Shown piece after piece: positions 1-64,000 of a stretch of 64,000 nucleotides of DNA. Below the pieces are notes generated by a model, which saw nothing but the letters and a program-made list of their open reading frames with translations, had not been told where the DNA came from and did not search any database. Position 1 is the stretch's first letter. Each line of letters starts with the position of its first letter. The position numbers and the translations under genes were made by a program. The stretch comes from Streptacidiphilus jiangxiensis (GTDB lineage: Bacteria; Actinomycetota; Actinomycetes; Streptomycetales; Streptomycetaceae), in NCBI RefSeq assembly GCF_900109465.1, contig NZ_FOAZ01000002.1:310001-374000 (forward strand), given 5' to 3'.

Positions 1-1038
1 TCCGCGCCACTTGCCGGGCGGACGCTGACGCAGCCGCTGCGGCTCGTCGGTGCCGGGGCGGACGTGCCGACGAGCGGGGTGCTGTGCACGGCGGCCGGGG
101 TGACGATCGCCGCCGTGCAGGGGTTGGTGTCGGCCGGGATGCCGCAGTTCCGCTTCCTTGCGGAGCCGGAGGTGGGCTTCTTCGAGCTCGCCACCGGGCA
201 CTGGCCGATGCTCTCCTGCCCCGACGAGCTGGCCGCGACGCTGCTGCGGGCCGCCGCGGGCGAGGGCGAACGACTGACCCCGCCCACCGACCTGCCGTTC
301 CACCGGCGTCCCTTCGTGCTGGGCGCCGACGAGGCGCCGGAGGTGCCCGTGGTCCGCGGCAGCCGGGTGGACCTGCACCTGCCCGACGGTGAGGGGCCCC
401 AGCCCGCGGTCGTGTTCGTGCACGGCGGGCCGCTGCCTCGCGAGGGGGTGCCCTCGGCTCGCGAATGGCCCCTCTATCTCGGCTACGCCCGCCACGCCGC
501 CGCCCAGGGCGTGGTCGGCGCGGTGGTCGAGCACCGGCTGCACACGACCGCCGACTACGCGACCGCGGCGGCCGACGTCGCCGAGGCGGTGGCACTGGTG
601 CGCGCCGATCCGCGCGTCGACCCGAGCCGGATCGCGCTCTGGTTCTTCTCCGGCGCGGGCCTGCTGCTGGCGGACGCGTTCACCGCACCCGTCGCGCCCT
701 GGCTGCGTTGCGTCGCCGCGACCTACCCGATCCTGGCCCCGTTGGCCGGCTGGGTCGGCGTCGACCCGCGCTTCCGGCCCGCGGCGGCCCTGCCGGACGT
801 GGCCCCGGCGGAGGGGGACGGGCTGCCGATCGTGCTCACCCGCGCGGGTCTGGAGTCCCCGGAGATCGCGGCGACCGTCACGGAGTTCGTGGCGGCCGCC
901 ACGGACTGCGGAGCCACGCTGACGGTCGTCGACGTACCCGCGGGCCGGCACGGCTTCGACGCCCAGGAGCCGACCGGGGAGTCCCGCGCCGCCGTCCGGG
1001 AGGCGATGAAAGCGGTGGTGGCGCACCTGCAGGCCTGA
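1..1038 (+). CDS. Tandem alpha/beta-hydrolase protein, 5'-truncated by the window edge
   Basis: The reading frame is open from base 1, so the gene begins upstream; 345 residues are visible. The first ~85 residues end in a block containing TGHWPMLSCPDELA, which resembles the C-terminal catalytic-His region of alpha/beta-hydrolases. A second hydrolase domain follows: HGGP oxyanion-type motif, a nucleophile elbow around FFSGAG, and a terminal RHGF that would carry the catalytic His. It therefore looks like two hydrolase modules in one chain, the second of the dienelactone-hydrolase/acetylesterase type. An internal GTG at 64 exists but has no ribosome binding site and would cut the first module. 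The substrate cannot be told. No signal peptide is visible in the part present. Confidence 0.75.
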   Translation, partial: SAPLAGRTLTQPLRLVGAGADVPTSGVLCTAAGVTIAAVQGLVSAGMPQFRFLAEPEVGFFELATGHWPMLSCPDELAATLLRAAAGEGERLTPPTDLPFHRRPFVLGADEAPEVPVVRGSRVDLHLPDGEGPQPAVVFVHGGPLPREGVPSAREWPLYLGYARHAAAQGVVGAVVEHRLHTTADYATAAADVAEAVALVRADPRVDPSRIALWFFSGAGLLLADAFTAPVAPWLRCVAATYPILAPLAGWVGVDPRFRPAAALPDVAPAEGDGLPIVLTRAGLESPEIAATVTEFVAAATDCGATLTVVDVPAGRHGFDAQEPTGESRAAVREAMKAVVAHLQA

Positions 1039-1148
1039 GACCGGTCGGTTTTCTCATGGGGTCTTCATGCGCGGGACACAGGGAGGCCCACGCGGGCGGG
1101 TATCACGCAGGTATCCACGCAGTTCGCAGGTGAGGGCAGGCGAGGACC

Positions 1149-1535
1149 ATGGGACCGTACGGACCGCTGCGCATCCACGGGGGCGTGAACCACGGCTGGT
1201 TCTGGGTGTTCTCGGGGGTGACCATGGTGCTCTTCTGGGTGGTGCTGCTGCTGGTGATCGTGCTGCTCGTCCGGGCCCTGACCGGCCGCTCCCGCTGGGG
1301 CGGGCGCTCGGGCACGGGCGGTGGCGCGCGCCTGGCGGCTCCGCCGACCGGCCCGGTGCAAGGCCCGGCGCAGGGCCGGCCCCAGGGCCAGGGACCGAGC
1401 CCGATCTCCGCCGAGCAGGTTCTCGACGAACGCCTCGCCCGCGGTGACATCGACGTCGACGACTACCACCGCCGTCTCGCCGCGCTGCGGCAGGGCACCG
1501 TCCCGCCGCCCCCGACGACCCCACCATCGGTGTAG
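1149..1535 (+). CDS. SHOCT-domain single-pass membrane protein
   Basis: This 128-residue protein has one strongly hydrophobic helix at about residues 17-42, a Gly/Pro/Gln-rich linker, and a C-terminal SHOCT-like short helical domain (about residues 88-116, around ISAEQVLDERLARGDIDVDD). SHOCT domains are short oligomerisation modules often tethered to membranes; no enzyme activity is expected. The ATG follows GGTGAGGGCAGG with normal spacing. Two other SHOCT proteins lie in the window (2646 and 16876). The biological role is unknown. Confidence 0.8.
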   Translation: MGPYGPLRIHGGVNHGWFWVFSGVTMVLFWVVLLLVIVLLVRALTGRSRWGGRSGTGGGARLAAPPTGPVQGPAQGRPQGQGPSPISAEQVLDERLARGDIDVDDYHRRLAALRQGTVPPPPTTPPSV

Positions 1536-1568
1536 AGCACACCCGAACGGAGCAACAGCGGGTGATCC

Positions 1569-1618
1569 CCCCGCTCCGGGCCGGACAGGATGGCAGAGCC
1601 AGTCGTTCCGGAGCGGGG
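1569..1618 (+). promoter_or_regulatory. Long-range hairpin overlapping the next gene's ribosome binding site
   Basis: CCCCGCTCCGG at 1569-1579 is an exact reverse complement of CCGGAGCGGGG at 1608-1618, separated by 28 nt. The right arm runs into the GGGGAGGG ribosome binding site of the gene starting at 1626. In RNA this 11-bp stem would partly hide that site. It may instead act as a terminator for the SHOCT gene ending at 1535, although no T tract follows. Confidence 0.45.
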
Positions 1619-1625
1619 AGGGTGA

Positions 1626-2552
1626 GTGTCCACTGCCGAGGGGCCGCGGGGGATGCGAGCGAAGGTCGAGGCACTGAGGGCTGCCGCGCTGGCTCGGTTC
1701 GAGACGATGCAGGAGCGGTGGCCGGTCATCGGGGCGCTGCTGGTGCGGATCCTCAACGTGGGCCTGATGGACGCGGCGACGCGGCTCGCCGCGCAGCTGT
1801 TCCTGACCACCGTCCCGCTCTTCTTCGCGCTCGGGGCGTTCGCCCCCGACAGTGTCAGGCAGCGGATGATGTCCTCGCTGCGGACGACGTTCGGACTGAG
1901 CGGCGACACGGCCAAGCAGGTGCAGAGCGTCGTGCAGGCCAGTAACAGCACCGACAGCCTGCACCAGACCGTCGGGATCGTCGGGCTGCTGATGGCGCTG
2001 ATCTCCGCGACCAGCTGCAGCCGGGTACTGGCGCGCGTCTGCGCGGACGCCTGGGAGCTGAAGAAGGCCGCCGGTCGGCCGGCGGTATGGCGGTGGCTGA
2101 TGTGGATCGTCTGCCTGGTGGGGTTCCTGCTGGTCCAGGGGGCGGTCCGGCAGGGGTTCGGCGCGGGGCTGTGGCTCGGGGCGCCGTTGACGTTCCTGAC
2201 CAGCGTGCTGCTGTGGTGGTGGACGCAGCACCTGCTGCTGGTGCGCCGGGTCGCCTGGCTGCCGCTGCTGCCCGGCGCGGTGCTGTCGGCGGTCGCGACG
2301 AGCGCGCTGGGGCTCACCGCGAAGATCTACATGCCGACCGCGCTCAACCGCACGCTGGAGCAGTACGGCTCCTTCGGGCTGGTGCTGACCGCGCTCTCCT
2401 GGTTGATCGTGCTGTCGGCGGCGATCGTCTTCGGCATCACCCTGGGCGCCGTGCTGGCCCAGCACCCTCCGCTCCGGTCGCTGCTGGGCACGCCCGTGCC
2501 GGAGACGGAGAAGGCGGCGCCCGCCGGTGGTACCGCTGCGCCGACGGGGTGA
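1626..2552 (+). CDS. YihY/BrkB-family inner membrane protein
   Basis: The 308-residue protein has about six hydrophobic segments spread from residue ~50 to ~285 and the overall pattern of the YihY/virulence factor BrkB family, including an N-terminal amphipathic stretch before the first helix (RFETMQERWPVIGALLVR). These proteins are polytopic inner-membrane proteins of uncertain function, sometimes misannotated as RNase BN. The GTG start is preceded by GGGGAGGG with good spacing. The C-terminal 20 residues are Ala/Pro-rich and probably disordered. It could form a unit with the preceding SHOCT gene, 90 bp away. Confidence 0.75.
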   Translation: MSTAEGPRGMRAKVEALRAAALARFETMQERWPVIGALLVRILNVGLMDAATRLAAQLFLTTVPLFFALGAFAPDSVRQRMMSSLRTTFGLSGDTAKQVQSVVQASNSTDSLHQTVGIVGLLMALISATSCSRVLARVCADAWELKKAAGRPAVWRWLMWIVCLVGFLLVQGAVRQGFGAGLWLGAPLTFLTSVLLWWWTQHLLLVRRVAWLPLLPGAVLSAVATSALGLTAKIYMPTALNRTLEQYGSFGLVLTALSWLIVLSAAIVFGITLGAVLAQHPPLRSLLGTPVPETEKAAPAGGTAAPTG

Positions 2553-2645
2553 CACCCTCCGCATGCGGCCAATCAAATGTCCTGGTATGTCTGATTCTCA
2601 GCGCGTGCACGGCGAGGTGCGCCGCGCACCGACGAGGAGGGACCC

Positions 2646-3053
2646 ATGTCCAACTATCCGATGCTCAATGTGTTCTGGACGATGCTGGAGTTCTTTCTCT
2701 GGATCCTCTGGTTCTTCCTGCTCTTCAAGATCCTCACGGACATCTTCCGCAACCACGACATGAGCGGCGGGATCAAGGCCCTGTGGATCATCTTCGTGAT
2801 CCTGCTGCCGTTCCTGGGCGTGCTGGTCTACGTCATCGTCAACGGCAGGGGCATGAGCCAGCGTGACGTCCAGCAGGCCCAGCAGGCCGACGCCGCGTTC
2901 AAGAAGTACGTTCGTGAGGCGGCGAGCGACAGCGGCGGGTCCGGCGGCGGCGCCAGCCACGTGGAGGAGCTGGCCAAGCTCGCCGACCTGCGCAACAGCG
3001 GCGCGCTGACGGACGAGGAGTACCAGAAGGCGAAGGACAAGCTGCTCGCCTGA
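2646..3053 (+). CDS. PLDc_N/SHOCT membrane protein
   Basis: This 135-residue protein has two hydrophobic helices (about residues 10-30 and 45-65) resembling the PLD-nuclease N-terminal membrane module. A Gly/Ser linker follows, then a C-terminal SHOCT domain (about residues 104-135, ending DEEYQKAKDKLLA). A strong GAGGAGG ribosome binding site precedes the ATG. Such proteins are common small membrane proteins of actinobacteria with no established activity. The metal transporter gene starts 33 bp downstream on the same strand, so the two are probably cotranscribed. Confidence 0.8.
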   Translation: MSNYPMLNVFWTMLEFFLWILWFFLLFKILTDIFRNHDMSGGIKALWIIFVILLPFLGVLVYVIVNGRGMSQRDVQQAQQADAAFKKYVREAASDSGGSGGGASHVEELAKLADLRNSGALTDEEYQKAKDKLLA

Positions 3054-3086
3054 GTCGCCCCGAGCCGTACCGGGAGGGGAACCCGC

Positions 3087-4019
3087 TTGGCCAACGAGGA
3101 GAGCGTCGGCACGGTGCTCGTCGCCGGAGCCGCCAACCTGGGCATCGCCGCCGCCAAGGCGGTCGCCGGGGTGGTCAGCGGCTCGAGCGCGATGCTGTCC
3201 GAGGCCGCCCACTCCTTCGCGGACACCGTCACCGAGGCGCTGCTCTTCACCGCGCTGCGGCGCGGCGACCGCGCGGCCGACGCCCGGCATCCGCTGGGCT
3301 ACGGCCGCGCGGTCTACGTGTGGGCGCTGCTGGCCTCGGTGGCCACCTTCGTCGGCGGCGCGGTCTTCTCCGTCACCGACGGCATCCACACCCTCGTGCA
3401 CGGCGAGAAGCCCGGCGACCCGCTGGTCTCCTACGTGGTGCTGGCGGTCTCCTTCGTGCTGGAGGGCGTCTCGTTGCTGCGGGGTCTGCGTCAGACGCGT
3501 GGCGAGGCGCAGCGGTACCACGTGCCCGTGCTGCGCTACCTGAGGCGCACCCCCGACACGACGGTCAAGGCGGTGGTGTTCGAGGACGCGGCAGCGCTGG
3601 TCGGTCTGATCCTCGCGGCGGGCGGCCTGCTGGGCGGTCAACTCACCGGATCCGGCGTGTGGGACGGCATCGCCTCCCTCGCGATCGGCGTGCTGCTGAC
3701 GCTGGTCGCCTTCGAACTCGGACGCAGCAACGGCTCGATGCTGATCGGTCAGTCCCTGCCGGAGCGGATGCGGCTGCAACTGGTCCGCGAGCTGGAGGAG
3801 ATGCGGGACGTCGAGGCGGTCGTGGACCTGGCCGCGGTCATGCAGGGGCCGCAGGAGGTGCTGGTCGCCGCCAAGGTCGACTTCCGTGACGCAGCCACGG
3901 CCGCGCGGATCGAGGCACTGTGCGACGAGGCCGAACGGCGGCTCAAGGCCCGGCACCCCCGGATCGCCCGGGTCTACCTCGACCCGACTCCCTCCGTCAC
4001 CGACGAAGCCCTCTCGTAG
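3087..4019 (+). CDS. Cation diffusion facilitator family metal transporter
   Basis: The 310-residue protein has the CDF plan: six membrane segments followed by a cytoplasmic C-terminal domain of about 85 residues. Transmembrane helix 2 carries HSFAD (HxxxD) and helix 5 carries FEDAAALVG, positions that form the intramembrane metal site in this family. CDF proteins export divalent metals such as Zn, Mn, Fe or Co by proton antiport; the metal is not clear here, and the E-D pair in helix 5 departs from the HxxxD usual for zinc exporters. The TTG start is supported by GGGAGGGGAA nine bases upstream and by the family-typical N-terminus. Confidence 0.85.
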   Translation: MANEESVGTVLVAGAANLGIAAAKAVAGVVSGSSAMLSEAAHSFADTVTEALLFTALRRGDRAADARHPLGYGRAVYVWALLASVATFVGGAVFSVTDGIHTLVHGEKPGDPLVSYVVLAVSFVLEGVSLLRGLRQTRGEAQRYHVPVLRYLRRTPDTTVKAVVFEDAAALVGLILAAGGLLGGQLTGSGVWDGIASLAIGVLLTLVAFELGRSNGSMLIGQSLPERMRLQLVRELEEMRDVEAVVDLAAVMQGPQEVLVAAKVDFRDAATAARIEALCDEAERRLKARHPRIARVYLDPTPSVTDEALS

Positions 4020-4043
4020 AGCAGTCGGGCACCAGGGCCGGCC

Positions 4044-4090
4044 GGGGGTCAGAGCGGGCCGGGGGTCAGAGCGGGCCGTGGGGTCAGAGC
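4044..4090. repeat. 17-bp tandem repeat between convergent genes
   Basis: GGGGGTCAGAGCGGGCC occurs twice exactly (4044-4060 and 4061-4077), followed by a partial third copy to 4090. The third copy contains the TCA that is the stop codon of the minus-strand regulator. Slippage here could move that stop codon. Confidence 0.8.
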
Positions 4091-5067
4091 CAGCCGCGGC
4101 GGATGGCCTGGGCGCCGGCCTGGAAGCGGCTGGTCGCGCCGAGCCGGGTGAGCAGGTCCGTGATCCTGCGCCGCAGCGTCCGCTCGCTGATCCCCAGCTG
4201 ACGGGCGATCGCCTCGTCCTTGAGGCCCGCGTGCAGCAGGTGCAGCAGGGTGAGCTCAGCCTCGGTCAGGTCCGGATGGATGTCGGGATGGGCGTCGCGG
4301 GCCTCGGCCGAGAAGACCGGGGTCGCCTGGAGCCAGCTCGCCTCGAAGAGCTCCACGAGCGCGTCGCACAGCCGGGACCGGTGCACCAGCGCGGCCAGGC
4401 TGCGCGTCCCGCTGCTGCTCGCGCTGAGTGGGATCACCGCGTCGCGCCCGTCCACCACGACCATCTTCAGCGGCACCCGCGGCACCACCCGCGACCGTTC
4501 GCCCGCCAGCACCAGTCCGCGCAGCAGCTCGGCCCGTTCCGGGATGGCCAGCACCTCGCTCGCGTAGACGGCCCGGACCCCCACCCCGCGCGCCAGCAGC
4601 TCCCTCTCGTCGCGGGCGGCGGCCGCGTCCGGGGTGACGTAGGGCGGCGCGTCGAAGGCCAGAACCTCCTGCTTCGCCCCCGCCAGCAGCTCGGTGACGC
4701 GCGCGGCGATCGCGGCCGGGCCCTCGACGATCTCCACCAGGCGCAGCGGGTCGCTGCGCAACATCCGCTCGTGGTACTCCGCGGCGTAGGTCTCCACGGA
4801 GGCGGCCGTGCGCTCCAGCTCCAGCCGCTTGGCATGGATGAGCGTCGCCAGTCCGGTGCGCGGATCCACGGCGTGGTAGCGGCCGGGCCGTCCCGCCTCG
4901 GCGAAGGCGAGGCCGAGGGCCACCAGCGTCTCGAGCGACCGCCGCACCCTGGTCTCCCCGATCCCGCCGAGCAGCGCGGCAAGCTCGGCGAGGGTCGCGG
5001 GCGAGTGCGCGACGAGGCGCCGGTAGGTCTCCTCGGTGGGCTCGTCCAGCCCGACGGACTCCAACAC
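4084..5067 (-). CDS. TrmB-like/LuxR-type transcriptional regulator
   Basis: The 327-residue protein starts with a winged-helix region (residues ~10-70, around ATLAELAALLGGIGETRVRR) like TrmB-type DNA-binding domains. A middle domain of about 170 residues resembles the PLD-like sensor part of such proteins. A C-terminal LuxR/GerE helix-turn-helix follows (from about residue 262, around EAIARQLGISERTLRRRITD). This two-HTH architecture is common in Streptomyces orphan regulators. The GTG start at 5067 has GAGGAG nine bases upstream; the frame is open much further upstream, but that part is antisense to other genes. It is divergent from the small gene at 5130 and the sedolisin gene, which it might regulate; that is inference. 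Confidence 0.8.
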   Translation of the reverse strand: MLESVGLDEPTEETYRRLVAHSPATLAELAALLGGIGETRVRRSLETLVALGLAFAEAGRPGRYHAVDPRTGLATLIHAKRLELERTAASVETYAAEYHERMLRSDPLRLVEIVEGPAAIAARVTELLAGAKQEVLAFDAPPYVTPDAAAARDERELLARGVGVRAVYASEVLAIPERAELLRGLVLAGERSRVVPRVPLKMVVVDGRDAVIPLSASSSGTRSLAALVHRSRLCDALVELFEASWLQATPVFSAEARDAHPDIHPDLTEAELTLLHLLHAGLKDEAIARQLGISERTLRRRITDLLTRLGATSRFQAGAQAIRRGWL

Positions 5068-5129
5068 GGTGCTCCGCTCCTCGCCCGGAAGTGAAATGCG
5101 TTGGGGCGTGATCCTAGGCTGCAGCCACG

Positions 5130-5441
5130 GTGCCGGACATGGCAGGGCTCCGGGTGACGGTCTGTCTGCCCGCGTCGGCGAGTGGCGACGCGGCGACGGT
5201 GGAGAAGGCGATCGCGGCGGCGACGGCACCGTTCGACATGAACGGCGACAATCCGGTCGATCGGACCCCACGACGGCGGCACGCCGCGTCCCAGCGTCCC
5301 GGCGTGTGCGCGGGCGGCCCGCGCGGACTGCTCGACCTCGCGCACCTCCCCCCGGAACCGGACCTCGGCGTGGACACGGACGCCTGTCCGGCCTCCCTCC
5401 CGCCCGACACGCTGCTGGTCCGCCTCCACTGCCACGGGTAG
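5130..5441 (+). CDS. Small protein of unknown function
   Basis: A possible 103-residue protein begins at GTG 5130. Its N-terminus (LRVTVCLPASASGD, then APFDMNGDN) and the CAGGPRGLLDLA block near residue 60 resemble short uncharacterised streptomycete proteins as I recall them. There is no clear ribosome binding site, but a TAGGCT hexamer lies nine bases upstream of the GTG, so a leaderless transcript is possible. The C-terminal third looks less protein-like, and the gene may be degenerate. No function is proposed. Confidence 0.4.
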   Translation: MPDMAGLRVTVCLPASASGDAATVEKAIAAATAPFDMNGDNPVDRTPRRRHAASQRPGVCAGGPRGLLDLAHLPPEPDLGVDTDACPASLPPDTLLVRLHCHG

Positions 5442-5540
5442 CGCCCCGGCGGTCCGGACCCGGTCCTGTGGCCGGGACCGGCAGATGGCCGGATGCGGAC
5501 AGGGACACGGTCTCCCCTCGGCGTGGTGATCGCTGGGAGA

Positions 5541-5576
5541 GTGCAACAACCTTCGCGGCGCCAGCCGCCGTTGCAC
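5541..5576. promoter_or_regulatory. Inverted repeat upstream of the sedolisin gene
   Basis: GTGCAAC (5541-5547) and GTTGCAC (5570-5576) are exact complements around a GC-rich inner stem (GCGGC/GCCGC). The element lies 35 bp before the start of the protease gene. It may be an operator or a 5' untranslated hairpin. It is the only clear symmetry in this 169-bp gap. Confidence 0.45.
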
Positions 5577-5610
5577 CGTCCCCCGAGCCAACCGAACAGG
5601 ATGTGACGGG

Positions 5611-8600
5611 TTGTCCCAGAGATTCCGACACGGCATCCGAGCAGGCGCCGTCGGCGCCGTGCTCGCGGTGGCCGCAGGACTGCTGAGCGGTCCCGCCGTC
5701 GCCGCCCCGGCCACCCCGAGCGGCGCGCACCGCGCGCCGGTGCGGTTGACCGCCACCGCGCTCGCGCGGCTCAGCGCGCGGTACCAGAACCGGATCGACG
5801 GCACCGCGGCCCAGGTCGCCGCGGAGGAGGGCCCGGCCGCCGCCGCGCCCACCGCCGCCGCGCCGAAGACCTCCGCTGCGACGCATGCGGCCGCCCGCAC
5901 CCCCGCGGGCACCACCGCCGCGCCCGGCTTCCAGCAGACCGGCCAGTGGGAGACCGCGCGCGGCTTCGCCGAGACGACGACGCTGCCGGGCACCAAGGAC
6001 TGGATCGGCGTCTTCTCCGGCGGCACCGTCGGCCGCTACGACGCGCACGGTGACGCGGTGTGGAACCGCCCGGCGACCTCCCTGGTCAAGGACTGGCAGG
6101 TGACGCCGGACAACTGGTACCAGCCGTACCCGTACACGCCCAACCTCTACGTCGGCTACAACCCGTACGAGATGTCGACCACCGGCACCCACCCCTACGT
6201 GACGGGCGACTTCACCGGCCACGGCGTGAACGACGTGGCCGTCGCCTACGCCGTCGGCGACTCCCCCGCGCGCCCCTTCACCTCCCCGGGCTCGCAGCTG
6301 AACTACGGCACCTTCCTCACCGTGCTCGACGGCCGCACCGGACGGACGGTGTGGAGCAAGCTGGTGCCGGGCTTCGTCGGCACCATGCTGGTGCAGCACG
6401 GGCGCTTGGTCGTCGCCGAGACCACCGGGCCGCAGTGGGGCGTGGACCCCGTCGCCGAACAGGGCGACAGCCGCTCCAACCTGACCGCCTACAGCTTCTC
6501 CCCCGCCGCCGACGGCAAGCTCAGCGCCACGGCGGCGTGGAGCTACAACACCCACGCGCCGTGGGCCGAGTGGGGCGACCTGATATCCCTCGGCGGCGAC
6601 AAGATCGCCGCCTCCTGGTCGGACACCCCCCTCGGGCTGGGCAACCCGCGTCCGGCGGACGGGAACGTCGTGGTGCTCGACGGCCGCGACGGCACGCTGA
6701 CCACGCGCGCCAGGACGCCCGGCTACCCGCGCATGCTGGTGCAGGACCCGACCGGCGACCGGGTCCTGACGGTCGAGCAGAACGACCCGTTCGACGCCGT
6801 GCGCTGGGACCTGACCGCGATCGACGCCCGCACCGGCGCGCGGACGGTTCTTGCCTCGCGCTCCGGCACCGTGCCGGAGGCGTTCCAGGTGCTGCCGCAC
6901 CACCGCTACGCGGTGGCCGAGTTGGGCATCAACCCGGACCTCTCCGACGGGCAGAGCAGCGTCTCGGTGTGGGACGCGAACGGCAGCACGCTCTGGTCCT
7001 ACACCACCGCCTCCACCGTCGGCGGTCCCGACGCGCCGACGATGGCGCTGGCCGACAGCGGCGGGGAGCTCGTCGCGTCCGTCTCCGACCCGGCCGCACC
7101 GACGGCCGCGCTGCCGGGCGGGCCCGAGCACGTCCAGCTGATCGGCTTCGACCCCGCCTCCGGGCGTCTGGACTGGCGCCGCGAGGGCGCCCTGGCGGGC
7201 GACACCCTCACCCGTTACCAGGGCGGGCTGGTGACGACCGGCTACGACGACACCGCCTACCTGCTCGACCCGGGCACCGGCCGCACCTCGGACACCATGC
7301 CGCTGGCCGGCGACCCGTTCGCGGCCGCGACCGTGGACGTCAACGGAGACGGCGTGCCGGACCTGGTCGTCGGCGGACAGAGCCGCGGCGTCTGGGCGCT
7401 GGACGGACGCACCCTCAAGAAGGCGACCCCGCGCGTGCTGTGGCAGGCGACCGTCGACGGCTCCGTCCACGCCGTCCAGGTACTGACCGGCAAGCACCTC
7501 GGCACGGACCTGGTCGTCGCCACCGACGACGGCTTCGCGGTGCTGGACGCCCGCACCGGCGCGGTGCGGCACACCGTGCGGACGGGCGGCTACGTCGCCT
7601 CGCTGACCCTCGCCCACGACGCGCACGGCGGCCCGGAGATCGTCGTGCCGGGCGCGAGCCTGACCGCATGGTCGCCGGAGGGCAGGCGGCTGTGGAGCTA
7701 CCAGCCGGCCGGGACCGCGGGCAAGAGCCTGGTCTTCTCCTCGGTGACCCAGGACGCGACCGGTCACCTGCTGCTGGAGTACGGCGGCACGCAGCCCGAC
7801 GGTCTCATCACCGCCGTCAGCGACCCCGCGCCGACCGCCGTCAGCCTCGACGCCGCCACCGGCACGCCGCTGTGGTCGGAGACGCCGAACGACCCGGGTG
7901 CGGTGGCCGTCGTGCCGACCAGCCCGGCGCTGGCCGACCCGAACATCCCGGCGGCCTCCGGACACGGCGTCGCCTTCGCCTTCACCGGCCTGCTCAGCAA
8001 CGGCACCCACCTGGTCCAGCTGCTCGACGACCGCACCGGCGCGGTGGTCACGACGCACGAGAGCAGCGGCGCCTACTCCTTCCTCGGCTTCGCCGCCTCG
8101 AAGGCGGACGGGCTGGTCGAGCAGCGCACCTTCGACCAGACGGTCTACCCGGCGGACGGCTCCGCGCCGTACGAGCTGGCGACCTTCCTCGGCTTCCACT
8201 CCGGCGTCTTCGCGCGGTCGGCGGGCGGGACCGCCGCCTACGTCGGCGCGTACACCGGCCTGTTCTCCTACGACACGCCCTTCCCGCAGAGCGGGGACTT
8301 CGTCCGCGAGAGCGCCACGGACTTCGCGCTCGGCGCGAGCCAGGTGCAGACGGCGCAGCTGGGCGACGGTCCGGCGACGGACGTGCTGGGCCTGTCGATC
8401 GACTGGCGCGCCCTGGGCATCTCGCTCCAGGCGATCGGCACCGACGCCTTCGAGCCCGACTCCTACCCGCACGGTCTGACCACCTACCGCCTCTGCGACG
8501 GCTGCCCGTCACAGATCCCGACCCCGCCGGGCAGCAACGCGTCGGCTCAGCCGGCAGCCTGGGCGGCCGCCCAGCAGTCCACGGGCTTCGGCGCCGGTAC

Positions 8601-9786
8601 CGGCTCCCGCAGCAGCGCGGCGGCGCTGGTCGACCCGGGCCTGCCGGTCGGCACGGTGCAGACCCCGATCGTGGTGAACTCCAGCCGGGCCACCGCCCAC
8701 GTCCAGGCGCACGGCACCGCCAACACCACGGAGACCACCCGCGGTTACACCCCGCAGCAGATCCAGGCGCGGCTCGGCCTCAAGGGTGACGGCACCGGTC
8801 AGACCGTCGCGATCGTCGACGCCTACGACTACCCGACCGCCGGGGCGGACCTGAACCACTTCGCCGCCCACTTCGGCCTGCCGCAGACCTGCGACAGCGT
8901 CACGGCGGGCACGGACTGCTTCACCTTCCAGCAGGTCTACGCGGACGGCACCCGGCCGGCCGGAAACACCGGCTGGAACGAGGAGGCCGCACTCGACATC
9001 GAGTGGGCCCACTCGGTCGCCCCGCACGCCACGATCGTCCTGGTCGAGGCGAACGACCCGACGATGGCGGCGCTCTCCCGGGCCGACGACGCAGCCGCCG
9101 CGCTGCACCCGGCGGCGGTCAGCAACAGCTGGGGTTCGCAGGAGTTCTCGGAGGAGTCGTTCTACGACGGCCACTGCAAGCTCGCCGACTCGGTCTGCGT
9201 GCAGTCCACCGGCGACAACGGCTACCCGTCGGGCTACTCGGCCACCAACCCGTACGTGCTGGCGATCGGCGGCACCAGCCTCCAGCTGGACGCCAACGGT
9301 GCCACGCTGAGCGAGACGGCCTGGTCGGGCACGGGCGGCGGCCTCAGCTACTTCGAGCCGCGTCCGGCCTACCAGGACGGCGTCCAGTCGTCCCCGCTGC
9401 GGGCGACGCCGGACGTCAGCTTCGTCGCCGACCCTCGCACGGGCGTGCCGGTCTACCTCACCATCGCCACGATGAGCGGCGGCCGCTCCCTGTGGCTGGA
9501 GGTCGGCGGCACCAGCCTCGCCGCGCCGATCTGGGGCGCGATCACGGCCTCCGCCGACCAGCTCCGGGCGGCGGCCGGCCTGCCCCATCTGGCCTCGGCC
9601 GGTCCGGCGGGCGACACCGCCCACGCGGCGGTCTACGGCCTCGGCAGCGGCTATCTGCGCGACATCACCTCGGGCTCCAACGGCCTGTGCGGTGCGGAGT
9701 GCACGGCCGGCCCCGGCTACGACACCGTCTCCGGCCTCGGCTCCCCGACGGCGGGCGTCGACGCGGCGCTGGCGGGAGCGAAGTAA
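5611..9786 (+). CDS. Secreted S53 (sedolisin) peptidase with a ~1000-residue beta-propeller/FG-GAP region
   Basis: This 1391-residue protein begins at TTG with a Sec signal peptide (residues ~1-32, ending VAAPA). Residues ~100-1000 hold repeated beta-rich PQQ/FG-GAP-like blades, including a calcium-loop-like DVNGDGVPD near 575 and DFTGHGVND near 200. The sedolisin domain begins near residue 1043 (GYTPQQIQARLGL). The catalytic set is readable: E1125 and D1129 in NEEAALD, the oxyanion Asp D1202 in STGDNG, and Ser1302 in GGTSLAAP. Sedolisins are serine-carboxyl peptidases usually active at acid pH. The usual N-terminal pro-domain is not evident; the propeller region occupies its place. The start is chosen because the signal peptide begins there, although the ribosome binding site is weak. 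Confidence 0.85.
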   Translation: MSQRFRHGIRAGAVGAVLAVAAGLLSGPAVAAPATPSGAHRAPVRLTATALARLSARYQNRIDGTAAQVAAEEGPAAAAPTAAAPKTSAATHAAARTPAGTTAAPGFQQTGQWETARGFAETTTLPGTKDWIGVFSGGTVGRYDAHGDAVWNRPATSLVKDWQVTPDNWYQPYPYTPNLYVGYNPYEMSTTGTHPYVTGDFTGHGVNDVAVAYAVGDSPARPFTSPGSQLNYGTFLTVLDGRTGRTVWSKLVPGFVGTMLVQHGRLVVAETTGPQWGVDPVAEQGDSRSNLTAYSFSPAADGKLSATAAWSYNTHAPWAEWGDLISLGGDKIAASWSDTPLGLGNPRPADGNVVVLDGRDGTLTTRARTPGYPRMLVQDPTGDRVLTVEQNDPFDAVRWDLTAIDARTGARTVLASRSGTVPEAFQVLPHHRYAVAELGINPDLSDGQSSVSVWDANGSTLWSYTTASTVGGPDAPTMALADSGGELVASVSDPAAPTAALPGGPEHVQLIGFDPASGRLDWRREGALAGDTLTRYQGGLVTTGYDDTAYLLDPGTGRTSDTMPLAGDPFAAATVDVNGDGVPDLVVGGQSRGVWALDGRTLKKATPRVLWQATVDGSVHAVQVLTGKHLGTDLVVATDDGFAVLDARTGAVRHTVRTGGYVASLTLAHDAHGGPEIVVPGASLTAWSPEGRRLWSYQPAGTAGKSLVFSSVTQDATGHLLLEYGGTQPDGLITAVSDPAPTAVSLDAATGTPLWSETPNDPGAVAVVPTSPALADPNIPAASGHGVAFAFTGLLSNGTHLVQLLDDRTGAVVTTHESSGAYSFLGFAASKADGLVEQRTFDQTVYPADGSAPYELATFLGFHSGVFARSAGGTAAYVGAYTGLFSYDTPFPQSGDFVRESATDFALGASQVQTAQLGDGPATDVLGLSIDWRALGISLQAIGTDAFEPDSYPHGLTTYRLCDGCPSQIPTPPGSNASAQPAAWAAAQQSTGFGAGTGSRSSAAALVDPGLPVGTVQTPIVVNSSRATAHVQAHGTANTTETTRGYTPQQIQARLGLKGDGTGQTVAIVDAYDYPTAGADLNHFAAHFGLPQTCDSVTAGTDCFTFQQVYADGTRPAGNTGWNEEAALDIEWAHSVAPHATIVLVEANDPTMAALSRADDAAAALHPAAVSNSWGSQEFSEESFYDGHCKLADSVCVQSTGDNGYPSGYSATNPYVLAIGGTSLQLDANGATLSETAWSGTGGGLSYFEPRPAYQDGVQSSPLRATPDVSFVADPRTGVPVYLTIATMSGGRSLWLEVGGTSLAAPIWGAITASADQLRAAAGLPHLASAGPAGDTAHAAVYGLGSGYLRDITSGSNGLCGAECTAGPGYDTVSGLGSPTAGVDAALAGAK

Positions 9787-9820
9787 CCCTGTCCCTGTCC
9801 ATGCCCAAGGGAGCGTGAGG

Positions 9821-9856
9821 GCGCGGGGCTCCGCCGACTCCGGCGGAGCCCCGCGC
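9821..9856. terminator. Strong bidirectional terminator hairpin
   Basis: A perfect 16-bp stem, GCGCGGGGCTCCGCCG pairing with 9841-9856, closes on a 4-nt loop. It sits between the convergent sedolisin and DivIVA-like genes, 35 bp after the former's stop. Confidence 0.85.
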
Positions 9857-9864
9857 TCTTCGCG

Positions 9865-10071
9865 TCACCCGCTCGTGCTCCGGTTGCCGAGCAGCTCCGC
9901 GACGCGCGCGTCGACCTGGGCGCGGTCGTAGCCGCGCCAGGCGACGTCGAACGCCGGCGCGGGGACGGCCGCGTCCGTCTGGGACAGGGCGCGGAGGTAG
10001 CGGTCGACCTGGGTGCGCTCGTATCCCCGCCGTACCACGTCGAAGCCGCGGAACTCTGACGATGTCACCAT
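9865..10071 (-). CDS. Mini DivIVA-domain protein with two motif copies
   Basis: This 68-residue protein contains the DivIVA N-terminal signature twice: FDVVRRGYERTQVDRYLRAL at residues ~10-29 and FDVAWRGYDRAQVDARVAEL at ~41-60, joined by an Ala/Pro linker. In DivIVA and its relatives this block, including the exposed FxxxRGY turn, contacts curved membranes and precedes a long coiled coil. Here no coiled coil follows. The ATG has an excellent GGGAGG ribosome binding site. It could be a membrane-binding adaptor or a competitor of full-length DivIVA; this is inference. Confidence 0.8.
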   Translation of the reverse strand: MVTSSEFRGFDVVRRGYERTQVDRYLRALSQTDAAVPAPAFDVAWRGYDRAQVDARVAELLGNRSTSG

Positions 10072-10108
10072 GGTGCCTCCCCCTTCTCGTCGGACCGCTG
10101 ACGATAGC

Positions 10109-10669
10109 TCAGCCGACGCGACCTGCCCCCACCTTCCGGCCCACGGCCAGCACGGCCATGCCGCAGCTGCTGCCGAGGAGTGCGCCCGCCACGACGTCGC
10201 CGGGATAGTGGACCCCGGTGTGGACCCGGGAGTAGCCGACCGCGCAGGCCAGCAGCCCCAGCGGGGCCGCCGCGACGGGAAGGACCGCACCGACCACCGT
10301 CGCGAGGGCGAAGGCCGAGGCGGTGTGACCGGAGGGGAAGGACGCCGAGGTGGGCATGGGGACATGGCGGTCCACGTGCACCTGGGCCGCCTCCCGGTCC
10401 GGCCGGGGACGGCGGACGAGCTGCTTGCCGAGCAGGTTCGCACTGAAGGACGCCACACCGACCGCCGCCGCGCCCAGCAGGCCCGCCCGCCGACAGCGGC
10501 CAGGGACCAGTGCCAGGGCCGCGGCGACGGACAGGTTGATCTTCGAGTGGTTGGCGGCGTGCGAGAGCCGGCGCAGGCCGGCGTCGAGTGCGGGGGTGTC
10601 CGTGGCCGCCACGGCGGCGTAGAGGGCACCGTCGAGGGCCGCGAGGTCGTGCAGCACGCTGTCGTTCAC
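10109..10669 (-). CDS. PAP2-family phosphatase (membrane)
   Basis: The 186-residue protein carries the full PAP2 acid phosphatase motif set: KQLVRRPRP, then PSGHT, then SRVHTGVHYPGD, spread over membrane helices. Such enzymes dephosphorylate lipid phosphates such as phosphatidate or undecaprenyl diphosphate. Its ATG overlaps the stop codon of the upstream lipid kinase gene (ATGA), so the two are translationally coupled. A kinase plus a phosphatase suggests a lipid-phosphate turnover pair; the lipid is unknown. DAGK-PAP2 fusions occur elsewhere in actinobacteria as single proteins. Confidence 0.85.
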   Translation of the reverse strand: MNDSVLHDLAALDGALYAAVAATDTPALDAGLRRLSHAANHSKINLSVAAALALVPGRCRRAGLLGAAAVGVASFSANLLGKQLVRRPRPDREAAQVHVDRHVPMPTSASFPSGHTASAFALATVVGAVLPVAAAPLGLLACAVGYSRVHTGVHYPGDVVAGALLGSSCGMAVLAVGRKVGAGRVG

Positions 10670-12117
10670 GGGTGGTTCTCCGTACCGGGGAAGGCGAGAT
10701 GGATGACGTTGCGCCAGTCGAGTCGGCGGGCGGCGCGGTCCTGCTGGAAGGCGGCGTCCGCGCCGGGACGGTGGCGCGGGACACGGACCCGTAGGGCGTG
10801 CACGGCGAGCGAGCAGACCACCGGCGTCGGCAGGGTCAGCGCCTCTCCGTCCACCGCGACGGGGATCTCGGACACGTCCGCGTGCACGGTGACCTGACGT
10901 GCCGACAGCACCGTCAGCCCCGAGGCCCGGGCACCGAACAGGGCCAGCTCCGCGGCCTGGGTGGGGCCGTCGACACGGATGCCGAGGACGCCCAGCACGC
11001 CGCGGTCCAGGCGCGGACGGCGCCCCAGGTTGATCGGATCGGGCGCGGCATAGGGGTTGTTGCTGACCAGCAGCGCCTGCGGCGCCTCCAGGCGGTGCTC
11101 ACCGGCGTGCGCGGACAGTCGGGGGCCGTCGGTGCCGAGCAGCAGGTCGGGCAGCGCGTCCAGCGCCGTGGCGGTCTTGGCGTCACGGTACTGCGGGCTC
11201 TGCACGATCTGCGCGTAGGCGCCGAAGGAGACGGTGTTGACGAAGGTCCGGTCCCCGACCCGGCCCAGGTCGACGGTCAGCTCGACCCCGTCGCGCAGGG
11301 CGTCCAGGCAGGTGGCGGGGTCGTTGCGGTCCAGGCCGAGGTCCATCGCGAAGTGGTTGCGGGTTCCGGCGGAGATGACCAGGAACGGCAGACCGTGCTC
11401 GGCGGCCACCGCGGCCACCAGCGCCTGGGTACCGTCGCCGCCCGCGACGCCGAGCAGGTCGGCGCCCTCGGCGACGGCCCGGCGGGCGAGCCCCGCCACG
11501 TCCTGAGGCACGGAGGTGTCCAGCAGCACCACCCGGGCGCCCAGTTCCTCGGCACGTCGCACCAGGTCGAAGCGCCCGACCTTGCCGCCGCCGGACTTCG
11601 GATTCATGATCAGCACCGGTCGGCGCGGCGGCTCGCTCTCGTGGACCGGCATGGGCCGGGGCGGCCGTGCCGCGCGCAGCGAGGCCCGCGCGAAGGCGAG
11701 GCCCACGACCCACAGGGCGATCGACACCAGCACCAGCAGCGCCACCTCGGAGCTGACGGCCAGCACGAACACTCCCACCGGTGCCGCCACCGCCGCGACC
11801 GCTGCGAAGACGCGCGGCGTGCCACGGTGCGTCAACGCCCACCAGCCGCCGACGGCCGTCACCACCAGGGCCAGCAGCCCGAGGAAGAGCACGAGCAGCC
11901 CGTGCAGTCCGGTGAAGGCGAGCGCGACGACGGCCCCGACCGCGCACAGCAACGCGATCCGGGCCAGCTCGCGCGGCCGGTGGTCCAGGCGGCTCGCCGG
12001 CAGTGCGCCCGACGCACCGGGCTCCCCCGGCGTCGTCGCCTCCCCCGGCATCGGCGGCGTCTTCGCTTCTTCCGGGCCCGTCGGCTCCCCCGGTGTCATC
12101 GACTCACCCTGCGTCAT
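10666..12117 (-). CDS. Diacylglycerol-kinase-like lipid kinase with N-terminal membrane region
   Basis: The 483-residue protein opens with ~45 Pro/Glu/Thr-rich residues containing repeated TPGEP units, then about four hydrophobic helices (residues ~50-145). A DAGK catalytic domain follows: NPKSGGGKVGRF near 170 and the nucleotide-binding GGDGTQ near 225. A C-terminal YegS/LcrB-type lobe completes the fold. It probably phosphorylates a lipid alcohol at the membrane. A G-rich ribosome binding site lies before the ATG at 12117. A second ATG six codons in is also possible. It is followed without a gap by the PAP2 gene. Confidence 0.8.
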   Translation of the reverse strand: MTQGESMTPGEPTGPEEAKTPPMPGEATTPGEPGASGALPASRLDHRPRELARIALLCAVGAVVALAFTGLHGLLVLFLGLLALVVTAVGGWWALTHRGTPRVFAAVAAVAAPVGVFVLAVSSEVALLVLVSIALWVVGLAFARASLRAARPPRPMPVHESEPPRRPVLIMNPKSGGGKVGRFDLVRRAEELGARVVLLDTSVPQDVAGLARRAVAEGADLLGVAGGDGTQALVAAVAAEHGLPFLVISAGTRNHFAMDLGLDRNDPATCLDALRDGVELTVDLGRVGDRTFVNTVSFGAYAQIVQSPQYRDAKTATALDALPDLLLGTDGPRLSAHAGEHRLEAPQALLVSNNPYAAPDPINLGRRPRLDRGVLGVLGIRVDGPTQAAELALFGARASGLTVLSARQVTVHADVSEIPVAVDGEALTLPTPVVCSLAVHALRVRVPRHRPGADAAFQQDRAARRLDWRNVIHLAFPGTENHP

Positions 12118-12162
12118 CGGCCCCCCTGTTCCCTGCGGGCCCTCGCATCGGTCCGGGCCCCC

Positions 12163-12834
12163 TCATCCGCTCAGGCCGCTGAGTGCGTCACCCACGTACT
12201 TCGCGCCGAGCACGAGCAGCAGCACGATCATGATGGCGCTGTTGTGGGCCGCCATCCACGTCTTCCACCCGGACAGCACACCCGCGGCGCGTTCCCCGCC
12301 GAAGAGGTAGACCGCCAGCGGCACCGTCACGCACAGGGAGGCGATGACGACCATCAGCACCACCCCGAGCGCCTTGCCACCGCCGCTCGCACCGCTCGAG
12401 GCGATCGAGACCGCGCCGCCGACCAGCAGGACCAGGTTCTTGGGGTTGGCGACGACGAGCGCGACCGCCAGGCCCGCGGCCTTACCGGGGGTGAACGTGT
12501 CGACGGCCTCCATCCACCCGGGCACCGCGGCCTCCTGCCCCGCGCGGGGCCGGCCCTGCCACTGCTCGGCGGCCAGCAGCAGGAACAGCACGCCCAGCCC
12601 CAGCTTCAGCCAGTACGTCCAGTCGGCCGGCTCGCCACCGGTCTGCATGCCACCGCCGAAGGCGACGATCAGCGCGGTCACCAGCCCCACCGCGGTCACC
12701 CAGCCGAGCGCGAAGGCGCTGCCGTTGCCGCGTCCGCGCGGCGTGGCCAGCATCAGCACCACCGCGATCAGCGGCACCGGGCTGATGGCGATACCGACGG
12801 CCGAGGCCAGCATCTGGCCGACTGCGTTGCCCAT
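12163..12834 (-). CDS. GAP-family (Sap-like) membrane protein
   Basis: The 223-residue protein has six predicted membrane helices with the LysE/GAP-like pattern (MLASAVGIAISPVPLIAVVL at the N-terminus, VVANPKNLVLLVGG in the middle). The mycobacterial GAP/Sap family is linked to transport of surface glycolipids, but streptomycete members are uncharacterised. GGGAGGGCAGGG precedes the ATG. It lies 45 bp upstream of the lipid kinase gene on the same strand, so a three-gene membrane-lipid unit with the kinase and phosphatase is plausible. Confidence 0.75.
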   Translation of the reverse strand: MGNAVGQMLASAVGIAISPVPLIAVVLMLATPRGRGNGSAFALGWVTAVGLVTALIVAFGGGMQTGGEPADWTYWLKLGLGVLFLLLAAEQWQGRPRAGQEAAVPGWMEAVDTFTPGKAAGLAVALVVANPKNLVLLVGGAVSIASSGASGGGKALGVVLMVVIASLCVTVPLAVYLFGGERAAGVLSGWKTWMAAHNSAIMIVLLLVLGAKYVGDALSGLSG

Positions 12835-13071
12835 CCCTGCCCTCCCGACCGCCCGTGCGCACCGGTCCGGGTCCAGGTCCGGCCCGGGCCAGTCCGGTCA
12901 CCGTAACCGGCGGGCCTGTTGGCGGCGCGCTGGACGGTTCGCGGCAGCGGTGACCGCCCCGAGACTCACCCGATCGGCGGAGCCGGGTCGCCGGTCTGGT
13001 CGGTCCGGGTGAAGCTGACTTCCACCCGAACTTCATGATCTTCAACTCGCCGTTCCGACGTGGGAGGAACC

Positions 13072-13491
13072 ATGGCAACGACTACGAGTGACCGCAGAGC
13101 CGACGGCAGGGGCAGCGGCTGGGCCGCCGGCGCGGTGGTCTTCGCCGCGTTGATGCTCCTGGTCAGCGGCACGCTCGGCATCCTCGAGGGCGCGTCCGCC
13201 GTCGCCAAGGACAAGATCTACGTCACCACGCCGAACTACGTCTACCAGTTCAGCCTCACCAGCTGGGGCTGGATCCACATCGTGCTCGGCATCATCGCCA
13301 TCGTCGTCGGCGGCGGGCTGCTCGCCGACAAGACCTGGGCGCGCTGGGCCGGCGTCGTGATCGCCTCGCTGAGCCTCATCTCCCAGTTCCTGTGGCTGCC
13401 GTACTCGCCGTGGTGGTCGATCATCGTCATGGCCCTCGACGCGTTCGTGATCTGGGGCCTCACCAGCGGCCGTCGCGTCAGCGACCTCTGA
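13072..13491 (+). CDS. DUF7144 family four-helix membrane protein
   Basis: The 139-residue protein has four hydrophobic helices with a conserved extracytoplasmic segment between helices 1 and 2 (DKIYVTTPNYVYQFSLTSWG) and a WIHIVLG block, the pattern of DUF7144 membrane proteins. GGGAGG four bases before the ATG at 13072 decides the start over an in-frame GTG at 13060. Function is unknown. It stands alone, followed by a strong terminator. Confidence 0.8.
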   Translation: MATTTSDRRADGRGSGWAAGAVVFAALMLLVSGTLGILEGASAVAKDKIYVTTPNYVYQFSLTSWGWIHIVLGIIAIVVGGGLLADKTWARWAGVVIASLSLISQFLWLPYSPWWSIIVMALDAFVIWGLTSGRRVSDL

Positions 13492-13522
13492 CGGCCCGAC
13501 GCCGCCTGAGCCTTCGGCCGGC

Positions 13523-13555
13523 CAGCGGCCCGCCGCCTCGTGCGGCGGGCCGCTG
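13523..13555. terminator. Terminator hairpin after the DUF7144 gene
   Basis: A perfect 14-bp stem (CAGCGGCCCGCCGC pairing with 13542-13555) with a 5-nt loop begins 32 bp after the DUF7144 stop codon. Confidence 0.8.
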
Positions 13556-13607
13556 CGCGTTCCCCGACGGTCCGACGCGCGGCGGACGGCGGACGGCGGA
13601 CGGCACA

Positions 13608-14669
13608 ATGGCGACCATGGACGACAACGACGCGACGACGATGCGGGCCGTGGTGCTGAGCGGGCCCGGGCCCGTGGAGAACCTGGAGCTGACGCGTCGT
13701 CCACGGCCGGAGCCGGCCCCCGGCTGGGTCCGCGTCCGCGTCGAGGCGGCCGGGCTCAACCGCTCCGAGCTGCACACGCGTCTCGGCCTGGCCGAGGGGG
13801 TCACCTTTCCCCGCGTCCCCGGCATCGAGGCGACCGGCACCGTCGACCTCGACCCCGATGGCATCCTGGAGCCCGGCCGACAGGTCGTCGCCATGATGGG
13901 CGGCATGGGCCGCACCTACGACGGCGGCTACGCCGAGTACACCGTCGTGCCGCGGGCCCAACTGGTGCCCTTCCGCTCGGACCTGCCCTGGGAGACGTTG
14001 GGCGCCGTCCCGGAGACCCTGCAGACCGCCTACGGCTCGCTCACCACCGGCCTGGACCTGCGCCCCGGTCAGGCGTTGCTGATCCGCGGCGGCACCTCGG
14101 CCCTCGGCTTCGCCGCCACCGCCCTCGCCAAGGAGATCGGCGCCACCGTCCTCGCCACCACCCGCGGCGCCGACCGGCTCGCCGTGCTGAAGGAGCACGG
14201 CGTGGACCACCCTCTCGTCGACGACGGCCGGGTGGCGGCCCAGGTCCGCGCCCTGCTGCCGCAGGGCGTCGACGCCGCGCTGGAACTGGTCGGCACCCCC
14301 ACCCTCCCCGACACGCTGCGGGCCGTCCGCGTCCACGGCACGGTCTGCTTCACCGGCATGCTCTCCAACCAGTGGACGGTGCCGGACTTCTACCCGATCG
14401 GCTACCTGCCCTCGGGTGTCCGCCTCACCGCCTACTCCGGCGACGCGGCCGACCTGCCCGCCGAGGTGCTGCAGCGCTTCCTCGACACGATGGCAGCGGG
14501 CGGGCTCAGCCTCGGGCCCGTCCACGTCTACCCGCTGGAGCAGGTCCGCGCGGCCCACCGGGACCTGGAGGAGGGCAACCGCGTCGGCAAGCTGGTGCTG
14601 CGCACTCAGCCGGCTCCGGATCCCGTCTCCGACCCGGTCTCCGATCCGGCATCGGCCTCGGCGAGGTAG
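13608..14669 (+). CDS. Zinc-free alcohol dehydrogenase / quinone oxidoreductase (MDR superfamily)
   Basis: The 353-residue protein shows the MDR plan: an N-terminal GroES-like domain (GWVRVRVEAAGLNRSELHTR, then PGIEATGTV) and a Rossmann domain with the NADPH site RGGTSALGFAATALAKEIGA. The structural- and catalytic-zinc cysteines of true alcohol dehydrogenases are absent, which places it with quinone oxidoreductases. No strong ribosome binding site is seen. ATG 13608 and ATG 13617 are both possible, and the conserved domain proper starts at MRAVVLSGPGP (13641). The C-terminal DPVSDPVSDPASASAR is low complexity and overlaps the 3' end of the convergent SulP gene. Confidence 0.8.
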   Translation: MATMDDNDATTMRAVVLSGPGPVENLELTRRPRPEPAPGWVRVRVEAAGLNRSELHTRLGLAEGVTFPRVPGIEATGTVDLDPDGILEPGRQVVAMMGGMGRTYDGGYAEYTVVPRAQLVPFRSDLPWETLGAVPETLQTAYGSLTTGLDLRPGQALLIRGGTSALGFAATALAKEIGATVLATTRGADRLAVLKEHGVDHPLVDDGRVAAQVRALLPQGVDAALELVGTPTLPDTLRAVRVHGTVCFTGMLSNQWTVPDFYPIGYLPSGVRLTAYSGDAADLPAEVLQRFLDTMAAGGLSLGPVHVYPLEQVRAAHRDLEEGNRVGKLVLRTQPAPDPVSDPVSDPASASAR

Positions 14670-16387
14670 GCCGCGACGGCCGTGGCGACGGTCGGGAAGA
14701 TCCGCTCCTCGCCCAGCACCTGGGCCAGCCCCGAGCGGCGCAGCACCACCCGCAGCGGATGCTTGGCCCGGGCCAGCGCCAGGACGATGCCCCGCTCGGC
14801 CAGTTCGTCGTGCAGGTCGCGCAGCATCTGCACGGCCGTGGAGTCGATGTACGTGACCGCCTCGACGTTGGCCACCAGCCAGCGCACCGGGCCGCCGTTG
14901 TCCGGGCGCGCCTCGGTGGCAGCGACGACCTCGCGGACCCGGTCGCGGAACCAGAGCGCGTTCGGGAAGTAGAGCGGCGCGTCGAAGCGGTAGACCACCA
15001 GGCCCGGCTCGGTCTGGGCGTCCTCGTGGATCGCGATGTCGTGGTAGCCGTCCACGTCCGGCTGCCGCCCGAGCACCGCGTCGTGCGGCCGGACCGTCCG
15101 GTAGACGAAGACGCCGATGGAGAGCCCCACCGCGATCAGCAGCCCCCCGAGCGTGCCGAAGGCGAGCACCGCCAGCATGGTCGCCAGCGCGAGGGCCGCC
15201 TCGGAGTCGTGCACGCGGCGCAGCCGCACCATGCCGCTCGCGCTGATCATCCCGACCGCGGAGAGGATCAGCACCACCCCGAGCGCCGCCTTCGGCAGCG
15301 GCTTCAGCAGCGGCGTGGCGAACGCCGCGACCAGCAGCGCGATCACGGCCACCGAGATCCCGACCCACTGCGAACGCCCGCCGGACGCGTCGTTGACGGC
15401 GGTGCGCGACCCGCTTGAGGAGACCGGCATGCCCTGAGTGAAGGCCGAGACGAGGTTGGCCGCACCGATGCCGGTGAACTCACGTCCCGGCACGATCTCG
15501 TACCCGTTGCGGGCGGCGTAGTTGCGGGTGATCGCGATCGCGTCGCCGAAGGAGACCAGCGCCATGCCCGCCGCCGGCAGCATCAGCTGGAACAGGTCCG
15601 ACAGCGTCACGTGCGGCACCGTCGGCACCGGCAGCCCCCGGCGCACCTCCCCGACGACCGCCACCCCGTGGTCGGAGAGGGAGAGCCCGACGGAGGCGGC
15701 GATGGCCACGACCACGACGATCAGTGCGACCGGAGCACGCGGCCACAGCTTCTTCACCACGCCGCCGAGCACGAGCAGGCTCACGGAGAGCGCGAGCGTG
15801 GTCAGGCTGGTCCTGGGCAGTCGCATGATCAGGTGCTCGACCGTGTCGAAGAAGTGGTTGCCCGGCACCTTGATCCCGAGCAGCTTTCCCGCCTGCCCCG
15901 CGATGATCTGCAGCCCGACACCGTTGAAATAACCGGCGAGCACCGGCTTGGAGAGGAAATCGGCCATGAAGCCGAGCCGCAGCAGCGCGCCGAGCGCGAG
16001 ATACACCCCCAGCAGCAGGGTCAGCGTCAACGCGAGGTCGCCGTAGTGCTGCAGGGAGCCGGCGGCGAGCGGCGCGAGCGTGGTCGCCGTCAGTGCGGCG
16101 GTCGCGCCGTCGGGTCCGACGATCAGCTGCCGCGAGGACCCGAAGAGCGCGTAGGCGAGCAGCGGCAGCATCGTCGCGTACAGGCCGGCCGTGGCCGGCA
16201 GCCCCGCGAGATCGGCCATGCCGAGCGAGCTCGGCAGCGCGACGGCAGCCACGGACAACCCCACGACGAGATCCCGCCGACGCGTCCCCTTGTCGGCGGC
16301 CCGCAGCTCGGCTGCGCCGGGCAGCCGCTGCCCCCACGACATCCCCCGCACCCCGCGCCACGCGCGGCCGACCGCGTCCGGGATCAA
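14606..16387 (-). CDS. SulP-family anion transporter with STAS domain
   Basis: The 593-residue protein has the SLC26/SulP arrangement: a ~400-residue transmembrane domain (VVGLSVAAVALPSSLGMADL at the start, VGPDGATAALTATTLAPLAA following) and a C-terminal STAS domain (~450-580) with YIDSTAVQML, the Ser/Thr switch region. SulP proteins import or exchange sulfate, bicarbonate or related anions; the substrate cannot be read from sequence. The TTG start is supported by GGAGGG six bases upstream. The last ~20 codons (GSETGSETGSGAG) overlap the convergent oxidoreductase gene by 64 bp. Confidence 0.85.
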   Translation of the reverse strand: MIPDAVGRAWRGVRGMSWGQRLPGAAELRAADKGTRRRDLVVGLSVAAVALPSSLGMADLAGLPATAGLYATMLPLLAYALFGSSRQLIVGPDGATAALTATTLAPLAAGSLQHYGDLALTLTLLLGVYLALGALLRLGFMADFLSKPVLAGYFNGVGLQIIAGQAGKLLGIKVPGNHFFDTVEHLIMRLPRTSLTTLALSVSLLVLGGVVKKLWPRAPVALIVVVVAIAASVGLSLSDHGVAVVGEVRRGLPVPTVPHVTLSDLFQLMLPAAGMALVSFGDAIAITRNYAARNGYEIVPGREFTGIGAANLVSAFTQGMPVSSSGSRTAVNDASGGRSQWVGISVAVIALLVAAFATPLLKPLPKAALGVVLILSAVGMISASGMVRLRRVHDSEAALALATMLAVLAFGTLGGLLIAVGLSIGVFVYRTVRPHDAVLGRQPDVDGYHDIAIHEDAQTEPGLVVYRFDAPLYFPNALWFRDRVREVVAATEARPDNGGPVRWLVANVEAVTYIDSTAVQMLRDLHDELAERGIVLALARAKHPLRVVLRRSGLAQVLGEERIFPTVATAVAAYLAEADAGSETGSETGSGAG

Positions 16388-16550
16388 GCCGCCCTCCGTT
16401 CAGTGGCGAGTGCTGCAGGGGCGTGCAGCGCTGCTGTCACGCGGCGGCGCCGCAGACCGCCGCAGCCGCCTCCGCCGCGTGGCCGCGAGCAACCAACCCG
16501 TGCGGACGGCCCTTCTCCGTGGGGACCATCCACGGGCCGGGTGGGATCCC

Positions 16551-16830
16551 CGACCGAAGGCCGGGGTGCGACCCGACCGGCCGAAGGCTGCGGCGCGGCC
16601 CCGGCGGCCGAAGGCCGGAGCGGGATCCCACCCACCGAAGGCTCGGCAGGTGACCCTCGCCCAACGGCCCGGGTGCGACCCCACCGGCCGAAGGCCGGAG
16701 CGGGACCCCACCCACCGAAGGCTCGGCAGGTGACCCTCGCCCAACGGCCCGGGTGCGACCCCACCGACCGAAGGCCGGAGTGCGACCCCACCCACCGAAG
16801 GCTCGGCAGGTGACCATTCGGCCGGAGGCC
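16551..16830. repeat. Intergenic 80-bp tandem repeat array
   Basis: The segment CCCACCGAAGGCTCGGCAGG recurs at 16631, 16711 and 16791, exactly 80 bp apart. The whole unit between them is nearly identical in the first two copies and decays at both ends. Each unit also holds a second GGCCGAAGGC or GACCGAAGGC core. The period is not a multiple of three and several frames on both strands stay open, so the open frames reflect repeat composition rather than a gene. The array fills most of the 488-bp gap between the SulP and SHOCT genes. Confidence 0.85.
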
Positions 16831-16875
16831 GGGGTGGGGCGCCGGCCCCTGGACGGTGCAACGGGACACCCGTGT

Positions 16876-17226
16876 TCAGAGGCCCAGCAGTTTGGCCTTG
16901 GCCGCCGCGAACTCCTCGGGCGTCAGCAGGCCCTGCTGGGCCAGCTGGCCGAGGCGTGCCAGTTCGTCCGTGACGTTGCCTCCCCCCGCCGCAGGTGCCG
17001 GCGCGGGTGCAGGCGTCCGTGGGGGCTGATACGTCGGCTGTGCCTGCTGGACCTGCTGGGCCTGGAGTTCCTGGATGGCCTGGTTCTGGTCCTGCTCCTG
17101 CCGCGCGTTGCGCGCCACGTGCTTGCCCGCCGCGTACGCCGCGCCGCCGACCAGCGCTCCGCGCAGCAGCGGGGCGCCGACGGGACGGACGACGGGTCGG
17201 AGCATGGGCCTGCGTCGCATGAACAT
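16876..17226 (-). CDS. SHOCT-domain protein with Gln-rich linker
   Basis: The 116-residue protein starts with a basic segment (MRRRPMLRPVVRPV), a short Gly/Ala hydrophobic stretch (GALVGGAAYAAG), then a Gln-rich helix and a Pro/Ala linker. A C-terminal SHOCT domain (residues ~85-116, LARLGQLAQQGLLTPEEFAA) ends the protein. The ATG is preceded by GAGGAG and lies 3 bp after the stop codon of the DUF6325 gene, so the two are one operon. This is the third SHOCT protein in the window. Confidence 0.85.
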   Translation of the reverse strand: MFMRRRPMLRPVVRPVGAPLLRGALVGGAAYAAGKHVARNARQEQDQNQAIQELQAQQVQQAQPTYQPPRTPAPAPAPAAGGGNVTDELARLGQLAQQGLLTPEEFAAAKAKLLGL

Positions 17227-17229
17227 GCC

Positions 17230-17652
17230 TCAGCTCCTCCCGCCCGCACCTGCGAACGCCGCATGTGCCTCGTCGACCAGGTTCATCGGGATGCCGATCC
17301 GCGCGGTGATGGCGCCACCGGCCTCGCGGACGGTCTCCGCCGCCTCCTGCGCCCACAGGTGCTCCACGAGCAGCAGCAGCGCGCACGTGCCCGGGTCCAG
17401 GGTCTCGGCGGCCTCCTCGGCGTCCTCCGGACCGATCAGGTTGATCGCGTCCGGCCCGCCGAACGCCTCGCCGAACTCCTCGTAGTCCACCAACTCGGCC
17501 GTGCTGACCTCACCTGACGGCGTCTTGAACACCACCAGCGAGTCGATCAGCCGTACCTGCCCGGACGTGCGCACGCTCCCGACGGCGGCCACCGCCGACA
17601 GCGGCAGCTCCCCCTTCGGAAAGGCCAGCACCATCAACTCCAACGGACCCAT
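17230..17652 (-). CDS. DUF6325-family protein
   Basis: The 140-residue protein begins GPLELMVLAFPKGEL and shows a duplicated alpha/beta pattern with an acidic centre (FGGPDAINLIGPEDAEEAAE), consistent with the DUF6325/DUF1269-like family that often pairs with a SHOCT gene, as here. ATG 17652 is chosen over an upstream ATG at 17697 because of AGAGGGG nine bases before it and because conservation should begin there. Function is unknown. Confidence 0.75.
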   Translation of the reverse strand: MGPLELMVLAFPKGELPLSAVAAVGSVRTSGQVRLIDSLVVFKTPSGEVSTAELVDYEEFGEAFGGPDAINLIGPEDAEEAAETLDPGTCALLLLVEHLWAQEAAETVREAGGAITARIGIPMNLVDEAHAAFAGAGGRS

Positions 17653-17730
17653 CGCCCGCGCCCCTCTCCCTCTCGTCCTCCTGGCATCCGAACACACGTC
17701 CGCCGCCCCCGCATCCGGAGCCCGCGCCGC

Positions 17731-19281
17731 TCACACGTCGGTGACGGCCTGCACCCGGCCCTGGGCGATCGCCTCCATCAGGGCCTTGTGGTCGCGGTGG
17801 GTCTGCTCCCCGTAGCCGACGGCCCAGTCGGCGACCGCGCGGTCGAAGGTGTCGCTGCGGCCGAGGTACTCGGCGATCTCGGCACGCGGGCCGGATCGCG
17901 CGTGGGCACGGGCCAGGGTGCGGCCGCAGACCTGCGCATACCGCAGCAGCATCTTGGCGTCGAGCTTCTCGATCTCGACCGCGCCCTTCATGTCACGCAG
18001 TTGGCGGAAGTAGAAGAAGCGGCCGGCGGGGCCGGTGGCCCAGCCGAGGAAGATGTCGCTGGCGGCCTGCATGAGCCGCTGCCCGGTGACGACGCGTTCT
18101 CCCTGGTGACGGTGGCGGCTCGGGGCGAGGTGCTCGGCGAGGACGGACTGCTCGGCCTCTTTGATCTGCAGCATCAACGGGTCGCCCACGGTCGTCCCGG
18201 CCAGCAGCCCGATGAAGCAGCGGGTGCCGACGCTGCCGACACCGACGACCTTCATCGCAGCGTCGACCAGCCGGAAGCGCTGCAGCAGCGCCCGGCGGTC
18301 CTCCTGCATGCTGTTCAGGAAGTCCTCGTAGGTCTCCTGGACGATGCCCATGTCGCGGATGCCGATCGGCTGGAGCAGCGGCGGGTCGTGCATGATCCGG
18401 GGCTCGCCGTCGGGACCGGGCTCGGTGAGCTTCTCCAGGGCCTGGAGGCTGGTGCGGTTGCGGGCCTTGGTGAGCGTCTGCTCGGCCACGGCACGGTTGC
18501 GCTTGCGGACCTCGCCGAGCAGCTCCTCGGTGTCCACCCGCTCGTACCAGACGTCCAGCTCGGTCCATTCGGCCAGCTCGCGCATGTGCTCGCGGTAGCC
18601 CTGCGCGGCTGCCTGGGCGGCGCGGCGGGCGGCGCCCTCGGTGTCGCCGTTCTGCCGCGCGGCGACCGCGACGGACGCCGCGAGCCGCTTGACGTCCCAC
18701 TCGAACGGACCGGGCAGGGTCTCGTCGAAGTCGTTCAGGTCGAACAGCAGCGCTCGCTCGGGTGAGGCGTAGAAGCCGAAGTTCGACAGGTGCGCGTCGC
18801 CGCAGAGCTGCACGGTGATCCCGGTGTTCGCCGTGGAGGCCAGATCGGCCGCCATGATCGCGGGGCCACCCCGGAGGAACGCGAACTCCGTGGCTGCCAT
18901 CCGTCCGTAGCGGATCGGCACCAGCTCCGGCACCCGGCTGGCGGCCTGGGCCTCCAGGATGGAGATCGGGTCGAACCGGTCCTTCGGCGGCGACCAGCCT
19001 CCCTGCGAGGAGCGCGGCACCAGCTTGCGGGCCTCCCGGCCCCGCGCCTCCTCCGCCACCCGCTCGGCCGCTGCCGGGCCGGACCTCACCGGCGTGGGCT
19101 TCACCGGTGCGGACTTGGCCGCCCCGGACTTGGCCGCCCCGGACTTGGCGGCGGACGTCGGCGCCGCCTTCGAGGTGGACTTGTGCGTCGCCTTGTGGGC
19201 CGGCTTGTGGGCCGGCTTCTGGGCGGCCTGGCCCGACCGCTTCTGCTGTGCCTTGTGTGCGGATTGGGAACCTGTCGCCAT
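17731..19281 (-). CDS. DUF2252 family protein with Lys/Ala-rich N-terminal tail
   Basis: The 516-residue protein has a basic, low-complexity N-terminus (residues ~8-75) built from short repeats such as AHKPAHKATHK and AKSGAAKSGAAKS, resembling histone-like tails. The DUF2252 domain follows from about residue 100, with GDAHLSNFGFY and DLNDFDETLPGPFEWDVKRL, a kinase-like fold block conserved in this family. Biochemical activity is unproven. Start ATG 19281 is set by GGAGGG and overlaps the upstream gene's TGA (TGATG), so the two are translationally coupled. Confidence 0.85.
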   Translation of the reverse strand: MATGSQSAHKAQQKRSGQAAQKPAHKPAHKATHKSTSKAAPTSAAKSGAAKSGAAKSAPVKPTPVRSGPAAAERVAEEARGREARKLVPRSSQGGWSPPKDRFDPISILEAQAASRVPELVPIRYGRMAATEFAFLRGGPAIMAADLASTANTGITVQLCGDAHLSNFGFYASPERALLFDLNDFDETLPGPFEWDVKRLAASVAVAARQNGDTEGAARRAAQAAAQGYREHMRELAEWTELDVWYERVDTEELLGEVRKRNRAVAEQTLTKARNRTSLQALEKLTEPGPDGEPRIMHDPPLLQPIGIRDMGIVQETYEDFLNSMQEDRRALLQRFRLVDAAMKVVGVGSVGTRCFIGLLAGTTVGDPLMLQIKEAEQSVLAEHLAPSRHRHQGERVVTGQRLMQAASDIFLGWATGPAGRFFYFRQLRDMKGAVEIEKLDAKMLLRYAQVCGRTLARAHARSGPRAEIAEYLGRSDTFDRAVADWAVGYGEQTHRDHKALMEAIAQGRVQAVTDV

Positions 19282-20549
19282 CACGATCCCTCCAGAGCCT
19301 GCGGTGTCGCCGACGGCGGCGCTTCCTCGTCCAGGAAGCGCACCACCGCCAGCACGAACAGCACGATCACGACCAGCCAGAAGACCACCCACCCCGTCGG
19401 GTAGGACCACAGCGCCATGGTCAGCGCGCCAGCGCCGAGCACGATCCAGGTGATCCACCGGCGGTAGCGGTGGACGAACGGCCCGACCGGCCCGAGCTTC
19501 AGACCGGCGTTCTCCAGCGCACCCCGGGTCGCGTCGATCCCGGCGGTGAAGACGCCGCTGATCCGCGCCGCTCTGGTGCCGTTACCGGTGAGCCAGAAGC
19601 CCAGGCCGACGGCCACGCCGAGGACGACGACCGAGCGGACGGCGGTGCGCAGGAACAGCACCAGCTGGTCGTAGATGGCCTTGGCGGCGTCCTGGTTGAC
19701 GTCGGCGGGGAGCTTGTCGAGGTAGATCACCCTGAAGATGCTCAAGCCGATGCCCAGCACCAGCGCCCCGGCGGCGATCCCGAAGGCCGCCGCGACCGCC
19801 GCACGCCGCCACCGCCGGGCCAGCCACACGCCCGCGACCGCCAGCAGCACACCGATGACGGGCAGCCAGTTGCCGACGACCTGCAGCAGCCGGAAACCGG
19901 TCTTGGCCTTACCGATGTTCTGCGCGTCCACGACGGTGAAGTTCGTGTGGATCTCGGGGATCTTGCCGGCGATCGTCATGCCGTTGGAGACCAGCCGCTG
20001 CTTCACCTGGTCGATCACCGGCGCCAGGTCGATGACCACGGAGTTCTGCGTCAGCTGCACCGCGCCGCCGCCCTGGCCGGTCAGCGCCTTGACCACGGTC
20101 GCGTGGATGCGCCGGTTCGCGTCCTGCCAGAACGACTGGAACCAGGAGCTGGCGACCACCGTCTGCGTCTGCTTCTGCACGAAGCTGGTGATCGCGTTGT
20201 CGATCGGCCCGCTCAGCTTGCCCAGCGCCGCGTCCAGGCGCGGCCGATCCGTCGGCGCGACCTGCTGCAGCAGGCTGTTCACGTCGATGTGCTGGGAGAC
20301 CGCCTGCGCGGTGCGATTGGCGATCGCGGCCTGCACGTCGGGGTTCGCGGGCAGCGGGCCGACCATGGCGACGTAGCGGTTGGTGTCGCCGATGATGCTC
20401 GACGCCCAGGACGACACGATCGACAGTGGCGCCAGGATGCAGGCGACGGTGATCAGGACCGCGGACAACGCGGACTTCCAGCGCTGCTTCGGCGCTTGCA
20501 GCTCGGCGACCTGGGCCCGCAGTCGCCGCAGCTCCGCCTCGTCCGACAT
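19281..20549 (-). CDS. Multi-pass membrane protein of unknown function
   Basis: The 422-residue protein has a short N-terminal coiled-coil-like segment (SDEAELRRLRAQVAELQ), one membrane helix (residues ~25-47), a large extracytoplasmic domain of about 190 residues, and four to five C-terminal helices. It resembles streptomycete integral membrane proteins that neighbour DUF2252 genes. No enzymatic motif is seen. ATG 20549 has AAGGGG upstream; the frame extends to 20729 but that part is antisense to the RNase H start. Confidence 0.75.
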   Translation of the reverse strand: MSDEAELRRLRAQVAELQAPKQRWKSALSAVLITVACILAPLSIVSSWASSIIGDTNRYVAMVGPLPANPDVQAAIANRTAQAVSQHIDVNSLLQQVAPTDRPRLDAALGKLSGPIDNAITSFVQKQTQTVVASSWFQSFWQDANRRIHATVVKALTGQGGGAVQLTQNSVVIDLAPVIDQVKQRLVSNGMTIAGKIPEIHTNFTVVDAQNIGKAKTGFRLLQVVGNWLPVIGVLLAVAGVWLARRWRRAAVAAAFGIAAGALVLGIGLSIFRVIYLDKLPADVNQDAAKAIYDQLVLFLRTAVRSVVVLGVAVGLGFWLTGNGTRAARISGVFTAGIDATRGALENAGLKLGPVGPFVHRYRRWITWIVLGAGALTMALWSYPTGWVVFWLVVIVLFVLAVVRFLDEEAPPSATPQALEGS

Positions 20550-20682
20550 GCCTGCCCCTTCCGGCCGACCGACCCAGCAGACGCAGGGCCGGTTCGACCA
20601 GTCAACGGCAGGCGATCGCCGACCGCGAACGGAAGACCTCCGTTCGGGCAGAACGGCTCCGCGGACCTGGGAGAATCGACCC

Positions 20683-21369
20683 ATGGTCGACCGCATCATC
20701 GCCGCCTGTGACGGCGCAGCCAAAGGCAACCCCGGCCCCGCCGGCTGGGCCTACGTCATCGCCGACTCCACCGGCGCCCCTCAGCGCTGGCGCGCGGGCG
20801 CGCTCGGGCACAGCACCAACAACATCGGTGAGCTGACCGCGTTGGAGCAGTTGCTGGAGGCGACGGACCCCTCCACGCCGCTGGAGGTCCGGCTGGACTC
20901 CACCTACACGCGCGACGCGGTCACCAAGTGGCTGGCCAACTGGAAGCGCAACGGCTGGCGCACGGCCGGCGGCAAGCCCGTCGCCAACCAGGAGCTGATC
21001 CAGCACATCGACGCGCTGCTGACCGGCCGCGAGGTCTCCTTCGTCTATGTCGCCGCGCACCAGGTGGACGGCGATCCGCTGAACGCGATCGCGGACAAGG
21101 CCGCGAGCGACGCGGCGCGCCTCCAGCAGGACGCCTCCGGCACGAGCGCCGACCTCCCGGTGCCCGATCCGGTCACCCCGGCCGGCCGGGCCAAGACCGC
21201 CAAGCCCGCGCGCGCCGCAGCCACCGCCCGCACCGCCTCCGGTCCCGCCCGCACCCTTGCCGCCCGCTACGCGGGCACCTGCCCGTGCTCGCGCCCGTAC
21301 GCGAAGGGCGACAAGATCACCAAGGTCGGCAGCAGCTGGGGCCACCCGGAGTGCGCGGAGGCGTTCTAG
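20683..21369 (+). CDS. rnhA: Ribonuclease HI with C-terminal Cys/His extension
   Basis: The 228-residue protein has the RNase H fold with the complete active-site set: D10 (CDGAAKGNPGPAG), E50 (NIGELTAL), D72 (LDSTYT), H126 (HQVDGDPLN) and D138. It would cleave the RNA strand of RNA-DNA hybrids. After residue ~155 comes an Ala/Lys/Thr-rich linker and a C-terminal module with CPCSRPYAKGDKI and HPEC that may bind zinc. This extension is, to my recollection, shared by other streptomycete RNase H proteins. GGGAGA lies upstream of the ATG. Confidence 0.9.
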   Translation: MVDRIIAACDGAAKGNPGPAGWAYVIADSTGAPQRWRAGALGHSTNNIGELTALEQLLEATDPSTPLEVRLDSTYTRDAVTKWLANWKRNGWRTAGGKPVANQELIQHIDALLTGREVSFVYVAAHQVDGDPLNAIADKAASDAARLQQDASGTSADLPVPDPVTPAGRAKTAKPARAAATARTASGPARTLAARYAGTCPCSRPYAKGDKITKVGSSWGHPECAEAF

Positions 21370-21416
21370 CAAGGGCTTTCCCGTGGGGGTGTGCCAGGGC
21401 GGCGACCGCCGCCCGG

Positions 21417-22085
21417 TCAGCCGACGAGCAGGGCGAGCGTGCCGTCGCGCTCGACCAGCGGGCGGACCTGGGACAGGTCGGCGATCATCACGTCGGCGTC
21501 CAGCTCGTCCGGGTCGTGGCTGGTCGCGAGGGCGAGGGTGCGCATCCCGGCGGCGCGGCCGGCTGCCAGGCCGGCCGGGGTGTCCTCGACCACGAGGCAG
21601 CGTGAGGGGGCGACGCCCAGGCGCTCCGCAGCGGTGAGGAAGGCCTCGGGGTCAGGGTGGCCGCGCCGGACGTCCTCGGCGCCGACCAGCATGGGAACCG
21701 TCAGGCCCAGGGTGGAGAAGCGTCGCAGGGCCAGCACCCGCGACGTCGCGGTGACCACCGCCCAGCGGTCCCGGGGCAGGGCGGAGAGCAGCTCCTCGGC
21801 GCCGGGGAGCAGCCTGCTGTTGACCGCATCGGCCAGCTCCAGCTGCTGGACCCGGGCGGCGGCCTCCGCCACCTCCTGCTCGGGAAGGAGTTCACCGATG
21901 ACCTCGTGGACCCGACGGCCCAGATAGCCGACCTTGTCGAGCTGCTCGGAGGGCAACCCGGCTTCCTGCGCCCACAGAGCCCAGGATCGTCGCACCGAGT
22001 CCACCGAATCGATCAACGTGCCGTCGTTGTCGAACAGGACGGCGTCGACGGTGAGCACGGCGGGTGCGGAGGAGTGTGCGGCCAC
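21417..22085 (-). CDS. HAD-superfamily hydrolase (phosphoglycolate/beta-phosphoglucomutase-like)
   Basis: The ~222-residue protein carries all HAD motifs: nucleophile block LFDNDGTLIDS, motif II TATSR, motif III HPDPEAF and motif IV VVEDTPAGLAAGRAAGM, with an alpha-helical cap (HAD-IA). It probably dephosphorylates a sugar or glycolate phosphate. GTG 22085 is a reasonable start (AGGAAGGA upstream with long spacing); a GTG at 22058 would fit too. It lies 186 bp downstream of the ArsR-SRPBCC gene, on the same strand. Confidence 0.8.
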   Translation of the reverse strand: MAAHSSAPAVLTVDAVLFDNDGTLIDSVDSVRRSWALWAQEAGLPSEQLDKVGYLGRRVHEVIGELLPEQEVAEAAARVQQLELADAVNSRLLPGAEELLSALPRDRWAVVTATSRVLALRRFSTLGLTVPMLVGAEDVRRGHPDPEAFLTAAERLGVAPSRCLVVEDTPAGLAAGRAAGMRTLALATSHDPDELDADVMIADLSQVRPLVERDGTLALLVG

Positions 22086-22181
22086 GGAAGGGGAACGTCC
22101 TTCCTCTCGGGGAGCGGCCCTGTTCCATCGCAGAGCCTCGTACCCCTCCAGCCTCCCCGGCCGCGCCCGTTCCTCCAAGAG

Positions 22182-22203
22182 GCAAAGGTCCCGCAAAGGT
22201 CCC
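22182..22203. repeat. 11-bp tandem repeat
   Basis: GCAAAGGTCCC occurs twice head to tail, with two further degenerate AAGG/AAAGGTCC copies just after. It lies in the gap between the HAD gene and the ArsR-SRPBCC gene. Confidence 0.6.
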
Positions 22204-22271
22204 GCAAGGGCCAAAGGTCCCCTTCGTCACCGGAGCGCATGACGGCCCACAGGCGGCGCGAGGACGGCGCG

Positions 22272-23030
22272 TCAGCCGTGGCCGTACATCAGCGAGCCGG
22301 GGGTGGTCAGCAGCTCGCCCGTCTCCAGCCAGGTCTTGAGGCCCGAAAGTATCATCGGCCAGCCGCCGTACAGCTGCTCGTTCGCACCCTCGCGCAGCTG
22401 GTCGTGGGTGACGGTGAGCCGGCAGGAATCCCCGACGGGCTCGATCTGCCAGGTGACCCTGGAGGTGCCCTCGGCCTTGGCCTCGTCGCTCCACAGCGCC
22501 GTCATGCTCTGCACCAGGCGGTGCGGCGGATCGACCTCCAGGGTGACGCCCTCCCCCAGCGGCCGGCCCGCACCGGGCGCCGCCATCGTGAACGTGGCGC
22601 CGGGGGCGAGCTCCCCGATCATGCCGGCCCCGAAGTTGTACTTGGCCCGGATCGCGGGGTCGGTGATCGCCTCCCAGAGCCGCTCGGGCGTGGTGCGGAT
22701 GTAGATCTCGAAGACCTTCTCCATGGTGGACTCCAGATCGTGCTTGAGCCCCGTGAGCGCGGCTGCCCAGGGCTCGGCGTACTTGCTGACCCAGCGGTCG
22801 TGGACCAACCGGATCGGGACGGGGTTCAGAAAGTGCAGCTTCTCCCGGCCCTGCCGTCGGGTGACGACCAGGCCCGCCTCTTCCAACTGCTTGAGGTGCT
22901 TCATCACGGCGAAGCGACTCGTCTCGAACCTTGATTCCAACGCACTCAGCGTCTGGCCGTCGTGCTCGTACAGCGCGTCGAGAAGGGCGCGCCGGGTCGG
23001 GTCGGCCAGGGCCTTGAAGACCTCGTCCAC
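22272..23030 (-). CDS. ArsR-type HTH fused to SRPBCC/AHSA1 domain
   Basis: The 252-residue protein has an ArsR winged helix at residues ~1-75 (ALADPTRRALLDAL, then SRFAVMKHLKQLEEAGLV). From about residue 100 comes a complete AHSA1/SRPBCC ligand-binding domain that begins at an internal Met (MEKVFEIYIRTTPERLWEAI). That is the sequence with which free-standing SRPBCC proteins normally begin, so this looks like a fusion of the usual regulator-SRPBCC gene pair. The family is expected to sense a hydrophobic ligand or stress. The GTG at 23030 is chosen because a well-spaced promoter places the transcript start there. Confidence 0.85.
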   Translation of the reverse strand: MDEVFKALADPTRRALLDALYEHDGQTLSALESRFETSRFAVMKHLKQLEEAGLVVTRRQGREKLHFLNPVPIRLVHDRWVSKYAEPWAAALTGLKHDLESTMEKVFEIYIRTTPERLWEAITDPAIRAKYNFGAGMIGELAPGATFTMAAPGAGRPLGEGVTLEVDPPHRLVQSMTALWSDEAKAEGTSRVTWQIEPVGDSCRLTVTHDQLREGANEQLYGGWPMILSGLKTWLETGELLTTPGSLMYGHG

Positions 23031-23067
23031 GCCAACAAAAATAGGTGACCTTTTGGTCACATGTCAA
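23030..23067 (-). promoter_or_regulatory. Leaderless promoter with palindromic operator for the ArsR-SRPBCC gene
   Basis: On the minus strand TTGACA (23062-23067) and TATTTT (23038-23043) are 18 bp apart, and the GTG start codon lies 7 nt after TATTTT, so the transcript should begin at the start codon. The spacer contains GTGACC-AAAA-GGTCAC, a perfect palindrome (23045-23060). A dimeric ArsR protein binding there would block RNA polymerase, implying autorepression. Confidence 0.8.
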
Positions 23068-23098
23068 GGCGTCCGTTAATTTCCCCCCAAGACACCTT

Positions 23099-24013
23099 GT
23101 GACCAGCGGCGATATCAGGGCAGCATGTCCGCAACCTCCCCAATCGCCCTGCGAGGTCGCCCTGATCCCCGCGCAGCACACCGCAGAGGACGACATCCTT
23201 GACGTCGCTCCTCCCGCCGTCCCCTTTCCGGGGGCGGAACCCACGGCTCCGCGACGCCGCCCCACCGTCGCCGCCGTGGCCTGGCTCGTCGCCCTGGCCC
23301 TCGCCGGCGCCACCGGCGCCGCCTCCCCCTCCCAGGAGCTCGGCACCTCCCGCACCGCGCCCGTCGACCGCGCCGACGACCGCATCGGAGCGATCTTCAG
23401 TGGCGGCCTGTCCGGCACCCACTACTGCTCGGCCAGCATCATCGACAGCCCCCGCGGCAACATGATCGTCACCGCCGCGCACTGCCTGAGCGGCGACGAC
23501 GGGGACAAGGTCTTCGTGCCGGGCTACCGCGACGGCACCGCCCCGCACGGCGTCTGGCAGATCACACAGACCGTCGAGGACCCCGCCTGGACCAGCAGCG
23601 CCGACCCCGACGTCGACGTCGCCTTCGCCCTGGTCGCGCCGCTCGGCGGACGCAGCCTGCAGCAGACGCTCGGCGCCAACCGCCTGGCGGTGGACGAGGG
23701 CTTCGACCACGTCGTGACCATCACCGGCTACCCGGGCGCGACGGATCTCCCGATCACCTGCTCGGACCTGGTCAACCAGTTCAGCTCGACGCAGATGCGG
23801 ATCGACTGCACCGGCTACAGCGACGGCACCAGCGGCAGCCCCTGGCTCATCCCGGGCCAGGCCGGCCCCTCCCACGACGAGGGCGAGGTCATCGGCGTCA
23901 TCGGCGGCTTCGAGACGGGCGGCTACACCGACGACGTCTCCTACAGCTCCTACTTCGGCGACCGCGTCGGCGACCTCTACCGCGCGGCGGTGGCCGACGA
24001 CGCGAAGCGCTGA
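23099..24013 (+). CDS. Trypsin-like serine protease, exported or membrane-anchored
   Basis: After a ~50-residue leader comes a signal anchor (around VAAVAWLVALALAGATGAA), then a chymotrypsin-fold domain. With the GTG at 23099 as residue 1, the triad is His128 (VTAAHC), Asp173 (PDVDVAF) and Ser247 (GTSGSPW). It is a paralogue of the lipoprotein protease at 29577-30557, sharing VFVPGYR, DVAF, GTSGSPW and VIGVIGG blocks in the same order. The start is uncertain: no ribosome binding site is evident, the frame extends to 23045, and the true N-terminus may lie nearer the signal anchor. Confidence 0.8.
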   Translation: MTSGDIRAACPQPPQSPCEVALIPAQHTAEDDILDVAPPAVPFPGAEPTAPRRRPTVAAVAWLVALALAGATGAASPSQELGTSRTAPVDRADDRIGAIFSGGLSGTHYCSASIIDSPRGNMIVTAAHCLSGDDGDKVFVPGYRDGTAPHGVWQITQTVEDPAWTSSADPDVDVAFALVAPLGGRSLQQTLGANRLAVDEGFDHVVTITGYPGATDLPITCSDLVNQFSSTQMRIDCTGYSDGTSGSPWLIPGQAGPSHDEGEVIGVIGGFETGGYTDDVSYSSYFGDRVGDLYRAAVADDAKR

Positions 24014-24077
24014 CTGCGCGCGCAGGACAGGACAGGCGCCCGCCCCGGGTCACCCCGTCAGCGTGAAGGACCGGCCG

Positions 24078-24371
24078 TCAGCCGGGGCTTCCGGGGTACC
24101 AGGCGAGGGCGTGCGCCTCGGCGAGGGTGTCCCGGACCTGGTTGCGGTAGCGCACCGCCTGCTGGGGATCGGTTTCGGCCAGGGCCGCCGCCGCGAGCGC
24201 CGCCGCGGAGGTGGACCAGGCCAGAAGTCTGACCGCGTCCTGCGCCGACGCGTCCAGCAGCCGCTCGTCGGGAAGTTCCGCCGCGTGCCTGGCCAGGAGC
24301 GTGGACAGCACCCGCAGATGGGTGCGCGTCACGGCCGGAGGCGGAAGGGGTTCGTTCGCATGACGTCCCAC
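24078..24371 (-). CDS. Small conserved-looking protein of unknown function
   Basis: A 97-residue protein rich in helices (THLRVLSTLLARHAAELPDE and ALAAAALAETDPQQAVRYR). GGAG eight bases before GTG 24371 supports that start; codon use upstream loses the GC-rich third position expected of coding sequence here. No domain is recognised. It converges on the protease gene with a 64-bp gap. Confidence 0.55.
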   Translation of the reverse strand: MGRHANEPLPPPAVTRTHLRVLSTLLARHAAELPDERLLDASAQDAVRLLAWSTSAAALAAAALAETDPQQAVRYRNQVRDTLAEAHALAWYPGSPG

Positions 24372-24590
24372 GTCGACGACTCCATGAAGAGGGCAAGGGT
24401 TCGTAGACCCATCATGGCGCAATTGCCTCTGGCATGTACGCGCATTCCTTCAACAAATACGCACACCTTCCGCATCACTTGATCACTTGTGCGGCAGGCG
24501 GGGACTCGCGGAACGGCACCGTCGACACCAACCCACCACTCCCCTAGGCTCCGAGCCATCAAACCCGCCGTGAACAGGGAGCTCTCACCC

Positions 24591-26231
24591 ATGTCCGTCG
24601 AGCTCGATCCGGGCCTCTCCCACCGCCGCGGCGCGGCCGAGCCGCCGCTGCCCGACGCGACGGTCAGCGCCGACCTGGCGCGCACCGCGCGGACCTTCCC
24701 CGACCACGACGCGCTGGTCGAACGCGCCACCGGCCGCCGGTGGACCTACGCCGCGTTCGACGCCGCCGTCGACGACGTCGCGCGCGGACTGCTCGCCGCC
24801 GGCGTGCAGGTCGGCGACCGGGTGGGCATCTGGTCGCCCAACTGCGCGGAGTGGGTCCTTACGCAGTACGCGGCCGCCCGCGCCGGGGCGATCCTGGTCA
24901 ACCTCAACCCCGCCTACCGGCAGCACGAGATCGCCTACGCGCTCCAGCAGTCCGGCACCAGGCTGCTGATCTCGGCCACCCGGGTGAAGACCAGCGACTA
25001 CGTCTCCCTGGTGCAGGCGGTCCGCGACGACTGCCCCGAGCTCGAGCGCGTGGTCTTCATCGGCACGCCCGACTGGGACGCCCTGGTCGAGGGCGGCACG
25101 TCGGTGCCGCTCGGCACGCTGCGCGAGCGCGAGGCCGGGCTGACCCCGGACGACCCGGTCAACATCCAGTACACCTCCGGCACCACCGGCCGCCCCAAGG
25201 GCGCCACGCTGTCGCACCGCAACATCCTCGGCAACGGCTTCCAGGTGGCCGAGGTGCAGGGCTGGACGGCGCACGACCGGGTCTGCGTGCCGGTGCCGTT
25301 CTACCACTGCTTCGGGATGGTGATGGCCAACCTGGGTGCCACCTCGCACGGTTCCTGCATCGTGGTGCCCGGCGCGCTGTTCGACCCGGTCGAGGCGCTG
25401 GACGCGGTCGAGGCCGAGCGCTGCACCGTGCTGTACGGGGTACCGACGATGTTCATCGCCGAACTCGCCCAGCTGGAGGCGCATCCGGGCCGCTGGGACC
25501 TCTCCTCGCTGCGCACCGGCGTGATGGCGGGCTCCCCCTGCCCGGTGGAGGTGATGAAGCGGGTGATGGCGGAGATGGGCATGGCCGAGGTGACGATCGC
25601 CTACGGCATGACGGAGACCTCGCCCGTCTCCACGCAGACCCGCCCCGACGACTCGCTGGAGCACCGCGTCGCCACCGTCGGCCGGGTCCACCCGCACGTC
25701 GAGGTGAAGGTCGTCGACCCGGAGACCGGCGCGACCGCCCCCGTCGGCACCCCCGGAGAGCTGTGCACCCGCGGCTACTCGGTGATGATCGGCTACTGGA
25801 ACGAGCCGGAGCGCACCGCGGAGGCCGTCGACGCCGACGGCTGGATGCACACCGGCGACCTGGCCGAGATGGCCGCGGACGGCTACGTCTCGATCGTCGG
25901 CCGGATCAAGGACATGGTGATCCGGGGCGGCGAGAACGTCTACCCGCGCGAGGTCGAGGAGTTCCTCTACACCCACCCCGACATCGAGGACGTGCAGGTC
26001 ATCGGCGTCCCCGACGCACGCTACGGCGAGGAGCTGATGGCCTGGGTCAAGCTGCGCCCCGGCGCGCCCGAGCTGACGACCGAGCAGTTGCGCGACTACT
26101 GCGCCGGCAAGCTCGCGCACTACAAGATCCCCCGCTACGTGCACCTGGTCGACGCGTTCCCGATGACCGTCACCGGCAAGGTGCGCAAGGTCGAGATGCG
26201 CGACGAGGCGCGCAAGCTGCTGGGGCTGTAG
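24591..26231 (+). CDS. AMP-forming acyl-CoA synthetase (fatty-acid CoA ligase family)
   Basis: The 546-residue protein has every ANL-superfamily signature: [11 protein letters not shown] at ~194-204, [10 protein letters not shown] near 340, [11 protein letters not shown] and [20 protein letters not shown] in the hinge region, and the catalytic Lys530 in VTGKVRK. It would activate a fatty or short-chain carboxylic acid to acyl-AMP and then acyl-CoA in the cytosol. The sequence style ([14 protein letters not shown]) matches medium-chain FadD/AMP-binding enzymes used in catabolism. AGGGAG lies ten bases before the ATG. It stands alone, with a convergent exporter gene 15 bp after. Confidence 0.9.
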
Positions 26232-26246
26232 CCCCGGCTGGGCAGG

Positions 26247-27182
26247 TCAGCTTCCGCGCTGGACGAGGGCCGCGCCGAGGAGCACGATCACCGCGCCCAC
26301 CAGGGTGTTCCAGTGCAGCGCCTCGCCCAGCACCGTCACCCCGGCCACGGTGGCGACCAGCGGGGTCAGGTAGGTGACGGTCTGCGCGGTGGTCGGGCCG
26401 ACCTCGGCCACCAGGCCGTACTGGAGCAGGAAGGCGAGGCCGGTCCCGAGCACGCCCAGCGCGAGCACCGAGAGCGTCGGGGCGAGCTCGAAGCTGCCCG
26501 GCAGGTGCGTGCCGAACCCCGTGACCACGGCCAACTGGGCAGCAGCCAGCAGCAGTTGCCCGGACGTGAGGGTCAGGTGCGACTCGGTCCGGCCGGCCAG
26601 GGTACGGCGGACCCAGATCCAACCGACCGGGTAGCTGAGGGAGGCGGCCAGCGCCATCGCCGCACCCAGCGGGTCGACGCCCCGGAAGCCCTGCCAGGCG
26701 CCCAGCACCGTCAGCACCCCGAGGAAACCGAGACCGAGCCCGGCGACCCGCCGCCGGGTCGGCCGGTCCTCCGTGAGCGCGACCACCGACAGCGCCATCC
26801 CCCACAGCGGTGACGTCGCGTTGCAGATACCGGCCAACTGCGAGGGGATGCGCTCCTCCGAGTAGGCGAACAGCGCGAACGGCAGCGCGTTCAGCAGGAA
26901 CCCGGCCACCGCCAACCGAACCCACAGGCCCATGCCACGCGGCAGCGGCTGCCGTTTCACGGCCAGCGCCACCAGCAGCACGGCCGTGCCCGCGACCAGC
27001 CGCCCGAGGGTGACCTGCAGCGGCGCGAAACCCCGGTTGCCGACCTTCATGAAGAGGAAGCTGAAGCCCCAGATCAGCGAGAGCGCCGCGAACTTCACCC
27101 GCCAGTCGACGCCGCGACGGCGCGCCGTCACGAGGGGGGTCGAGGTATCGGTGCTGGTCACGACTGTGGTGGCGGCTGGCAT
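26247..27182 (-). CDS. EamA/DMT-family exporter
   Basis: The 311-residue protein has ten hydrophobic helices in two EamA repeats (AALSLIWGFSFLFMKVGNRG in the first, LAASLSYPVGWIWVRRTLAG in the second). Such transporters export amino acids or small metabolites. ATG 27182 is chosen because the conserved fold begins soon after; the frame runs on to 27239 without support. It is divergent from a LysR regulator 74 bp away, a common arrangement for regulator-controlled exporters. Confidence 0.85.
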   Translation of the reverse strand: MPAATTVVTSTDTSTPLVTARRRGVDWRVKFAALSLIWGFSFLFMKVGNRGFAPLQVTLGRLVAGTAVLLVALAVKRQPLPRGMGLWVRLAVAGFLLNALPFALFAYSEERIPSQLAGICNATSPLWGMALSVVALTEDRPTRRRVAGLGLGFLGVLTVLGAWQGFRGVDPLGAAMALAASLSYPVGWIWVRRTLAGRTESHLTLTSGQLLLAAAQLAVVTGFGTHLPGSFELAPTLSVLALGVLGTGLAFLLQYGLVAEVGPTTAQTVTYLTPLVATVAGVTVLGEALHWNTLVGAVIVLLGAALVQRGS

Positions 27183-27208
27183 GAGCCCACTTTCGCCCCG
27201 CAGCACGA

Positions 27209-27256
27209 ATAAGCACAAGCGAGAAATAGTTCCACCCACCGCGTAGTGTTGCTTAT
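27209..27256. promoter_or_regulatory. Inverted repeat in the divergent exporter/LysR control region
   Basis: ATAAGC (27209-27214) and GCTTAT (27251-27256) are exact complements 36 nt apart, the second abutting the LysR start codon. No ribosome binding site precedes that ATG, and TAGTGT lies 7 nt before it, so a leaderless transcript is possible, though no -35 is clear. The pair may be regulator half-sites. Confidence 0.4.
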
Positions 27257-28174
27257 ATGTTGAACCTGGAGCGTCTGCGCGTCCTCGACGCGGTGGCCCG
27301 GCACGGCTCGGTCACCGGAGCCGCCGACGGTCTGCACATCACCACGTCGGCCATCTCGCAGCAGCTGGCCAAACTGGAGCGCGAGGCCGGCCAGCCGCTG
27401 CTGGCCAAGCACGGGCGCGGGATCCAGCTGACCGACGCCGGCCGGCTGCTCGCCGAGCACGCCGCCGGCATCCTGGCCCAGGTCGAGCGGGCCCGCTCCG
27501 AGCTCGAGGCGCAGCGCGGCGAGGTCGTCGGCGAGCTGCGGATCGGCGCCTTCCCGACGGCCGTGCGCGGCCTGCTGCCGCGCGCGGTGACCGCGCTGCG
27601 CCGCGAACATCCGCAGCTGCGCGTACGCGTACAGGAGAGCGAGCCCGAGGGCTGCGCGCGGCAGCTGGTCCGCGGCGATCTCGATCTGGGCATCGTCGTC
27701 GACTGGTCCAACAAGCCGTTCGCCCTCCCGGCGGGGCTGCTGAAGGCGCCGCTGGTGTCCGACACCGTCGACCTGGCCGTCCCGGCCGACCACCGGCTGG
27801 CCGACCGCACCGAGGTGGGGCTGGAGGACTTCGCCGAGGACGACTGGATCTGCTGGCGGGAGGGTGAGTTCTGCTACGACTGGCTGGTCTTCACCATGCG
27901 CGGCATGGGTGTCGAGCCCCGCATCGTCCACCACGCCGAGGAGCACGAGACCCAACTCGCCCTGGTCTCGGCGGGCCTGGGCGTCGCCGTGCTGCCCCGC
28001 CTGGGCCGCGGCCCCGCACCGGCCGACGTCCGGCTGCTCCCGGTGCGCAGGTCGATCCAGCGCCACCTCTACGCCACCTGGCGCGCCGACGCCGACCGCC
28101 GCCCCGCGATCCGCGCGGCCCTCGCCGCGCTGACCTCGGGAGCGTCCGCCTCGGGAGCGTCCGCCTCGGCGTAG
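27257..28174 (+). CDS. LysR-family transcriptional regulator (divergent from exporter)
   Basis: The 305-residue protein has a LysR winged helix at residues ~1-60 (LNLERLRVLDAVARHGSVTG, then HITTSAISQQLAKLE). A periplasmic-binding-protein-like effector domain fills the rest. Its position next to an EamA exporter suggests that it controls that gene in response to the exported compound. The last residues are a small repeat (SGASASGASASA) that probably arose by duplication of GGGAGCGTCCGCCTC. Confidence 0.9.
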   Translation: MLNLERLRVLDAVARHGSVTGAADGLHITTSAISQQLAKLEREAGQPLLAKHGRGIQLTDAGRLLAEHAAGILAQVERARSELEAQRGEVVGELRIGAFPTAVRGLLPRAVTALRREHPQLRVRVQESEPEGCARQLVRGDLDLGIVVDWSNKPFALPAGLLKAPLVSDTVDLAVPADHRLADRTEVGLEDFAEDDWICWREGEFCYDWLVFTMRGMGVEPRIVHHAEEHETQLALVSAGLGVAVLPRLGRGPAPADVRLLPVRRSIQRHLYATWRADADRRPAIRAALAALTSGASASGASASA

Positions 28175-28183
28175 TGCCGTTCG

Positions 28184-29080
28184 CTACCGCTCCTCGCCGA
28201 CGACGGACAGCAGGTTGGCGACGAGCGGGCTGCGGTCGTCCCGCCGCCAGGCCACCGCGACGCGGGTGCGCGCGTGCGCGGGCTCGATGCGGCGGTAGGC
28301 CACGCCGTCGAGGCGGATCCGCCGGATGCTCGCCGGGGCCAGCGTGACCCCGAGACCGGCCTGCACCAGCGCGCACAGCGTCTGCCACTCGACCGCACGC
28401 CCGGTGATCCGGGGCGCGAAGCCGGCGTCGGCACAGAGCCCGACGATCCGGTCGTGAAGCTGCGGGCCCACCGCGCGCGGCAGCAGCACGAAGGGTTCGT
28501 CCGCCAGCGCCCCCAGGGGCACCGTCCGGGCCGCCGCCAGCGCATGGCCGGTGGGCAGGACCGCGACGAAGGGCTCACGCAGCACCGTGCGGAACCCGAA
28601 CTCCGTTTCCTCGTCCGGCGGTTCACGCAGCAGACCGATGTCGATCGCCCCCTCGCGCAGCGCGGTCAGCTGCGGGGAGCTGGTCATCTCGCGGACGTCC
28701 AGCTCCACGTCGGGGAACCGCTGCCGGTAGGTGCGCAGCAGGCCGGGCAGGACCGTCAGGGCGAGGGAGGCGGCGAAGCCGATCCGCAGCACGCCCAGCT
28801 CACCGGCTCCGACTCTCCGGGCCGCCCGCAACCCGGCGTCGAGGTCGGCGAGCGCGCGCCGTGCGGCGGGCAGCAGCTCCCGTCCGGCCGGGGTCAGTGC
28901 GACCCGCGCGGGGCCGCGGTCGAACAGCGGGTGGCCGACCTTCTCCTCCAGCCGCCGGATCTGCTGGCTCAGCGGGGGCTGGGCGATGCCCAACCGCTCG
29001 GCAGCGCGGCCGAAGTGGAGCTCCTCGGCCAGCACGGCGAAGGCGTGCAGTTGCAGCAGCGGAAGTTCGGGGCGGTCCAT
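28184..29080 (-). CDS. LysR-family transcriptional regulator (divergent from ridA)
   Basis: The 298-residue protein has a typical LysR N-terminus (LLQLHAFAVLAEELHFGRAA, then IAQPPLSQQIRRLEE) and effector domain, closest in style to the aromatic-catabolism (CbnR/BenM-like) type. It is divergent from the RidA gene, with a perfect 10-bp palindrome between them. The likely target is the RidA gene and its own promoter; the effector is unknown. Confidence 0.9.
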   Translation of the reverse strand: MDRPELPLLQLHAFAVLAEELHFGRAAERLGIAQPPLSQQIRRLEEKVGHPLFDRGPARVALTPAGRELLPAARRALADLDAGLRAARRVGAGELGVLRIGFAASLALTVLPGLLRTYRQRFPDVELDVREMTSSPQLTALREGAIDIGLLREPPDEETEFGFRTVLREPFVAVLPTGHALAAARTVPLGALADEPFVLLPRAVGPQLHDRIVGLCADAGFAPRITGRAVEWQTLCALVQAGLGVTLAPASIRRIRLDGVAYRRIEPAHARTRVAVAWRRDDRSPLVANLLSVVGEER

Positions 29081-29088
29081 ACGCCCAG

Positions 29089-29098
29089 TGATATCACC
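29089..29098. promoter_or_regulatory. Palindrome GTGATATCAC, probable LysR binding site
   Basis: A perfect 10-bp palindrome lies between the divergent LysR and RidA genes. Its centre is about 60 bp upstream of the inferred RidA transcript start, where LysR recognition sites usually lie. Confidence 0.55.
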
Positions 29099-29115
29099 TC
29101 ATGCCCTGCCCGCTA

Positions 29116-29145
29116 TTGGACGTATCAGTGCAGGTCACCTAGCGT
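29116..29145 (+). promoter_or_regulatory. Leaderless promoter of the RidA gene
   Basis: TTGGAC (29116-29121) and TAGCGT (29140-29145) are 18 bp apart, and the ATG begins 7 nt after TAGCGT. No ribosome binding site exists, so the transcript probably begins at the start codon. Confidence 0.65.
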
Positions 29146-29152
29146 TCGGGCC

Positions 29153-29554
29153 ATGACAGCAGAGAACACCGGGCGACGTTCCATCCTCAGCGGCTCGACC
29201 TTCGAGGAGCAGATCGGCTACGCCCGCGCCGTCGTCGACGGGGACTGGGTGCACGTGTCCGGGACGACCGGCTACGACTACGCCGGCATGACCATCTCCG
29301 ACGACGTCGTGGAGCAGGCGGAGCAGTGCCTGCGCAACATCGGGGCGGCGCTGAAGGAGGCGGGCTGCAGCTTCGCCGACGTGGTGCGGGTGCGGTACCT
29401 GCTTCCGGACCGTGCCGACTTCGAGCCCTGCTGGCCGGTCCTGCGCCGCTGCTTCGGCGAGGTCCGCCCGGCCGCGACGATGCTGGTGTGCGGCCTGGCG
29501 GACGAGCGGATGAGGATCGAGATCGAGGTGGACGCGCGACGTCGGACGGCGTAG
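29153..29554 (+). CDS. ridA: RidA/YjgF-family deaminase-like protein
   Basis: The 133-residue protein has the RidA fold signature (WVHVSGTTGYDYAG at ~32-45, QAEQCLRNIGAALKEAGCSF in the middle, and a C-terminal IEIEVDARR). RidA proteins hydrolyse reactive enamine/imine intermediates, trimerise in the cytosol and protect PLP enzymes. The conserved Arg expected near residue 105 in catalytic RidA appears within EVRPAATML. It is likely regulated by the divergent LysR protein. Confidence 0.85.
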   Translation: MTAENTGRRSILSGSTFEEQIGYARAVVDGDWVHVSGTTGYDYAGMTISDDVVEQAEQCLRNIGAALKEAGCSFADVVRVRYLLPDRADFEPCWPVLRRCFGEVRPAATMLVCGLADERMRIEIEVDARRRTA

Positions 29555-29576
29555 GCCCGGTCCGCCGGACCAGGGA

Positions 29577-30557
29577 TCAACCGCCGTCGGCCACGGCCTG
29601 GTTGTAGAGCGCGAGGACGTCGTCGTCGAAGTAGGGGCTGTACGAGATGTCGGCGGTGTCCCCGCCCTGCTGGTAGCCGCCGATGACGCCGATGACCGTC
29701 CCGGTCCGGGTGGCCCGGTCGAAGGCGGTGAGCCACGGGCTGCCGCTCGTGCCGCCCGGAAAGGACGGGCAGGCGATCTTCATCTGGTGCTCGCTCTGCT
29801 GCGTCGTGGTGTTGAAGCAGGCGATCGGTTCACCGGCGTTCGACGGGTAGCCGGTCAGCGCGACGGTCCGGCCGAACCCGAGGTTCACGCCCAGCTTGTT
29901 GCCGCCGAGCACGGACTGGATGGTCTTGCCGTCGACCGTGCCGACCACCAGGAAGGCCACGTCGAGATCCGGGTCGGTGGAGTCGATCCAGCGCTGGTCG
30001 ACGACGATGCTGCGGACCGGCCACTCGCCCTGCGGCTCGACGCCGTTCCGGTAGCCCGGCACGAAGACGATGTCGGTGTTGTAGCCGCCGCCCTTGCCAC
30101 CGTGGACGCAGTGGGCCGCGGTCACGACGATGCTCTGCCCCTGGCTCTCCACGACGCTGCCCGTGCAGAAGTGGTCCCCCTTGCCGTTGTGCGCGAAGAT
30201 CGCCCCCACCCGCGCCGTGACCTGGTTGGACGGCGCCGTGCCGGTCTGTCCGCCGTGGTCGGACACCGCCCGGGACAAGCGCTGTTGCGCCCAGGGCGAC
30301 GGAGAGGCCACCGAGCGGACGACGGCGTTGCCGGCCGAGGCACTGGCAGCACCGGATGTCTGAACGGTGGCGGCGGAGCCGGAGCCGGAGGGTGGCGCGG
30401 CGGACGGGGTCCCCGAGGCAGCCGTGCTGCCGCTGCCGCAGGCCGCCATCAGCCCCGCGACCAACGCCACCGCGGCGGCGCCGGTCAACCGCTTCCGTGC
30501 CGTCGTCCCCACGTCCTGCCCCGGACGCCCGTCCTGCTCTCGTCCCTGCCCGCGCAT
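29577..30557 (-). CDS. Trypsin-like serine protease lipoprotein
   Basis: The 326-residue protein has a lipoprotein signal peptide with lipobox LMAAC (Cys40), a Ser/Gly/Ala-rich spacer to about residue 80, and a chymotrypsin-fold domain. The triad is His149 (VTAAHC), Asp199 (PDLDVAF) and Ser273 (GTSGSPW). It should be tethered to the outer face of the membrane. It parallels the protease at 23099-24013 along the whole catalytic domain. ATG 30557 with AGGGG upstream is preferred over an ATG at 30590. Confidence 0.85.
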   Translation of the reverse strand: MRGQGREQDGRPGQDVGTTARKRLTGAAAVALVAGLMAACGSGSTAASGTPSAAPPSGSGSAATVQTSGAASASAGNAVVRSVASPSPWAQQRLSRAVSDHGGQTGTAPSNQVTARVGAIFAHNGKGDHFCTGSVVESQGQSIVVTAAHCVHGGKGGGYNTDIVFVPGYRNGVEPQGEWPVRSIVVDQRWIDSTDPDLDVAFLVVGTVDGKTIQSVLGGNKLGVNLGFGRTVALTGYPSNAGEPIACFNTTTQQSEHQMKIACPSFPGGTSGSPWLTAFDRATRTGTVIGVIGGYQQGGDTADISYSPYFDDDVLALYNQAVADGG

Positions 30558-30693
30558 GCGCCGCGCCCCTCCGTCGAATCGGTCGGCCACCGCTCGGTTC
30601 GCCTTCCGTCCATCCTGGGGCGCGGCGTGGACCCGCGCGCGGCGGCGCGCCGGTCCACGTCACGGGCCCGAGGCAGGCAGCGGCGGTAGTCGG

Positions 30694-31644
30694 TCAGCGG
30701 CGGTGGCGTTCCGGCAGCACGAGGCCGCCCAGAGCCACCGCCAGCACCGCCAGCCCGCCCCAGGAGAACAGCGGCAGCCGCTCGCCCAGCACCAGCACCC
30801 CGAGCACGGCCGCCACGGCCGGCTCCACCAGGGTCAGCGTGGTGGCCACCTGGGCGCTCGTCCGTCGCAGTCCGTGGCCGAAGAGCCGGTAGGCGAGGAA
30901 CGTCGTGACCAGCCCCAGGTAGAGCCAGACGGCGGCGCCGCGAGGTGTCACCGCCCCATGGAGGCCGACGACGACCGGCACCGGCAGGACCAGCAGGGCA
31001 CCACCGCCGAACATGGCCCCGAGGACGGCGTCGGAGCCGTGGCCCCGCGTGATCAGCCGGCCGCCGACCAGCGCGTACACCGCGTAGGAGAGGCCCGCGA
31101 AGACCGCGAGCCCGACGCCGAGCAGGTCGATCGGCGCGGCGCCGCCGGTGAGGTCCGGCCCGAGGACCAGCAGCGCGCACCCCAGGACGGCCGCCGCGGT
31201 CGCCAGGCACCAGCGCACCGTCGGTCGAGCACCGCCGGCCAGCCAGGCGAGCAGCCCGGTGAAGACCGGGGCACTGCCGAGCGCGACGACGGTGGCGACA
31301 GCGACGCCCGCCCGGGCGACCGCCGGGTAGAAGGTGACCGGATATCCGGCGACGCCCAGCGCACCGAGCGCGCACAGCCACCGGTCGCGGCGGTCGCGGG
31401 AACGCGGCAGCCTGCGCGCGTCCCGGCTGCTGAGCAGGAGGAGCAGTCCGCCGAGGACCAGCCCGGCGCAGCCGACGGCGGCGGGATCGCTGCCGTCCGG
31501 GGCGAACGAGGCGACGGTCCCGGTGCTGCCCCACAGCACGGACGCGAGCAGGATCGGTGCGGCCCCGCCCGGCGAGACGGGTCGCCGCTTCGAGGGGGCA
31601 GGCACGGAGACAGGGACAGGGGACGAAGAAGTGCGGTTCGGCAC
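30694..31644 (-). CDS. EamA/DMT-family exporter
   Basis: The ~316-residue protein has ten helices in two EamA repeats (LLASVLWGSTGTVASFAPDG near the start, VFAGLSYAVYALVGGRLITR in the second repeat). It is a second DMT exporter, only loosely similar to the one at 26247. GTG 31644 is chosen because of GGAAG upstream; the frame is open to 31707 with poor coding character. The 238 bp upstream holds a possible leader peptide and hairpin. Confidence 0.8.
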   Translation of the reverse strand: MPNRTSSSPVPVSVPAPSKRRPVSPGGAAPILLASVLWGSTGTVASFAPDGSDPAAVGCAGLVLGGLLLLLSSRDARRLPRSRDRRDRWLCALGALGVAGYPVTFYPAVARAGVAVATVVALGSAPVFTGLLAWLAGGARPTVRWCLATAAAVLGCALLVLGPDLTGGAAPIDLLGVGLAVFAGLSYAVYALVGGRLITRGHGSDAVLGAMFGGGALLVLPVPVVVGLHGAVTPRGAAVWLYLGLVTTFLAYRLFGHGLRRTSAQVATTLTLVEPAVAAVLGVLVLGERLPLFSWGGLAVLAVALGGLVLPERHRR

Positions 31645-31711
31645 AGTCGTGGACTTCCGTTGTCGAGAACCGTATCTGGCATCGGATTCGCAACGGGCGC
31701 ACGCCACAGCA

Positions 31712-31728
31712 CCCGGGCACTGCCCGGG
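31712..31728 (-). promoter_or_regulatory. Hairpin in the leader of the EamA exporter gene
   Basis: CCCGGGC-ACT-GCCCGGG forms a 7-bp GC stem, 68 bp upstream of the exporter start and 40 bp after a 14-codon open frame on the same strand. There is no T tract, so termination is not assured. Confidence 0.4.
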
Positions 31729-31767
31729 GCCACTGCTACGAGGTCAGACTGTCAGCGGTGCGCCCGG

Positions 31768-31812
31768 TCAGGCGCACAGCGGCGGCAGCACGACGTGCCA
31801 GTAGGTGTCCAC
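31768..31812 (-). CDS. Possible 14-residue leader peptide
   Basis: A short frame, GTG then codons for DTYWHVVLPPLCA and a stop, lies upstream of the exporter. TACGCT sits 7 nt before its GTG, the spacing of a leaderless -10 element, but no -35 is visible and no ribosome binding site exists. There is no run of one amino acid as in classical attenuators. It may be chance. Confidence 0.25.
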   Translation of the reverse strand: MDTYWHVVLPPLCA

Positions 31813-31882
31813 GCGGCCGAGCGTACCGGAGGCGCAGGCGGCGGAGGAGCCCGCGCGCTGCCGCTCCGCCCGGTCGGCGCTG

Positions 31883-32734
31883 CTACGTCCGGTCGGCGAA
31901 GCGGAGCAGCGTGACGGTGGGGACGCGGTCGTGGACCGGCCCGAGGCAGTCCAGCGCGGGCGCGAGCCGTCCCCAGACCCCGCCGCGGCCGCGCGGGACG
32001 GGGATGGCGTGGATCTCCGCGACGCCCGGGTCCACCGTGTGCAACGCGGGACGCTCGTCGGCACCCATCGCCCAGGCCATGCCGGGCAGCGCGGGGCCGC
32101 CGGGTGTGCGCAACAGACCGGCGCGCGCGGCCGCGGCGAACCAGCGCGGCACCGCGTCGAAGACCAGCCCGCCGCCGTGGAAGCTGCGTGCGCAGAGCGC
32201 GATCAGGTCGCGGACCTCGGGCGGCCGCAGGTACATCAGCAGGCCCTGCGCGGTCACCAGAACCGGCGTGCCCGTCGCGGCCGCGTCCACGGCCCAGCGA
32301 GGGTCGCGCGCGTCGCACGCCAGCGCCCGTCGGCGTCCCCCGGCGGGCAGCAGTGCCTCACGCAGCCGCAGCGACTCGGGCAGATCCACGGTCAGCCAGT
32401 GCACCCGGCCGTTGTCGAGGCGCCAGAACTGCGTCTCCAGTCCGTCTCCCAGCGCGGCCACCACGCCGTCGGGGAACTCGTCGAGGAAGGCGCACACCAC
32501 CCGGTCGAACGCCAGCGCCCGCAGCGCGATCGCCTGCGCCACCAGCCCCCCGGCCCGCCCGAACCGCTCCACGAACGGGTAGTCGATGCGTCGGCACAGG
32601 TCGATCGCCCAGGGGTCCACCAGCACCGGGTTCGGCCGCGCGGCCTCGCTCGCCCGCTGGTAGAGCGTCCACAGCAGGGTCTCGGGCACCCCCGTGAGCC
32701 CGGGCGCGACCTTGGTCGGTGACGGCGACGTCAT
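31883..32734 (-). CDS. Class I SAM-dependent methyltransferase (PPM1/Tcmp-like)
   Basis: The 283-residue protein matches the leucine-carboxyl-methyltransferase/Tcmp-like family: PNPVLVDPWAIDLCRRIDYP near the N-terminus, a glycine-rich SAM site modified to VVAALGDGLETQFWRLDN, and an acidic VDLPESLRLREALLP strand. These enzymes O-methylate small molecules or peptide carboxylates, and many actinobacterial members have unknown substrates. ATG 32734 is chosen; the frame upstream to 32800 has no support. Confidence 0.8.
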   Translation of the reverse strand: MTSPSPTKVAPGLTGVPETLLWTLYQRASEAARPNPVLVDPWAIDLCRRIDYPFVERFGRAGGLVAQAIALRALAFDRVVCAFLDEFPDGVVAALGDGLETQFWRLDNGRVHWLTVDLPESLRLREALLPAGGRRRALACDARDPRWAVDAAATGTPVLVTAQGLLMYLRPPEVRDLIALCARSFHGGGLVFDAVPRWFAAAARAGLLRTPGGPALPGMAWAMGADERPALHTVDPGVAEIHAIPVPRGRGGVWGRLAPALDCLGPVHDRVPTVTLLRFADRT

Positions 32735-32904
32735 GTCTTCATCGTCGCGCTGCCCCACGCCTGCGGCGCGCCGGGACACGGCCGGGCCCGTGTCGCCCAT
32801 TCAGGTGGAGGTTCCAAGGAGACGGCGTGGCGGCTGCGCCGCGTGCGTATGGTTCACCCTGCGGGGGCGAAGCCGAGCCAGTGCTATGGCACCGGGAGCT
32901 CCAC

Positions 32905-33093
32905 GTGATCGCATTGACGCTGTTCGTTCTGCTGACGCCTCTCTTCCTGCTGCTCGTGTGGCAGGCCGTCGAGAGCCGGGTGTCGCGGGCGCGCGAGGCC
33001 CGTCTCCGCGCCGCCCTGGCGCCCGAGGCGACGCACCCTCCGCTGGTCGGTGCGGGCGCTACGCCGGGTAGGCCCGCGTCTGAGAGGCCTTGA
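32905..33093 (+). CDS. Small single-helix membrane protein
   Basis: A 62-residue protein begins at GTG 32905 with GGGAG eight bases upstream. It has one membrane helix (IALTLFVLLTPLFLLLVW) followed by a basic helix (RVSRAREARLRAAL) and a Pro/Gly tail. Its last 35 bp overlap the 3' end of the convergent modC gene. Function is unknown. Confidence 0.55.
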   Translation: MIALTLFVLLTPLFLLLVWQAVESRVSRAREARLRAALAPEATHPPLVGAGATPGRPASERP

Positions 33094-34201
33094 CGGCGGC
33101 CCAGACCTCGCTGCCCTCGCTGATGCCGAGGTCGGCGACGGACGCCGGGGTGAGATCGGCCGTCAGGCGCAACGGGCCGGAGAGATCGAGGCGCACCTGG
33201 TCGCCGTGACGCTCCATGCCGAGGACGGTGACGGGCCACTGGTTGCGGGCGCTGGTGTCCGGCCGAGTGCGGTGCACGGTGACGGCGGCGGGCGGGAACG
33301 CCGCGAAGACGGGGCCGTCCCCGGCGTCCGCGGCGGTGAGCACGAGCTCCCCGTCGGCCCCCTCGGCCCCGTCGGCCCGGTCGAGGGTGACGTCGTGGCC
33401 GTGGGCGGTGCCGCGGAAGAGGTTGAGGCCGACGAGGCGGGCGATGTAGTCGCTGCGCGGGTGGCGGGCGATGTCGGCGGGTGCGCCCTCCTGGACGGCG
33501 CGCCCGTGCTCCAGCACGACCAGACGGTCCGCCAGGACCATCGCGTCGAGGGGATCGTGGGTGACCAGCACCGCGACGGCCTCGAACGCGGCCAGGTGGC
33601 GCCGCAGCGTCGTGCGGACCTCCAGGCGGGTGCGGGCGTCGAGCGCGGCCATGGGCTCGTCGAGCAACAGCAGACGCGGACGGGGAGCCAGGGCCCGAGC
33701 GAGGGCGACGCGCTGGGCCTGGCCGCCGGAGAGTGCGCGCGGGCGGGACCGGGCGTGGGCGGCGAGGCCGACCCGGTCGAGCCACTCGTGCGCGTGGGCG
33801 CGGGCCTCCGCCTTGGACCGGCCGTGGGCGCGCAGGCCGAAGGCGACGTTGTCGAGCGCGGACAGATGCGGGAAGAGCAGATAGTCCTGGAAGACGACCC
33901 CGACGGGCCGCCGCTCGGTCGGCACGCGCACCCGAGCCCCCGGGTCCTCCAGGACCTCGCCGTCGAGCCGCAGGTGTCCCCCGGTCAGCGGCGCGAGCCC
34001 GGCCAGCGCGCGCAGCGCGGTGGTCTTGCCCGCCCCGTTCGGGCCGAGCAGCGCGACGACCTCACCGGACGCGGCGTTGAGCGCCAGATCGAGTGAGAAC
34101 CCGCCGCGCTCGACGACCAGCCGGGCGTCCAGCGCGGGTGCGGGCGCGGCCGCGGCGAGGCCGGTGCGGGCGGGGTCGGTGGGGGCCGGCGGGGTGGTCA
34201 T
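33059..34201 (-). CDS. modC: Molybdate ABC transporter ATP-binding protein with C-terminal TOBE domain
   Basis: The 380-residue ATPase has Walker A GPNGAGKT (residues 53-60), Q-loop VVFQDYLLF, signature LSGGQAQRVALARAL, Walker B LLLLDEP and switch His in VTHDPLDA. A C-terminal TOBE-like region (~300-380, LRLTADLTPASVADLGISEG) fits ModC, which binds molybdate for feedback. It energises uptake through ModB. Its ATG overlaps modB's stop codon (ATGA). Confidence 0.9.
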   Translation of the reverse strand: MTTPPAPTDPARTGLAAAAPAPALDARLVVERGGFSLDLALNAASGEVVALLGPNGAGKTTALRALAGLAPLTGGHLRLDGEVLEDPGARVRVPTERRPVGVVFQDYLLFPHLSALDNVAFGLRAHGRSKAEARAHAHEWLDRVGLAAHARSRPRALSGGQAQRVALARALAPRPRLLLLDEPMAALDARTRLEVRTTLRRHLAAFEAVAVLVTHDPLDAMVLADRLVVLEHGRAVQEGAPADIARHPRSDYIARLVGLNLFRGTAHGHDVTLDRADGAEGADGELVLTAADAGDGPVFAAFPPAAVTVHRTRPDTSARNQWPVTVLGMERHGDQVRLDLSGPLRLTADLTPASVADLGISEGSEVWAAVKASQTRAYPA

Positions 34202-35115
34202 GCCTGGGCTCCTGTGGTCCAGCGTCCGCGGAGCGCCAGCAGGACGGCGAGGGAGACCGCCAGCAGCACCAGGCTGAGGGCGACGGCGGCGTCCGGGCTG
34301 TCCTGCAGGGACAGGTAGACGGCCAGTGGCAGCGTCTGCGTGGTGCCGGGGAAGTTGCCGGCGAAGGTGATCGTCGCGCCGAACTCGCCCAGCGCGCGGG
34401 CCCAGGCCAGAACCGCGCCCGCGCCGACACCGGGGGCGATCAGCGGCAGGGTGACCCGGCGGAAGACCTGGAACCGGGAGGCGCCCAGGGTCAGCGCCGC
34501 CTCCTCGTAGCGGGTGTCGGCGCCGCGCAGCGCGCCCTCCACGCTGAGCACGAGGAACGGCATGGCCACGAAGGCCTCGGCGACGACGACGCCCGCGGTG
34601 GTGAACGGCAGCGTGACACCGAACGCGCTGTCGAGCCAGCGGCCGATGATGCCGTTGCGGCCGAGCACCAGCAGCAGTGCGACACCACCGACGACGGGCG
34701 GCATCACCAGCGGCAGGGTGACCAGCGTGCGGGCGAGGCGACGGCCCGGGAAGTCGGTCCGGGCCAGCAGCCAGGCGAGCGGGACGCCGAGCACGAGCGA
34801 GACGGCCGTCGCCGCCGTCGCGGTGGTGAGCGACAGACGCAGCGCGGGCAGGACGGTGTCGCCGCTGAGCAGCTCCGGCATCGCCCGCCAGGGCGCCCGG
34901 ACCAGCAGACCCACGAACGGCAGCACCAGGAAGGCCAGGCCGACCACGGCGGGCACGAGCAGCGCCCACGGCCGACCACCGACCCGGGGCGCGCGGGCCC
35001 GGTCGCGCCCCCAGCGCTTGAGGCGGTCGTGCTGCCGCGCCGGGACCGGCGACGACTGCTCGCCGCCGGTCACCTCGCCGCGCCCGTCGGTCACGGCGTC
35101 ACGCTCGTCCGACAT
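34198..35115 (-). CDS. modB: Molybdate ABC transporter permease
   Basis: The 305-residue protein has about six membrane helices and the ABC-permease EAA loop (EEAALTLGASRFQVFRRVTL) that docks on the ATPase. The sequence after it (LGEFGATITFAGNFPGTTQT) is characteristic of ModB/CysTW-type permeases. An unusually long polar N-terminal tail (~45 residues) precedes the first helix. It starts 4 bp after modA's stop and overlaps modC. Confidence 0.9.
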   Translation of the reverse strand: MSDERDAVTDGRGEVTGGEQSSPVPARQHDRLKRWGRDRARAPRVGGRPWALLVPAVVGLAFLVLPFVGLLVRAPWRAMPELLSGDTVLPALRLSLTTATAATAVSLVLGVPLAWLLARTDFPGRRLARTLVTLPLVMPPVVGGVALLLVLGRNGIIGRWLDSAFGVTLPFTTAGVVVAEAFVAMPFLVLSVEGALRGADTRYEEAALTLGASRFQVFRRVTLPLIAPGVGAGAVLAWARALGEFGATITFAGNFPGTTQTLPLAVYLSLQDSPDAAVALSLVLLAVSLAVLLALRGRWTTGAQA

Positions 35116-35119
35116 GTCG

Positions 35120-35971
35120 TCACGGAGCCATGAAGCCGGCGCCGGAGAGGACCTGCTCGCCCTGCGCCGAGGCCACGAAGGCGGCGAAGGCCTGCGCCGT
35201 GGCGGCGTTGCTGCTGCCCTTCAGGGCGACGATCGGGTAGGTGGTGATCGCCTTGGCGGCCTCGGGGAAGTCCACCCCGGTGACCTTGCCGGACGCGCCC
35301 TGGACGTCCGTCTTGTAGACGAGCGCCGCGTCGACCTCGCCGAGCTCGACCTTGTTCAGCGCCGAGGTGACGTCCTGCTCCAGGGTGACCGGGGTGAGCT
35401 TGACGCCCGCGGCGTCCAGCGCCTTGACGGCCGCGGCACCGCACGGGACGGTCTTGGCGCACAGCGCCACCTTGACGCCCGAGGCGGTCAGGCCGGAGAG
35501 GGTGGCCAGGTGCTTGGGGTTGCCCTTCGCGACGGCGATCTCCAGCTCGTTCTTGGCGAAGTCGACCGGCGTGCCCGCGGCGTCGCCCTTGGAGACCACG
35601 GTCTTCATGGTGGTGGTGCTGGCGGCGGCGAAGACGTCGGCCGGGGCGCCGGAGACGATCGAGGCGGCAAGGGTGTCGCTGCCACCGAAGTTGAAGCTGA
35701 CCGTCACACCGGGGTGCGCGGCCTCGAACTCCTTGCCGAGCTCGGTGAAGGTCTTCTTGAGCGAGGCGGCGGCGAAGACCGTCACCTTGCCGCTGAGGGC
35801 GGCGCCGGAGGCCGCGGCGGACGAGGGAGCAGAGGCCGAGGCGGTGGTGCTGGACCCACCGGTGGAGGACGAGGAACTACAGGCGGCGAGGCCGAGCAGC
35901 GCGACGGCGGCGGTGGCGGCGACGGCGGCGCGGCGCAGGCGCGGCGAGGTCGCGGTGTGCAGAGTGGTCAT
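35120..35971 (-). CDS. modA: Molybdate-binding lipoprotein
   Basis: The 283-residue protein has a lipoprotein signal with lipobox LAAC (Cys31), a Ser/Thr/Ala-rich spacer, and the ModA fold (VTVFAAASLKKTFTELGKEF, then FNFGGSDTLAASIVSGAPAD). It captures molybdate or tungstate outside the membrane and delivers it to ModB. GGGGG lies seven bases before the ATG. It heads the modABC transcription unit, 62 bp after the regulator's stop. Confidence 0.9.
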   Translation of the reverse strand: MTTLHTATSPRLRRAAVAATAAVALLGLAACSSSSSTGGSSTTASASAPSSAAASGAALSGKVTVFAAASLKKTFTELGKEFEAAHPGVTVSFNFGGSDTLAASIVSGAPADVFAAASTTTMKTVVSKGDAAGTPVDFAKNELEIAVAKGNPKHLATLSGLTASGVKVALCAKTVPCGAAAVKALDAAGVKLTPVTLEQDVTSALNKVELGEVDAALVYKTDVQGASGKVTGVDFPEAAKAITTYPIVALKGSSNAATAQAFAAFVASAQGEQVLSGAGFMAP

Positions 35972-36033
35972 TGGATAACCCCCAGAGGTCTCAGGTCGGT
36001 TGCGGTACGACCGGCGCGCACGGCGCCGGCGGA

Positions 36034-36426
36034 TCAGGTCCGCTCGACGACGACGTTGGTCGACTTGATCACAGCCACGGCCGGCACGCCGGGCTCCAGG
36101 CCGAGCTCCTCCGCGGACTCCCGGCTGATCAGGGAGACGACGCGGAACGGGCCGGCCTGGATCTCCACCTGTGCGGCGACGTCGCCGAGGATCACCTCGG
36201 TGACGATGCCGCGGAAGCGGTTGCGCGCCGACGAGGGGATGCCCTCCTCGGCGTTGCCCGACCGGGCGAGCTCGCGGGCGAAGGCCGCGAGGTCGGGGCC
36301 GGGCACGATGCGGTGGCCGTGCTCGTCCCGCTGGGCACTGAGCCGTCCCGCGTCGACCCAACGGCGCATGGTGTCGGCGCTGACCCCGAGCAGAGCGGCG
36401 GCCTCGCCGATCCGATAGCTGTTCAC
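36034..36426 (-). CDS. HTH-TOBE molybdate-responsive regulator
   Basis: The 130-residue protein has an N-terminal MerR/excisionase-like helix-turn-helix (YRIGEAAALLGVSADTMRRW) and a C-terminal single TOBE/Mop domain (SSARNRFRGIVTEVILGDVA, ending AVIKSTNVVVE) of the type that binds molybdate. It lies directly upstream of modABC on the same strand, so it most likely controls that operon, playing the role of ModE with a different DNA-binding domain. GTG 36426 is chosen because the HTH starts there. Confidence 0.85.
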   Translation of the reverse strand: MNSYRIGEAAALLGVSADTMRRWVDAGRLSAQRDEHGHRIVPGPDLAAFARELARSGNAEEGIPSSARNRFRGIVTEVILGDVAAQVEIQAGPFRVVSLISRESAEELGLEPGVPAVAVIKSTNVVVERT

Positions 36427-36661
36427 GTGACGATCATCCTGTCGCACCTGCCGCCCCTTCGTCACTCGTAGCATGGCACAAGCGAGCCTCCCGGCGAACT
36501 TCCTCTCGCATGTGCGGGTATCCAGAGATCATCCGGCCGCGTGGCCGGGCGTCCGGCCGCCGTGGAAGTTTCACGGACCCCGTCCACATCGCGATCGACG
36601 GGGTTCCGGAGGCAGCCCCGCCGATAGGATCTTGGTACGGACCTTTGACGCTGGGGGCGGC

Positions 36662-37924
36662 ATGACGAACGGCGACGACACGGACGGCAGCTCGCCTTCG
36701 GACGACCGGACGGACGGCGACGGCACGGAGCGGCGGCGGCTCGGCCGGGCCCGACTCTCGGTCTCCGCCGTCTTCGCGATCCACGGCGCGGCGGCGGGCA
36801 GCTTCGCGACCCGAATCCCCTGGATCAAGGACCACCTCCACCTCTCCGCCGGACAACTCGGCCTGGCCCTGGTCGCTCCGGCGATCGGTTCCTTCCTCTC
36901 CATGCCGCTGGCCGGTCGGGTCCTGCACGCGCGCGGCCACCGGGCCGGCAACCGCCTGCTGATCGGCTTGTTCGCCGCCGCGCTGGCCCTGCCCGCACTG
37001 GCACCCGACCTGCCGCTGCTGATCCTCGCCCTCTTCGTCTACGGCGCCGCCGCCGGAGTCGCCGACGTGGCCATGAACGCCCAGGCGGTCGAGGTGGAGG
37101 CGCGCCTCGGCCGCTCCATCATGTCGGGGCTGCACGGGATGTGGAGCGTCGGCGGACTGCTGGGGTCGGCGGTGGGCGTGGCCGCGACGGCGACGGCCGT
37201 GCCCGGCTCGGTGCACCTGGCGGTGGCCGCGGGCGCCCTGGTGGCGCTGTCGCTGGCGGCCTGCCAGGGCTTGCTGGACGTGCGGCCCGAACCGGAGGAG
37301 GAGGCGCCGCCGCGGTTCGCGCTGCCGCCCCGCTCGGCGTTCGCGATCGGGCTGGTCGGCTTCTGCGCGGTCTTCGCCGAGGGCGCGGGCGGCGACTGGA
37401 GCGGCGTCTACCTCCGCACGGTCGCGAACGCGGCGCCCGCCGTGGCCGCCGCGAGCTACACGGCCTTCGCCTGCACCATGGCGATCGCCCGGCTCTCCGG
37501 CGACGCGGCCGTGCGTCGGTTCGGGGCGGTGCCCACCACCCGGGTGAGCGGCGTCCTGGCGGCGGCAGGCGGCGTGCTGGTGGTCACCGCGGGCGGCGCG
37601 GCACAGGCGATCGCGGGCTTCTCGCTGCTCGGCATCGGCATCGCCGTGGTCGTCCCGCTCTGCTTCGCGGCGGCCGGGCACAGCGGGGACAACCCGAGCC
37701 GCGCCATCGCGGGCGTCGCGACGGTCACGTACACCTCGGGGCTGGTGGCGCCGGCGACGGTCGGCGCGATCGCCCAGGCGACGTCACTGCGCGTCAGCTT
37801 CGGCGTGGTCACCGCCCTGACGGTCGGTCTGGTCGCGGGGGCCCGGCTGCTGTCACCCCGGCGAGGGATGCAGGTGGGGCCGGTCGCGGCGCGGCAGAGC
37901 GACACCGTCGAGTCGAAACTCTGA
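36662..37924 (+). CDS. MFS transporter (YbjJ-like)
   Basis: The 420-residue protein has 12 helices and starts with FAIHGAAAGSFATRIPWIKD, a block typical of the YbjJ/FucP-like MFS branch. Its substrate is unknown; relatives are treated as sugar or drug transporters. A 33-residue acidic, Asp-rich tail precedes helix 1. ATG 36662 follows a G-rich stretch. It is divergent from the molybdate regulator, with a 235-bp gap that has no clear operator. Confidence 0.8.
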   Translation: MTNGDDTDGSSPSDDRTDGDGTERRRLGRARLSVSAVFAIHGAAAGSFATRIPWIKDHLHLSAGQLGLALVAPAIGSFLSMPLAGRVLHARGHRAGNRLLIGLFAAALALPALAPDLPLLILALFVYGAAAGVADVAMNAQAVEVEARLGRSIMSGLHGMWSVGGLLGSAVGVAATATAVPGSVHLAVAAGALVALSLAACQGLLDVRPEPEEEAPPRFALPPRSAFAIGLVGFCAVFAEGAGGDWSGVYLRTVANAAPAVAAASYTAFACTMAIARLSGDAAVRRFGAVPTTRVSGVLAAAGGVLVVTAGGAAQAIAGFSLLGIGIAVVVPLCFAAAGHSGDNPSRAIAGVATVTYTSGLVAPATVGAIAQATSLRVSFGVVTALTVGLVAGARLLSPRRGMQVGPVAARQSDTVESKL

Positions 37925-38003
37925 TCGATTTCGAATATGCCGCTTTCTGGCTCATCCGACAAATCCGTGGCCGAAAAACGTTCGGGGCCGCAATCATAGG
38001 TGC

Positions 38004-38555
38004 ATGAGTTCCACCGGACCCTCGGCGCCGAGCGAGCGTCAGATCGTCATTCCGGCCAAGGACGAGCGGACCGATCCGCCCTACCTGCTGGGCGAGCGGG
38101 CCATGCTCGAAAGCTTCCTCGACTGGCACCGGGAGACGCTGGCGTTCAAATGCGCGGGCCTCGACGCGGCGCAGTTGCGGGAACGCTCCATTCCGCCGTC
38201 GACGCTTTCGCTCCTGGGTCTGGTCCGCCATATGGCGGACGTGGAACGCTACTGGTTCCGGGCCGTGCTCGACGGCCAGGAGGCGCCGGCGCACCACTGG
38301 TCGGAGGCCTCTCCCGACGGCGACTTCGACGAGGTCGACACGGCGGACCCGCACGCCTCGGTGGCGTTGTGGCGTCAGGAGGTGGCACTGGCCAGGGAGC
38401 TGGCGCAGTCGCGCAGCCTGGACGACAGCGGCACCCGCCGCGACCAGGAAGTGCCGCTGCGCTGGATCTACGTCCACATGATCGAGGAGTACGCGCGCCA
38501 CAACGGGCACGCGGACCTGCTGCGCGAACGGATCGACGGAGCCACGGGGGACTAG
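38004..38555 (+). CDS. DinB-like DUF664 family protein
   Basis: The 183-residue protein has a four-helix DinB fold with three candidate metal-binding histidines (LVRHMADVERYWF and YARHNGHADLLRERIDG). In actinobacteria such proteins are often mycothiol-dependent S-transferases, so conjugation of mycothiol to a xenobiotic or reactive species is a fair guess. It follows the MFS gene by 79 bp, an AT-rich gap; AGG lies just before the ATG. No partner gene is evident. Confidence 0.85.
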   Translation: MSSTGPSAPSERQIVIPAKDERTDPPYLLGERAMLESFLDWHRETLAFKCAGLDAAQLRERSIPPSTLSLLGLVRHMADVERYWFRAVLDGQEAPAHHWSEASPDGDFDEVDTADPHASVALWRQEVALARELAQSRSLDDSGTRRDQEVPLRWIYVHMIEEYARHNGHADLLRERIDGATGD

Positions 38556-38928
38556 CCGCGGCCGGTCGCGGCGCCGAACCGGCGCCCGGACCTGGTCCGT
38601 CCGACGTGTTCAGGCGCCGAGCCGGAAATGTGCCCGCCCGGGCGCACGCGAAACCAGGCGCACTTCGAAGTCAGCAGATCCGGGGAACGAATAATCGTAC
38701 TTCTGTTCGAGTGGAACCAGGGCAATCAGTATTACGTCCGAATGAATCGTCAGAACGGTTGACACGGACGGCGCGGCGAGGCGTCCGGACGGGTGCCTTG
38801 TCGGTGATCAATGCGATACTCGGACAGCATCGTGGGAAACCACGTCAGCAAGAAGCAGCCCTCGTCCCGGTGGAACACCGGGAGCGCGGGCATCACACGG
38901 GGCAGCAGGACGGATGGGGAGGTTGGGC
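38556..38928. other. Gene-free 373-bp gap with an AT-rich island
   Basis: I see no gene here. Bases ~38675-38765 are markedly richer in A+T than the surroundings and contain GGAAC-N16-GTT (38684-38707) and a TTGACA (38759-38764) without a matching -10. This is probably the promoter region for the SepF gene. Confidence 0.6.
38684..38707 (+). promoter_or_regulatory. Possible ECF-sigma promoter upstream of sepF
   Basis: GGAAC and GTT are separated by 16 nt, close to streptomycete ECF-sigma promoters (GGAAC or GGAAT, 16-18 nt, GTT). It lies 220 bp before the SepF gene. Two short motifs can match by chance. Confidence 0.3.
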
Positions 38929-39324
38929 ATGGGAGCAGCACTGCGTGACGACTACCGCGGGTGGCTGTCGCCGTCGGGGCGGTACCCGGTGGCGGTCCCG
39001 GACTACGAGGAGCCGTGGGACTCCCCGGAGCCCGACGCGGCCCCGCTGTCCCCGCGCATCACCCAGGTGCGTCCGACGGGGTTCGACTCGGCGCGTGAGA
39101 TCGGCGAGCACGTGCGCGTCGGCACCCCGGTCATCATGGATCTCACCCAGATGGCGGACCCGGACGCCAAGCGCCTGATCGACTTCGCCTCCGGCCTGGT
39201 CTTCGGCACCCGCGGCACGATGGAGCGGATCGCCCGCCGGGTCTTCCTGCTCGCGCCGCCGGAGATCGAGGTCATGGTCATCGACAACGCCTCGGACGGT
39301 TCGGGCTTCTACAACCAGAGCTGA
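38929..39324 (+). CDS. sepF: SepF-family cell-division protein
   Basis: The 131-residue protein has a short N-terminal region and the SepF core (GTPVIMDLTQMADPDAKRLI and FASGLVFGTRGTMERIARR). SepF anchors FtsZ to the membrane through an N-terminal amphipathic helix. This copy is away from any division gene cluster and short, so it is probably a secondary SepF-like paralogue, as streptomycetes carry several. ATG 38929 is set by GGGAGG seven bases upstream, rather than ATG 38914. Confidence 0.85.
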   Translation: MGAALRDDYRGWLSPSGRYPVAVPDYEEPWDSPEPDAAPLSPRITQVRPTGFDSAREIGEHVRVGTPVIMDLTQMADPDAKRLIDFASGLVFGTRGTMERIARRVFLLAPPEIEVMVIDNASDGSGFYNQS

Positions 39325-39365
39325 TCCACCGTCGGGCCCGCCTTGCCTCGGGTCCGACCTCAGTG

Positions 39366-39404
39366 CACCGCCGGCACCGTGCCCCCGTCGCGGCTCCGGC
39401 GGTG
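39366..39404 (+). terminator. Probable terminator after sepF
   Basis: CACCGCCGG (39366-39374) pairs with CCGGCGGTG (39396-39404) across a 21-nt loop, 42 bp after the sepF stop codon. Confidence 0.5.
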
Positions 39405-39499
39405 CGGCGTCTGTCGGCTTCTGTCAGTACCCCCGCTTAGGCTGCAGGTCGGAGGGACGGAACGGCCGTCCCCGGGAGCCGGGAGCGGGTGAGGCCCCT

Positions 39500-42960
<3,461 letters not shown>

Positions 42961-42964
<4 letters not shown>

Positions 42965-43677
42965 CGGCGACACCGGCGGTGCCGACGTCCGGCCCTCGGT
43001 CCTGGTCGGACCGCTTCCTGGCCCGCGTCGAGTCGCTCGGCATCGGCCTGTTCGCCGACCAGATGCGCGAGTCCGGCGGCTCGGCGCAGGTCCGCGAGCT
43101 GTCCGTGGCGCCGGGCTCGGCGCGCGCCCGTGTCGGCGGGGTGGACGTCTGGGCGGATCTCACCGTCTTCGACGCGGAGCAGTGGCGCCGCGCCGAGGAG
43201 GCGCTCGCGCCGGTGCGCCACCGGCTGCTCGCCGACGAGTTCCCGCCGGACGCGGACGCCTTGTTGGCCCGCGTGGGCCTGCCCCTCCTGCCCGCACGGG
43301 CCGCGGAGCTGACCCTCGACTGCGCGTGCGGCCGGACCTCGGGCGCGAGCGGGGTCTGCCGCCACGTCGCGGCGCTGCTCGGTGCGCTCGCGATCGCCTT
43401 CGACCACGATCCGTTCCTGCTGCTGCGCTGGCGCGGGCGCGACCGGGTGCGGCTCCTCGCCCACCTGCGCCGCGCTCCGAGCCCGTCGGGTCCGGAGCCG
43501 CTCTCGCCGACCCCGACGGGCTTCTGGGCGGAGCCGGCGCCCTACCCTCCCCCGGGCCGCGACGACCTTCCGCCCGCTCCGGCCCTCGACGAGCTCGCCC
43601 CGACGGGCCTGACCGCCCGGGGCCGCCCGCTGGACCGCGCGCTGCGGCAGCTCTACCGGGCGATGACGGAGGAGTGA
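42961..43677 (+). CDS. SWIM zinc-finger protein partner of the SNF2 ATPase
   Basis: The 238-residue protein carries a SWIM motif, CACGRTSGASGVCRHV, whose CxC and CxH would bind zinc and DNA or protein. SWIM proteins are commonly encoded next to bacterial SNF2 helicases and are thought to guide them. The C-terminal third is Pro-rich. Its GTG overlaps the helicase stop codon by 4 nt, so the two are coupled. Its last 25 bp overlap the convergent regulator gene. Confidence 0.85.
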
Positions 43678-44693
43678 GCTGCCGCCGTCGGTGATCCTGC
43701 GGGCGGCGCGGCGGCAGCGGCGAGGAGCGTCTCGGCCGCCGCCGTACGGGCGTAGAGGACCGAGCGCCCCGCCCGGTGCGCGCTGACCAGGCCCGCCTGA
43801 CGCAGGGCGGTGAGGTGCTGGGAGACCCCGGCCGGGGAGAGGCCCGTCCGGGCGGCGAGGTCCGTGGTGGAGGCCGGGCTGTGCAGTTCCGTCAGCAGGA
43901 CGGTGCGGGACCGGCCGACGACCGCGGCCAGCGCGTCCGCACCCGCGACCGTCGGAGGATCGAACAGGGTGCCGAGGCCGCGCGCGGCGTAGGCCAGCTG
44001 CGGCGGGTCGGGCGGAGTGAAGCGGACGGCGAGCCGCGGACCTTTGAACACCGAGGGGATCAGCAGCAGGCCCGTGCCGACCGCCTCGCGGCCGAGGCCC
44101 CGCGGTCGACCGGTGAGCCGCAGGCCGCTGTCGTCCGTCCGCAGTGAAGGGTGCAGCTCGTCCAGCGCCCGGGCCGCGCCGTACTCCGCGACCTGGCGGG
44201 CCCGGTGGTGGATGTCCGCCTCCAGGACCGAGCGCAGGCGCGCCCAGTACGGGGCGAGGGCCAGCTCCCAGTACGCCTCGATCTCCTCGGCGACCCGAGG
44301 CAGTTGGGAGGCGGGGTCGGCGTGGAGGGCGCGCAGCCGCGGGCCCGGTGTGGCGCCCTTGCTCTCGAAGAGGTCGAGGTCGTTCCGGACCCGCGCGGCC
44401 GGAGTGGCCACGACGACGGCGAGTTCGTCCGCGAGCGTCGGGGCGGGGCCGACGGGCGCCGGATTGAGGAAGTCGGGCACGTAGCCCGCACCCGGCGGGA
44501 TCAGCTCCGCGAGCCGACCCCGGTGCAGTCCGGCCGCCTCGACCCGGGGCCGCACCTGGTCGATCCACCTGCGGTGCAGCGGGAGACCGGTGGCGCCCCG
44601 GAGCATGCGGAAGCTCGTGCCGACCTCCCACATCGGCGAGACCGCGAAACGCATCTGCAGCAGGTCCTGGGCCGAGAAGGCCAGCTCCGTCAT
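43653..44693 (-). CDS. DUF5937/ArsR-type transcriptional regulator
   Basis: The 346-residue protein has a large N-terminal domain of unknown ligand specificity (LAFSAQDLLQMRFAVSPMWE at the start) and a C-terminal ArsR winged helix (residues ~255-325, STTDLAARTGLSPAGVSQHL). This inverted order, HTH at the C-terminus, is common in this streptomycete family. GGGGGACACG precedes the ATG. It is divergent from the aldo/keto reductase gene, with an inverted repeat between them, and probably represses that unit. Confidence 0.8.
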   Translation of the reverse strand: MTELAFSAQDLLQMRFAVSPMWEVGTSFRMLRGATGLPLHRRWIDQVRPRVEAAGLHRGRLAELIPPGAGYVPDFLNPAPVGPAPTLADELAVVVATPAARVRNDLDLFESKGATPGPRLRALHADPASQLPRVAEEIEAYWELALAPYWARLRSVLEADIHHRARQVAEYGAARALDELHPSLRTDDSGLRLTGRPRGLGREAVGTGLLLIPSVFKGPRLAVRFTPPDPPQLAYAARGLGTLFDPPTVAGADALAAVVGRSRTVLLTELHSPASTTDLAARTGLSPAGVSQHLTALRQAGLVSAHRAGRSVLYARTAAAETLLAAAAAPPAGSPTAAAHSSVIAR

Positions 44694-44721
44694 CGTGTCC
44701 CCCGCACCACGGCGCCCTGAC

Positions 44722-44741
44722 GATTCAGTCGCAGCCGAATC
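44722..44741. promoter_or_regulatory. Imperfect inverted repeat, candidate operator
   Basis: GATTC (44722-44726) and GAATC (44737-44741) frame a partly symmetric 20-bp element between the divergent ArsR-type regulator and the aldo/keto reductase genes. Confidence 0.4.
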
Positions 44742-44779
44742 AGTGGCCCTCACCCTACGGGCCGACGATCATTCCCGAC

Positions 44780-45703
44780 ATGCACACGGAAGAGCACTCG
44801 GTTCCCGCCGCCGCAGCAGGCACCTGGACGCTGGGCGACCTGCCCGTCCGCCGGATCGGCCTCGGGGCCATGCGACTGCCGCAGACAGGCGCGGCCTTCG
44901 ACCCGGCCGCCGCACCGCGCGACCGCGACCAGGCACTCCATGTCCTGCGCCGCGCCGTGGAGCTCGGCGTCAACCACATCGACACCGCCGCCTTCTACTT
45001 CTCCGCCACCCGCAGCGCCAACGAGTTGATCAACCGCGCGCTTTCGCCCTACCGCGACGACCTCGTCGTCGTCACCAAGGTCGGTCCCGGCCGCGACCCG
45101 TCCGGCTCCTGGACCGCCCACGCCGCGACCCCGGCCGAACTGCGCGGCCAGGTGGAGGAGAACCTGCGCCAGCTCGGCCGCGACCACCTCGACGTCGTCA
45201 ACCTTCGCATCCTCGGCGACGCCCCGATCGCCGAACGTTTCGGCGCACTGGCCGAGTTGCGGCAGCAGGGGCTGATTCGCCACCTGGGCCTGTCCAACAT
45301 CCGTGCGCACCATCTGGACGAGGCAGAAGCGATCGCGCCCGTGGTCTGCGTGCAGAACCTCTTCGGCCTCGGCGCCACGACGCCGGAGCAGGAAGCGCTC
45401 CTGCGCACCTGCGGTGAACGAGGGGTGGCGTTCGTCCCGTTCTACTCGATCGCGGGGAGCGGCCGGGAGCGGGGCGGGGGCCTGCCCGAACACGACAGCC
45501 TGCGGGAACTCGCGCAGAGCCGTGGCGTCAGCACCGCGCAGCTGCGCATCGCCTGGACGCTGCACCAGGGCCCGCACGTGCTGGCCATCCCCGGCACCGG
45601 GGATCCGGCCCACCTCGACGCCAACGTCGCAGCCGCCGGGCTGCGCCTCTCGCCACCGGAGCTGGCCGTGCTGGAGTCCGCTCACCGTGCAGGTGCGCGG
45701 TGA
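44780..45703 (+). CDS. Aldo/keto reductase
   Basis: The 307-residue protein has the AKR TIM-barrel layout: LPVRRIGLGAMRLPQ, the Asp and Tyr of NHIDTAAFYFS, and the Lys of VVTKVGPGRD. The usual catalytic His region reads VVNLRILGDAP and lacks an obvious His, a variant seen in many actinobacterial AKRs. It should reduce carbonyls with NADPH; the substrate is unknown. It overlaps the MOSC gene by GTGA and is divergent from the ArsR-type regulator. Confidence 0.85.
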   Translation: MHTEEHSVPAAAAGTWTLGDLPVRRIGLGAMRLPQTGAAFDPAAAPRDRDQALHVLRRAVELGVNHIDTAAFYFSATRSANELINRALSPYRDDLVVVTKVGPGRDPSGSWTAHAATPAELRGQVEENLRQLGRDHLDVVNLRILGDAPIAERFGALAELRQQGLIRHLGLSNIRAHHLDEAEAIAPVVCVQNLFGLGATTPEQEALLRTCGERGVAFVPFYSIAGSGRERGGGLPEHDSLRELAQSRGVSTAQLRIAWTLHQGPHVLAIPGTGDPAHLDANVAAAGLRLSPPELAVLESAHRAGAR

Positions 45704-46554
45704 GCGTGGTCGGATCGGACACCGTCGCGGCGCTGTGCCGCTACCCGGTGAAGTCGATGCTGGGCGAGTCGCTCACGCACGTCGCGGTGGACGAAGGCGG
45801 CCTGGAGGGCGACCGCCGATGGGCGGTGCTGGATGCCGGGACGGGCAGGATCGCCAGCGCCAAGCAGCCACGGCTCTGGCGTGAGCTGCTGACCTGCCAG
45901 GCCTCGACCGCCGACGGCGCGACGGTGCACGTCCGCCTGCCTGACCGCGCCCGTCTTCCGGCGGGCGATCCGACGCTCGACGCGCTGCTGTCCGCCGCGC
46001 TGGGCCGGACGGTCTCGCTGGCGGACACCGCACCGCCGGGGGCGACACTCGAGCGTTCCCGACCGGAACAGGTGCTGCGCGACGGGGTGACGGCTGACGT
46101 CGAGGCGGACATGGTGGCTTTCGGTTCGGCCGCGCCGCCCGGCTCCTTCTTCGACTTCGCCCCGGTCCACCTGGTCACCACCGCGACCCTGGAACGGATC
46201 GCCGCGCTGAGCCCCCGCGGCAGCGCCGAGATCGCGCGCTACCGTCCGAACATCGTGCTCGACACCTCCGCGGCAGCCTTCGCCGAGCACGACTGGGCGG
46301 GCCAGGATCTCCGGATCGGCCCTGACCTCGTCCTCCGCGTCATCGCGTCGACGCCGCGTTGCGCAGTGCCGACCCTCGCCCACGGCCCGCTCCCGCCGGA
46401 CCCGGACGCACTGCGCGTCCCGGCGACGCACAACCGGGTGCCCGCCTTGCCCGGCCGCCCGCCCGAGCCGTGCGTGGGCGTGTACGCGCAGGTCGTACAG
46501 CCCGGCGGGATCCGGATCGGCGACCGAGCAGAAAGACATCCAAGCATCACCTGA
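45700..46554 (+). CDS. MOSC-domain protein (molybdenum cofactor-binding)
   Basis: The 284-residue protein has an N-terminal MOSC beta-barrel (VAALCRYPVKSMLGESL and GDRRWAVLD) and the MOSC domain with the conserved cysteine in STPRCAVPT. MOSC enzymes use the molybdenum cofactor to reduce N-hydroxylated compounds. The molybdate operon elsewhere in the window would support such an enzyme. GTG 45700 overlaps the reductase stop; the two may act together on one substrate. Confidence 0.85.
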   Translation: MSVVGSDTVAALCRYPVKSMLGESLTHVAVDEGGLEGDRRWAVLDAGTGRIASAKQPRLWRELLTCQASTADGATVHVRLPDRARLPAGDPTLDALLSAALGRTVSLADTAPPGATLERSRPEQVLRDGVTADVEADMVAFGSAAPPGSFFDFAPVHLVTTATLERIAALSPRGSAEIARYRPNIVLDTSAAAFAEHDWAGQDLRIGPDLVLRVIASTPRCAVPTLAHGPLPPDPDALRVPATHNRVPALPGRPPEPCVGVYAQVVQPGGIRIGDRAERHPSIT

Positions 46555-46575
46555 GACAAACATGTCTCAGGTGAT
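46546..46575. promoter_or_regulatory. Perfect inverted repeat, TetR operator
   Basis: Arms ATCACCTGAGACA and TGTCTCAGGTGAT are exact complements with a 4-nt spacer. The element covers the stop codon of the MOSC gene and a promoter (TGAGAC at 46552-46557, 17 bp, TATATC at 46575-46580) whose start would fall on the TetR ATG. It could also end the MOSC transcript. Confidence 0.85.
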
Positions 46576-46588
46576 ATATCCTTGCCGC

Positions 46589-47134
46589 ATGGCCACCGAT
46601 CGCGACACCGTCCTCCTCGCCGCCGTCGGGCTGCTCTCACGGCAGCCCACGGCCGCGATGGACGAGATCGCGCGCGCCGCCGGCATCAGCCGGGCGACGC
46701 TGCACCGCCTCTTCCCCGGCCGCGACGCCCTGCTCCACGAGATCGCCACGTTCGCGCTGCAGCGCATGGAGGCCGCGCTGGACACGGCGGCCGTCGACGA
46801 GGGAGATCCGGTCGAGGCGGTGCGCCGCCTGGCGGACGCGATCATCCCCGACGCGGAACTGGTCGCCTTCCTGTCCGGCGAGAGCAAGCTCTTCGAGGAC
46901 GACACGATCACCGACGGCTGGGACCGGATCGACGCCCGGGTCGCCGCGCTCTTCCTGCGCGGCCAGCAGTCGGGCGCCTTCCGGATCGAACTGCCCTCGT
47001 CCTGGCTGAGCGAGGCCTTCTTCGCCCTGCTCGCCGGCGTCGGCTGGGCCGTCCAGGACGGGCGACTCGCCGTCCGCGACAGCACCCGCGCACTGACCGA
47101 GCTCTTCCTCGGCGGCGCTGTCCGGCGCGACTGA
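46589..47134 (+). CDS. TetR-family regulator of the adjacent MFS pump
   Basis: The 181-residue protein has a TetR HTH at residues ~5-50 (MDEIARAAGISRATLHRLF) and a helical ligand-binding domain. ATG 46589 is preferred over an ATG at 46562, because the latter lies inside the operator palindrome and has no ribosome binding site. TATATC lies 8 nt before this ATG, so the mRNA is probably leaderless. The MFS gene follows by 67 bp on the same strand, so the regulator should control its own synthesis and the pump. Confidence 0.9.
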   Translation: MATDRDTVLLAAVGLLSRQPTAAMDEIARAAGISRATLHRLFPGRDALLHEIATFALQRMEAALDTAAVDEGDPVEAVRRLADAIIPDAELVAFLSGESKLFEDDTITDGWDRIDARVAALFLRGQQSGAFRIELPSSWLSEAFFALLAGVGWAVQDGRLAVRDSTRALTELFLGGAVRRD

Positions 47135-47201
47135 CCCGCGGCGCCCTCCCCTTCACCACCTGTTACCTGCTACCTGCTGACCAGACTGAGAGCCCCTTCT
47201 C

Positions 47202-48743
47202 ATGACCACGGACATGACCGTGCCGCAGACCACCTCCGCCTACCGATATAACCGCCCGGGTGCGCCCTCCGGCAGCGCGCGCACCCGCTGGACCGCCCTC
47301 GCGGTCCTCGTCCTGGCCGTGCTGCTGGTGGCCGTCGACGCCACCGTGCTGGTCCTTGCGCTGCCGTTCATCAGCGAGAGCCTCGCCCCGTCCGCGCCGC
47401 AGCTGCTCTGGATCGGCGACAGCTACTCCTTCGTCATCGCCGGCCTGCTGGTGAGCATGGGCTCGCTCAGCGACCGCGTCGGCCGCCGCCGGGTCCTGCT
47501 GCTGGGTGCCGCCGCCTTCGGCGCCGCGTCGCTGCTGGCCGCCTACGCGCCGAGCGCCGGCTGGCTGATCGCCGCCCGCGCCCTGCTCGGCGTCGCCGGC
47601 GCGACGATCATGCCGTCCACGCTCTCGCTGATCCGCACGCTCTTCCCCGACGACCGCGAGCGCGCCCGCGCCATCGGCATCTGGGGTGCCGCGGCCACGG
47701 CCGGCGCGGCGGGCGGTCCGCTCCTCGGCGGCGTGCTGCTGGAGCACTTCTGGTGGGGCTCGGTCTTCCTGATCAACGTGCCGCTGGTGCTGGTGCTGCT
47801 GGTGCTCGGCGCGCGCCTGCTGCCCGAGTCGCGCGACCCGAAGCCGGGCGCCTGGGACCTGCCGAGCGTCGGCATGTCGCTGGTCGGCATCATCGGCGCC
47901 GTCTACGCCGTCAAGGAGGGCGCGGTCGAGGGCCTGGGCCGCGTGGACGTGTGGATCGCCGGCCTGCTCGGTGTCTCCTGCCTGACCGCGTTCTGGCGCC
48001 GACAGCTGCGCCTGCCGATGCCCCTGCTGGACGTGCGGCTCTTCGCGAACCGCCGGTTCACCGCCGCCGTGCTCGCCGCGCTGATCGCCCTGATCGGCCT
48101 CTCCGGCGTGGTCTTCTTCCTGGCGCAGTACTTCCAGCTGGTCCGCGGCTACTCGCCGCTGGTCGCCGGCCTCGCCGACATGCCGGCCTTCGCCGGTTCC
48201 ACGATCGGCGCGCTCGTCGCGGCCTGGCTCGCGGGCCGCGCCGGCCACCGCCGCACCCTGGCGGGCGCTCTGCTGGCGATGGGTCTCGGCATCGGCGTGC
48301 TGGGCTGGCTCGACGCCTCGACCTCCTACCTGGTGATCGGCGTCGCCTTCGCCGCGATCGGCATGGTCGAGGGCATCGTCTACGCCCTGTCGACGACGAT
48401 GGTCCTGGACGCGTCCCCGGCCGAGAAGGCCGGCGCGGCGTCGGCGGTCTCCGAGACCGCCTACGAGCTGGGCACCGCGCTCGGCATCGCACTGGTCGGC
48501 ACGGTGACCACCGCGATCTACCGCTCCGGGCTGCCGACCGGCACCCCGGAAGCGGCCCGCAACTCGCTGGGCGGCGCGGTCGAGACCGCGCACACCCTCC
48601 CGTCGGGCCCGGGTGCCGAGCTGCTGCGCGCCGCGCAGGACTCCTTCGTCCACGGGCTCAACGCCGCCGCGCTGCTCTCCGGCGGCCTGCTGGTCGCCGC
48701 GGCGGCCCTGGTGTGGTTCCTGCTGGGCCGCGGCAAGCGCTGA
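47202..48743 (+). CDS. DHA2-family MFS efflux transporter (14 helices)
   Basis: The 513-residue protein has 14 helices and DHA2 signatures (DATVLVLALPFISESL in helix 1, GSLSDRVGRRRVLLLG in the loop 2-3 motif A, and motif C around GAAATAGAAGGPLLGG). It resembles SmvA/QacA drug-proton antiporters, which export cationic drugs and biocides. Cotranscription with the TetR gene upstream supports drug-induced efflux. The substrate cannot be told. Confidence 0.9.
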   Translation: MTTDMTVPQTTSAYRYNRPGAPSGSARTRWTALAVLVLAVLLVAVDATVLVLALPFISESLAPSAPQLLWIGDSYSFVIAGLLVSMGSLSDRVGRRRVLLLGAAAFGAASLLAAYAPSAGWLIAARALLGVAGATIMPSTLSLIRTLFPDDRERARAIGIWGAAATAGAAGGPLLGGVLLEHFWWGSVFLINVPLVLVLLVLGARLLPESRDPKPGAWDLPSVGMSLVGIIGAVYAVKEGAVEGLGRVDVWIAGLLGVSCLTAFWRRQLRLPMPLLDVRLFANRRFTAAVLAALIALIGLSGVVFFLAQYFQLVRGYSPLVAGLADMPAFAGSTIGALVAAWLAGRAGHRRTLAGALLAMGLGIGVLGWLDASTSYLVIGVAFAAIGMVEGIVYALSTTMVLDASPAEKAGAASAVSETAYELGTALGIALVGTVTTAIYRSGLPTGTPEAARNSLGGAVETAHTLPSGPGAELLRAAQDSFVHGLNAAALLSGGLLVAAAALVWFLLGRGKR

Positions 48744-48754
48744 CGCGCGCCGAA

Positions 48755-48771
48755 GTCACCGCCGCGGTGAC
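48755..48771. terminator. Hairpin between convergent MFS and transketolase genes
   Basis: GTCACCG-CCG-CGGTGAC, 7-bp stem, 11 bp after the MFS stop codon, with a further GGTCACGG repeat just after. Confidence 0.5.
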
Positions 48772-48785
48772 GGTCACGGCCGCGG

Positions 48786-49679
48786 TCACGGCTGCGCCCA
48801 ACCCGTGATCCGCTCGCGCAGCGAGGCGGCGTCCAGGCCGTGCGCGGCGATGTGCTGCTCCATCGTCCCGTAGTGCCGCAGCTCCTCCCGGGAGACGCCG
48901 AGGCCGAGCACCCGGTGCGCGCGGTCCGCCAACGTCTCGGCGACGAACGGGGTCGAGGTCCCGGCGAGGTACGGCTCGACGACCACCACGTCGGCCGCAG
49001 CCCGGTCGGCGAGCGCGGCGCGCAGCGCCGCCTGGTCGAAGGGTCGGACGGTGGCGGCGTAGAGGACCGTGGCGTCCACGCCCTCCAGGGCGGCGAGCAC
49101 CTCGTCCAACACCGGACCGACCGCGATGACGACAGGACCGCCCCGCCCCTCGCGCACGGTCAGGAACCGCCCCGGCGTGATCGGCCGGGCTGCGGCGTTG
49201 CTCTGCAGCGAGAGCCGCACGTAGACGAGCCCGTCCGCGGCCGCCGCGTCGCGCAGCAGCAGCTCGGCCTCGTCCGGGTGGCCGGGCACGTGCACGGTCC
49301 AGCCGGGCAGGGTGTCGAGCAGTGCGACGTCCGCCGGTGACATGTGCGTGCGACCACCGGCCGGCCAGTCGTACGACCCGAGCGCGCTGACCAGCACGGC
49401 GCCCGCGCCCTGGTGGCCGAGGTCCAGCTTCACCTGCTCGAAGGGCCGCTCCACGAGAAAGCTGGCGAAGGTGTGGGCGATCGGCCGCATCCCGGCCAGC
49501 GCGAGGCCGCCCGTCGCACCGATCAGCAGCTGTTCCCGGATGCCGACGTTTATCACCCGGTCGGGGTGGGCGGCGGCCGCGCCGTCGAAGCCGGAGGCGG
49601 AGATGTCGGCGAGGACGACGGCGACGCGCGGGTCCTCGTCGAGCAGGGCGGTGGTGGTGGAGATGAATCGCTCGCGCAT
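48786..49679 (-). CDS. Transketolase C-terminal subunit (split transketolase)
   Basis: The 297-residue protein corresponds to the pyrimidine-binding and C-terminal domains of transketolase, including the cofactor-activating Glu in VGIREQLLIGATGGLALAGM and FASFLVERPFEQVKLD. With its upstream partner it forms a thiamine-diphosphate enzyme of the split-transketolase type. AAGGAACGG lies upstream of the ATG, 36 bp after the partner's stop. Split transketolases of this kind often work on sugar intermediates in secondary metabolism or pentose salvage; the role here is unknown. Confidence 0.85.
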   Translation of the reverse strand: MRERFISTTTALLDEDPRVAVVLADISASGFDGAAAAHPDRVINVGIREQLLIGATGGLALAGMRPIAHTFASFLVERPFEQVKLDLGHQGAGAVLVSALGSYDWPAGGRTHMSPADVALLDTLPGWTVHVPGHPDEAELLLRDAAAADGLVYVRLSLQSNAAARPITPGRFLTVREGRGGPVVIAVGPVLDEVLAALEGVDATVLYAATVRPFDQAALRAALADRAAADVVVVEPYLAGTSTPFVAETLADRAHRVLGLGVSREELRHYGTMEQHIAAHGLDAASLRERITGWAQP

Positions 49680-49715
49680 GATGGGGTCCGTTCCTTGCTG
49701 GTCCGTGGTGGCTGG

Positions 49716-50435
49716 TCAGTTCTTGGGCTCGACGACGGCGACGACCGCGTGCGGCCGCCCGGGGTGCGGCCGGGTGAACGCCTCGAACAGCGCGCCGTGG
49801 TCCCGCCCGTCGACGGTCACGGTGGACCACCCCGCCGTCGCGAAGTGCGAGGCGATGCCCCCGTACCAACCGTGCGTGGCCGACTGGTTGTCGATGACGA
49901 CCGTGTGCAGCCGCTCCAGCCCGGCCGCCCCGGCGTAGGCGATCGCCTCGTGGTTGCTGCCCTCGTCCAACTCGGCGTCACCGATCAGCACCCACACGGC
50001 CGGATCCAGCAACCCCTGCGCCCGCAGCCCGAGCGCGGTGCCGACCCCGAGCGGCAGCCCGTGCCCGAGCGACCCGCTGCCGATCTCGACCCCGGGCACG
50101 AGCGTCCGGTCGGGGTGGTGGCCCAGCGGCGAGTCGTATCGGCCGAAGGTGTCCAGGAGCTCGGCGGCGATGAAGCCCTTCGCCGCCAGGACGGCGTAGT
50201 AGGCCATCGGACCATGGCCCTTGGAGAGCAGGAAACGGTCCCTCTCCTGATCCTCCGCCGTCTCCGGGGTCACGCGCAGCACCCGGTCGTAGAGCACCCA
50301 CAGCACGTCGAGCGTCGAACTGGCGGCGGGACCATGCTTCTCGGCGCCGGTCATCCGGCTCATGAGTCCGCCGAGGTGGTGGAACGTCGGGGACGTCGGG
50401 TGAAAGGTGACGGCGTCTGCCGTGGTCAGCGTCAT
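49716..50435 (-). CDS. Transketolase N-terminal subunit (split transketolase)
   Basis: The 239-residue protein holds the diphosphate-binding domain: SKGHGPMAYYAVLAAKGF, GSGSLGHGLPLGVGTALG and the thiamine-diphosphate motif GDAELDEGSNHEA. ATG 50435 is taken as the start: there is no ribosome binding site, and a SoxR-type promoter ends 6 nt upstream, so a leaderless mRNA is likely. The frame also opens at a GTG (50462) inside the SoxR box, which is unlikely. It heads an operon with the C-terminal subunit. Confidence 0.85.
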   Translation of the reverse strand: MTLTTADAVTFHPTSPTFHHLGGLMSRMTGAEKHGPAASSTLDVLWVLYDRVLRVTPETAEDQERDRFLLSKGHGPMAYYAVLAAKGFIAAELLDTFGRYDSPLGHHPDRTLVPGVEIGSGSLGHGLPLGVGTALGLRAQGLLDPAVWVLIGDAELDEGSNHEAIAYAGAAGLERLHTVVIDNQSATHGWYGGIASHFATAGWSTVTVDGRDHGALFEAFTRPHPGRPHAVVAVVEPKN

Positions 50436-50441
50436 GGGATG

Positions 50442-50472
50442 AGCGTGCAACTTCAAGCGCACTTGAAGTCAA
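50442..50472 (-). promoter_or_regulatory. SoxR-box promoter of the split transketolase operon
   Basis: ACTTCAAGCGCACTTGAAGT (50450-50469) has perfect 8-bp arms and contains TCAAG-N4-CTTGA, the core of the SoxR operator. On the minus strand TTGACT (50467-50472) and CACGCT (50442-50447) are 19 bp apart, the stretched spacing typical of MerR/SoxR-activated promoters. The transketolase ATG follows 6 nt later. Confidence 0.75.
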
Positions 50473-50730
50473 GCGGGCCGATGCGCTGCAAGGACCCGGT
50501 CGACTCGGTCTGTCCTCATCGGAGGTCGAGTCCTTGCTGCGGCATCGCGCGACGACCTCGCCCGCTGTGCCGAGTTGCCAGGGCACGCTGATCCGCCGGC
50601 GACCACCTGGTCCAACAGTTGTGGCAGGCGATCAAGGTTGTCCGTGTGGCCACGTGGACCAATTGTTTGTCTCGCATGCTTGGCCAGGCAGTCGGTCGGC
50701 GCTGCCGGTCCGAGGTGAGATCGTTGCCGC

Positions 50731-51078
50731 ATGGTGGACGTGGATGGGGAAACGGCGGATGGCGGAGCCGAGCACGCTGTCATCGCGCGGTTCCGGCTTG
50801 CTCAGGAGGGCTTCGGCGGGGAGGGGGAGCGGTCGGTTGTGCGCGAAGCCCAGGGTCTGCTGAGGGAGGCCATCGAACGAGCTGGTGTCGGCGAGTTCGA
50901 CGGAAACGAGTTCGGGGGTGGCGACGTCGTCCTGTACGCGTACGGGCCTGATGCCGACGCGCTCTTCGGCGTCATGGAAGCCACGCTGCGAGGACTCCCG
51001 CTCCGCCCGGCCCACGTTGTTCTGCGCTACGGGTCCGCAGCTGATCCCTCGGCGGCCGAGGTGCGTGTAGAGCTGTGA
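50731..51078 (+). CDS. Conserved hypothetical acidic protein
   Basis: The 115-residue protein has a compact alpha/beta pattern with FDGNEFGGGDVVLYAYGPDA at its centre, which I recall as typical of an uncharacterised streptomycete family. GGTGAG lies upstream of the ATG. No catalytic motif is seen. The 255 bp upstream toward the SoxR box contain no gene I can support. Confidence 0.7.
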   Translation: MVDVDGETADGGAEHAVIARFRLAQEGFGGEGERSVVREAQGLLREAIERAGVGEFDGNEFGGGDVVLYAYGPDADALFGVMEATLRGLPLRPAHVVLRYGSAADPSAAEVRVEL

Positions 51079-51135
51079 CCTGTGTGTGAGGCGGTATGCA
51101 GACCCGCTCAGGCCGCCTTTGCCGGGATGGTCCGT

Positions 51136-51213
51136 CCACGCGTGGATCGGTGAACCGGGGGCGATGTGGCGCAATGCCGCGAACTCGGACTCTGTCCAGT
51201 TCAGCCACGATCA
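51136..51213 (-). pseudogene. IS630-family transposase remnant
   Basis: On the minus strand the translation reads SWLNWTESEFAALRHIA (51160-51210), closely matching the W-L-N-x-I-E-x-x-F-x-A-L-R block around the last catalytic Glu of IS630-type DDE transposases common in streptomycetes. Beyond it (PGSPIHAWTDHP) the similarity fades, and a stop codon lies just before it. Only this fragment remains; no intact element or terminal repeats are visible. Confidence 0.55.
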
Positions 51214-51224
51214 CCGGCCCGCGC

Positions 51225-51989
51225 CTACGAGGCCGTCGGCCTGGGCCCGCCCGAGCGGACCAGACGTTCGCCGAGGGCGACCAGCGCTTCGGGGTCGACG
51301 CGGACCTCCGCGTCCCCCTCGGCGATCGACAGGGTGCCGTCCAGGGAGCTCACGGCTTGGAACGTCCGTTGCTCGAAGTTCTGGAACTCGACGAACGAGC
51401 CGGGCGCGCCTTCCAGCAGGCCGAGCTCACGCGTGAGCACGTCGACCGTCGTGAAGCCGAGGGCGGAGCCCATGCTGCCGCCGCGGGTCCGCGCGTTGCT
51501 GTAACGCATCTTCACGTACGGGGACGGCCGCCGGGTCAGACTCCCCGGGCGGAGCATCCGCGAGAACCTGGCTGCGGACTCCTGCGCGGTTTCCGTGCCG
51601 GAGAACTCGCAACGGAACGCCGGGAAGGCTCCCACCGCGACGCTTGCGAGTTCCGGGTAGGCCTTCGTGCTGTAGCCGTGCACCTCCTGGGCGACCAGAC
51701 ACACGACATCGAAGTCGTAGCCCGGGTGCGAGAACCCGTCGAGCACCACGAGCGACCGTCCGCCCAAGGGGCTCCCTGCCGACCCCCGTGAGCGCGCGAA
51801 CGCGAACACGGCCGCCAGCAGCGGTTCGTCGAAGCCGTCCAGGACGTTCAGCCGGAAGAGCCACTGCCGACTCGCATCCTGGGCGGCCGCGTAGTGCATC
51901 CGGGGCGCAGGCGACCAGACCCACGCGCCCGACAGACCGCGCATCGGTACGACGTCCGGGACACGCTGGATCGTGTCGGCGATACCCAA
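51225..51989 (-). CDS. Protein of unknown function, divergent from soxR
   Basis: The 254-residue protein has the coding character of a real gene but no family I recognise. It is predicted soluble, with blocks AWVWSPAPRMHYAAAQD, HPGYDFDVVCLVAQEVHGYS and YVKMRYSNARTRGG. A GAGGAG site five bases before TTG 51989 fixes the start. A SoxR-box-like palindrome lies 45-70 bp upstream, so it may be redox-inducible. Its 3' end abuts the transposase remnant. Confidence 0.65.
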   Translation of the reverse strand: MGIADTIQRVPDVVPMRGLSGAWVWSPAPRMHYAAAQDASRQWLFRLNVLDGFDEPLLAAVFAFARSRGSAGSPLGGRSLVVLDGFSHPGYDFDVVCLVAQEVHGYSTKAYPELASVAVGAFPAFRCEFSGTETAQESAARFSRMLRPGSLTRRPSPYVKMRYSNARTRGGSMGSALGFTTVDVLTRELGLLEGAPGSFVEFQNFEQRTFQAVSSLDGTLSIAEGDAEVRVDPEALVALGERLVRSGGPRPTAS

Positions 51990-52034
51990 GAGTGCTCCTC
52001 GTGTGCGCCCCCGCAGGCAGGGGCCGATAGGCTG

Positions 52035-52060
52035 TGGACTTCAAGCGCACTCGAAGTCCA
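52035..52060. promoter_or_regulatory. SoxR-box-like palindrome between divergent genes
   Basis: TGGACTTCAAG and CTCGAAGTCCA are 11-bp complementary arms with one mismatch around CGCA, with the core TCAAG-N4-CTCGA. The spacer and inner half-sites match the box in front of the transketolase operon. It lies 22 bp before soxR and 46 bp before the divergent unknown gene. Confidence 0.7.
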
Positions 52061-52081
52061 GGAGTCCAGGACCGTGATCCG

Positions 52082-52561
52082 ATGCCCCCGCAGCACGACC
52101 GACTGACGATCGGTGAGCTGGCCGCGCGCAGCGGGCTGGCCGCGTCGGCGCTGCGCTACTACGAGGAGCTGGGGCTGATCGCGTCCAGCCGGACCACGGG
52201 TGGGCAGCGACGGTACCACCGGGCGATGCTGAGGCGGGTGGCCTTCGTGCGGGCGGCCCAGCGGGTCGGGCTTTCGCTGGACGAGGCCGGGCAGGCACTG
52301 GCGCGACTGCCGGAGGACAGGGCCCCCACGGCCGCGCAGTGGGCACCCGTGGCGCGGGCGTGGCAGCGGCGGATCGACGAGCAGATCGCCGAACTGCAGC
52401 TGCTGCGGCGCAAGCTCGGCGGTTGCGTCGGCTGCGGGTGTCTGTCCCTCAAGCGCTGCGCCCTCTACAACCCCGACGACACCGCCGCGGATCACGGGCC
52501 GGGCGCCCGCTGGCTCCTCGGCGACACGCCCCCGGAGCCCGAGCCCCCGACGACGGCCTGA
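52082..52561 (+). CDS. soxR: SoxR redox-sensing transcriptional regulator
   Basis: The 159-residue protein has a MerR-type HTH at residues ~8-50 (LTIGELAARSGLAASALRYY) and a dimerisation helix. The [2Fe-2S] ligand motif is C115-x2-C118-x-C120-x5-C126 (CVGCGCLSLKRC), exactly the SoxR spacing. In streptomycetes SoxR is activated by redox-cycling compounds such as quinone antibiotics and switches on small regulons. ATG 52082 is chosen because the HTH starts seven residues later; AGGA lies upstream. Its own promoter region holds a SoxR box. Confidence 0.9.
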   Translation: MPPQHDRLTIGELAARSGLAASALRYYEELGLIASSRTTGGQRRYHRAMLRRVAFVRAAQRVGLSLDEAGQALARLPEDRAPTAAQWAPVARAWQRRIDEQIAELQLLRRKLGGCVGCGCLSLKRCALYNPDDTAADHGPGARWLLGDTPPEPEPPTTA

Positions 52562-52566
52562 CGCCG

Positions 52567-53343
52567 TCACGCCTCGTCGGGTTCCGGTCCGAGCGACGCG
52601 CCCGGGCCCGTGCGGTGGAGGTAGTACTCCGCGCCGAGGCCGATCTCGCGCAGGCCGGGGTCGGCGAAGACGGCCACGCTCGCGCCGCGCTCGAACTCCG
52701 AGGCGTGGCAGCGCAGTGCCGCCCACTTGGTGTCCAGCCAGGGACGGACGTCGACGGTGGCGGCGATGCGGTCGTCCGGGGTGGAGGGCGCGTCCTTCGG
52801 GTGGAGCCCCGCGTCGGCCGCCAGGCGGGCCAGCGACTCGGGGACGGTGACCAGCAGGACGGTGGACACCGCCCAGGCCGGGCCCGAGCCCGGCTGCAGG
52901 AACGGGACGGCCGCGGCCTCGACCGCCGCCAACGTCGCGCGGTGGACACGGATGTGGTCGATGTGGCCGGAGGCTCCCGCCGGATCGTAGGTGACCACGA
53001 CGGACGGGCGCAGGGCGCGGATCTGCTCCACCAGGTGGGCCACCACCTCGTCGAACGGCGCCGCGCACAGCGAGCCCGGCCCGGTACCGTCCCGGCCGGA
53101 GTCACGGTAGGGCAGCATCACCTTGGAGGCCACGCCGAGCAGCCGCAGGGCGCGCGTCCACTCCTTGGTCCGGGTGCCGGGCGCGGCAGCCGAACCGCCG
53201 TCGGCGAGCTCACCGTCGGTGCAGGTGACGACGGCGGTGACGCGGCCCGCGGCGGCCTCGCGGGCGAGCAGGCCGCCGGTCCACAGGGACTCGTCGTCCG
53301 GGTGGGCGTGCACGGCCAGCAGGTCGTGGCGCGGCTCCAGCAT
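52567..53343 (-). CDS. PIG-L family deacetylase
   Basis: The 258-residue protein has the LmbE/PIG-L zinc site HAHPDDES near the N-terminus and GHIDHIRVH near 130, as in mycothiol deacetylases (MshB, Mca). It would remove an acetyl or acyl group from an N-acetylglucosamine derivative; whether mycothiol or a secondary metabolite is the substrate cannot be told. GGGAG lies ten bases before the ATG. It converges on soxR with a 5-bp gap. Confidence 0.85.
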   Translation of the reverse strand: MLEPRHDLLAVHAHPDDESLWTGGLLAREAAAGRVTAVVTCTDGELADGGSAAAPGTRTKEWTRALRLLGVASKVMLPYRDSGRDGTGPGSLCAAPFDEVVAHLVEQIRALRPSVVVTYDPAGASGHIDHIRVHRATLAAVEAAAVPFLQPGSGPAWAVSTVLLVTVPESLARLAADAGLHPKDAPSTPDDRIAATVDVRPWLDTKWAALRCHASEFERGASVAVFADPGLREIGLGAEYYLHRTGPGASLGPEPDEA

Positions 53344-53416
53344 CGGTGGGTCACTCCCCTCGTCGGTGACGGATCGGCCCACCGTAGCCGACACCCCGAA
53401 CGGGCGTGGAACGGGC

Positions 53417-53448
53417 GTGGGCCCCGCGCCGACGGGAGCGGGGCCCAC
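53417..53448. terminator. Terminator downstream of the secreted PLD-like gene
   Basis: GTGGGCCCCGC (53417-53427) pairs exactly with GCGGGGCCCAC (53438-53448), 20 bp after the PLD gene's stop codon. Confidence 0.75.
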
Positions 53449-53468
53449 CGGGCTCGGGAGGTACCGCG

Positions 53469-55217
53469 TCAGGAGGCGTTCAGGGCCGCGTCGTCGACGA
53501 CGAAGCTGGTCTGGTACTCGCTGTCCTCCGTACCCGTGAACTTCAGGGTGACGGTCTGCCCGGCGTAGCCGGACAGGTCGAAGGTGTGCTGCTGGTAGCC
53601 GCTCGCCGCATCCAGGTTGGAGTAGGTCGCCAGGGTGCCGAGCACGGTGCCGGAGGCGTTCAGGACCTGGACCTTCAGGGTGTCGTACGCCGTGGTCGTG
53701 CTGGTCTCGGCGGTGTCGACGTGCAGCCAGAAGGAGAAGCTCGCGCTGCACCCGGTGGGGACGGCGACGGACTGGGCGAGGGTGTCGGTGTGAGCGGTGC
53801 CGTAGCCGTCCAGCCAGGCGTCCCAGCTGCCGGAGTGGGCGGGCTCGGAGGTGGTGTCGTTGTTGAGCACGCTGGACGAGGTCGTCCACGGGGAGGCGGT
53901 GCCGGTCTCGAAGCCGGGGTTGCCCAGCAGCTGGCCGGGGGTGGCGCAGCCGCCGCCGGTGCTCGCGCCGACCGTCCAGGTGAAGGAGGTCGTGCCGGAG
54001 GCGCCGGTGGAGTCGGTGGCCGTCACGGTCACCGACGAGGTGCCGGACGCGGTGGGCGTGCCGGAGATCAGGCCGGAGGAGGAGATCGACAGGCCCGCGG
54101 GCAGGCCGGTCGCGCTGAAGGTCAGCGCAGCGCCCGCCGAGTCGGACCCGTTGACCTGCACGCTCGCCGCGGTGCCGACGGTGCCGGTCTGGCTGCCGGG
54201 ACTGGTGACGGTGACCGTGTTGCCGGTGGTCGCGGAGGAGCCGAAGTCGCTGTCGAAGGCCTGCTCCAGGCCGTTCACCACACCGGAGTCGCTGACGATC
54301 AGGCCCAGTTCGCGGTTGTGGTTGAGCGAGTTGTCGGAGAAGTTCTCCGAGCCGGCGAAGGCCTTGGCGGTCGCGGTGCCGTAGTCGGCGACGATGGCCT
54401 TGGCGTGGATGTAGTAGCCGGTCGAGCTGGTGTAGGTCTTGACCTGGCCGCCCGCGGCGGTCACCTGGTTCAGCTGGGTGGTGTAGCTGTTGTTCTCGTT
54501 CTCCGCGACGACGCGCACCGTCACGCCGCGCTGCTCGTCCGCGACGATCGCGTTGACGAGCGCGGTGTCGCCGAACTCCTCCTCCTCGACGTCCAGGCTG
54601 TGCTGGGCGCCGTTGACCAGGCCGAGCAGCTGCGTCTGCGAGTCGGTGGGCGACCAGACCAGGTCCGCACCGTCGGAGGGGGTGATCGCGGTGTGCGCGT
54701 AGTCCGCGTTGAAGACCGCCTCGATCGCGCTGACGTCCGACGCCGTGGTGTCGAACACCCCGTAGTCGCGGGAGGTCGCGTAGTACGTGGTGTCGAAGTT
54801 GCCGGTGCTGACGTAGGACTTGGCGCCGTCGACGGTGATGGTCTTCTGGTGGGTGTAGGTGAACGTCGAGGCGGAGTAGTTGACGCCGACGCCGCCCGCC
54901 TGCAGCGCGCTGTAGGCGGCGCTGTTGACGGAGCTGTGGTTGGGGTCGATCAGGACGCGGACGGTGACGCCGGCCTTCTCCCTGGCGACGAGGTCGTTGA
55001 CCAGCGTGGTGTCGCGCAGCTCGTAGATCGTCACGTCGATCGACCTCGTCGCCGAGTTGACGAAGTTGTAGATCGCGCTCTCGCCCTGGTCCGGCAGTAC
55101 CACCAGCGAGTAGTTGGTGGTGGCGTGGGCGCTCACGGCACCCGGCAGGACCGCTGCCGTGGCGACCGCGGTGGCGGCCGTGAGGGTCCGGATGAGTCGG
55201 CGGCGTACGTCTCTCAA
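53469..55217 (-). CDS. Secreted phospholipase-D-superfamily protein with Ig-like and jelly-roll domains
   Basis: The 582-residue protein has a Sec signal peptide (ending VSAHA, residue ~31) and two PLD domains with full HKD motifs: H123-x-K125-x4-D130 (HQKTITVD) and H271-x-K273-x4-D278 (HAKAIVAD). A putative Ig/cadherin-like domain follows at about 345-425 ([20 protein letters not shown]), then a C-terminal jelly-roll-like binding domain from about 430. It likely cleaves phosphodiester bonds outside the cell; lipid or nucleic acid cannot be decided. TTG 55217 has AGGAG nine bases upstream. Confidence 0.85.
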
Positions 55218-55491
55218 GGCGGGCTCCTGACGCGATGGTTCGGCTGACGATCAGCCAGTGGGGAGGCGCTGCACGGGCGCTGGAGACAGCGTGCAACGCG
55301 CGTAGCACCCACAAACTAGGGGTCAGTCGGGTACATGCCAGGGTGAGGGAAATGAAGTGATGTTGAACGACTGGAGGACGGATTGATCATGTTGCTTTCC
55401 CTCTGGACTTGTTGAGTTCTGTGCGGCATTGTTACCCGCCGGTATCCCAATTTCGCGCGTGCATGCCACGCGCACCAACAGGGAGTGACGC
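55218..55491. other. 274-bp divergent control region between two secreted enzymes
   Basis: The gap between the PLD-like and GH5 genes is relatively AT-rich at 55350-55450 and holds no gene. No exact palindrome of more than 6 bp stands out. It should contain both promoters; I cannot place them. Confidence 0.5.
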
Positions 55492-57444
55492 GTGACAGTC
55501 CGTACCGCACTTCGAGCCGGCGCCCTGGTCCGCGCCGCGCTGCTCGCCGCCGCGCTCGTGCTCGCGGGCCTCACCGGAGCGTCGCCGACCCCGGCCCGTG
55601 CGGCCTCGCTGCCGAACGCACCCCAGGTACTGACGGGAGCTCAACTCTCGGCCTCCTGGACGGGGCCGCTGAGCACCCGGGGGCGGTACATCGTCGACGC
55701 GAACGGCAACCGGTTCAAACTCAAGGCCGGCAACTGGGACGGCGCGCAGGGCCACTACCTCGGCAGCGGCGACGCGACCACGCCCGCGGACAACGAGCAC
55801 GGCGAGGTCTCCTACAACATCCCGCTCGGCCTGGACCGCACCCCGCTGCCGCAGATCCTCGCCGACCTGCACACGCTCGGCCTCGACGCCATCCGCCTCC
55901 CCTTCGCGGACGCGCTGATCCACGACACCAGCACCGTCCCGGACGCGGCCGTCGCCGCCAACCCGCAACTCAAGGGCGACACTCCGCTCCAGGTCTACGA
56001 CGCGGTCGTGAGCGCGCTCACCGGCGACGGCTTCGCCGTCATCCTCAACAACCACACCACCAGCTACCGCTGGTGCTGCGGCCTGGACGGCAACGAGCGC
56101 TGGAACAGCGGACAGACCACCGCGCAGTGGGAGTCCGACTGGCTGTTCATGGTGAACCGCTACAAGGCGAACAAGCGCGTCGTCGGGGCGGACCTGCGCA
56201 ACGAGGTGCGCCGCGACACCTGGGACGACCCCAACTGGGGCTGGTACGACGACCACGACGAGTACGCCGCCTTCGAGGACGCGGGCAACAAGATCCTCGC
56301 CGCCGACCCCGACATGCTGGTCATCATGGAGGGCATCAACTGGTACGGCATCCCGACCGACATCACCTCGCACGGCCGGCCGATGCTGACCCCCGTCGCG
56401 AACCTCTCCAACACCCTGATCAACTCGGGCAAGCTCGTCTACTCCGCGCACTTCTACGCCTACACCGGCCCCGCCAACTCCGGTGCCGGCAGCGGCCTCG
56501 GCGCCACCAGTGATCCTCGCTACGAGGACTTCACCCCCGCCCAGCTGGCCCAGGTGGTGAACCAGGAGGCCCTGTTCGTCACCCAGTCCGGACAGCACTT
56601 CACCGCCCCGGTCTGGGTCAGCGAGTTCGGCGCCGCCGGAATCGGCTCGACCGACACCAAGGAACAGGCCTGGTTCGACAACTTCACCAACATCCTGGCC
56701 GCCAACGACACCGACTTCGCCATCTGGCCGCTGATCGGGTACACGGACTCCAGCGGCAACCTCCAGGACAACTGGGCGCTGCTCTCCTACGACGCCAACG
56801 GCAACCGCACCGGCCTGGAGGACGGCGGCGACTGGCGCGTCACCGACTGGAACAAGCTCGTCTCCGCGCCGAGCCTGACCGGCCAGGTCGCCCCGGTGAA
56901 CCACTGGAACATGCTCGACCTCGACCACGCCGACTACGACGTCTCCGCCACGATGTCGGCCCAGCCCGACTGGTCCTCCGGCAACCGCAAGGGCAACTGC
57001 CCGGACAGCGAACGGCTGGTGGCGCTGGGCCGCAGTGACAGCCGCGGGCTGTGCACCGATGCGAACCAGCCGTCGAAGTCCGCCGCCGGTTGGACGACGG
57101 TGACCGACGAGCGCTACGTCACCGAGGGCGACTGGGCCTCCGGCTACAGCAAGCTCCAGTGCCCCGACAACACCTTCGCCGTCGGCTACAGCGTGCACAG
57201 CAACGCCATGGCCGCCCTGCTCTGCGCCCCCTCGGCCACGCCGCTGCCGACGACCGGCCACGACGTCTGGTTCGACCACGGCGACAACCGCCCCTCCAGC
57301 GGCGGCTCCACCGCCAGCGACTGGGCCCCCGGCTACTACAAGGGCCAGTGCGCCGACAACGAGTACGTCGCCGGCGTCGCCTACACCTGGAACTGGAACG
57401 ACGGCGGCGTCCCGGACGCGCTGCTCTGCCGTCCGCTCGGCTGA
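55492..57444 (+). CDS. Secreted GH5 glycoside hydrolase with C-terminal Cys-rich repeat module
   Basis: The 650-residue protein has a Sec signal peptide (cleavage near ARAAS, residue 37-39) and a GH5 TIM barrel (residues ~50-455). Likely acid/base Glu238 lies in DLRNEVRR and nucleophile Glu378 in VSEFGAAG, so it is probably an endo-beta-glucanase or related beta-glycanase. After residue ~475 come three repeats, each with a Cys near its start (C-x-D-x-x-x-V or similar) and a final LC (residues ~500-523, ~555-580, ~620-648). This module may bind carbohydrate. GTG 55492 has AGGGAG upstream. Confidence 0.85.
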   Translation: MTVRTALRAGALVRAALLAAALVLAGLTGASPTPARAASLPNAPQVLTGAQLSASWTGPLSTRGRYIVDANGNRFKLKAGNWDGAQGHYLGSGDATTPADNEHGEVSYNIPLGLDRTPLPQILADLHTLGLDAIRLPFADALIHDTSTVPDAAVAANPQLKGDTPLQVYDAVVSALTGDGFAVILNNHTTSYRWCCGLDGNERWNSGQTTAQWESDWLFMVNRYKANKRVVGADLRNEVRRDTWDDPNWGWYDDHDEYAAFEDAGNKILAADPDMLVIMEGINWYGIPTDITSHGRPMLTPVANLSNTLINSGKLVYSAHFYAYTGPANSGAGSGLGATSDPRYEDFTPAQLAQVVNQEALFVTQSGQHFTAPVWVSEFGAAGIGSTDTKEQAWFDNFTNILAANDTDFAIWPLIGYTDSSGNLQDNWALLSYDANGNRTGLEDGGDWRVTDWNKLVSAPSLTGQVAPVNHWNMLDLDHADYDVSATMSAQPDWSSGNRKGNCPDSERLVALGRSDSRGLCTDANQPSKSAAGWTTVTDERYVTEGDWASGYSKLQCPDNTFAVGYSVHSNAMAALLCAPSATPLPTTGHDVWFDHGDNRPSSGGSTASDWAPGYYKGQCADNEYVAGVAYTWNWNDGGVPDALLCRPLG

Positions 57445-57463
57445 GCCGGCGGACCGCCCGCTG

Positions 57464-57504
57464 CACCGGGGAGGACGCGGCATCGGGCCGCGTCCTCCCC
57501 GGTG
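57464..57504. terminator. Very strong bidirectional terminator
   Basis: CACCGGGGAGGACGCGGC pairs perfectly with 57487-57504 (18-bp stem) around a 5-nt loop between the convergent GH5 and MBL-fold genes. Confidence 0.9.
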
Positions 57505-57511
57505 GCCGGGC

Positions 57512-58516
57512 TCAGCCCGTCACGCGGCCGACGTGGTCCGCGCCCGGGCCTGGGACGAAGCGCGGGATCGCCTCGGGCTGGAGCCTGCCCTCCGCGGTGA
57601 AGACCGTCTCCTCGTAGGCCCGGAGCCCGGCCAGCTCCTCGGGGGTGAGGCCACCCTTCGCCAACCCCGGTGCGAGGTGCAGGAACTGGTAGTCGGAGTG
57701 GTCGTGGCCAGGGGCCAGGACCAGCTCCGGTAGCCGGCGCCGCAGTTCGGCGATCCGACGGATCGAGGCGTTCTGGTTGGGCACCCAGTCCCCGGCGCCG
57801 AAGGCCTGGACGTCGTCGTTGGCCAGGTGGCGCAGCGTGTAGAGCGTGTCGCCGGTGATCAGCAACTGGTAGCCGTCGAGCCGGACCAGGACGCAGAGGT
57901 GGCCCGGGGTGTGCCCGGGGGTCGGCAGCAGCTTGACCGTGCCGTCCGCGGTGAGGTCGTGGCTGGCGTCGAAGTTCTCGAACGCACCGGATGCGTAGTC
58001 GATGGTGGTGATCTTCCGGGCCGCCTGCAGGGAGGGCTGGTAGACCATCGGGAGGAAGCCGAAGAGCTTCCAGTCCCGGTTCTCCCACTCTCCCCTGCTG
58101 ATGACCAGTTCCGCATCGGGCAGGTAGGAGAGGCCTCCGATGTGGTCCTCGTGCAGGTGGGTCGCCACGACCTTGCGGACGTCCTCGACACGGTAGCCGA
58201 GTCTCGCCAGTGCCGCCGGGAGCTCCTCGTCGCGGGTGAGCTGGTACTCGTCGTCGTCGAACAGGTAGTGGGCGATGCCACGGTAGTAGTCGCCGTGCTC
58301 GTGCGTCTGGCGCCAGTTGACACCCGCGTCGACCAGGATCAGCCCCTCCTCCGGGTGGTCGATCAGGTAGGCGTGGATGGGGACGATGATGAAGTGCTTC
58401 TTGTCGGTCGCGAAGCGCAGGACCGCCCTCGCGCCCCGCCATCCGTCCAGGCCGCCGTAGAACTGCCCGAACGGAACTTTCGTGGACCCGAGTCTCAGTG
58501 CGAACACCTTGATCAT
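57512..58516 (-). CDS. MBL-fold hydrolase of the N-acyl homoserine lactonase type
   Basis: The 334-residue protein has metallo-beta-lactamase motifs: THLHEDHIGG (HxHxDH), PTPGHTPGHLC, TGDTLY and APGHDHSDY. The overall plan (HAYLIDHPEEGLILVDAGVN followed by a helical insert) matches AiiA/AHL-lactonase-like enzymes. It may hydrolyse a lactone signal or another ester; gamma-butyrolactones of streptomycetes are a speculative substrate. The start ATG at 58516 lacks a strong ribosome binding site but agrees with the family N-terminus (IKVFALRLGSTKVPFG). Confidence 0.85.
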   Translation of the reverse strand: MIKVFALRLGSTKVPFGQFYGGLDGWRGARAVLRFATDKKHFIIVPIHAYLIDHPEEGLILVDAGVNWRQTHEHGDYYRGIAHYLFDDDEYQLTRDEELPAALARLGYRVEDVRKVVATHLHEDHIGGLSYLPDAELVISRGEWENRDWKLFGFLPMVYQPSLQAARKITTIDYASGAFENFDASHDLTADGTVKLLPTPGHTPGHLCVLVRLDGYQLLITGDTLYTLRHLANDDVQAFGAGDWVPNQNASIRRIAELRRRLPELVLAPGHDHSDYQFLHLAPGLAKGGLTPEELAGLRAYEETVFTAEGRLQPEAIPRFVPGPGADHVGRVTG

Positions 58517-58575
58517 GCGGTCAGCCTTGCGGCATCAAAAGCATTGCACAAGTGCTTAGTTGGCGAACTCCGCCA

Positions 58576-59301
58576 TTACCCCAGGTGCTTTGCGGCCTCG
58601 CGGATCGAGAGCGGGGAGAGCCGGTTGCCCTCCGCCGCGAGGAACGAGCGGACGGCGTCGGGGTCGGTGGTGGCGTAGGTGCGCAGCGCCCAGCCGATGG
58701 CCTTGCGGACGAAGAAGTCACGGTGCCCGGACTGGATCCGGCAGTAGTCGAACAGCCGCTCCGCATCCGTGTCCTGACGATAGGTCAACTGATGCAGCAG
58801 CGCCGTCCGGGCGAGCCAGAGGTCGGTGGCGGTGATCCAGCGGTCCATCTCCGCGGTCAGCGTCGGGTCGGCGGCGACGAGGCGGCCGACGACGTGGGCG
58901 GCGAGGTGGTCGACCGTGTCCCACCAGGAGCGGGTCACGATCAGGTACGCCGCCACCGGAAGGAACGACGCGTCGCAGACCTTCACGTGGCGGCGCAGGT
59001 AGTCGACGGCGAAGTACTGGTACTCGCGTTCCGGCAGCCGCCAGGCCCGCAGCGCGACCGACGCGCAGACGTCCTGGTCCGGCCGCGCCGCACCGCTCAG
59101 CACCGTCCGCGACAGCGCCCGACGCCCGGGGGTGGGCAGGCCCAGGAAGGGGAACTGGTCGCGCAGGTAGGCGGCCTGGCGGACCGCCTGGTCCGGGTCG
59201 GCTCCGCTCGGGTACACCTCGCGGAGCCGGCGGACGATCTGCTCCCCGGCCGGGCTCGGCGGGCACGGGGGTTCGGTGACGTGCTCCGGATCTACCAGCA
59301 T
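58576..59301 (-). CDS. DNA alkylation repair protein (AlkD-like HEAT-repeat)
   Basis: The 241-residue protein consists of helical HEAT-like repeats with conserved blocks LPTPGRRALSRTVL, EREYQYFAVDYLRRH and KAIGWALRTYATTDP, matching the AlkD/AlkC DNA glycosylase family, which removes alkylated purines without base flipping. Its ATG at 59301 overlaps the stop codon of the carboxypeptidase gene by ten bases, so it depends on that mRNA. GAGGG abuts the start. Confidence 0.85.
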   Translation of the reverse strand: MLVDPEHVTEPPCPPSPAGEQIVRRLREVYPSGADPDQAVRQAAYLRDQFPFLGLPTPGRRALSRTVLSGAARPDQDVCASVALRAWRLPEREYQYFAVDYLRRHVKVCDASFLPVAAYLIVTRSWWDTVDHLAAHVVGRLVAADPTLTAEMDRWITATDLWLARTALLHQLTYRQDTDAERLFDYCRIQSGHRDFFVRKAIGWALRTYATTDPDAVRSFLAAEGNRLSPLSIREAAKHLG

Positions 59302-60569
59302 CCCTCGACGGTAGTCGCCCACCGGTCGATCAGGTCGCGTGCGGAGGTCGTGTTGAAGCCGCCCTCCTCCAGGAAGGCGAACGCCTTCCACTGGCCGTCC
59401 TGCTTGTTCAGCGCCAGCCCGGCCAGGGCGATGGCGCCGGTCAGCGTGCCGGTCTTGGCATCGATCCGCCCGACGGCGCAGTTGGTCGGCGCCGTGGTGA
59501 ACCGGCCCCAGGAGGGGCCGAGGGTGCCGTCGACACCGGCCACGGGGAAGCCCGCGCGCACGTACTGCAGGACGGAGGAGTAGCGCGGGTTGACGGTCAG
59601 CGCCGCCATGTACGCCAGCGCGTGCGCCGTCATCCGGTCCGAGCGGGACAGACCGCTGCCGTCGTAGAGCTGCACACCCGTCAGCGGCACGTGGTAGCGG
59701 CTGTTCAGCACGGAGCGCACCGCCGTCGTGGCACCCTTCCAGTCGGCGGACTGCCCGACGGCAAGGGCGGTCAGCCGCGCGAAGCCCTCGGCGTTGTCGT
59801 TGACGCTGTCCTTGAGCATCCGCTCCACCTCGGACGCCAGCGAGTCCGAGGTGTGCGACGCGAGCTGCGTGGCGGCACGCGGGGCCTTGGCGCGGCCCAG
59901 CACGCCTCCCTGCACGCCGATTCCGTGCGTGCCGAGGCGGGAGCGAAAGACGTTGCCCGCGTACAGGGCGCTGTCGACGTTCTCGTGGCCGAAGACCTGC
60001 AGCGCGCTGATGGACGAGACCTCGCCGGGGACGTAGCCGGGCTGCCAGCCCGGGGAGACCGGCTGCACGTGCGGGAAGAGCGAGTCGTCCACGTAGAGGG
60101 TCACGCCGGTGAGGTGCCGGGCACGCAGCGCGGTGGCGGTCGCGTCGGCGAGGGCGTTCAGGTCGTCACCGGTCAGGTGCTGGTCGGCGCCGCCGACGAG
60201 GTAGAGGGTGTGGCCCTCGAGCAGCGCGCGGGTGCGCTCGGTGTGGTTCGGGCCGAGGACGCTCAGCGCGGCGATCGCGGTGCCGATCTTGGTGGTGGAG
60301 GCCGGCATGAGCGCCTCGCCCGCACCCGAGGACCAGACCAGGTGACCGGCGGACGGCCCCGACGCGTCCAGCACCTCACCGGAGGCGAGGCCCGTCAGCG
60401 GGTGGAAGCGCAGCCTCAGCTGGTTGTAGATGCGCCCGTCCCCCGCTTCGCCGGCGGCCATGGCCGTGCCGACGCTCAGACTGAACGCGGAGGCGCCGAC
60501 GAGCGCGACGACGCAGGCGCGGCGCAGGGTGGGTCGGCGCAGGATGGGTCGCAGGATCCGGCGAGGCAT
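59292..60569 (-). CDS. dacB: D-alanyl-D-alanine carboxypeptidase/endopeptidase (PBP4, S13)
   Basis: The 425-residue protein has a signal peptide (ending AMAAG, residue ~38) and the penicillin-binding triad: S91-T-T-K94, S255-V-N257 and K372-T-G374. The S13 family trims or cleaves peptidoglycan cross-links outside the membrane. GGGGGAGAC precedes the ATG. It overlaps the AlkD-like gene, an odd functional pairing that may only reflect compactness. Confidence 0.9.
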   Translation of the reverse strand: MPRRILRPILRRPTLRRACVVALVGASAFSLSVGTAMAAGEAGDGRIYNQLRLRFHPLTGLASGEVLDASGPSAGHLVWSSGAGEALMPASTTKIGTAIAALSVLGPNHTERTRALLEGHTLYLVGGADQHLTGDDLNALADATATALRARHLTGVTLYVDDSLFPHVQPVSPGWQPGYVPGEVSSISALQVFGHENVDSALYAGNVFRSRLGTHGIGVQGGVLGRAKAPRAATQLASHTSDSLASEVERMLKDSVNDNAEGFARLTALAVGQSADWKGATTAVRSVLNSRYHVPLTGVQLYDGSGLSRSDRMTAHALAYMAALTVNPRYSSVLQYVRAGFPVAGVDGTLGPSWGRFTTAPTNCAVGRIDAKTGTLTGAIALAGLALNKQDGQWKAFAFLEEGGFNTTSARDLIDRWATTVEGCW

Positions 60570-60898
60570 GTCTCCCCCAGGCCCGTACGCGCCTCACGCG
60601 CCGGGCGGCAGTGGCCCTCGGTGGGCCGTGGTGATGGACGGCTGATCTTCTCCGACAGCCCGCCCGATTCTGACAGCAGGGGCGCGCGGGCGGTAGTTCA
60701 CCACTCCGGGGCGAATAGGCGGAAACCCACCCGTCTCACGCGTCTCACCTGCAAAAACGCTTCTCCCGGTTTTCTCTCGGCCGACGCTTCCGCGGCTGCG
60801 CTCGCCCTCCCGCGGACGGGCGCGGGAGGGCATGGGTGGACGCCGGGAGGACGCGGACAGGCGTGGGAGGACGGGCCGGGCGTCGGCCCGGCCCGCGC
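60570..60898. other. 329-bp gap before dacB
   Basis: No gene is supported here. On the minus strand GTGAGACGC/GTGAGACGG is a 9-bp tandem repeat near 60740-60760, and the region 60735-60780 is locally AT-rich. It should contain the dacB promoter. The left end of the RNA ligase terminator lies at its upper boundary. Confidence 0.5.
60873..60894 (-). terminator. Terminator of the RNA ligase gene
   Basis: GGGCCGGGC (60873-60881) pairs with GCCCGGCCC (60886-60894) across GTCG, 4 bp after the ligase stop codon at 60899. Confidence 0.75.
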
Positions 60899-61969
60899 TC
60901 ACTCGAACTCGGTGCCGCCCTTGCGCGTCAGGTACGCCGGGTTGATCACCTTGGCGATGGCGCGGCTACCGCCGAGGGCCACGCTGGCCCGCTCCGTGCG
61001 CGGGCGGACCACGACGCCCTCGCGGATGTGCAGGGCCCGCCCGGAGAGCGTCTCGCGGCCCTCCGCCAGCTCGAGCACCTTCTCGTGCGCAAACGGCCCG
61101 GTGTACAGCTGCGGCACCAACGGGAGCTCGCCCGCCAGCCACTCCTGCGGGTCCAGCCAGCGGACCACCCCCGTGCCGTCGTCGTAGGAGAGGTCGAAGA
61201 CCACGAAGCCGGTCTCACCGCGCCGCACGTCCGCGCCGTAGGTGAGGTCCTGGACCCCGTCGCCGAAGACCTCGCCGAAGACACCGACACGGCTCGCGCC
61301 GAGCCGCTGCGCCAGACGCTCCGCGACCGCCGGCAGGTCGAAGGCGCGGGCCGCACGCCAGTAGAGGTTCCGCGCGTCCTCGACCAGGGCGAGGTGCGCG
61401 GCGCCCACGCCCTTGGAGGAGACCTGGATCCCTCCGTCGGCGGCGTAGTACGTGAACAGGCAGCAACTGCCGTGGACCTTCTCGGTCACCACGACCTCCT
61501 CGCCGTCCGCGAAGACGTCGGGATAGCGGCGCAGGTTCTCGATGTCCACCCACGGCAGCAGGTCCGGCGCCGGCTCCGCGTCGCCCGACATGGTGGCGGG
61601 CACCGGCGGAACCCACTTGGTGATCCCGAGCGCCGCGGCGAAGTCGGTGCCGTCCGCGTGCGCGGCGGCGAGGTCCGCGACCAGGGCGCCGGGGCGGCAG
61701 ACGATGCCCTGCGAGAGCTCCCCGCGCAGCCGGATCGCCTTGACCCGGTTCTTCTCCGCCCCCGCGAGGCGTCCGGTCAGCCCCAGTTCGTCGATCAGCC
61801 CGGCGGGCAGCACGGCCTGCTCGGGGATGTAGACGGCGTAGTCGCCGGTCCGGTAGATCCCCTTGGCCACGACGGCGCGGAAGAGCCCGACCTGGGCCAG
61901 TTCCAGCGCGTCGGCGGCAGGGTGGGGGTGGATCGTCAGCGGCTCTGCGGTGACTCGGAGGCTCGACAC
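60899..61969 (-). CDS. ATP-dependent RNA ligase (DraRnl/Rnl5 type)
   Basis: The 356-residue protein starts with an OB-fold-like N-terminal module (VTAEPLTIHPHPAADALELA) and continues with the nucleotidyltransferase domain whose motif I is EKVHGS, with the adenylated Lys164 (KxxG). This placement matches Deinococcus RNA ligase, whose lysine is at 165. DraRnl seals 3'-OH/5'-PO4 RNA ends, with a preference for nicks. The GTG at 61969 has GAGGAG eight bases upstream, excluding the longer frame to 62011. The physiological role is unknown. Confidence 0.85.
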   Translation of the reverse strand: MSSLRVTAEPLTIHPHPAADALELAQVGLFRAVVAKGIYRTGDYAVYIPEQAVLPAGLIDELGLTGRLAGAEKNRVKAIRLRGELSQGIVCRPGALVADLAAAHADGTDFAAALGITKWVPPVPATMSGDAEPAPDLLPWVDIENLRRYPDVFADGEEVVVTEKVHGSCCLFTYYAADGGIQVSSKGVGAAHLALVEDARNLYWRAARAFDLPAVAERLAQRLGASRVGVFGEVFGDGVQDLTYGADVRRGETGFVVFDLSYDDGTGVVRWLDPQEWLAGELPLVPQLYTGPFAHEKVLELAEGRETLSGRALHIREGVVVRPRTERASVALGGSRAIAKVINPAYLTRKGGTEFE

Positions 61970-62105
61970 AACAACGGCTCCTCGGCCGGATCGGGAGGGG
62001 GTGGCGCCCACGTGTCTGCGGGCGGAGCACCAGTCTCCCGATCGGGCGAGGAGCCGTCAGCTGGTTTTTGATCAGTCCGGCGAGCTCGGGTGAGCTCGGG
62101 TGGAC

Positions 62106-62894
62106 TCAGGAGGTCGCGACGTCCTTGCGGGTCACGCCCAGGTAGCCGACGAAGCCGGCGATGAGCACGGCCAGCACGAGGCTGACCCAGCCGGTCCCCC
62201 AGTTCAGACCGCCGCGGGCGTGCGAGACGCCCATCCAGTCGGCGAACGAGGCACCCAGCGGGCGGGTGACGATGTACGCGAACCAGAACGCGAAGATCGC
62301 GTTGAGGCCGAGCTTCCAGTGGGCGATCGTCGGGATGGCGATCAGCACGGCGAAGAGCACGCCGGAGGAGAAGTAGCCGAGCTTCAGCGTGGAGGCCGTC
62401 ATGTCACCGGTCGCCGTGCCGAGCGCGAAGGTGGTGAGCACCGTCGCCCAGTAGAACAGCTCACGGCGGCGGGTGGTGATGCTGTGGATGGACAGCGTCT
62501 TCTCGCTCCGGTACCAGAGCAGGAAGATCGCCACGAGAACGACCGCGAAGAAGCTGGTCGAGACGACATACGGAACGCCGAGCTGCACGTGCAGCACGTC
62601 CGCCGCCATGGTGCCGAAGACGCTGACCATGACGACCGCGAACCAGTAGATCGCGGCACTGTAGCGCTTGGCGGTCAGCTGCACGGCGAGCGCGGCCGCC
62701 AGCACCAGGCCGGCCACGGGCACGACAAGGAACGGGTTGAACGTCTTGACCAGGAAGTCGGAGGTGGTTTCACCCATACCGGTGGTGAGCACCTTGACGA
62801 CCCAGAAGAGGACAGTGACTTCCGGAACCTTGCTCAGCGCCTGGCGGGCGGGCGCCTCGCCGTGCCGGGACTGCAGCAGTTGATCTCTCGCCAT
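62106..62894 (-). CDS. DUF347 multi-pass membrane protein (COG4705-like)
   Basis: The 262-residue protein shows the DUF347 repeat pattern, FWVVKVLTTGMGETTSDFLV near the start and YWATVLTTFALGTATGDMTA in the middle, with two weaker repeats. It has eight or so membrane helices and no known function. ATG 62894 has AAAGG upstream; a GTG at 62912 is less likely. Confidence 0.8.
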   Translation of the reverse strand: MARDQLLQSRHGEAPARQALSKVPEVTVLFWVVKVLTTGMGETTSDFLVKTFNPFLVVPVAGLVLAAALAVQLTAKRYSAAIYWFAVVMVSVFGTMAADVLHVQLGVPYVVSTSFFAVVLVAIFLLWYRSEKTLSIHSITTRRRELFYWATVLTTFALGTATGDMTASTLKLGYFSSGVLFAVLIAIPTIAHWKLGLNAIFAFWFAYIVTRPLGASFADWMGVSHARGGLNWGTGWVSLVLAVLIAGFVGYLGVTRKDVATS

Positions 62895-63025
62895 AGCCGC
62901 AGAGCCTTTCACACCGGAATGACGCTCCGGTACCGCGGGGGCTCGTCGCCGAAAATCTCACCGAGTTATGGAATCGCCCATATCGGGGCGAACCGGAACA
63001 CAAGCCCCCGCTTGCCGCCGGCCGG

Positions 63026-63661
63026 TCAGCGGGCGACCGGGCATCCGCCCGTGAGACCGCCGAGGAACGCGTTCGGGTCGTAGAAGTGCTCGACCTCCAG
63101 CAGCTTCAGGTCGTCGCTGACCTTGGCGATACTCACGCCGAACATCTCGATCAGTCTGCCGTCGGGCTCGTGCCCGGCGTACTCGCCCTCGAAGGCACCC
63201 CAGTGCCGCCACTTGAAGGTGACCACCGGCGGAGGCGTGAGAACCTCCAGCACCTCCCAGAAGAATCCGTTCGGGAAGGCGGTGTGGAAGACCTCGTGCG
63301 AACCGTCGAAGTCGACCCGCGGGTAGAAGGGGCTGTCGCCGACCAGGATGTTGTAGCTGCCGTTCTCCACGATGTCCTGCGCGGAGGCCCAGGCGCCGCC
63401 GTTCACGCGGGTGCGGAAGCGCTCGGCGACCATGGAGACCCAGGTGGCCGGGTCCTTCTTGTGCGAGACCTCCATCTCGAAGACCTGCACGATGCCCTCG
63501 ACGATCGCCTCCAGCGAGCCGGCCTCGAAGGAGGTGGTGCGCTGGGCGGGCATGATCTCGTGAGAGAAGTGGTAGTCCGGCGCCTCTTCGCGCCAGTCCT
63601 GCGCGTCGGCGGCGGCGATCACGGCCTCACGGCCCTGGAGCCAGAGGGGCGTCTCAGTCAC
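63026..63661 (-). CDS. NTF2/SnoaL-fold homologue of plant pathogen-related protein
   Basis: The 211-residue protein matches, block by block, plants' pathogen-related proteins as I recall them: VFEMEVSHKK, VENGSYNILVGDS, FPNGFFWEVLEVL, FKWRHWGAFEGEYAGHEPDG and EHFYDPNAFLGG. These proteins have an NTF2-like fold related to SnoaL cyclases. The function is unproven in plants and bacteria. AGGAAAGG nine bases before GTG 63661 sets the start; the frame runs on to 63754 without support. Confidence 0.75.
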   Translation of the reverse strand: MTETPLWLQGREAVIAAADAQDWREEAPDYHFSHEIMPAQRTTSFEAGSLEAIVEGIVQVFEMEVSHKKDPATWVSMVAERFRTRVNGGAWASAQDIVENGSYNILVGDSPFYPRVDFDGSHEVFHTAFPNGFFWEVLEVLTPPPVVTFKWRHWGAFEGEYAGHEPDGRLIEMFGVSIAKVSDDLKLLEVEHFYDPNAFLGGLTGGCPVAR

Positions 63662-63774
63662 TGTGCGCAACCTTTCCTGAAAATAGGCAAGTTGACAGCG
63701 CTTCACTTTCGAAAATGATCGAGCCGGATCATTTCGCACACGGGACGTCCACACAAGGGAAGCCGGGCGGCGGC

Positions 63775-63959
63775 TTACGCTCCGCTTTCGGGCCAGGGCA
63801 ATCCGTGGTGACCTGCCCCTTTGATGCCGTTGGGTGCAGGCTTGGGCGTTCCCTCACCCGACTGTTCGAGCTCGATCAGCACAGGCTGCGGTCCCCATAC
63901 GCCGCACGATCTCCTCACACAGCTCATGCATGCGGTCTCGCTGGTCCGGAACGAACATC
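63775..63959 (-). pseudogene. Small ORF interrupted by an apparent frameshift
   Basis: From ATG 63959 the minus strand reads FVPDQRDRMHELCEEIVRRY then GDRSLC and a stop. One base shift near 63880 would continue with VLIELEQSGEGTPKPAPNG through GLPWPESGA to a stop at 63775. Adding one G to the CTGTGCTG at this point restores a single frame of about 62 codons. The downstream part has the codon bias of a gene. It may be a broken gene or a sequencing error. The remaining 339-bp edge region shows nothing else I can support. Confidence 0.35.
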
Positions 63960-64000
63960 TACGGCGTCCTGGTCGAGCGTGAGGAGGTCGCCGCAGCTTG

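Follow-up and report, generated by a model that had tools for sequence, protein, structure and literature searches.

Genes and regulatory elements of the locus

The window, a stretch of 64 000 nt from the Streptacidiphilus jiangxiensis genome, carries an operon for a split transketolase (TK) and, ∼1.6 kb away on the opposite strand, a soxR gene. TKN (49716–50435, minus strand, ATG start, 239 aa) encodes the N-terminal, thiamine diphosphate-binding half and matches Transketolase_N (PF00456) with 88.2 bits; TKC (48786–49679, minus strand, 297 aa) encodes the C-terminal, pyrimidine-binding half, with Transket_pyr (PF02779) at 92.8 bits and Transketolase_C (PF02780) at 25.9 bits. Thus, thiamine diphosphate-binding, pyrimidine-binding and C-terminal domains are all found in the two chains, the last one barely at the Pfam cut-off; by these scores both halves of the operon proposed in the first-pass annotation of this DNA are real.

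The TK promoter (50442–50472, minus strand) reads as that annotation had it: a −35 element TTGACT (50467–50472) and a −10 element CACGCT (50442–50447) with a 19-bp spacer. The spacer is filled by a SoxR-type box (ACTTCAAGCGCACTTGAAGT, 50450–50469; box 1), ACTTCAAG-CGCA-CTTGAAGT, a perfect 8+8 palindrome; a box at the centre of a 19–20 bp spacer is the geometry expected of a direct target. The ATG of TKN (50433–50435, minus strand) follows the start of TTGAC at a distance of 37 bases; therefore, judging from the sequence, the TKN–TKC mRNA is probably leaderless.

The soxR gene (52082–52561, plus strand) encodes a protein of 159 aa that scores 191.3 bits against TIGR01950 (cut-off 116.9) and has MerR DNA-binding domain matches in Pfam. 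It was identified at the outset by its [2Fe-2S] ligands, rightly so: the motif C-x2-C-x-C-x5-C is present in all 73 SoxR proteins compared, the window's included. This is the single SoxR above the TIGR01950 cut-off in the genome; seven more matches to the SoxR model fall below it. The start codon is most likely the ATG at 52082, because a longer frame started by GTG from 52034 crosses a second SoxR-type box.

This second box (box 2, 52036–52059, 22 bases ahead of the soxR ATG) has the form GGACTTCAAG-CGCA-CTCGAAGTCC; it is a candidate autoregulation site. That a box precedes soxR and shares its CGCA spacer with box 1 had been claimed before, and both points hold, with one mismatched pair in box 2. 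By position-matrix scoring the promoter facing soxR at box 2 is poor. On the side opposite soxR, 46 bases from box 2, starts a gene for a family-less 254-aa protein (51225–51989, minus strand); Pfam gave it no family even at E values up to 1, the loci fetched from other genomes contain no homologue, and as a SoxR target it is possible but unsupported.

Specificity of the sites in the window and the genome

Boxes 1 and 2 were the only matches in the window at ≤3 mismatches, with 0.01 expected; none of 100 shuffles produced two matches. The 16-base core, with ≤1 mismatch, occurred at three places in the 9.5-Mb genome, two of which are box 1 and box 2. A position matrix derived from 100 orthologous TK promoters of other genomes gave 54.3 bits to the TK site, 15.1 bits to box 2 (10.7 on the opposite strand) and 0.9 bits to the reversed TK site; nothing else in the window scored above −10. 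A looser 14-base pattern (one mismatch) was uninformative as a genome search and was abandoned, with 42 sites versus 28 in the reversed control. Elsewhere in the same genome, two short SoxR-like palindromes stand 21 bases apart (L005, G000:C85:189643-189677).

Conservation of the TK promoter across the family

Of the family's 297 genomes, 179 carry close relatives of TKN, and these genomes span 12 of its 17 genera; outside the family they are rare (12 of 396 genomes in a sample of the phylum, five of the 12 being family members). We fetched 100 TK loci from 100 of the 179 TK-bearing genomes; these were taken from the better-scoring matches and represent nine genera, the split into genera following the genome database's grouping, with the genus g9 taken as Streptomyces. 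All 100 have TTGAC[CT], a palindrome of 8+8 bases that pairs at six or more of the eight positions, a 19-base spacer and a −10 element of the form xAnnnT, and in all of them the start codon lies 37–38 bases on; the box is kept at the same place as box 1. The rule combining −35 element and palindrome was also applied to 704 further reading frames, picked mechanically from these loci, and none satisfied it; of 5000 shuffles of the upstream stretches one did. The same rule was satisfied by 78 of 80 named loci, and the other two pair at only five of eight positions. The search for the palindrome in orthologous promoters, proposed in the first-pass annotation, found it retained in the loci covered, so that its absence, named there as a refutation, did not occur. 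As the genomes all belong to one family and are not independent, these counts overstate the evidence.

Some TK boxes of Streptomyces have drifted, e.g. to TCAAC-N4-GTTGA. At L037/L110, L067, L126 and other loci of this genus both arms have changed together, from TCAAG-N4-CTTGA to TCAAC-N4-GTTGA, with the palindrome retained.

In a test of eleven loci, the box was missing from two TK paralogues and from seven of eight distant homologues. Second copies of the split TK, 70–74% identical to TKN and without a SoxR box, were seen at L028 (G006) and L311 (G067). The eighth distant homologue, at L312 (G493, outside the family, same class), has a related palindrome, TTGAGTTGAAGTCAACTTCAGGTTGCACGCT, ∼100 bases upstream, with a similarly spaced ATG.

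Linkage of soxR and TK

Outside Streptomyces, soxR is divergent and upstream of TKN in 42 of 43 loci; 39 of these pairs lie within 172 bases between aligned starts, one at 284 bases, and the remaining two, both in the genus of the window, are 0.6 and 2.9 kb apart. In Streptomyces soxR was nearby in 0 of 57 TK loci, with the box still present. Among the named loci soxR was inside the fetched stretch in 20 of 80, some of them named Streptomyces (e.g. S. monomycini, L217). SoxR is present in all 179 TK-bearing genomes versus 99 of 118 TK-less ones, a comparison whose Fisher test ignores phylogeny.

In a tree of SoxR proteins a fully supported branch separates the TK-linked SoxRs (43 rows, the window's SoxR among them) from 30 unlinked ones, these being the best-scoring in the family with none TK-linked, all from Streptomyces. 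The window's SoxR is 52–57% identical to these 30. We know of no studied member of the TK-linked clade.

Within the window's genus the two arrangements coexist. In five genomes (the window's, G002, G006, G007 and G008) soxR and TK are 0.6–7.1 kb apart, and all five have separate boxes before TKN and soxR; in the four other TK-bearing genomes (G001, G004, G009 and G011) the distance is 0.1–0.3 kb and there is one box. Probably a single box between divergent genes formerly served both, and after separation each gene retained one. Such retention suggests that soxR and TK both need a box, and hence that soxR may be autoregulated; that box 2 allows SoxR to control its own gene is the weaker part of our reading. 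Contrary to this idea, soxR of Streptomyces coelicolor is not autoregulated, according to the covered part of PMC4146615. The same paper gives the share of surveyed Streptomyces soxR genes with a box as ∼13%.

Genome-wide matches and predicted regulon

In the window's genus exact matches to the promoter pattern number one per TK-bearing genome, at TK in each case (9/9), and there are none in five TK-less genomes (one of the five has a completeness of only 76%). At ≤2 mismatches the 14 genomes gave 27 matches (four in the reversed control): nine at TK, eight at soxR-side boxes and ten elsewhere, the last with 1–2 mismatches. TK is thus the strongest predicted SoxR target in this genus; given the ten matches elsewhere and the four in the control, to call it the only target would go beyond the evidence.

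In Streptomyces we searched for the pattern TTGACNTCAASNNNNSTTGANGT with ≤1 mismatch, the reversed pattern serving as control. The 12 genomes yielded 0–7 matches each (61 in total, including two overlapping pairs; control 0), and TK was among them in 11 of the 12. Sixteen genomes of six other genera had 1–6 matches each (control 0), with TK among the matches in 14. In two of these sixteen (G036 and G028) TK was the sole match. Across both searches, the pattern at one mismatch misses the TK box in three genomes, G147, G166 and G128.

The gene behind the match was read for 30 of the 61 Streptomyces matches, and eight of these genes were scanned for families. They encode an ABC transporter, an FMN reductase, a zinc-type dehydrogenase, a methyltransferase, a SnoaL-like protein, an erythromycin esterase, a protein with a weak helix-turn-helix match (below cut-off) and one family-less protein. 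Proven targets in S. coelicolor include transporters, a flavin reductase and oxidoreductases, as listed in the part of PMC4146615 covered here.

Several genes behind Streptomyces promoters of this type (0–1 mismatch) are candidate new targets: those for the SnoaL-like protein (L270), the methyltransferase (L272) with a similar gene at L273, and the erythromycin-esterase family member (L275). Short proteins of ∼150 aa form another candidate group: the one with the weak helix-turn-helix (L293) and similar ones at L291, L294 and L299.

The enzyme and its active site

By sequence, the nearest solved relatives of both chains belong to the split TK of Carboxydothermus hydrogenoformans (6yak, N chain, for TKN; 6yaj for TKC). 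In all 101 sequences compared, the Glu of GIREQ and the His of TH, which we take to be the catalytic Glu and the active-site His, are invariant; so are R2 and R155, presumably the counterparts of phosphate-binding arginines. Two residues expected of a canonical sugar-phosphate TK are missing. At the equivalent of E. coli Asp469, 99 sequences have Gly, one has Ala and one has Ser, but none Asp; the equivalent of His461 is Ala, Gly, Leu, Ser, Met or Asn, never His (we assume the E. coli numbering, the Asp position being visible in the 6yaj alignment). A predicted structure of TKC, based on a ten-row alignment, had a mean pLDDT of 63.9, with most of residues 71–168, active-site loop included, below 50.

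We considered whether the loss of Asp469 is tied to SoxR control and rejected this, as split homologues without a box (L028 and L304–L311) also lack the Asp, having Gly, Arg or Glu; as far as the alignment goes, the change is a mark of the TK subfamily and not of its regulation. In the covered part of PMC7661550, mutations at four positions of E. coli TK, Asp469 among them, improve activity towards aromatic aldehydes, and the split TK of C. hydrogenoformans accepts bulky aldehydes.

A separate full-length TK, retaining the EDGPTH motif, is encoded in the genome. With this enzyme present and the split TK altered in its predicted active site, service of the latter in the pentose phosphate pathway is unlikely.

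Discussion

Conservation, linkage to soxR, specificity across the genome and the geometry of the promoter lend strong support to the proposal that SoxR controls the split TK. The conserved box, the linkage to soxR and the single exact match in every TK-bearing genome of the genus make such control very likely, and we hold with high confidence that SoxR acts at this locus as the switch of a split, non-housekeeping TK. Following established SoxR biology, reduced SoxR would occupy box 1; a redox-cycling compound would oxidise its [2Fe-2S] cluster, the DNA would be twisted and RNA polymerase could then use the promoter with its 19-bp spacing. A nearly leaderless TKN–TKC mRNA would follow, and the two chains would form one thiamine diphosphate enzyme transferring a two-carbon ketol unit. 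The acceptor is probably a non-standard one of aldehyde type rather than a pentose phosphate, and we infer a role in the handling of redox-active metabolites.

The first-pass annotation had placed the purpose of the switch elsewhere, in pentose phosphate flux and NADPH supply. Membership of the transketolase family and the invariance of R2 and R155 (101/101) agree with that purpose; we nevertheless find it unlikely and the claim unsupported. The full-length TK with EDGPTH exists separately; the Asp469 position is Gly in 99 of 101 split sequences and His never occupies the His461 position, so that the equivalents are missing in 101/101. In S. coelicolor, moreover, deletion of soxR did not increase sensitivity to redox-cycling drugs, as reported in the covered part of PMC4146615.

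One could also speculate that the box belongs to another regulator of the MerR type, SoxR being a bystander: the genome has the seven matches that score below the cut-off of the SoxR model, operators of MerR-type regulators resemble one another, and some Streptomyces boxes deviate while staying palindromic. It is a distinctly improbable reading, as the divergent gene upstream of TKN is soxR itself in 42 of the 43 loci that are not from Streptomyces, SoxR is present in all 179 TK-bearing genomes, and the same pattern stands before ABC-transporter, FMN-reductase and dehydrogenase genes in Streptomyces. Finally, that the box is a no longer functional relic of shared ancestry in a short intergenic region is hardly credible: all 100 loci come from one family and all TKN proteins compared are at least 72% identical to the window's, but the flanks vary while the positions of box, −35 and −10 are nearly fixed, each TK-bearing genome of the genus has one exact site, each gene has its own box after separation (5/5 genomes) and box-less paralogues exist.

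The proposed SoxR control of the split TK has several known parallels. In the E. coli SoxR–soxS system, as at TK, the divergent target lies beside soxR and the palindrome is within an over-long spacer; however, the target in E. coli is a regulator and here it is an enzyme operon. The soxS promoter serves as the comparison in the legend to Figure 3 of PMC4146615. The S. coelicolor regulon described in the covered part of that paper resembles the present case in having a streptomycete SoxR, a soxbox in the promoter and a small regulon; it differs in comprising six genes with no transketolase and a soxR that is not autoregulated, whereas here the SoxR is of the TK-linked clade and TK is apparently the chief target. 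An expression analysis in S. coelicolor delineated a nine-gene SoxR group, the six known members plus three neighbours (PMC11538686, as covered); the word transketolase is absent from its main text.

The split TK of C. hydrogenoformans has two chains and the same domain division (6yak/6yaj; PMC7661550, as covered). Its Asp is kept, in GEDGASH, whereas the streptomycete clade has Gly. We know of no link of that enzyme to SoxR.

As for novelty, the idea of TK as a SoxR target has a precedent. A footnote to Table 4 of PMC4146615 gives a conserved SoxR site for SAV_1623 of S. avermitilis, a putative transketolase and probably an orthologue of TKN; the covered part of the paper mentions no split gene, no pairing with soxR and no family-wide conservation of the site. 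Among the open-licence papers, as far as covered, a streptomycete TK under SoxR was found in PMC4146615 alone and not in PMC7550540, PMC11538686 or PMC12401495; the SoxR-site survey that PMC4146615 cites may list transketolases. What is new, to our knowledge, is the family-wide conservation, the pairing of soxR and TK around a common box, the restriction of exact sites in the genus to TK and the altered active site.

In antibiotic producers SoxR is known as an activator of exporter and redox-enzyme genes. The two-gene thiamine enzyme accompanies soxR across several genera and is seemingly its strongest target in this one; this points to a step, so far unrecognised, by which these bacteria cope with redox-active compounds. 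We suggest, tentatively and with more doubt than conviction, that in Streptacidiphilus, Kitasatospora and relatives a separate class of SoxR and one divergent enzyme operon form a self-contained module, with TK as the chief or only target of this redox-drug sensor; the enzyme would have ceased to be a sugar-phosphate transketolase and would act as a carboligase on redox-active metabolites or on reactive carbonyls generated by them; in Streptomyces the same enzyme and switch would be served by a different, unlinked SoxR. A simple promoter, a regulon predicted to be small and an enzyme that could be produced as a pair of small proteins make the step open to direct testing.

Two observations concern the surroundings of such genes. 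In a gene list of Micromonospora the split transketolase genes and SoxR appear in separate places, with no link drawn between them (PMC7550540, as covered). In the window, a TetR regulator and an LfrA/QepA-like MFS exporter (46562–48743) are convergent with the TK operon; the exporter also stays close to TK in several congeneric genomes, as it does in genus g11 (L065, L164 and L165).
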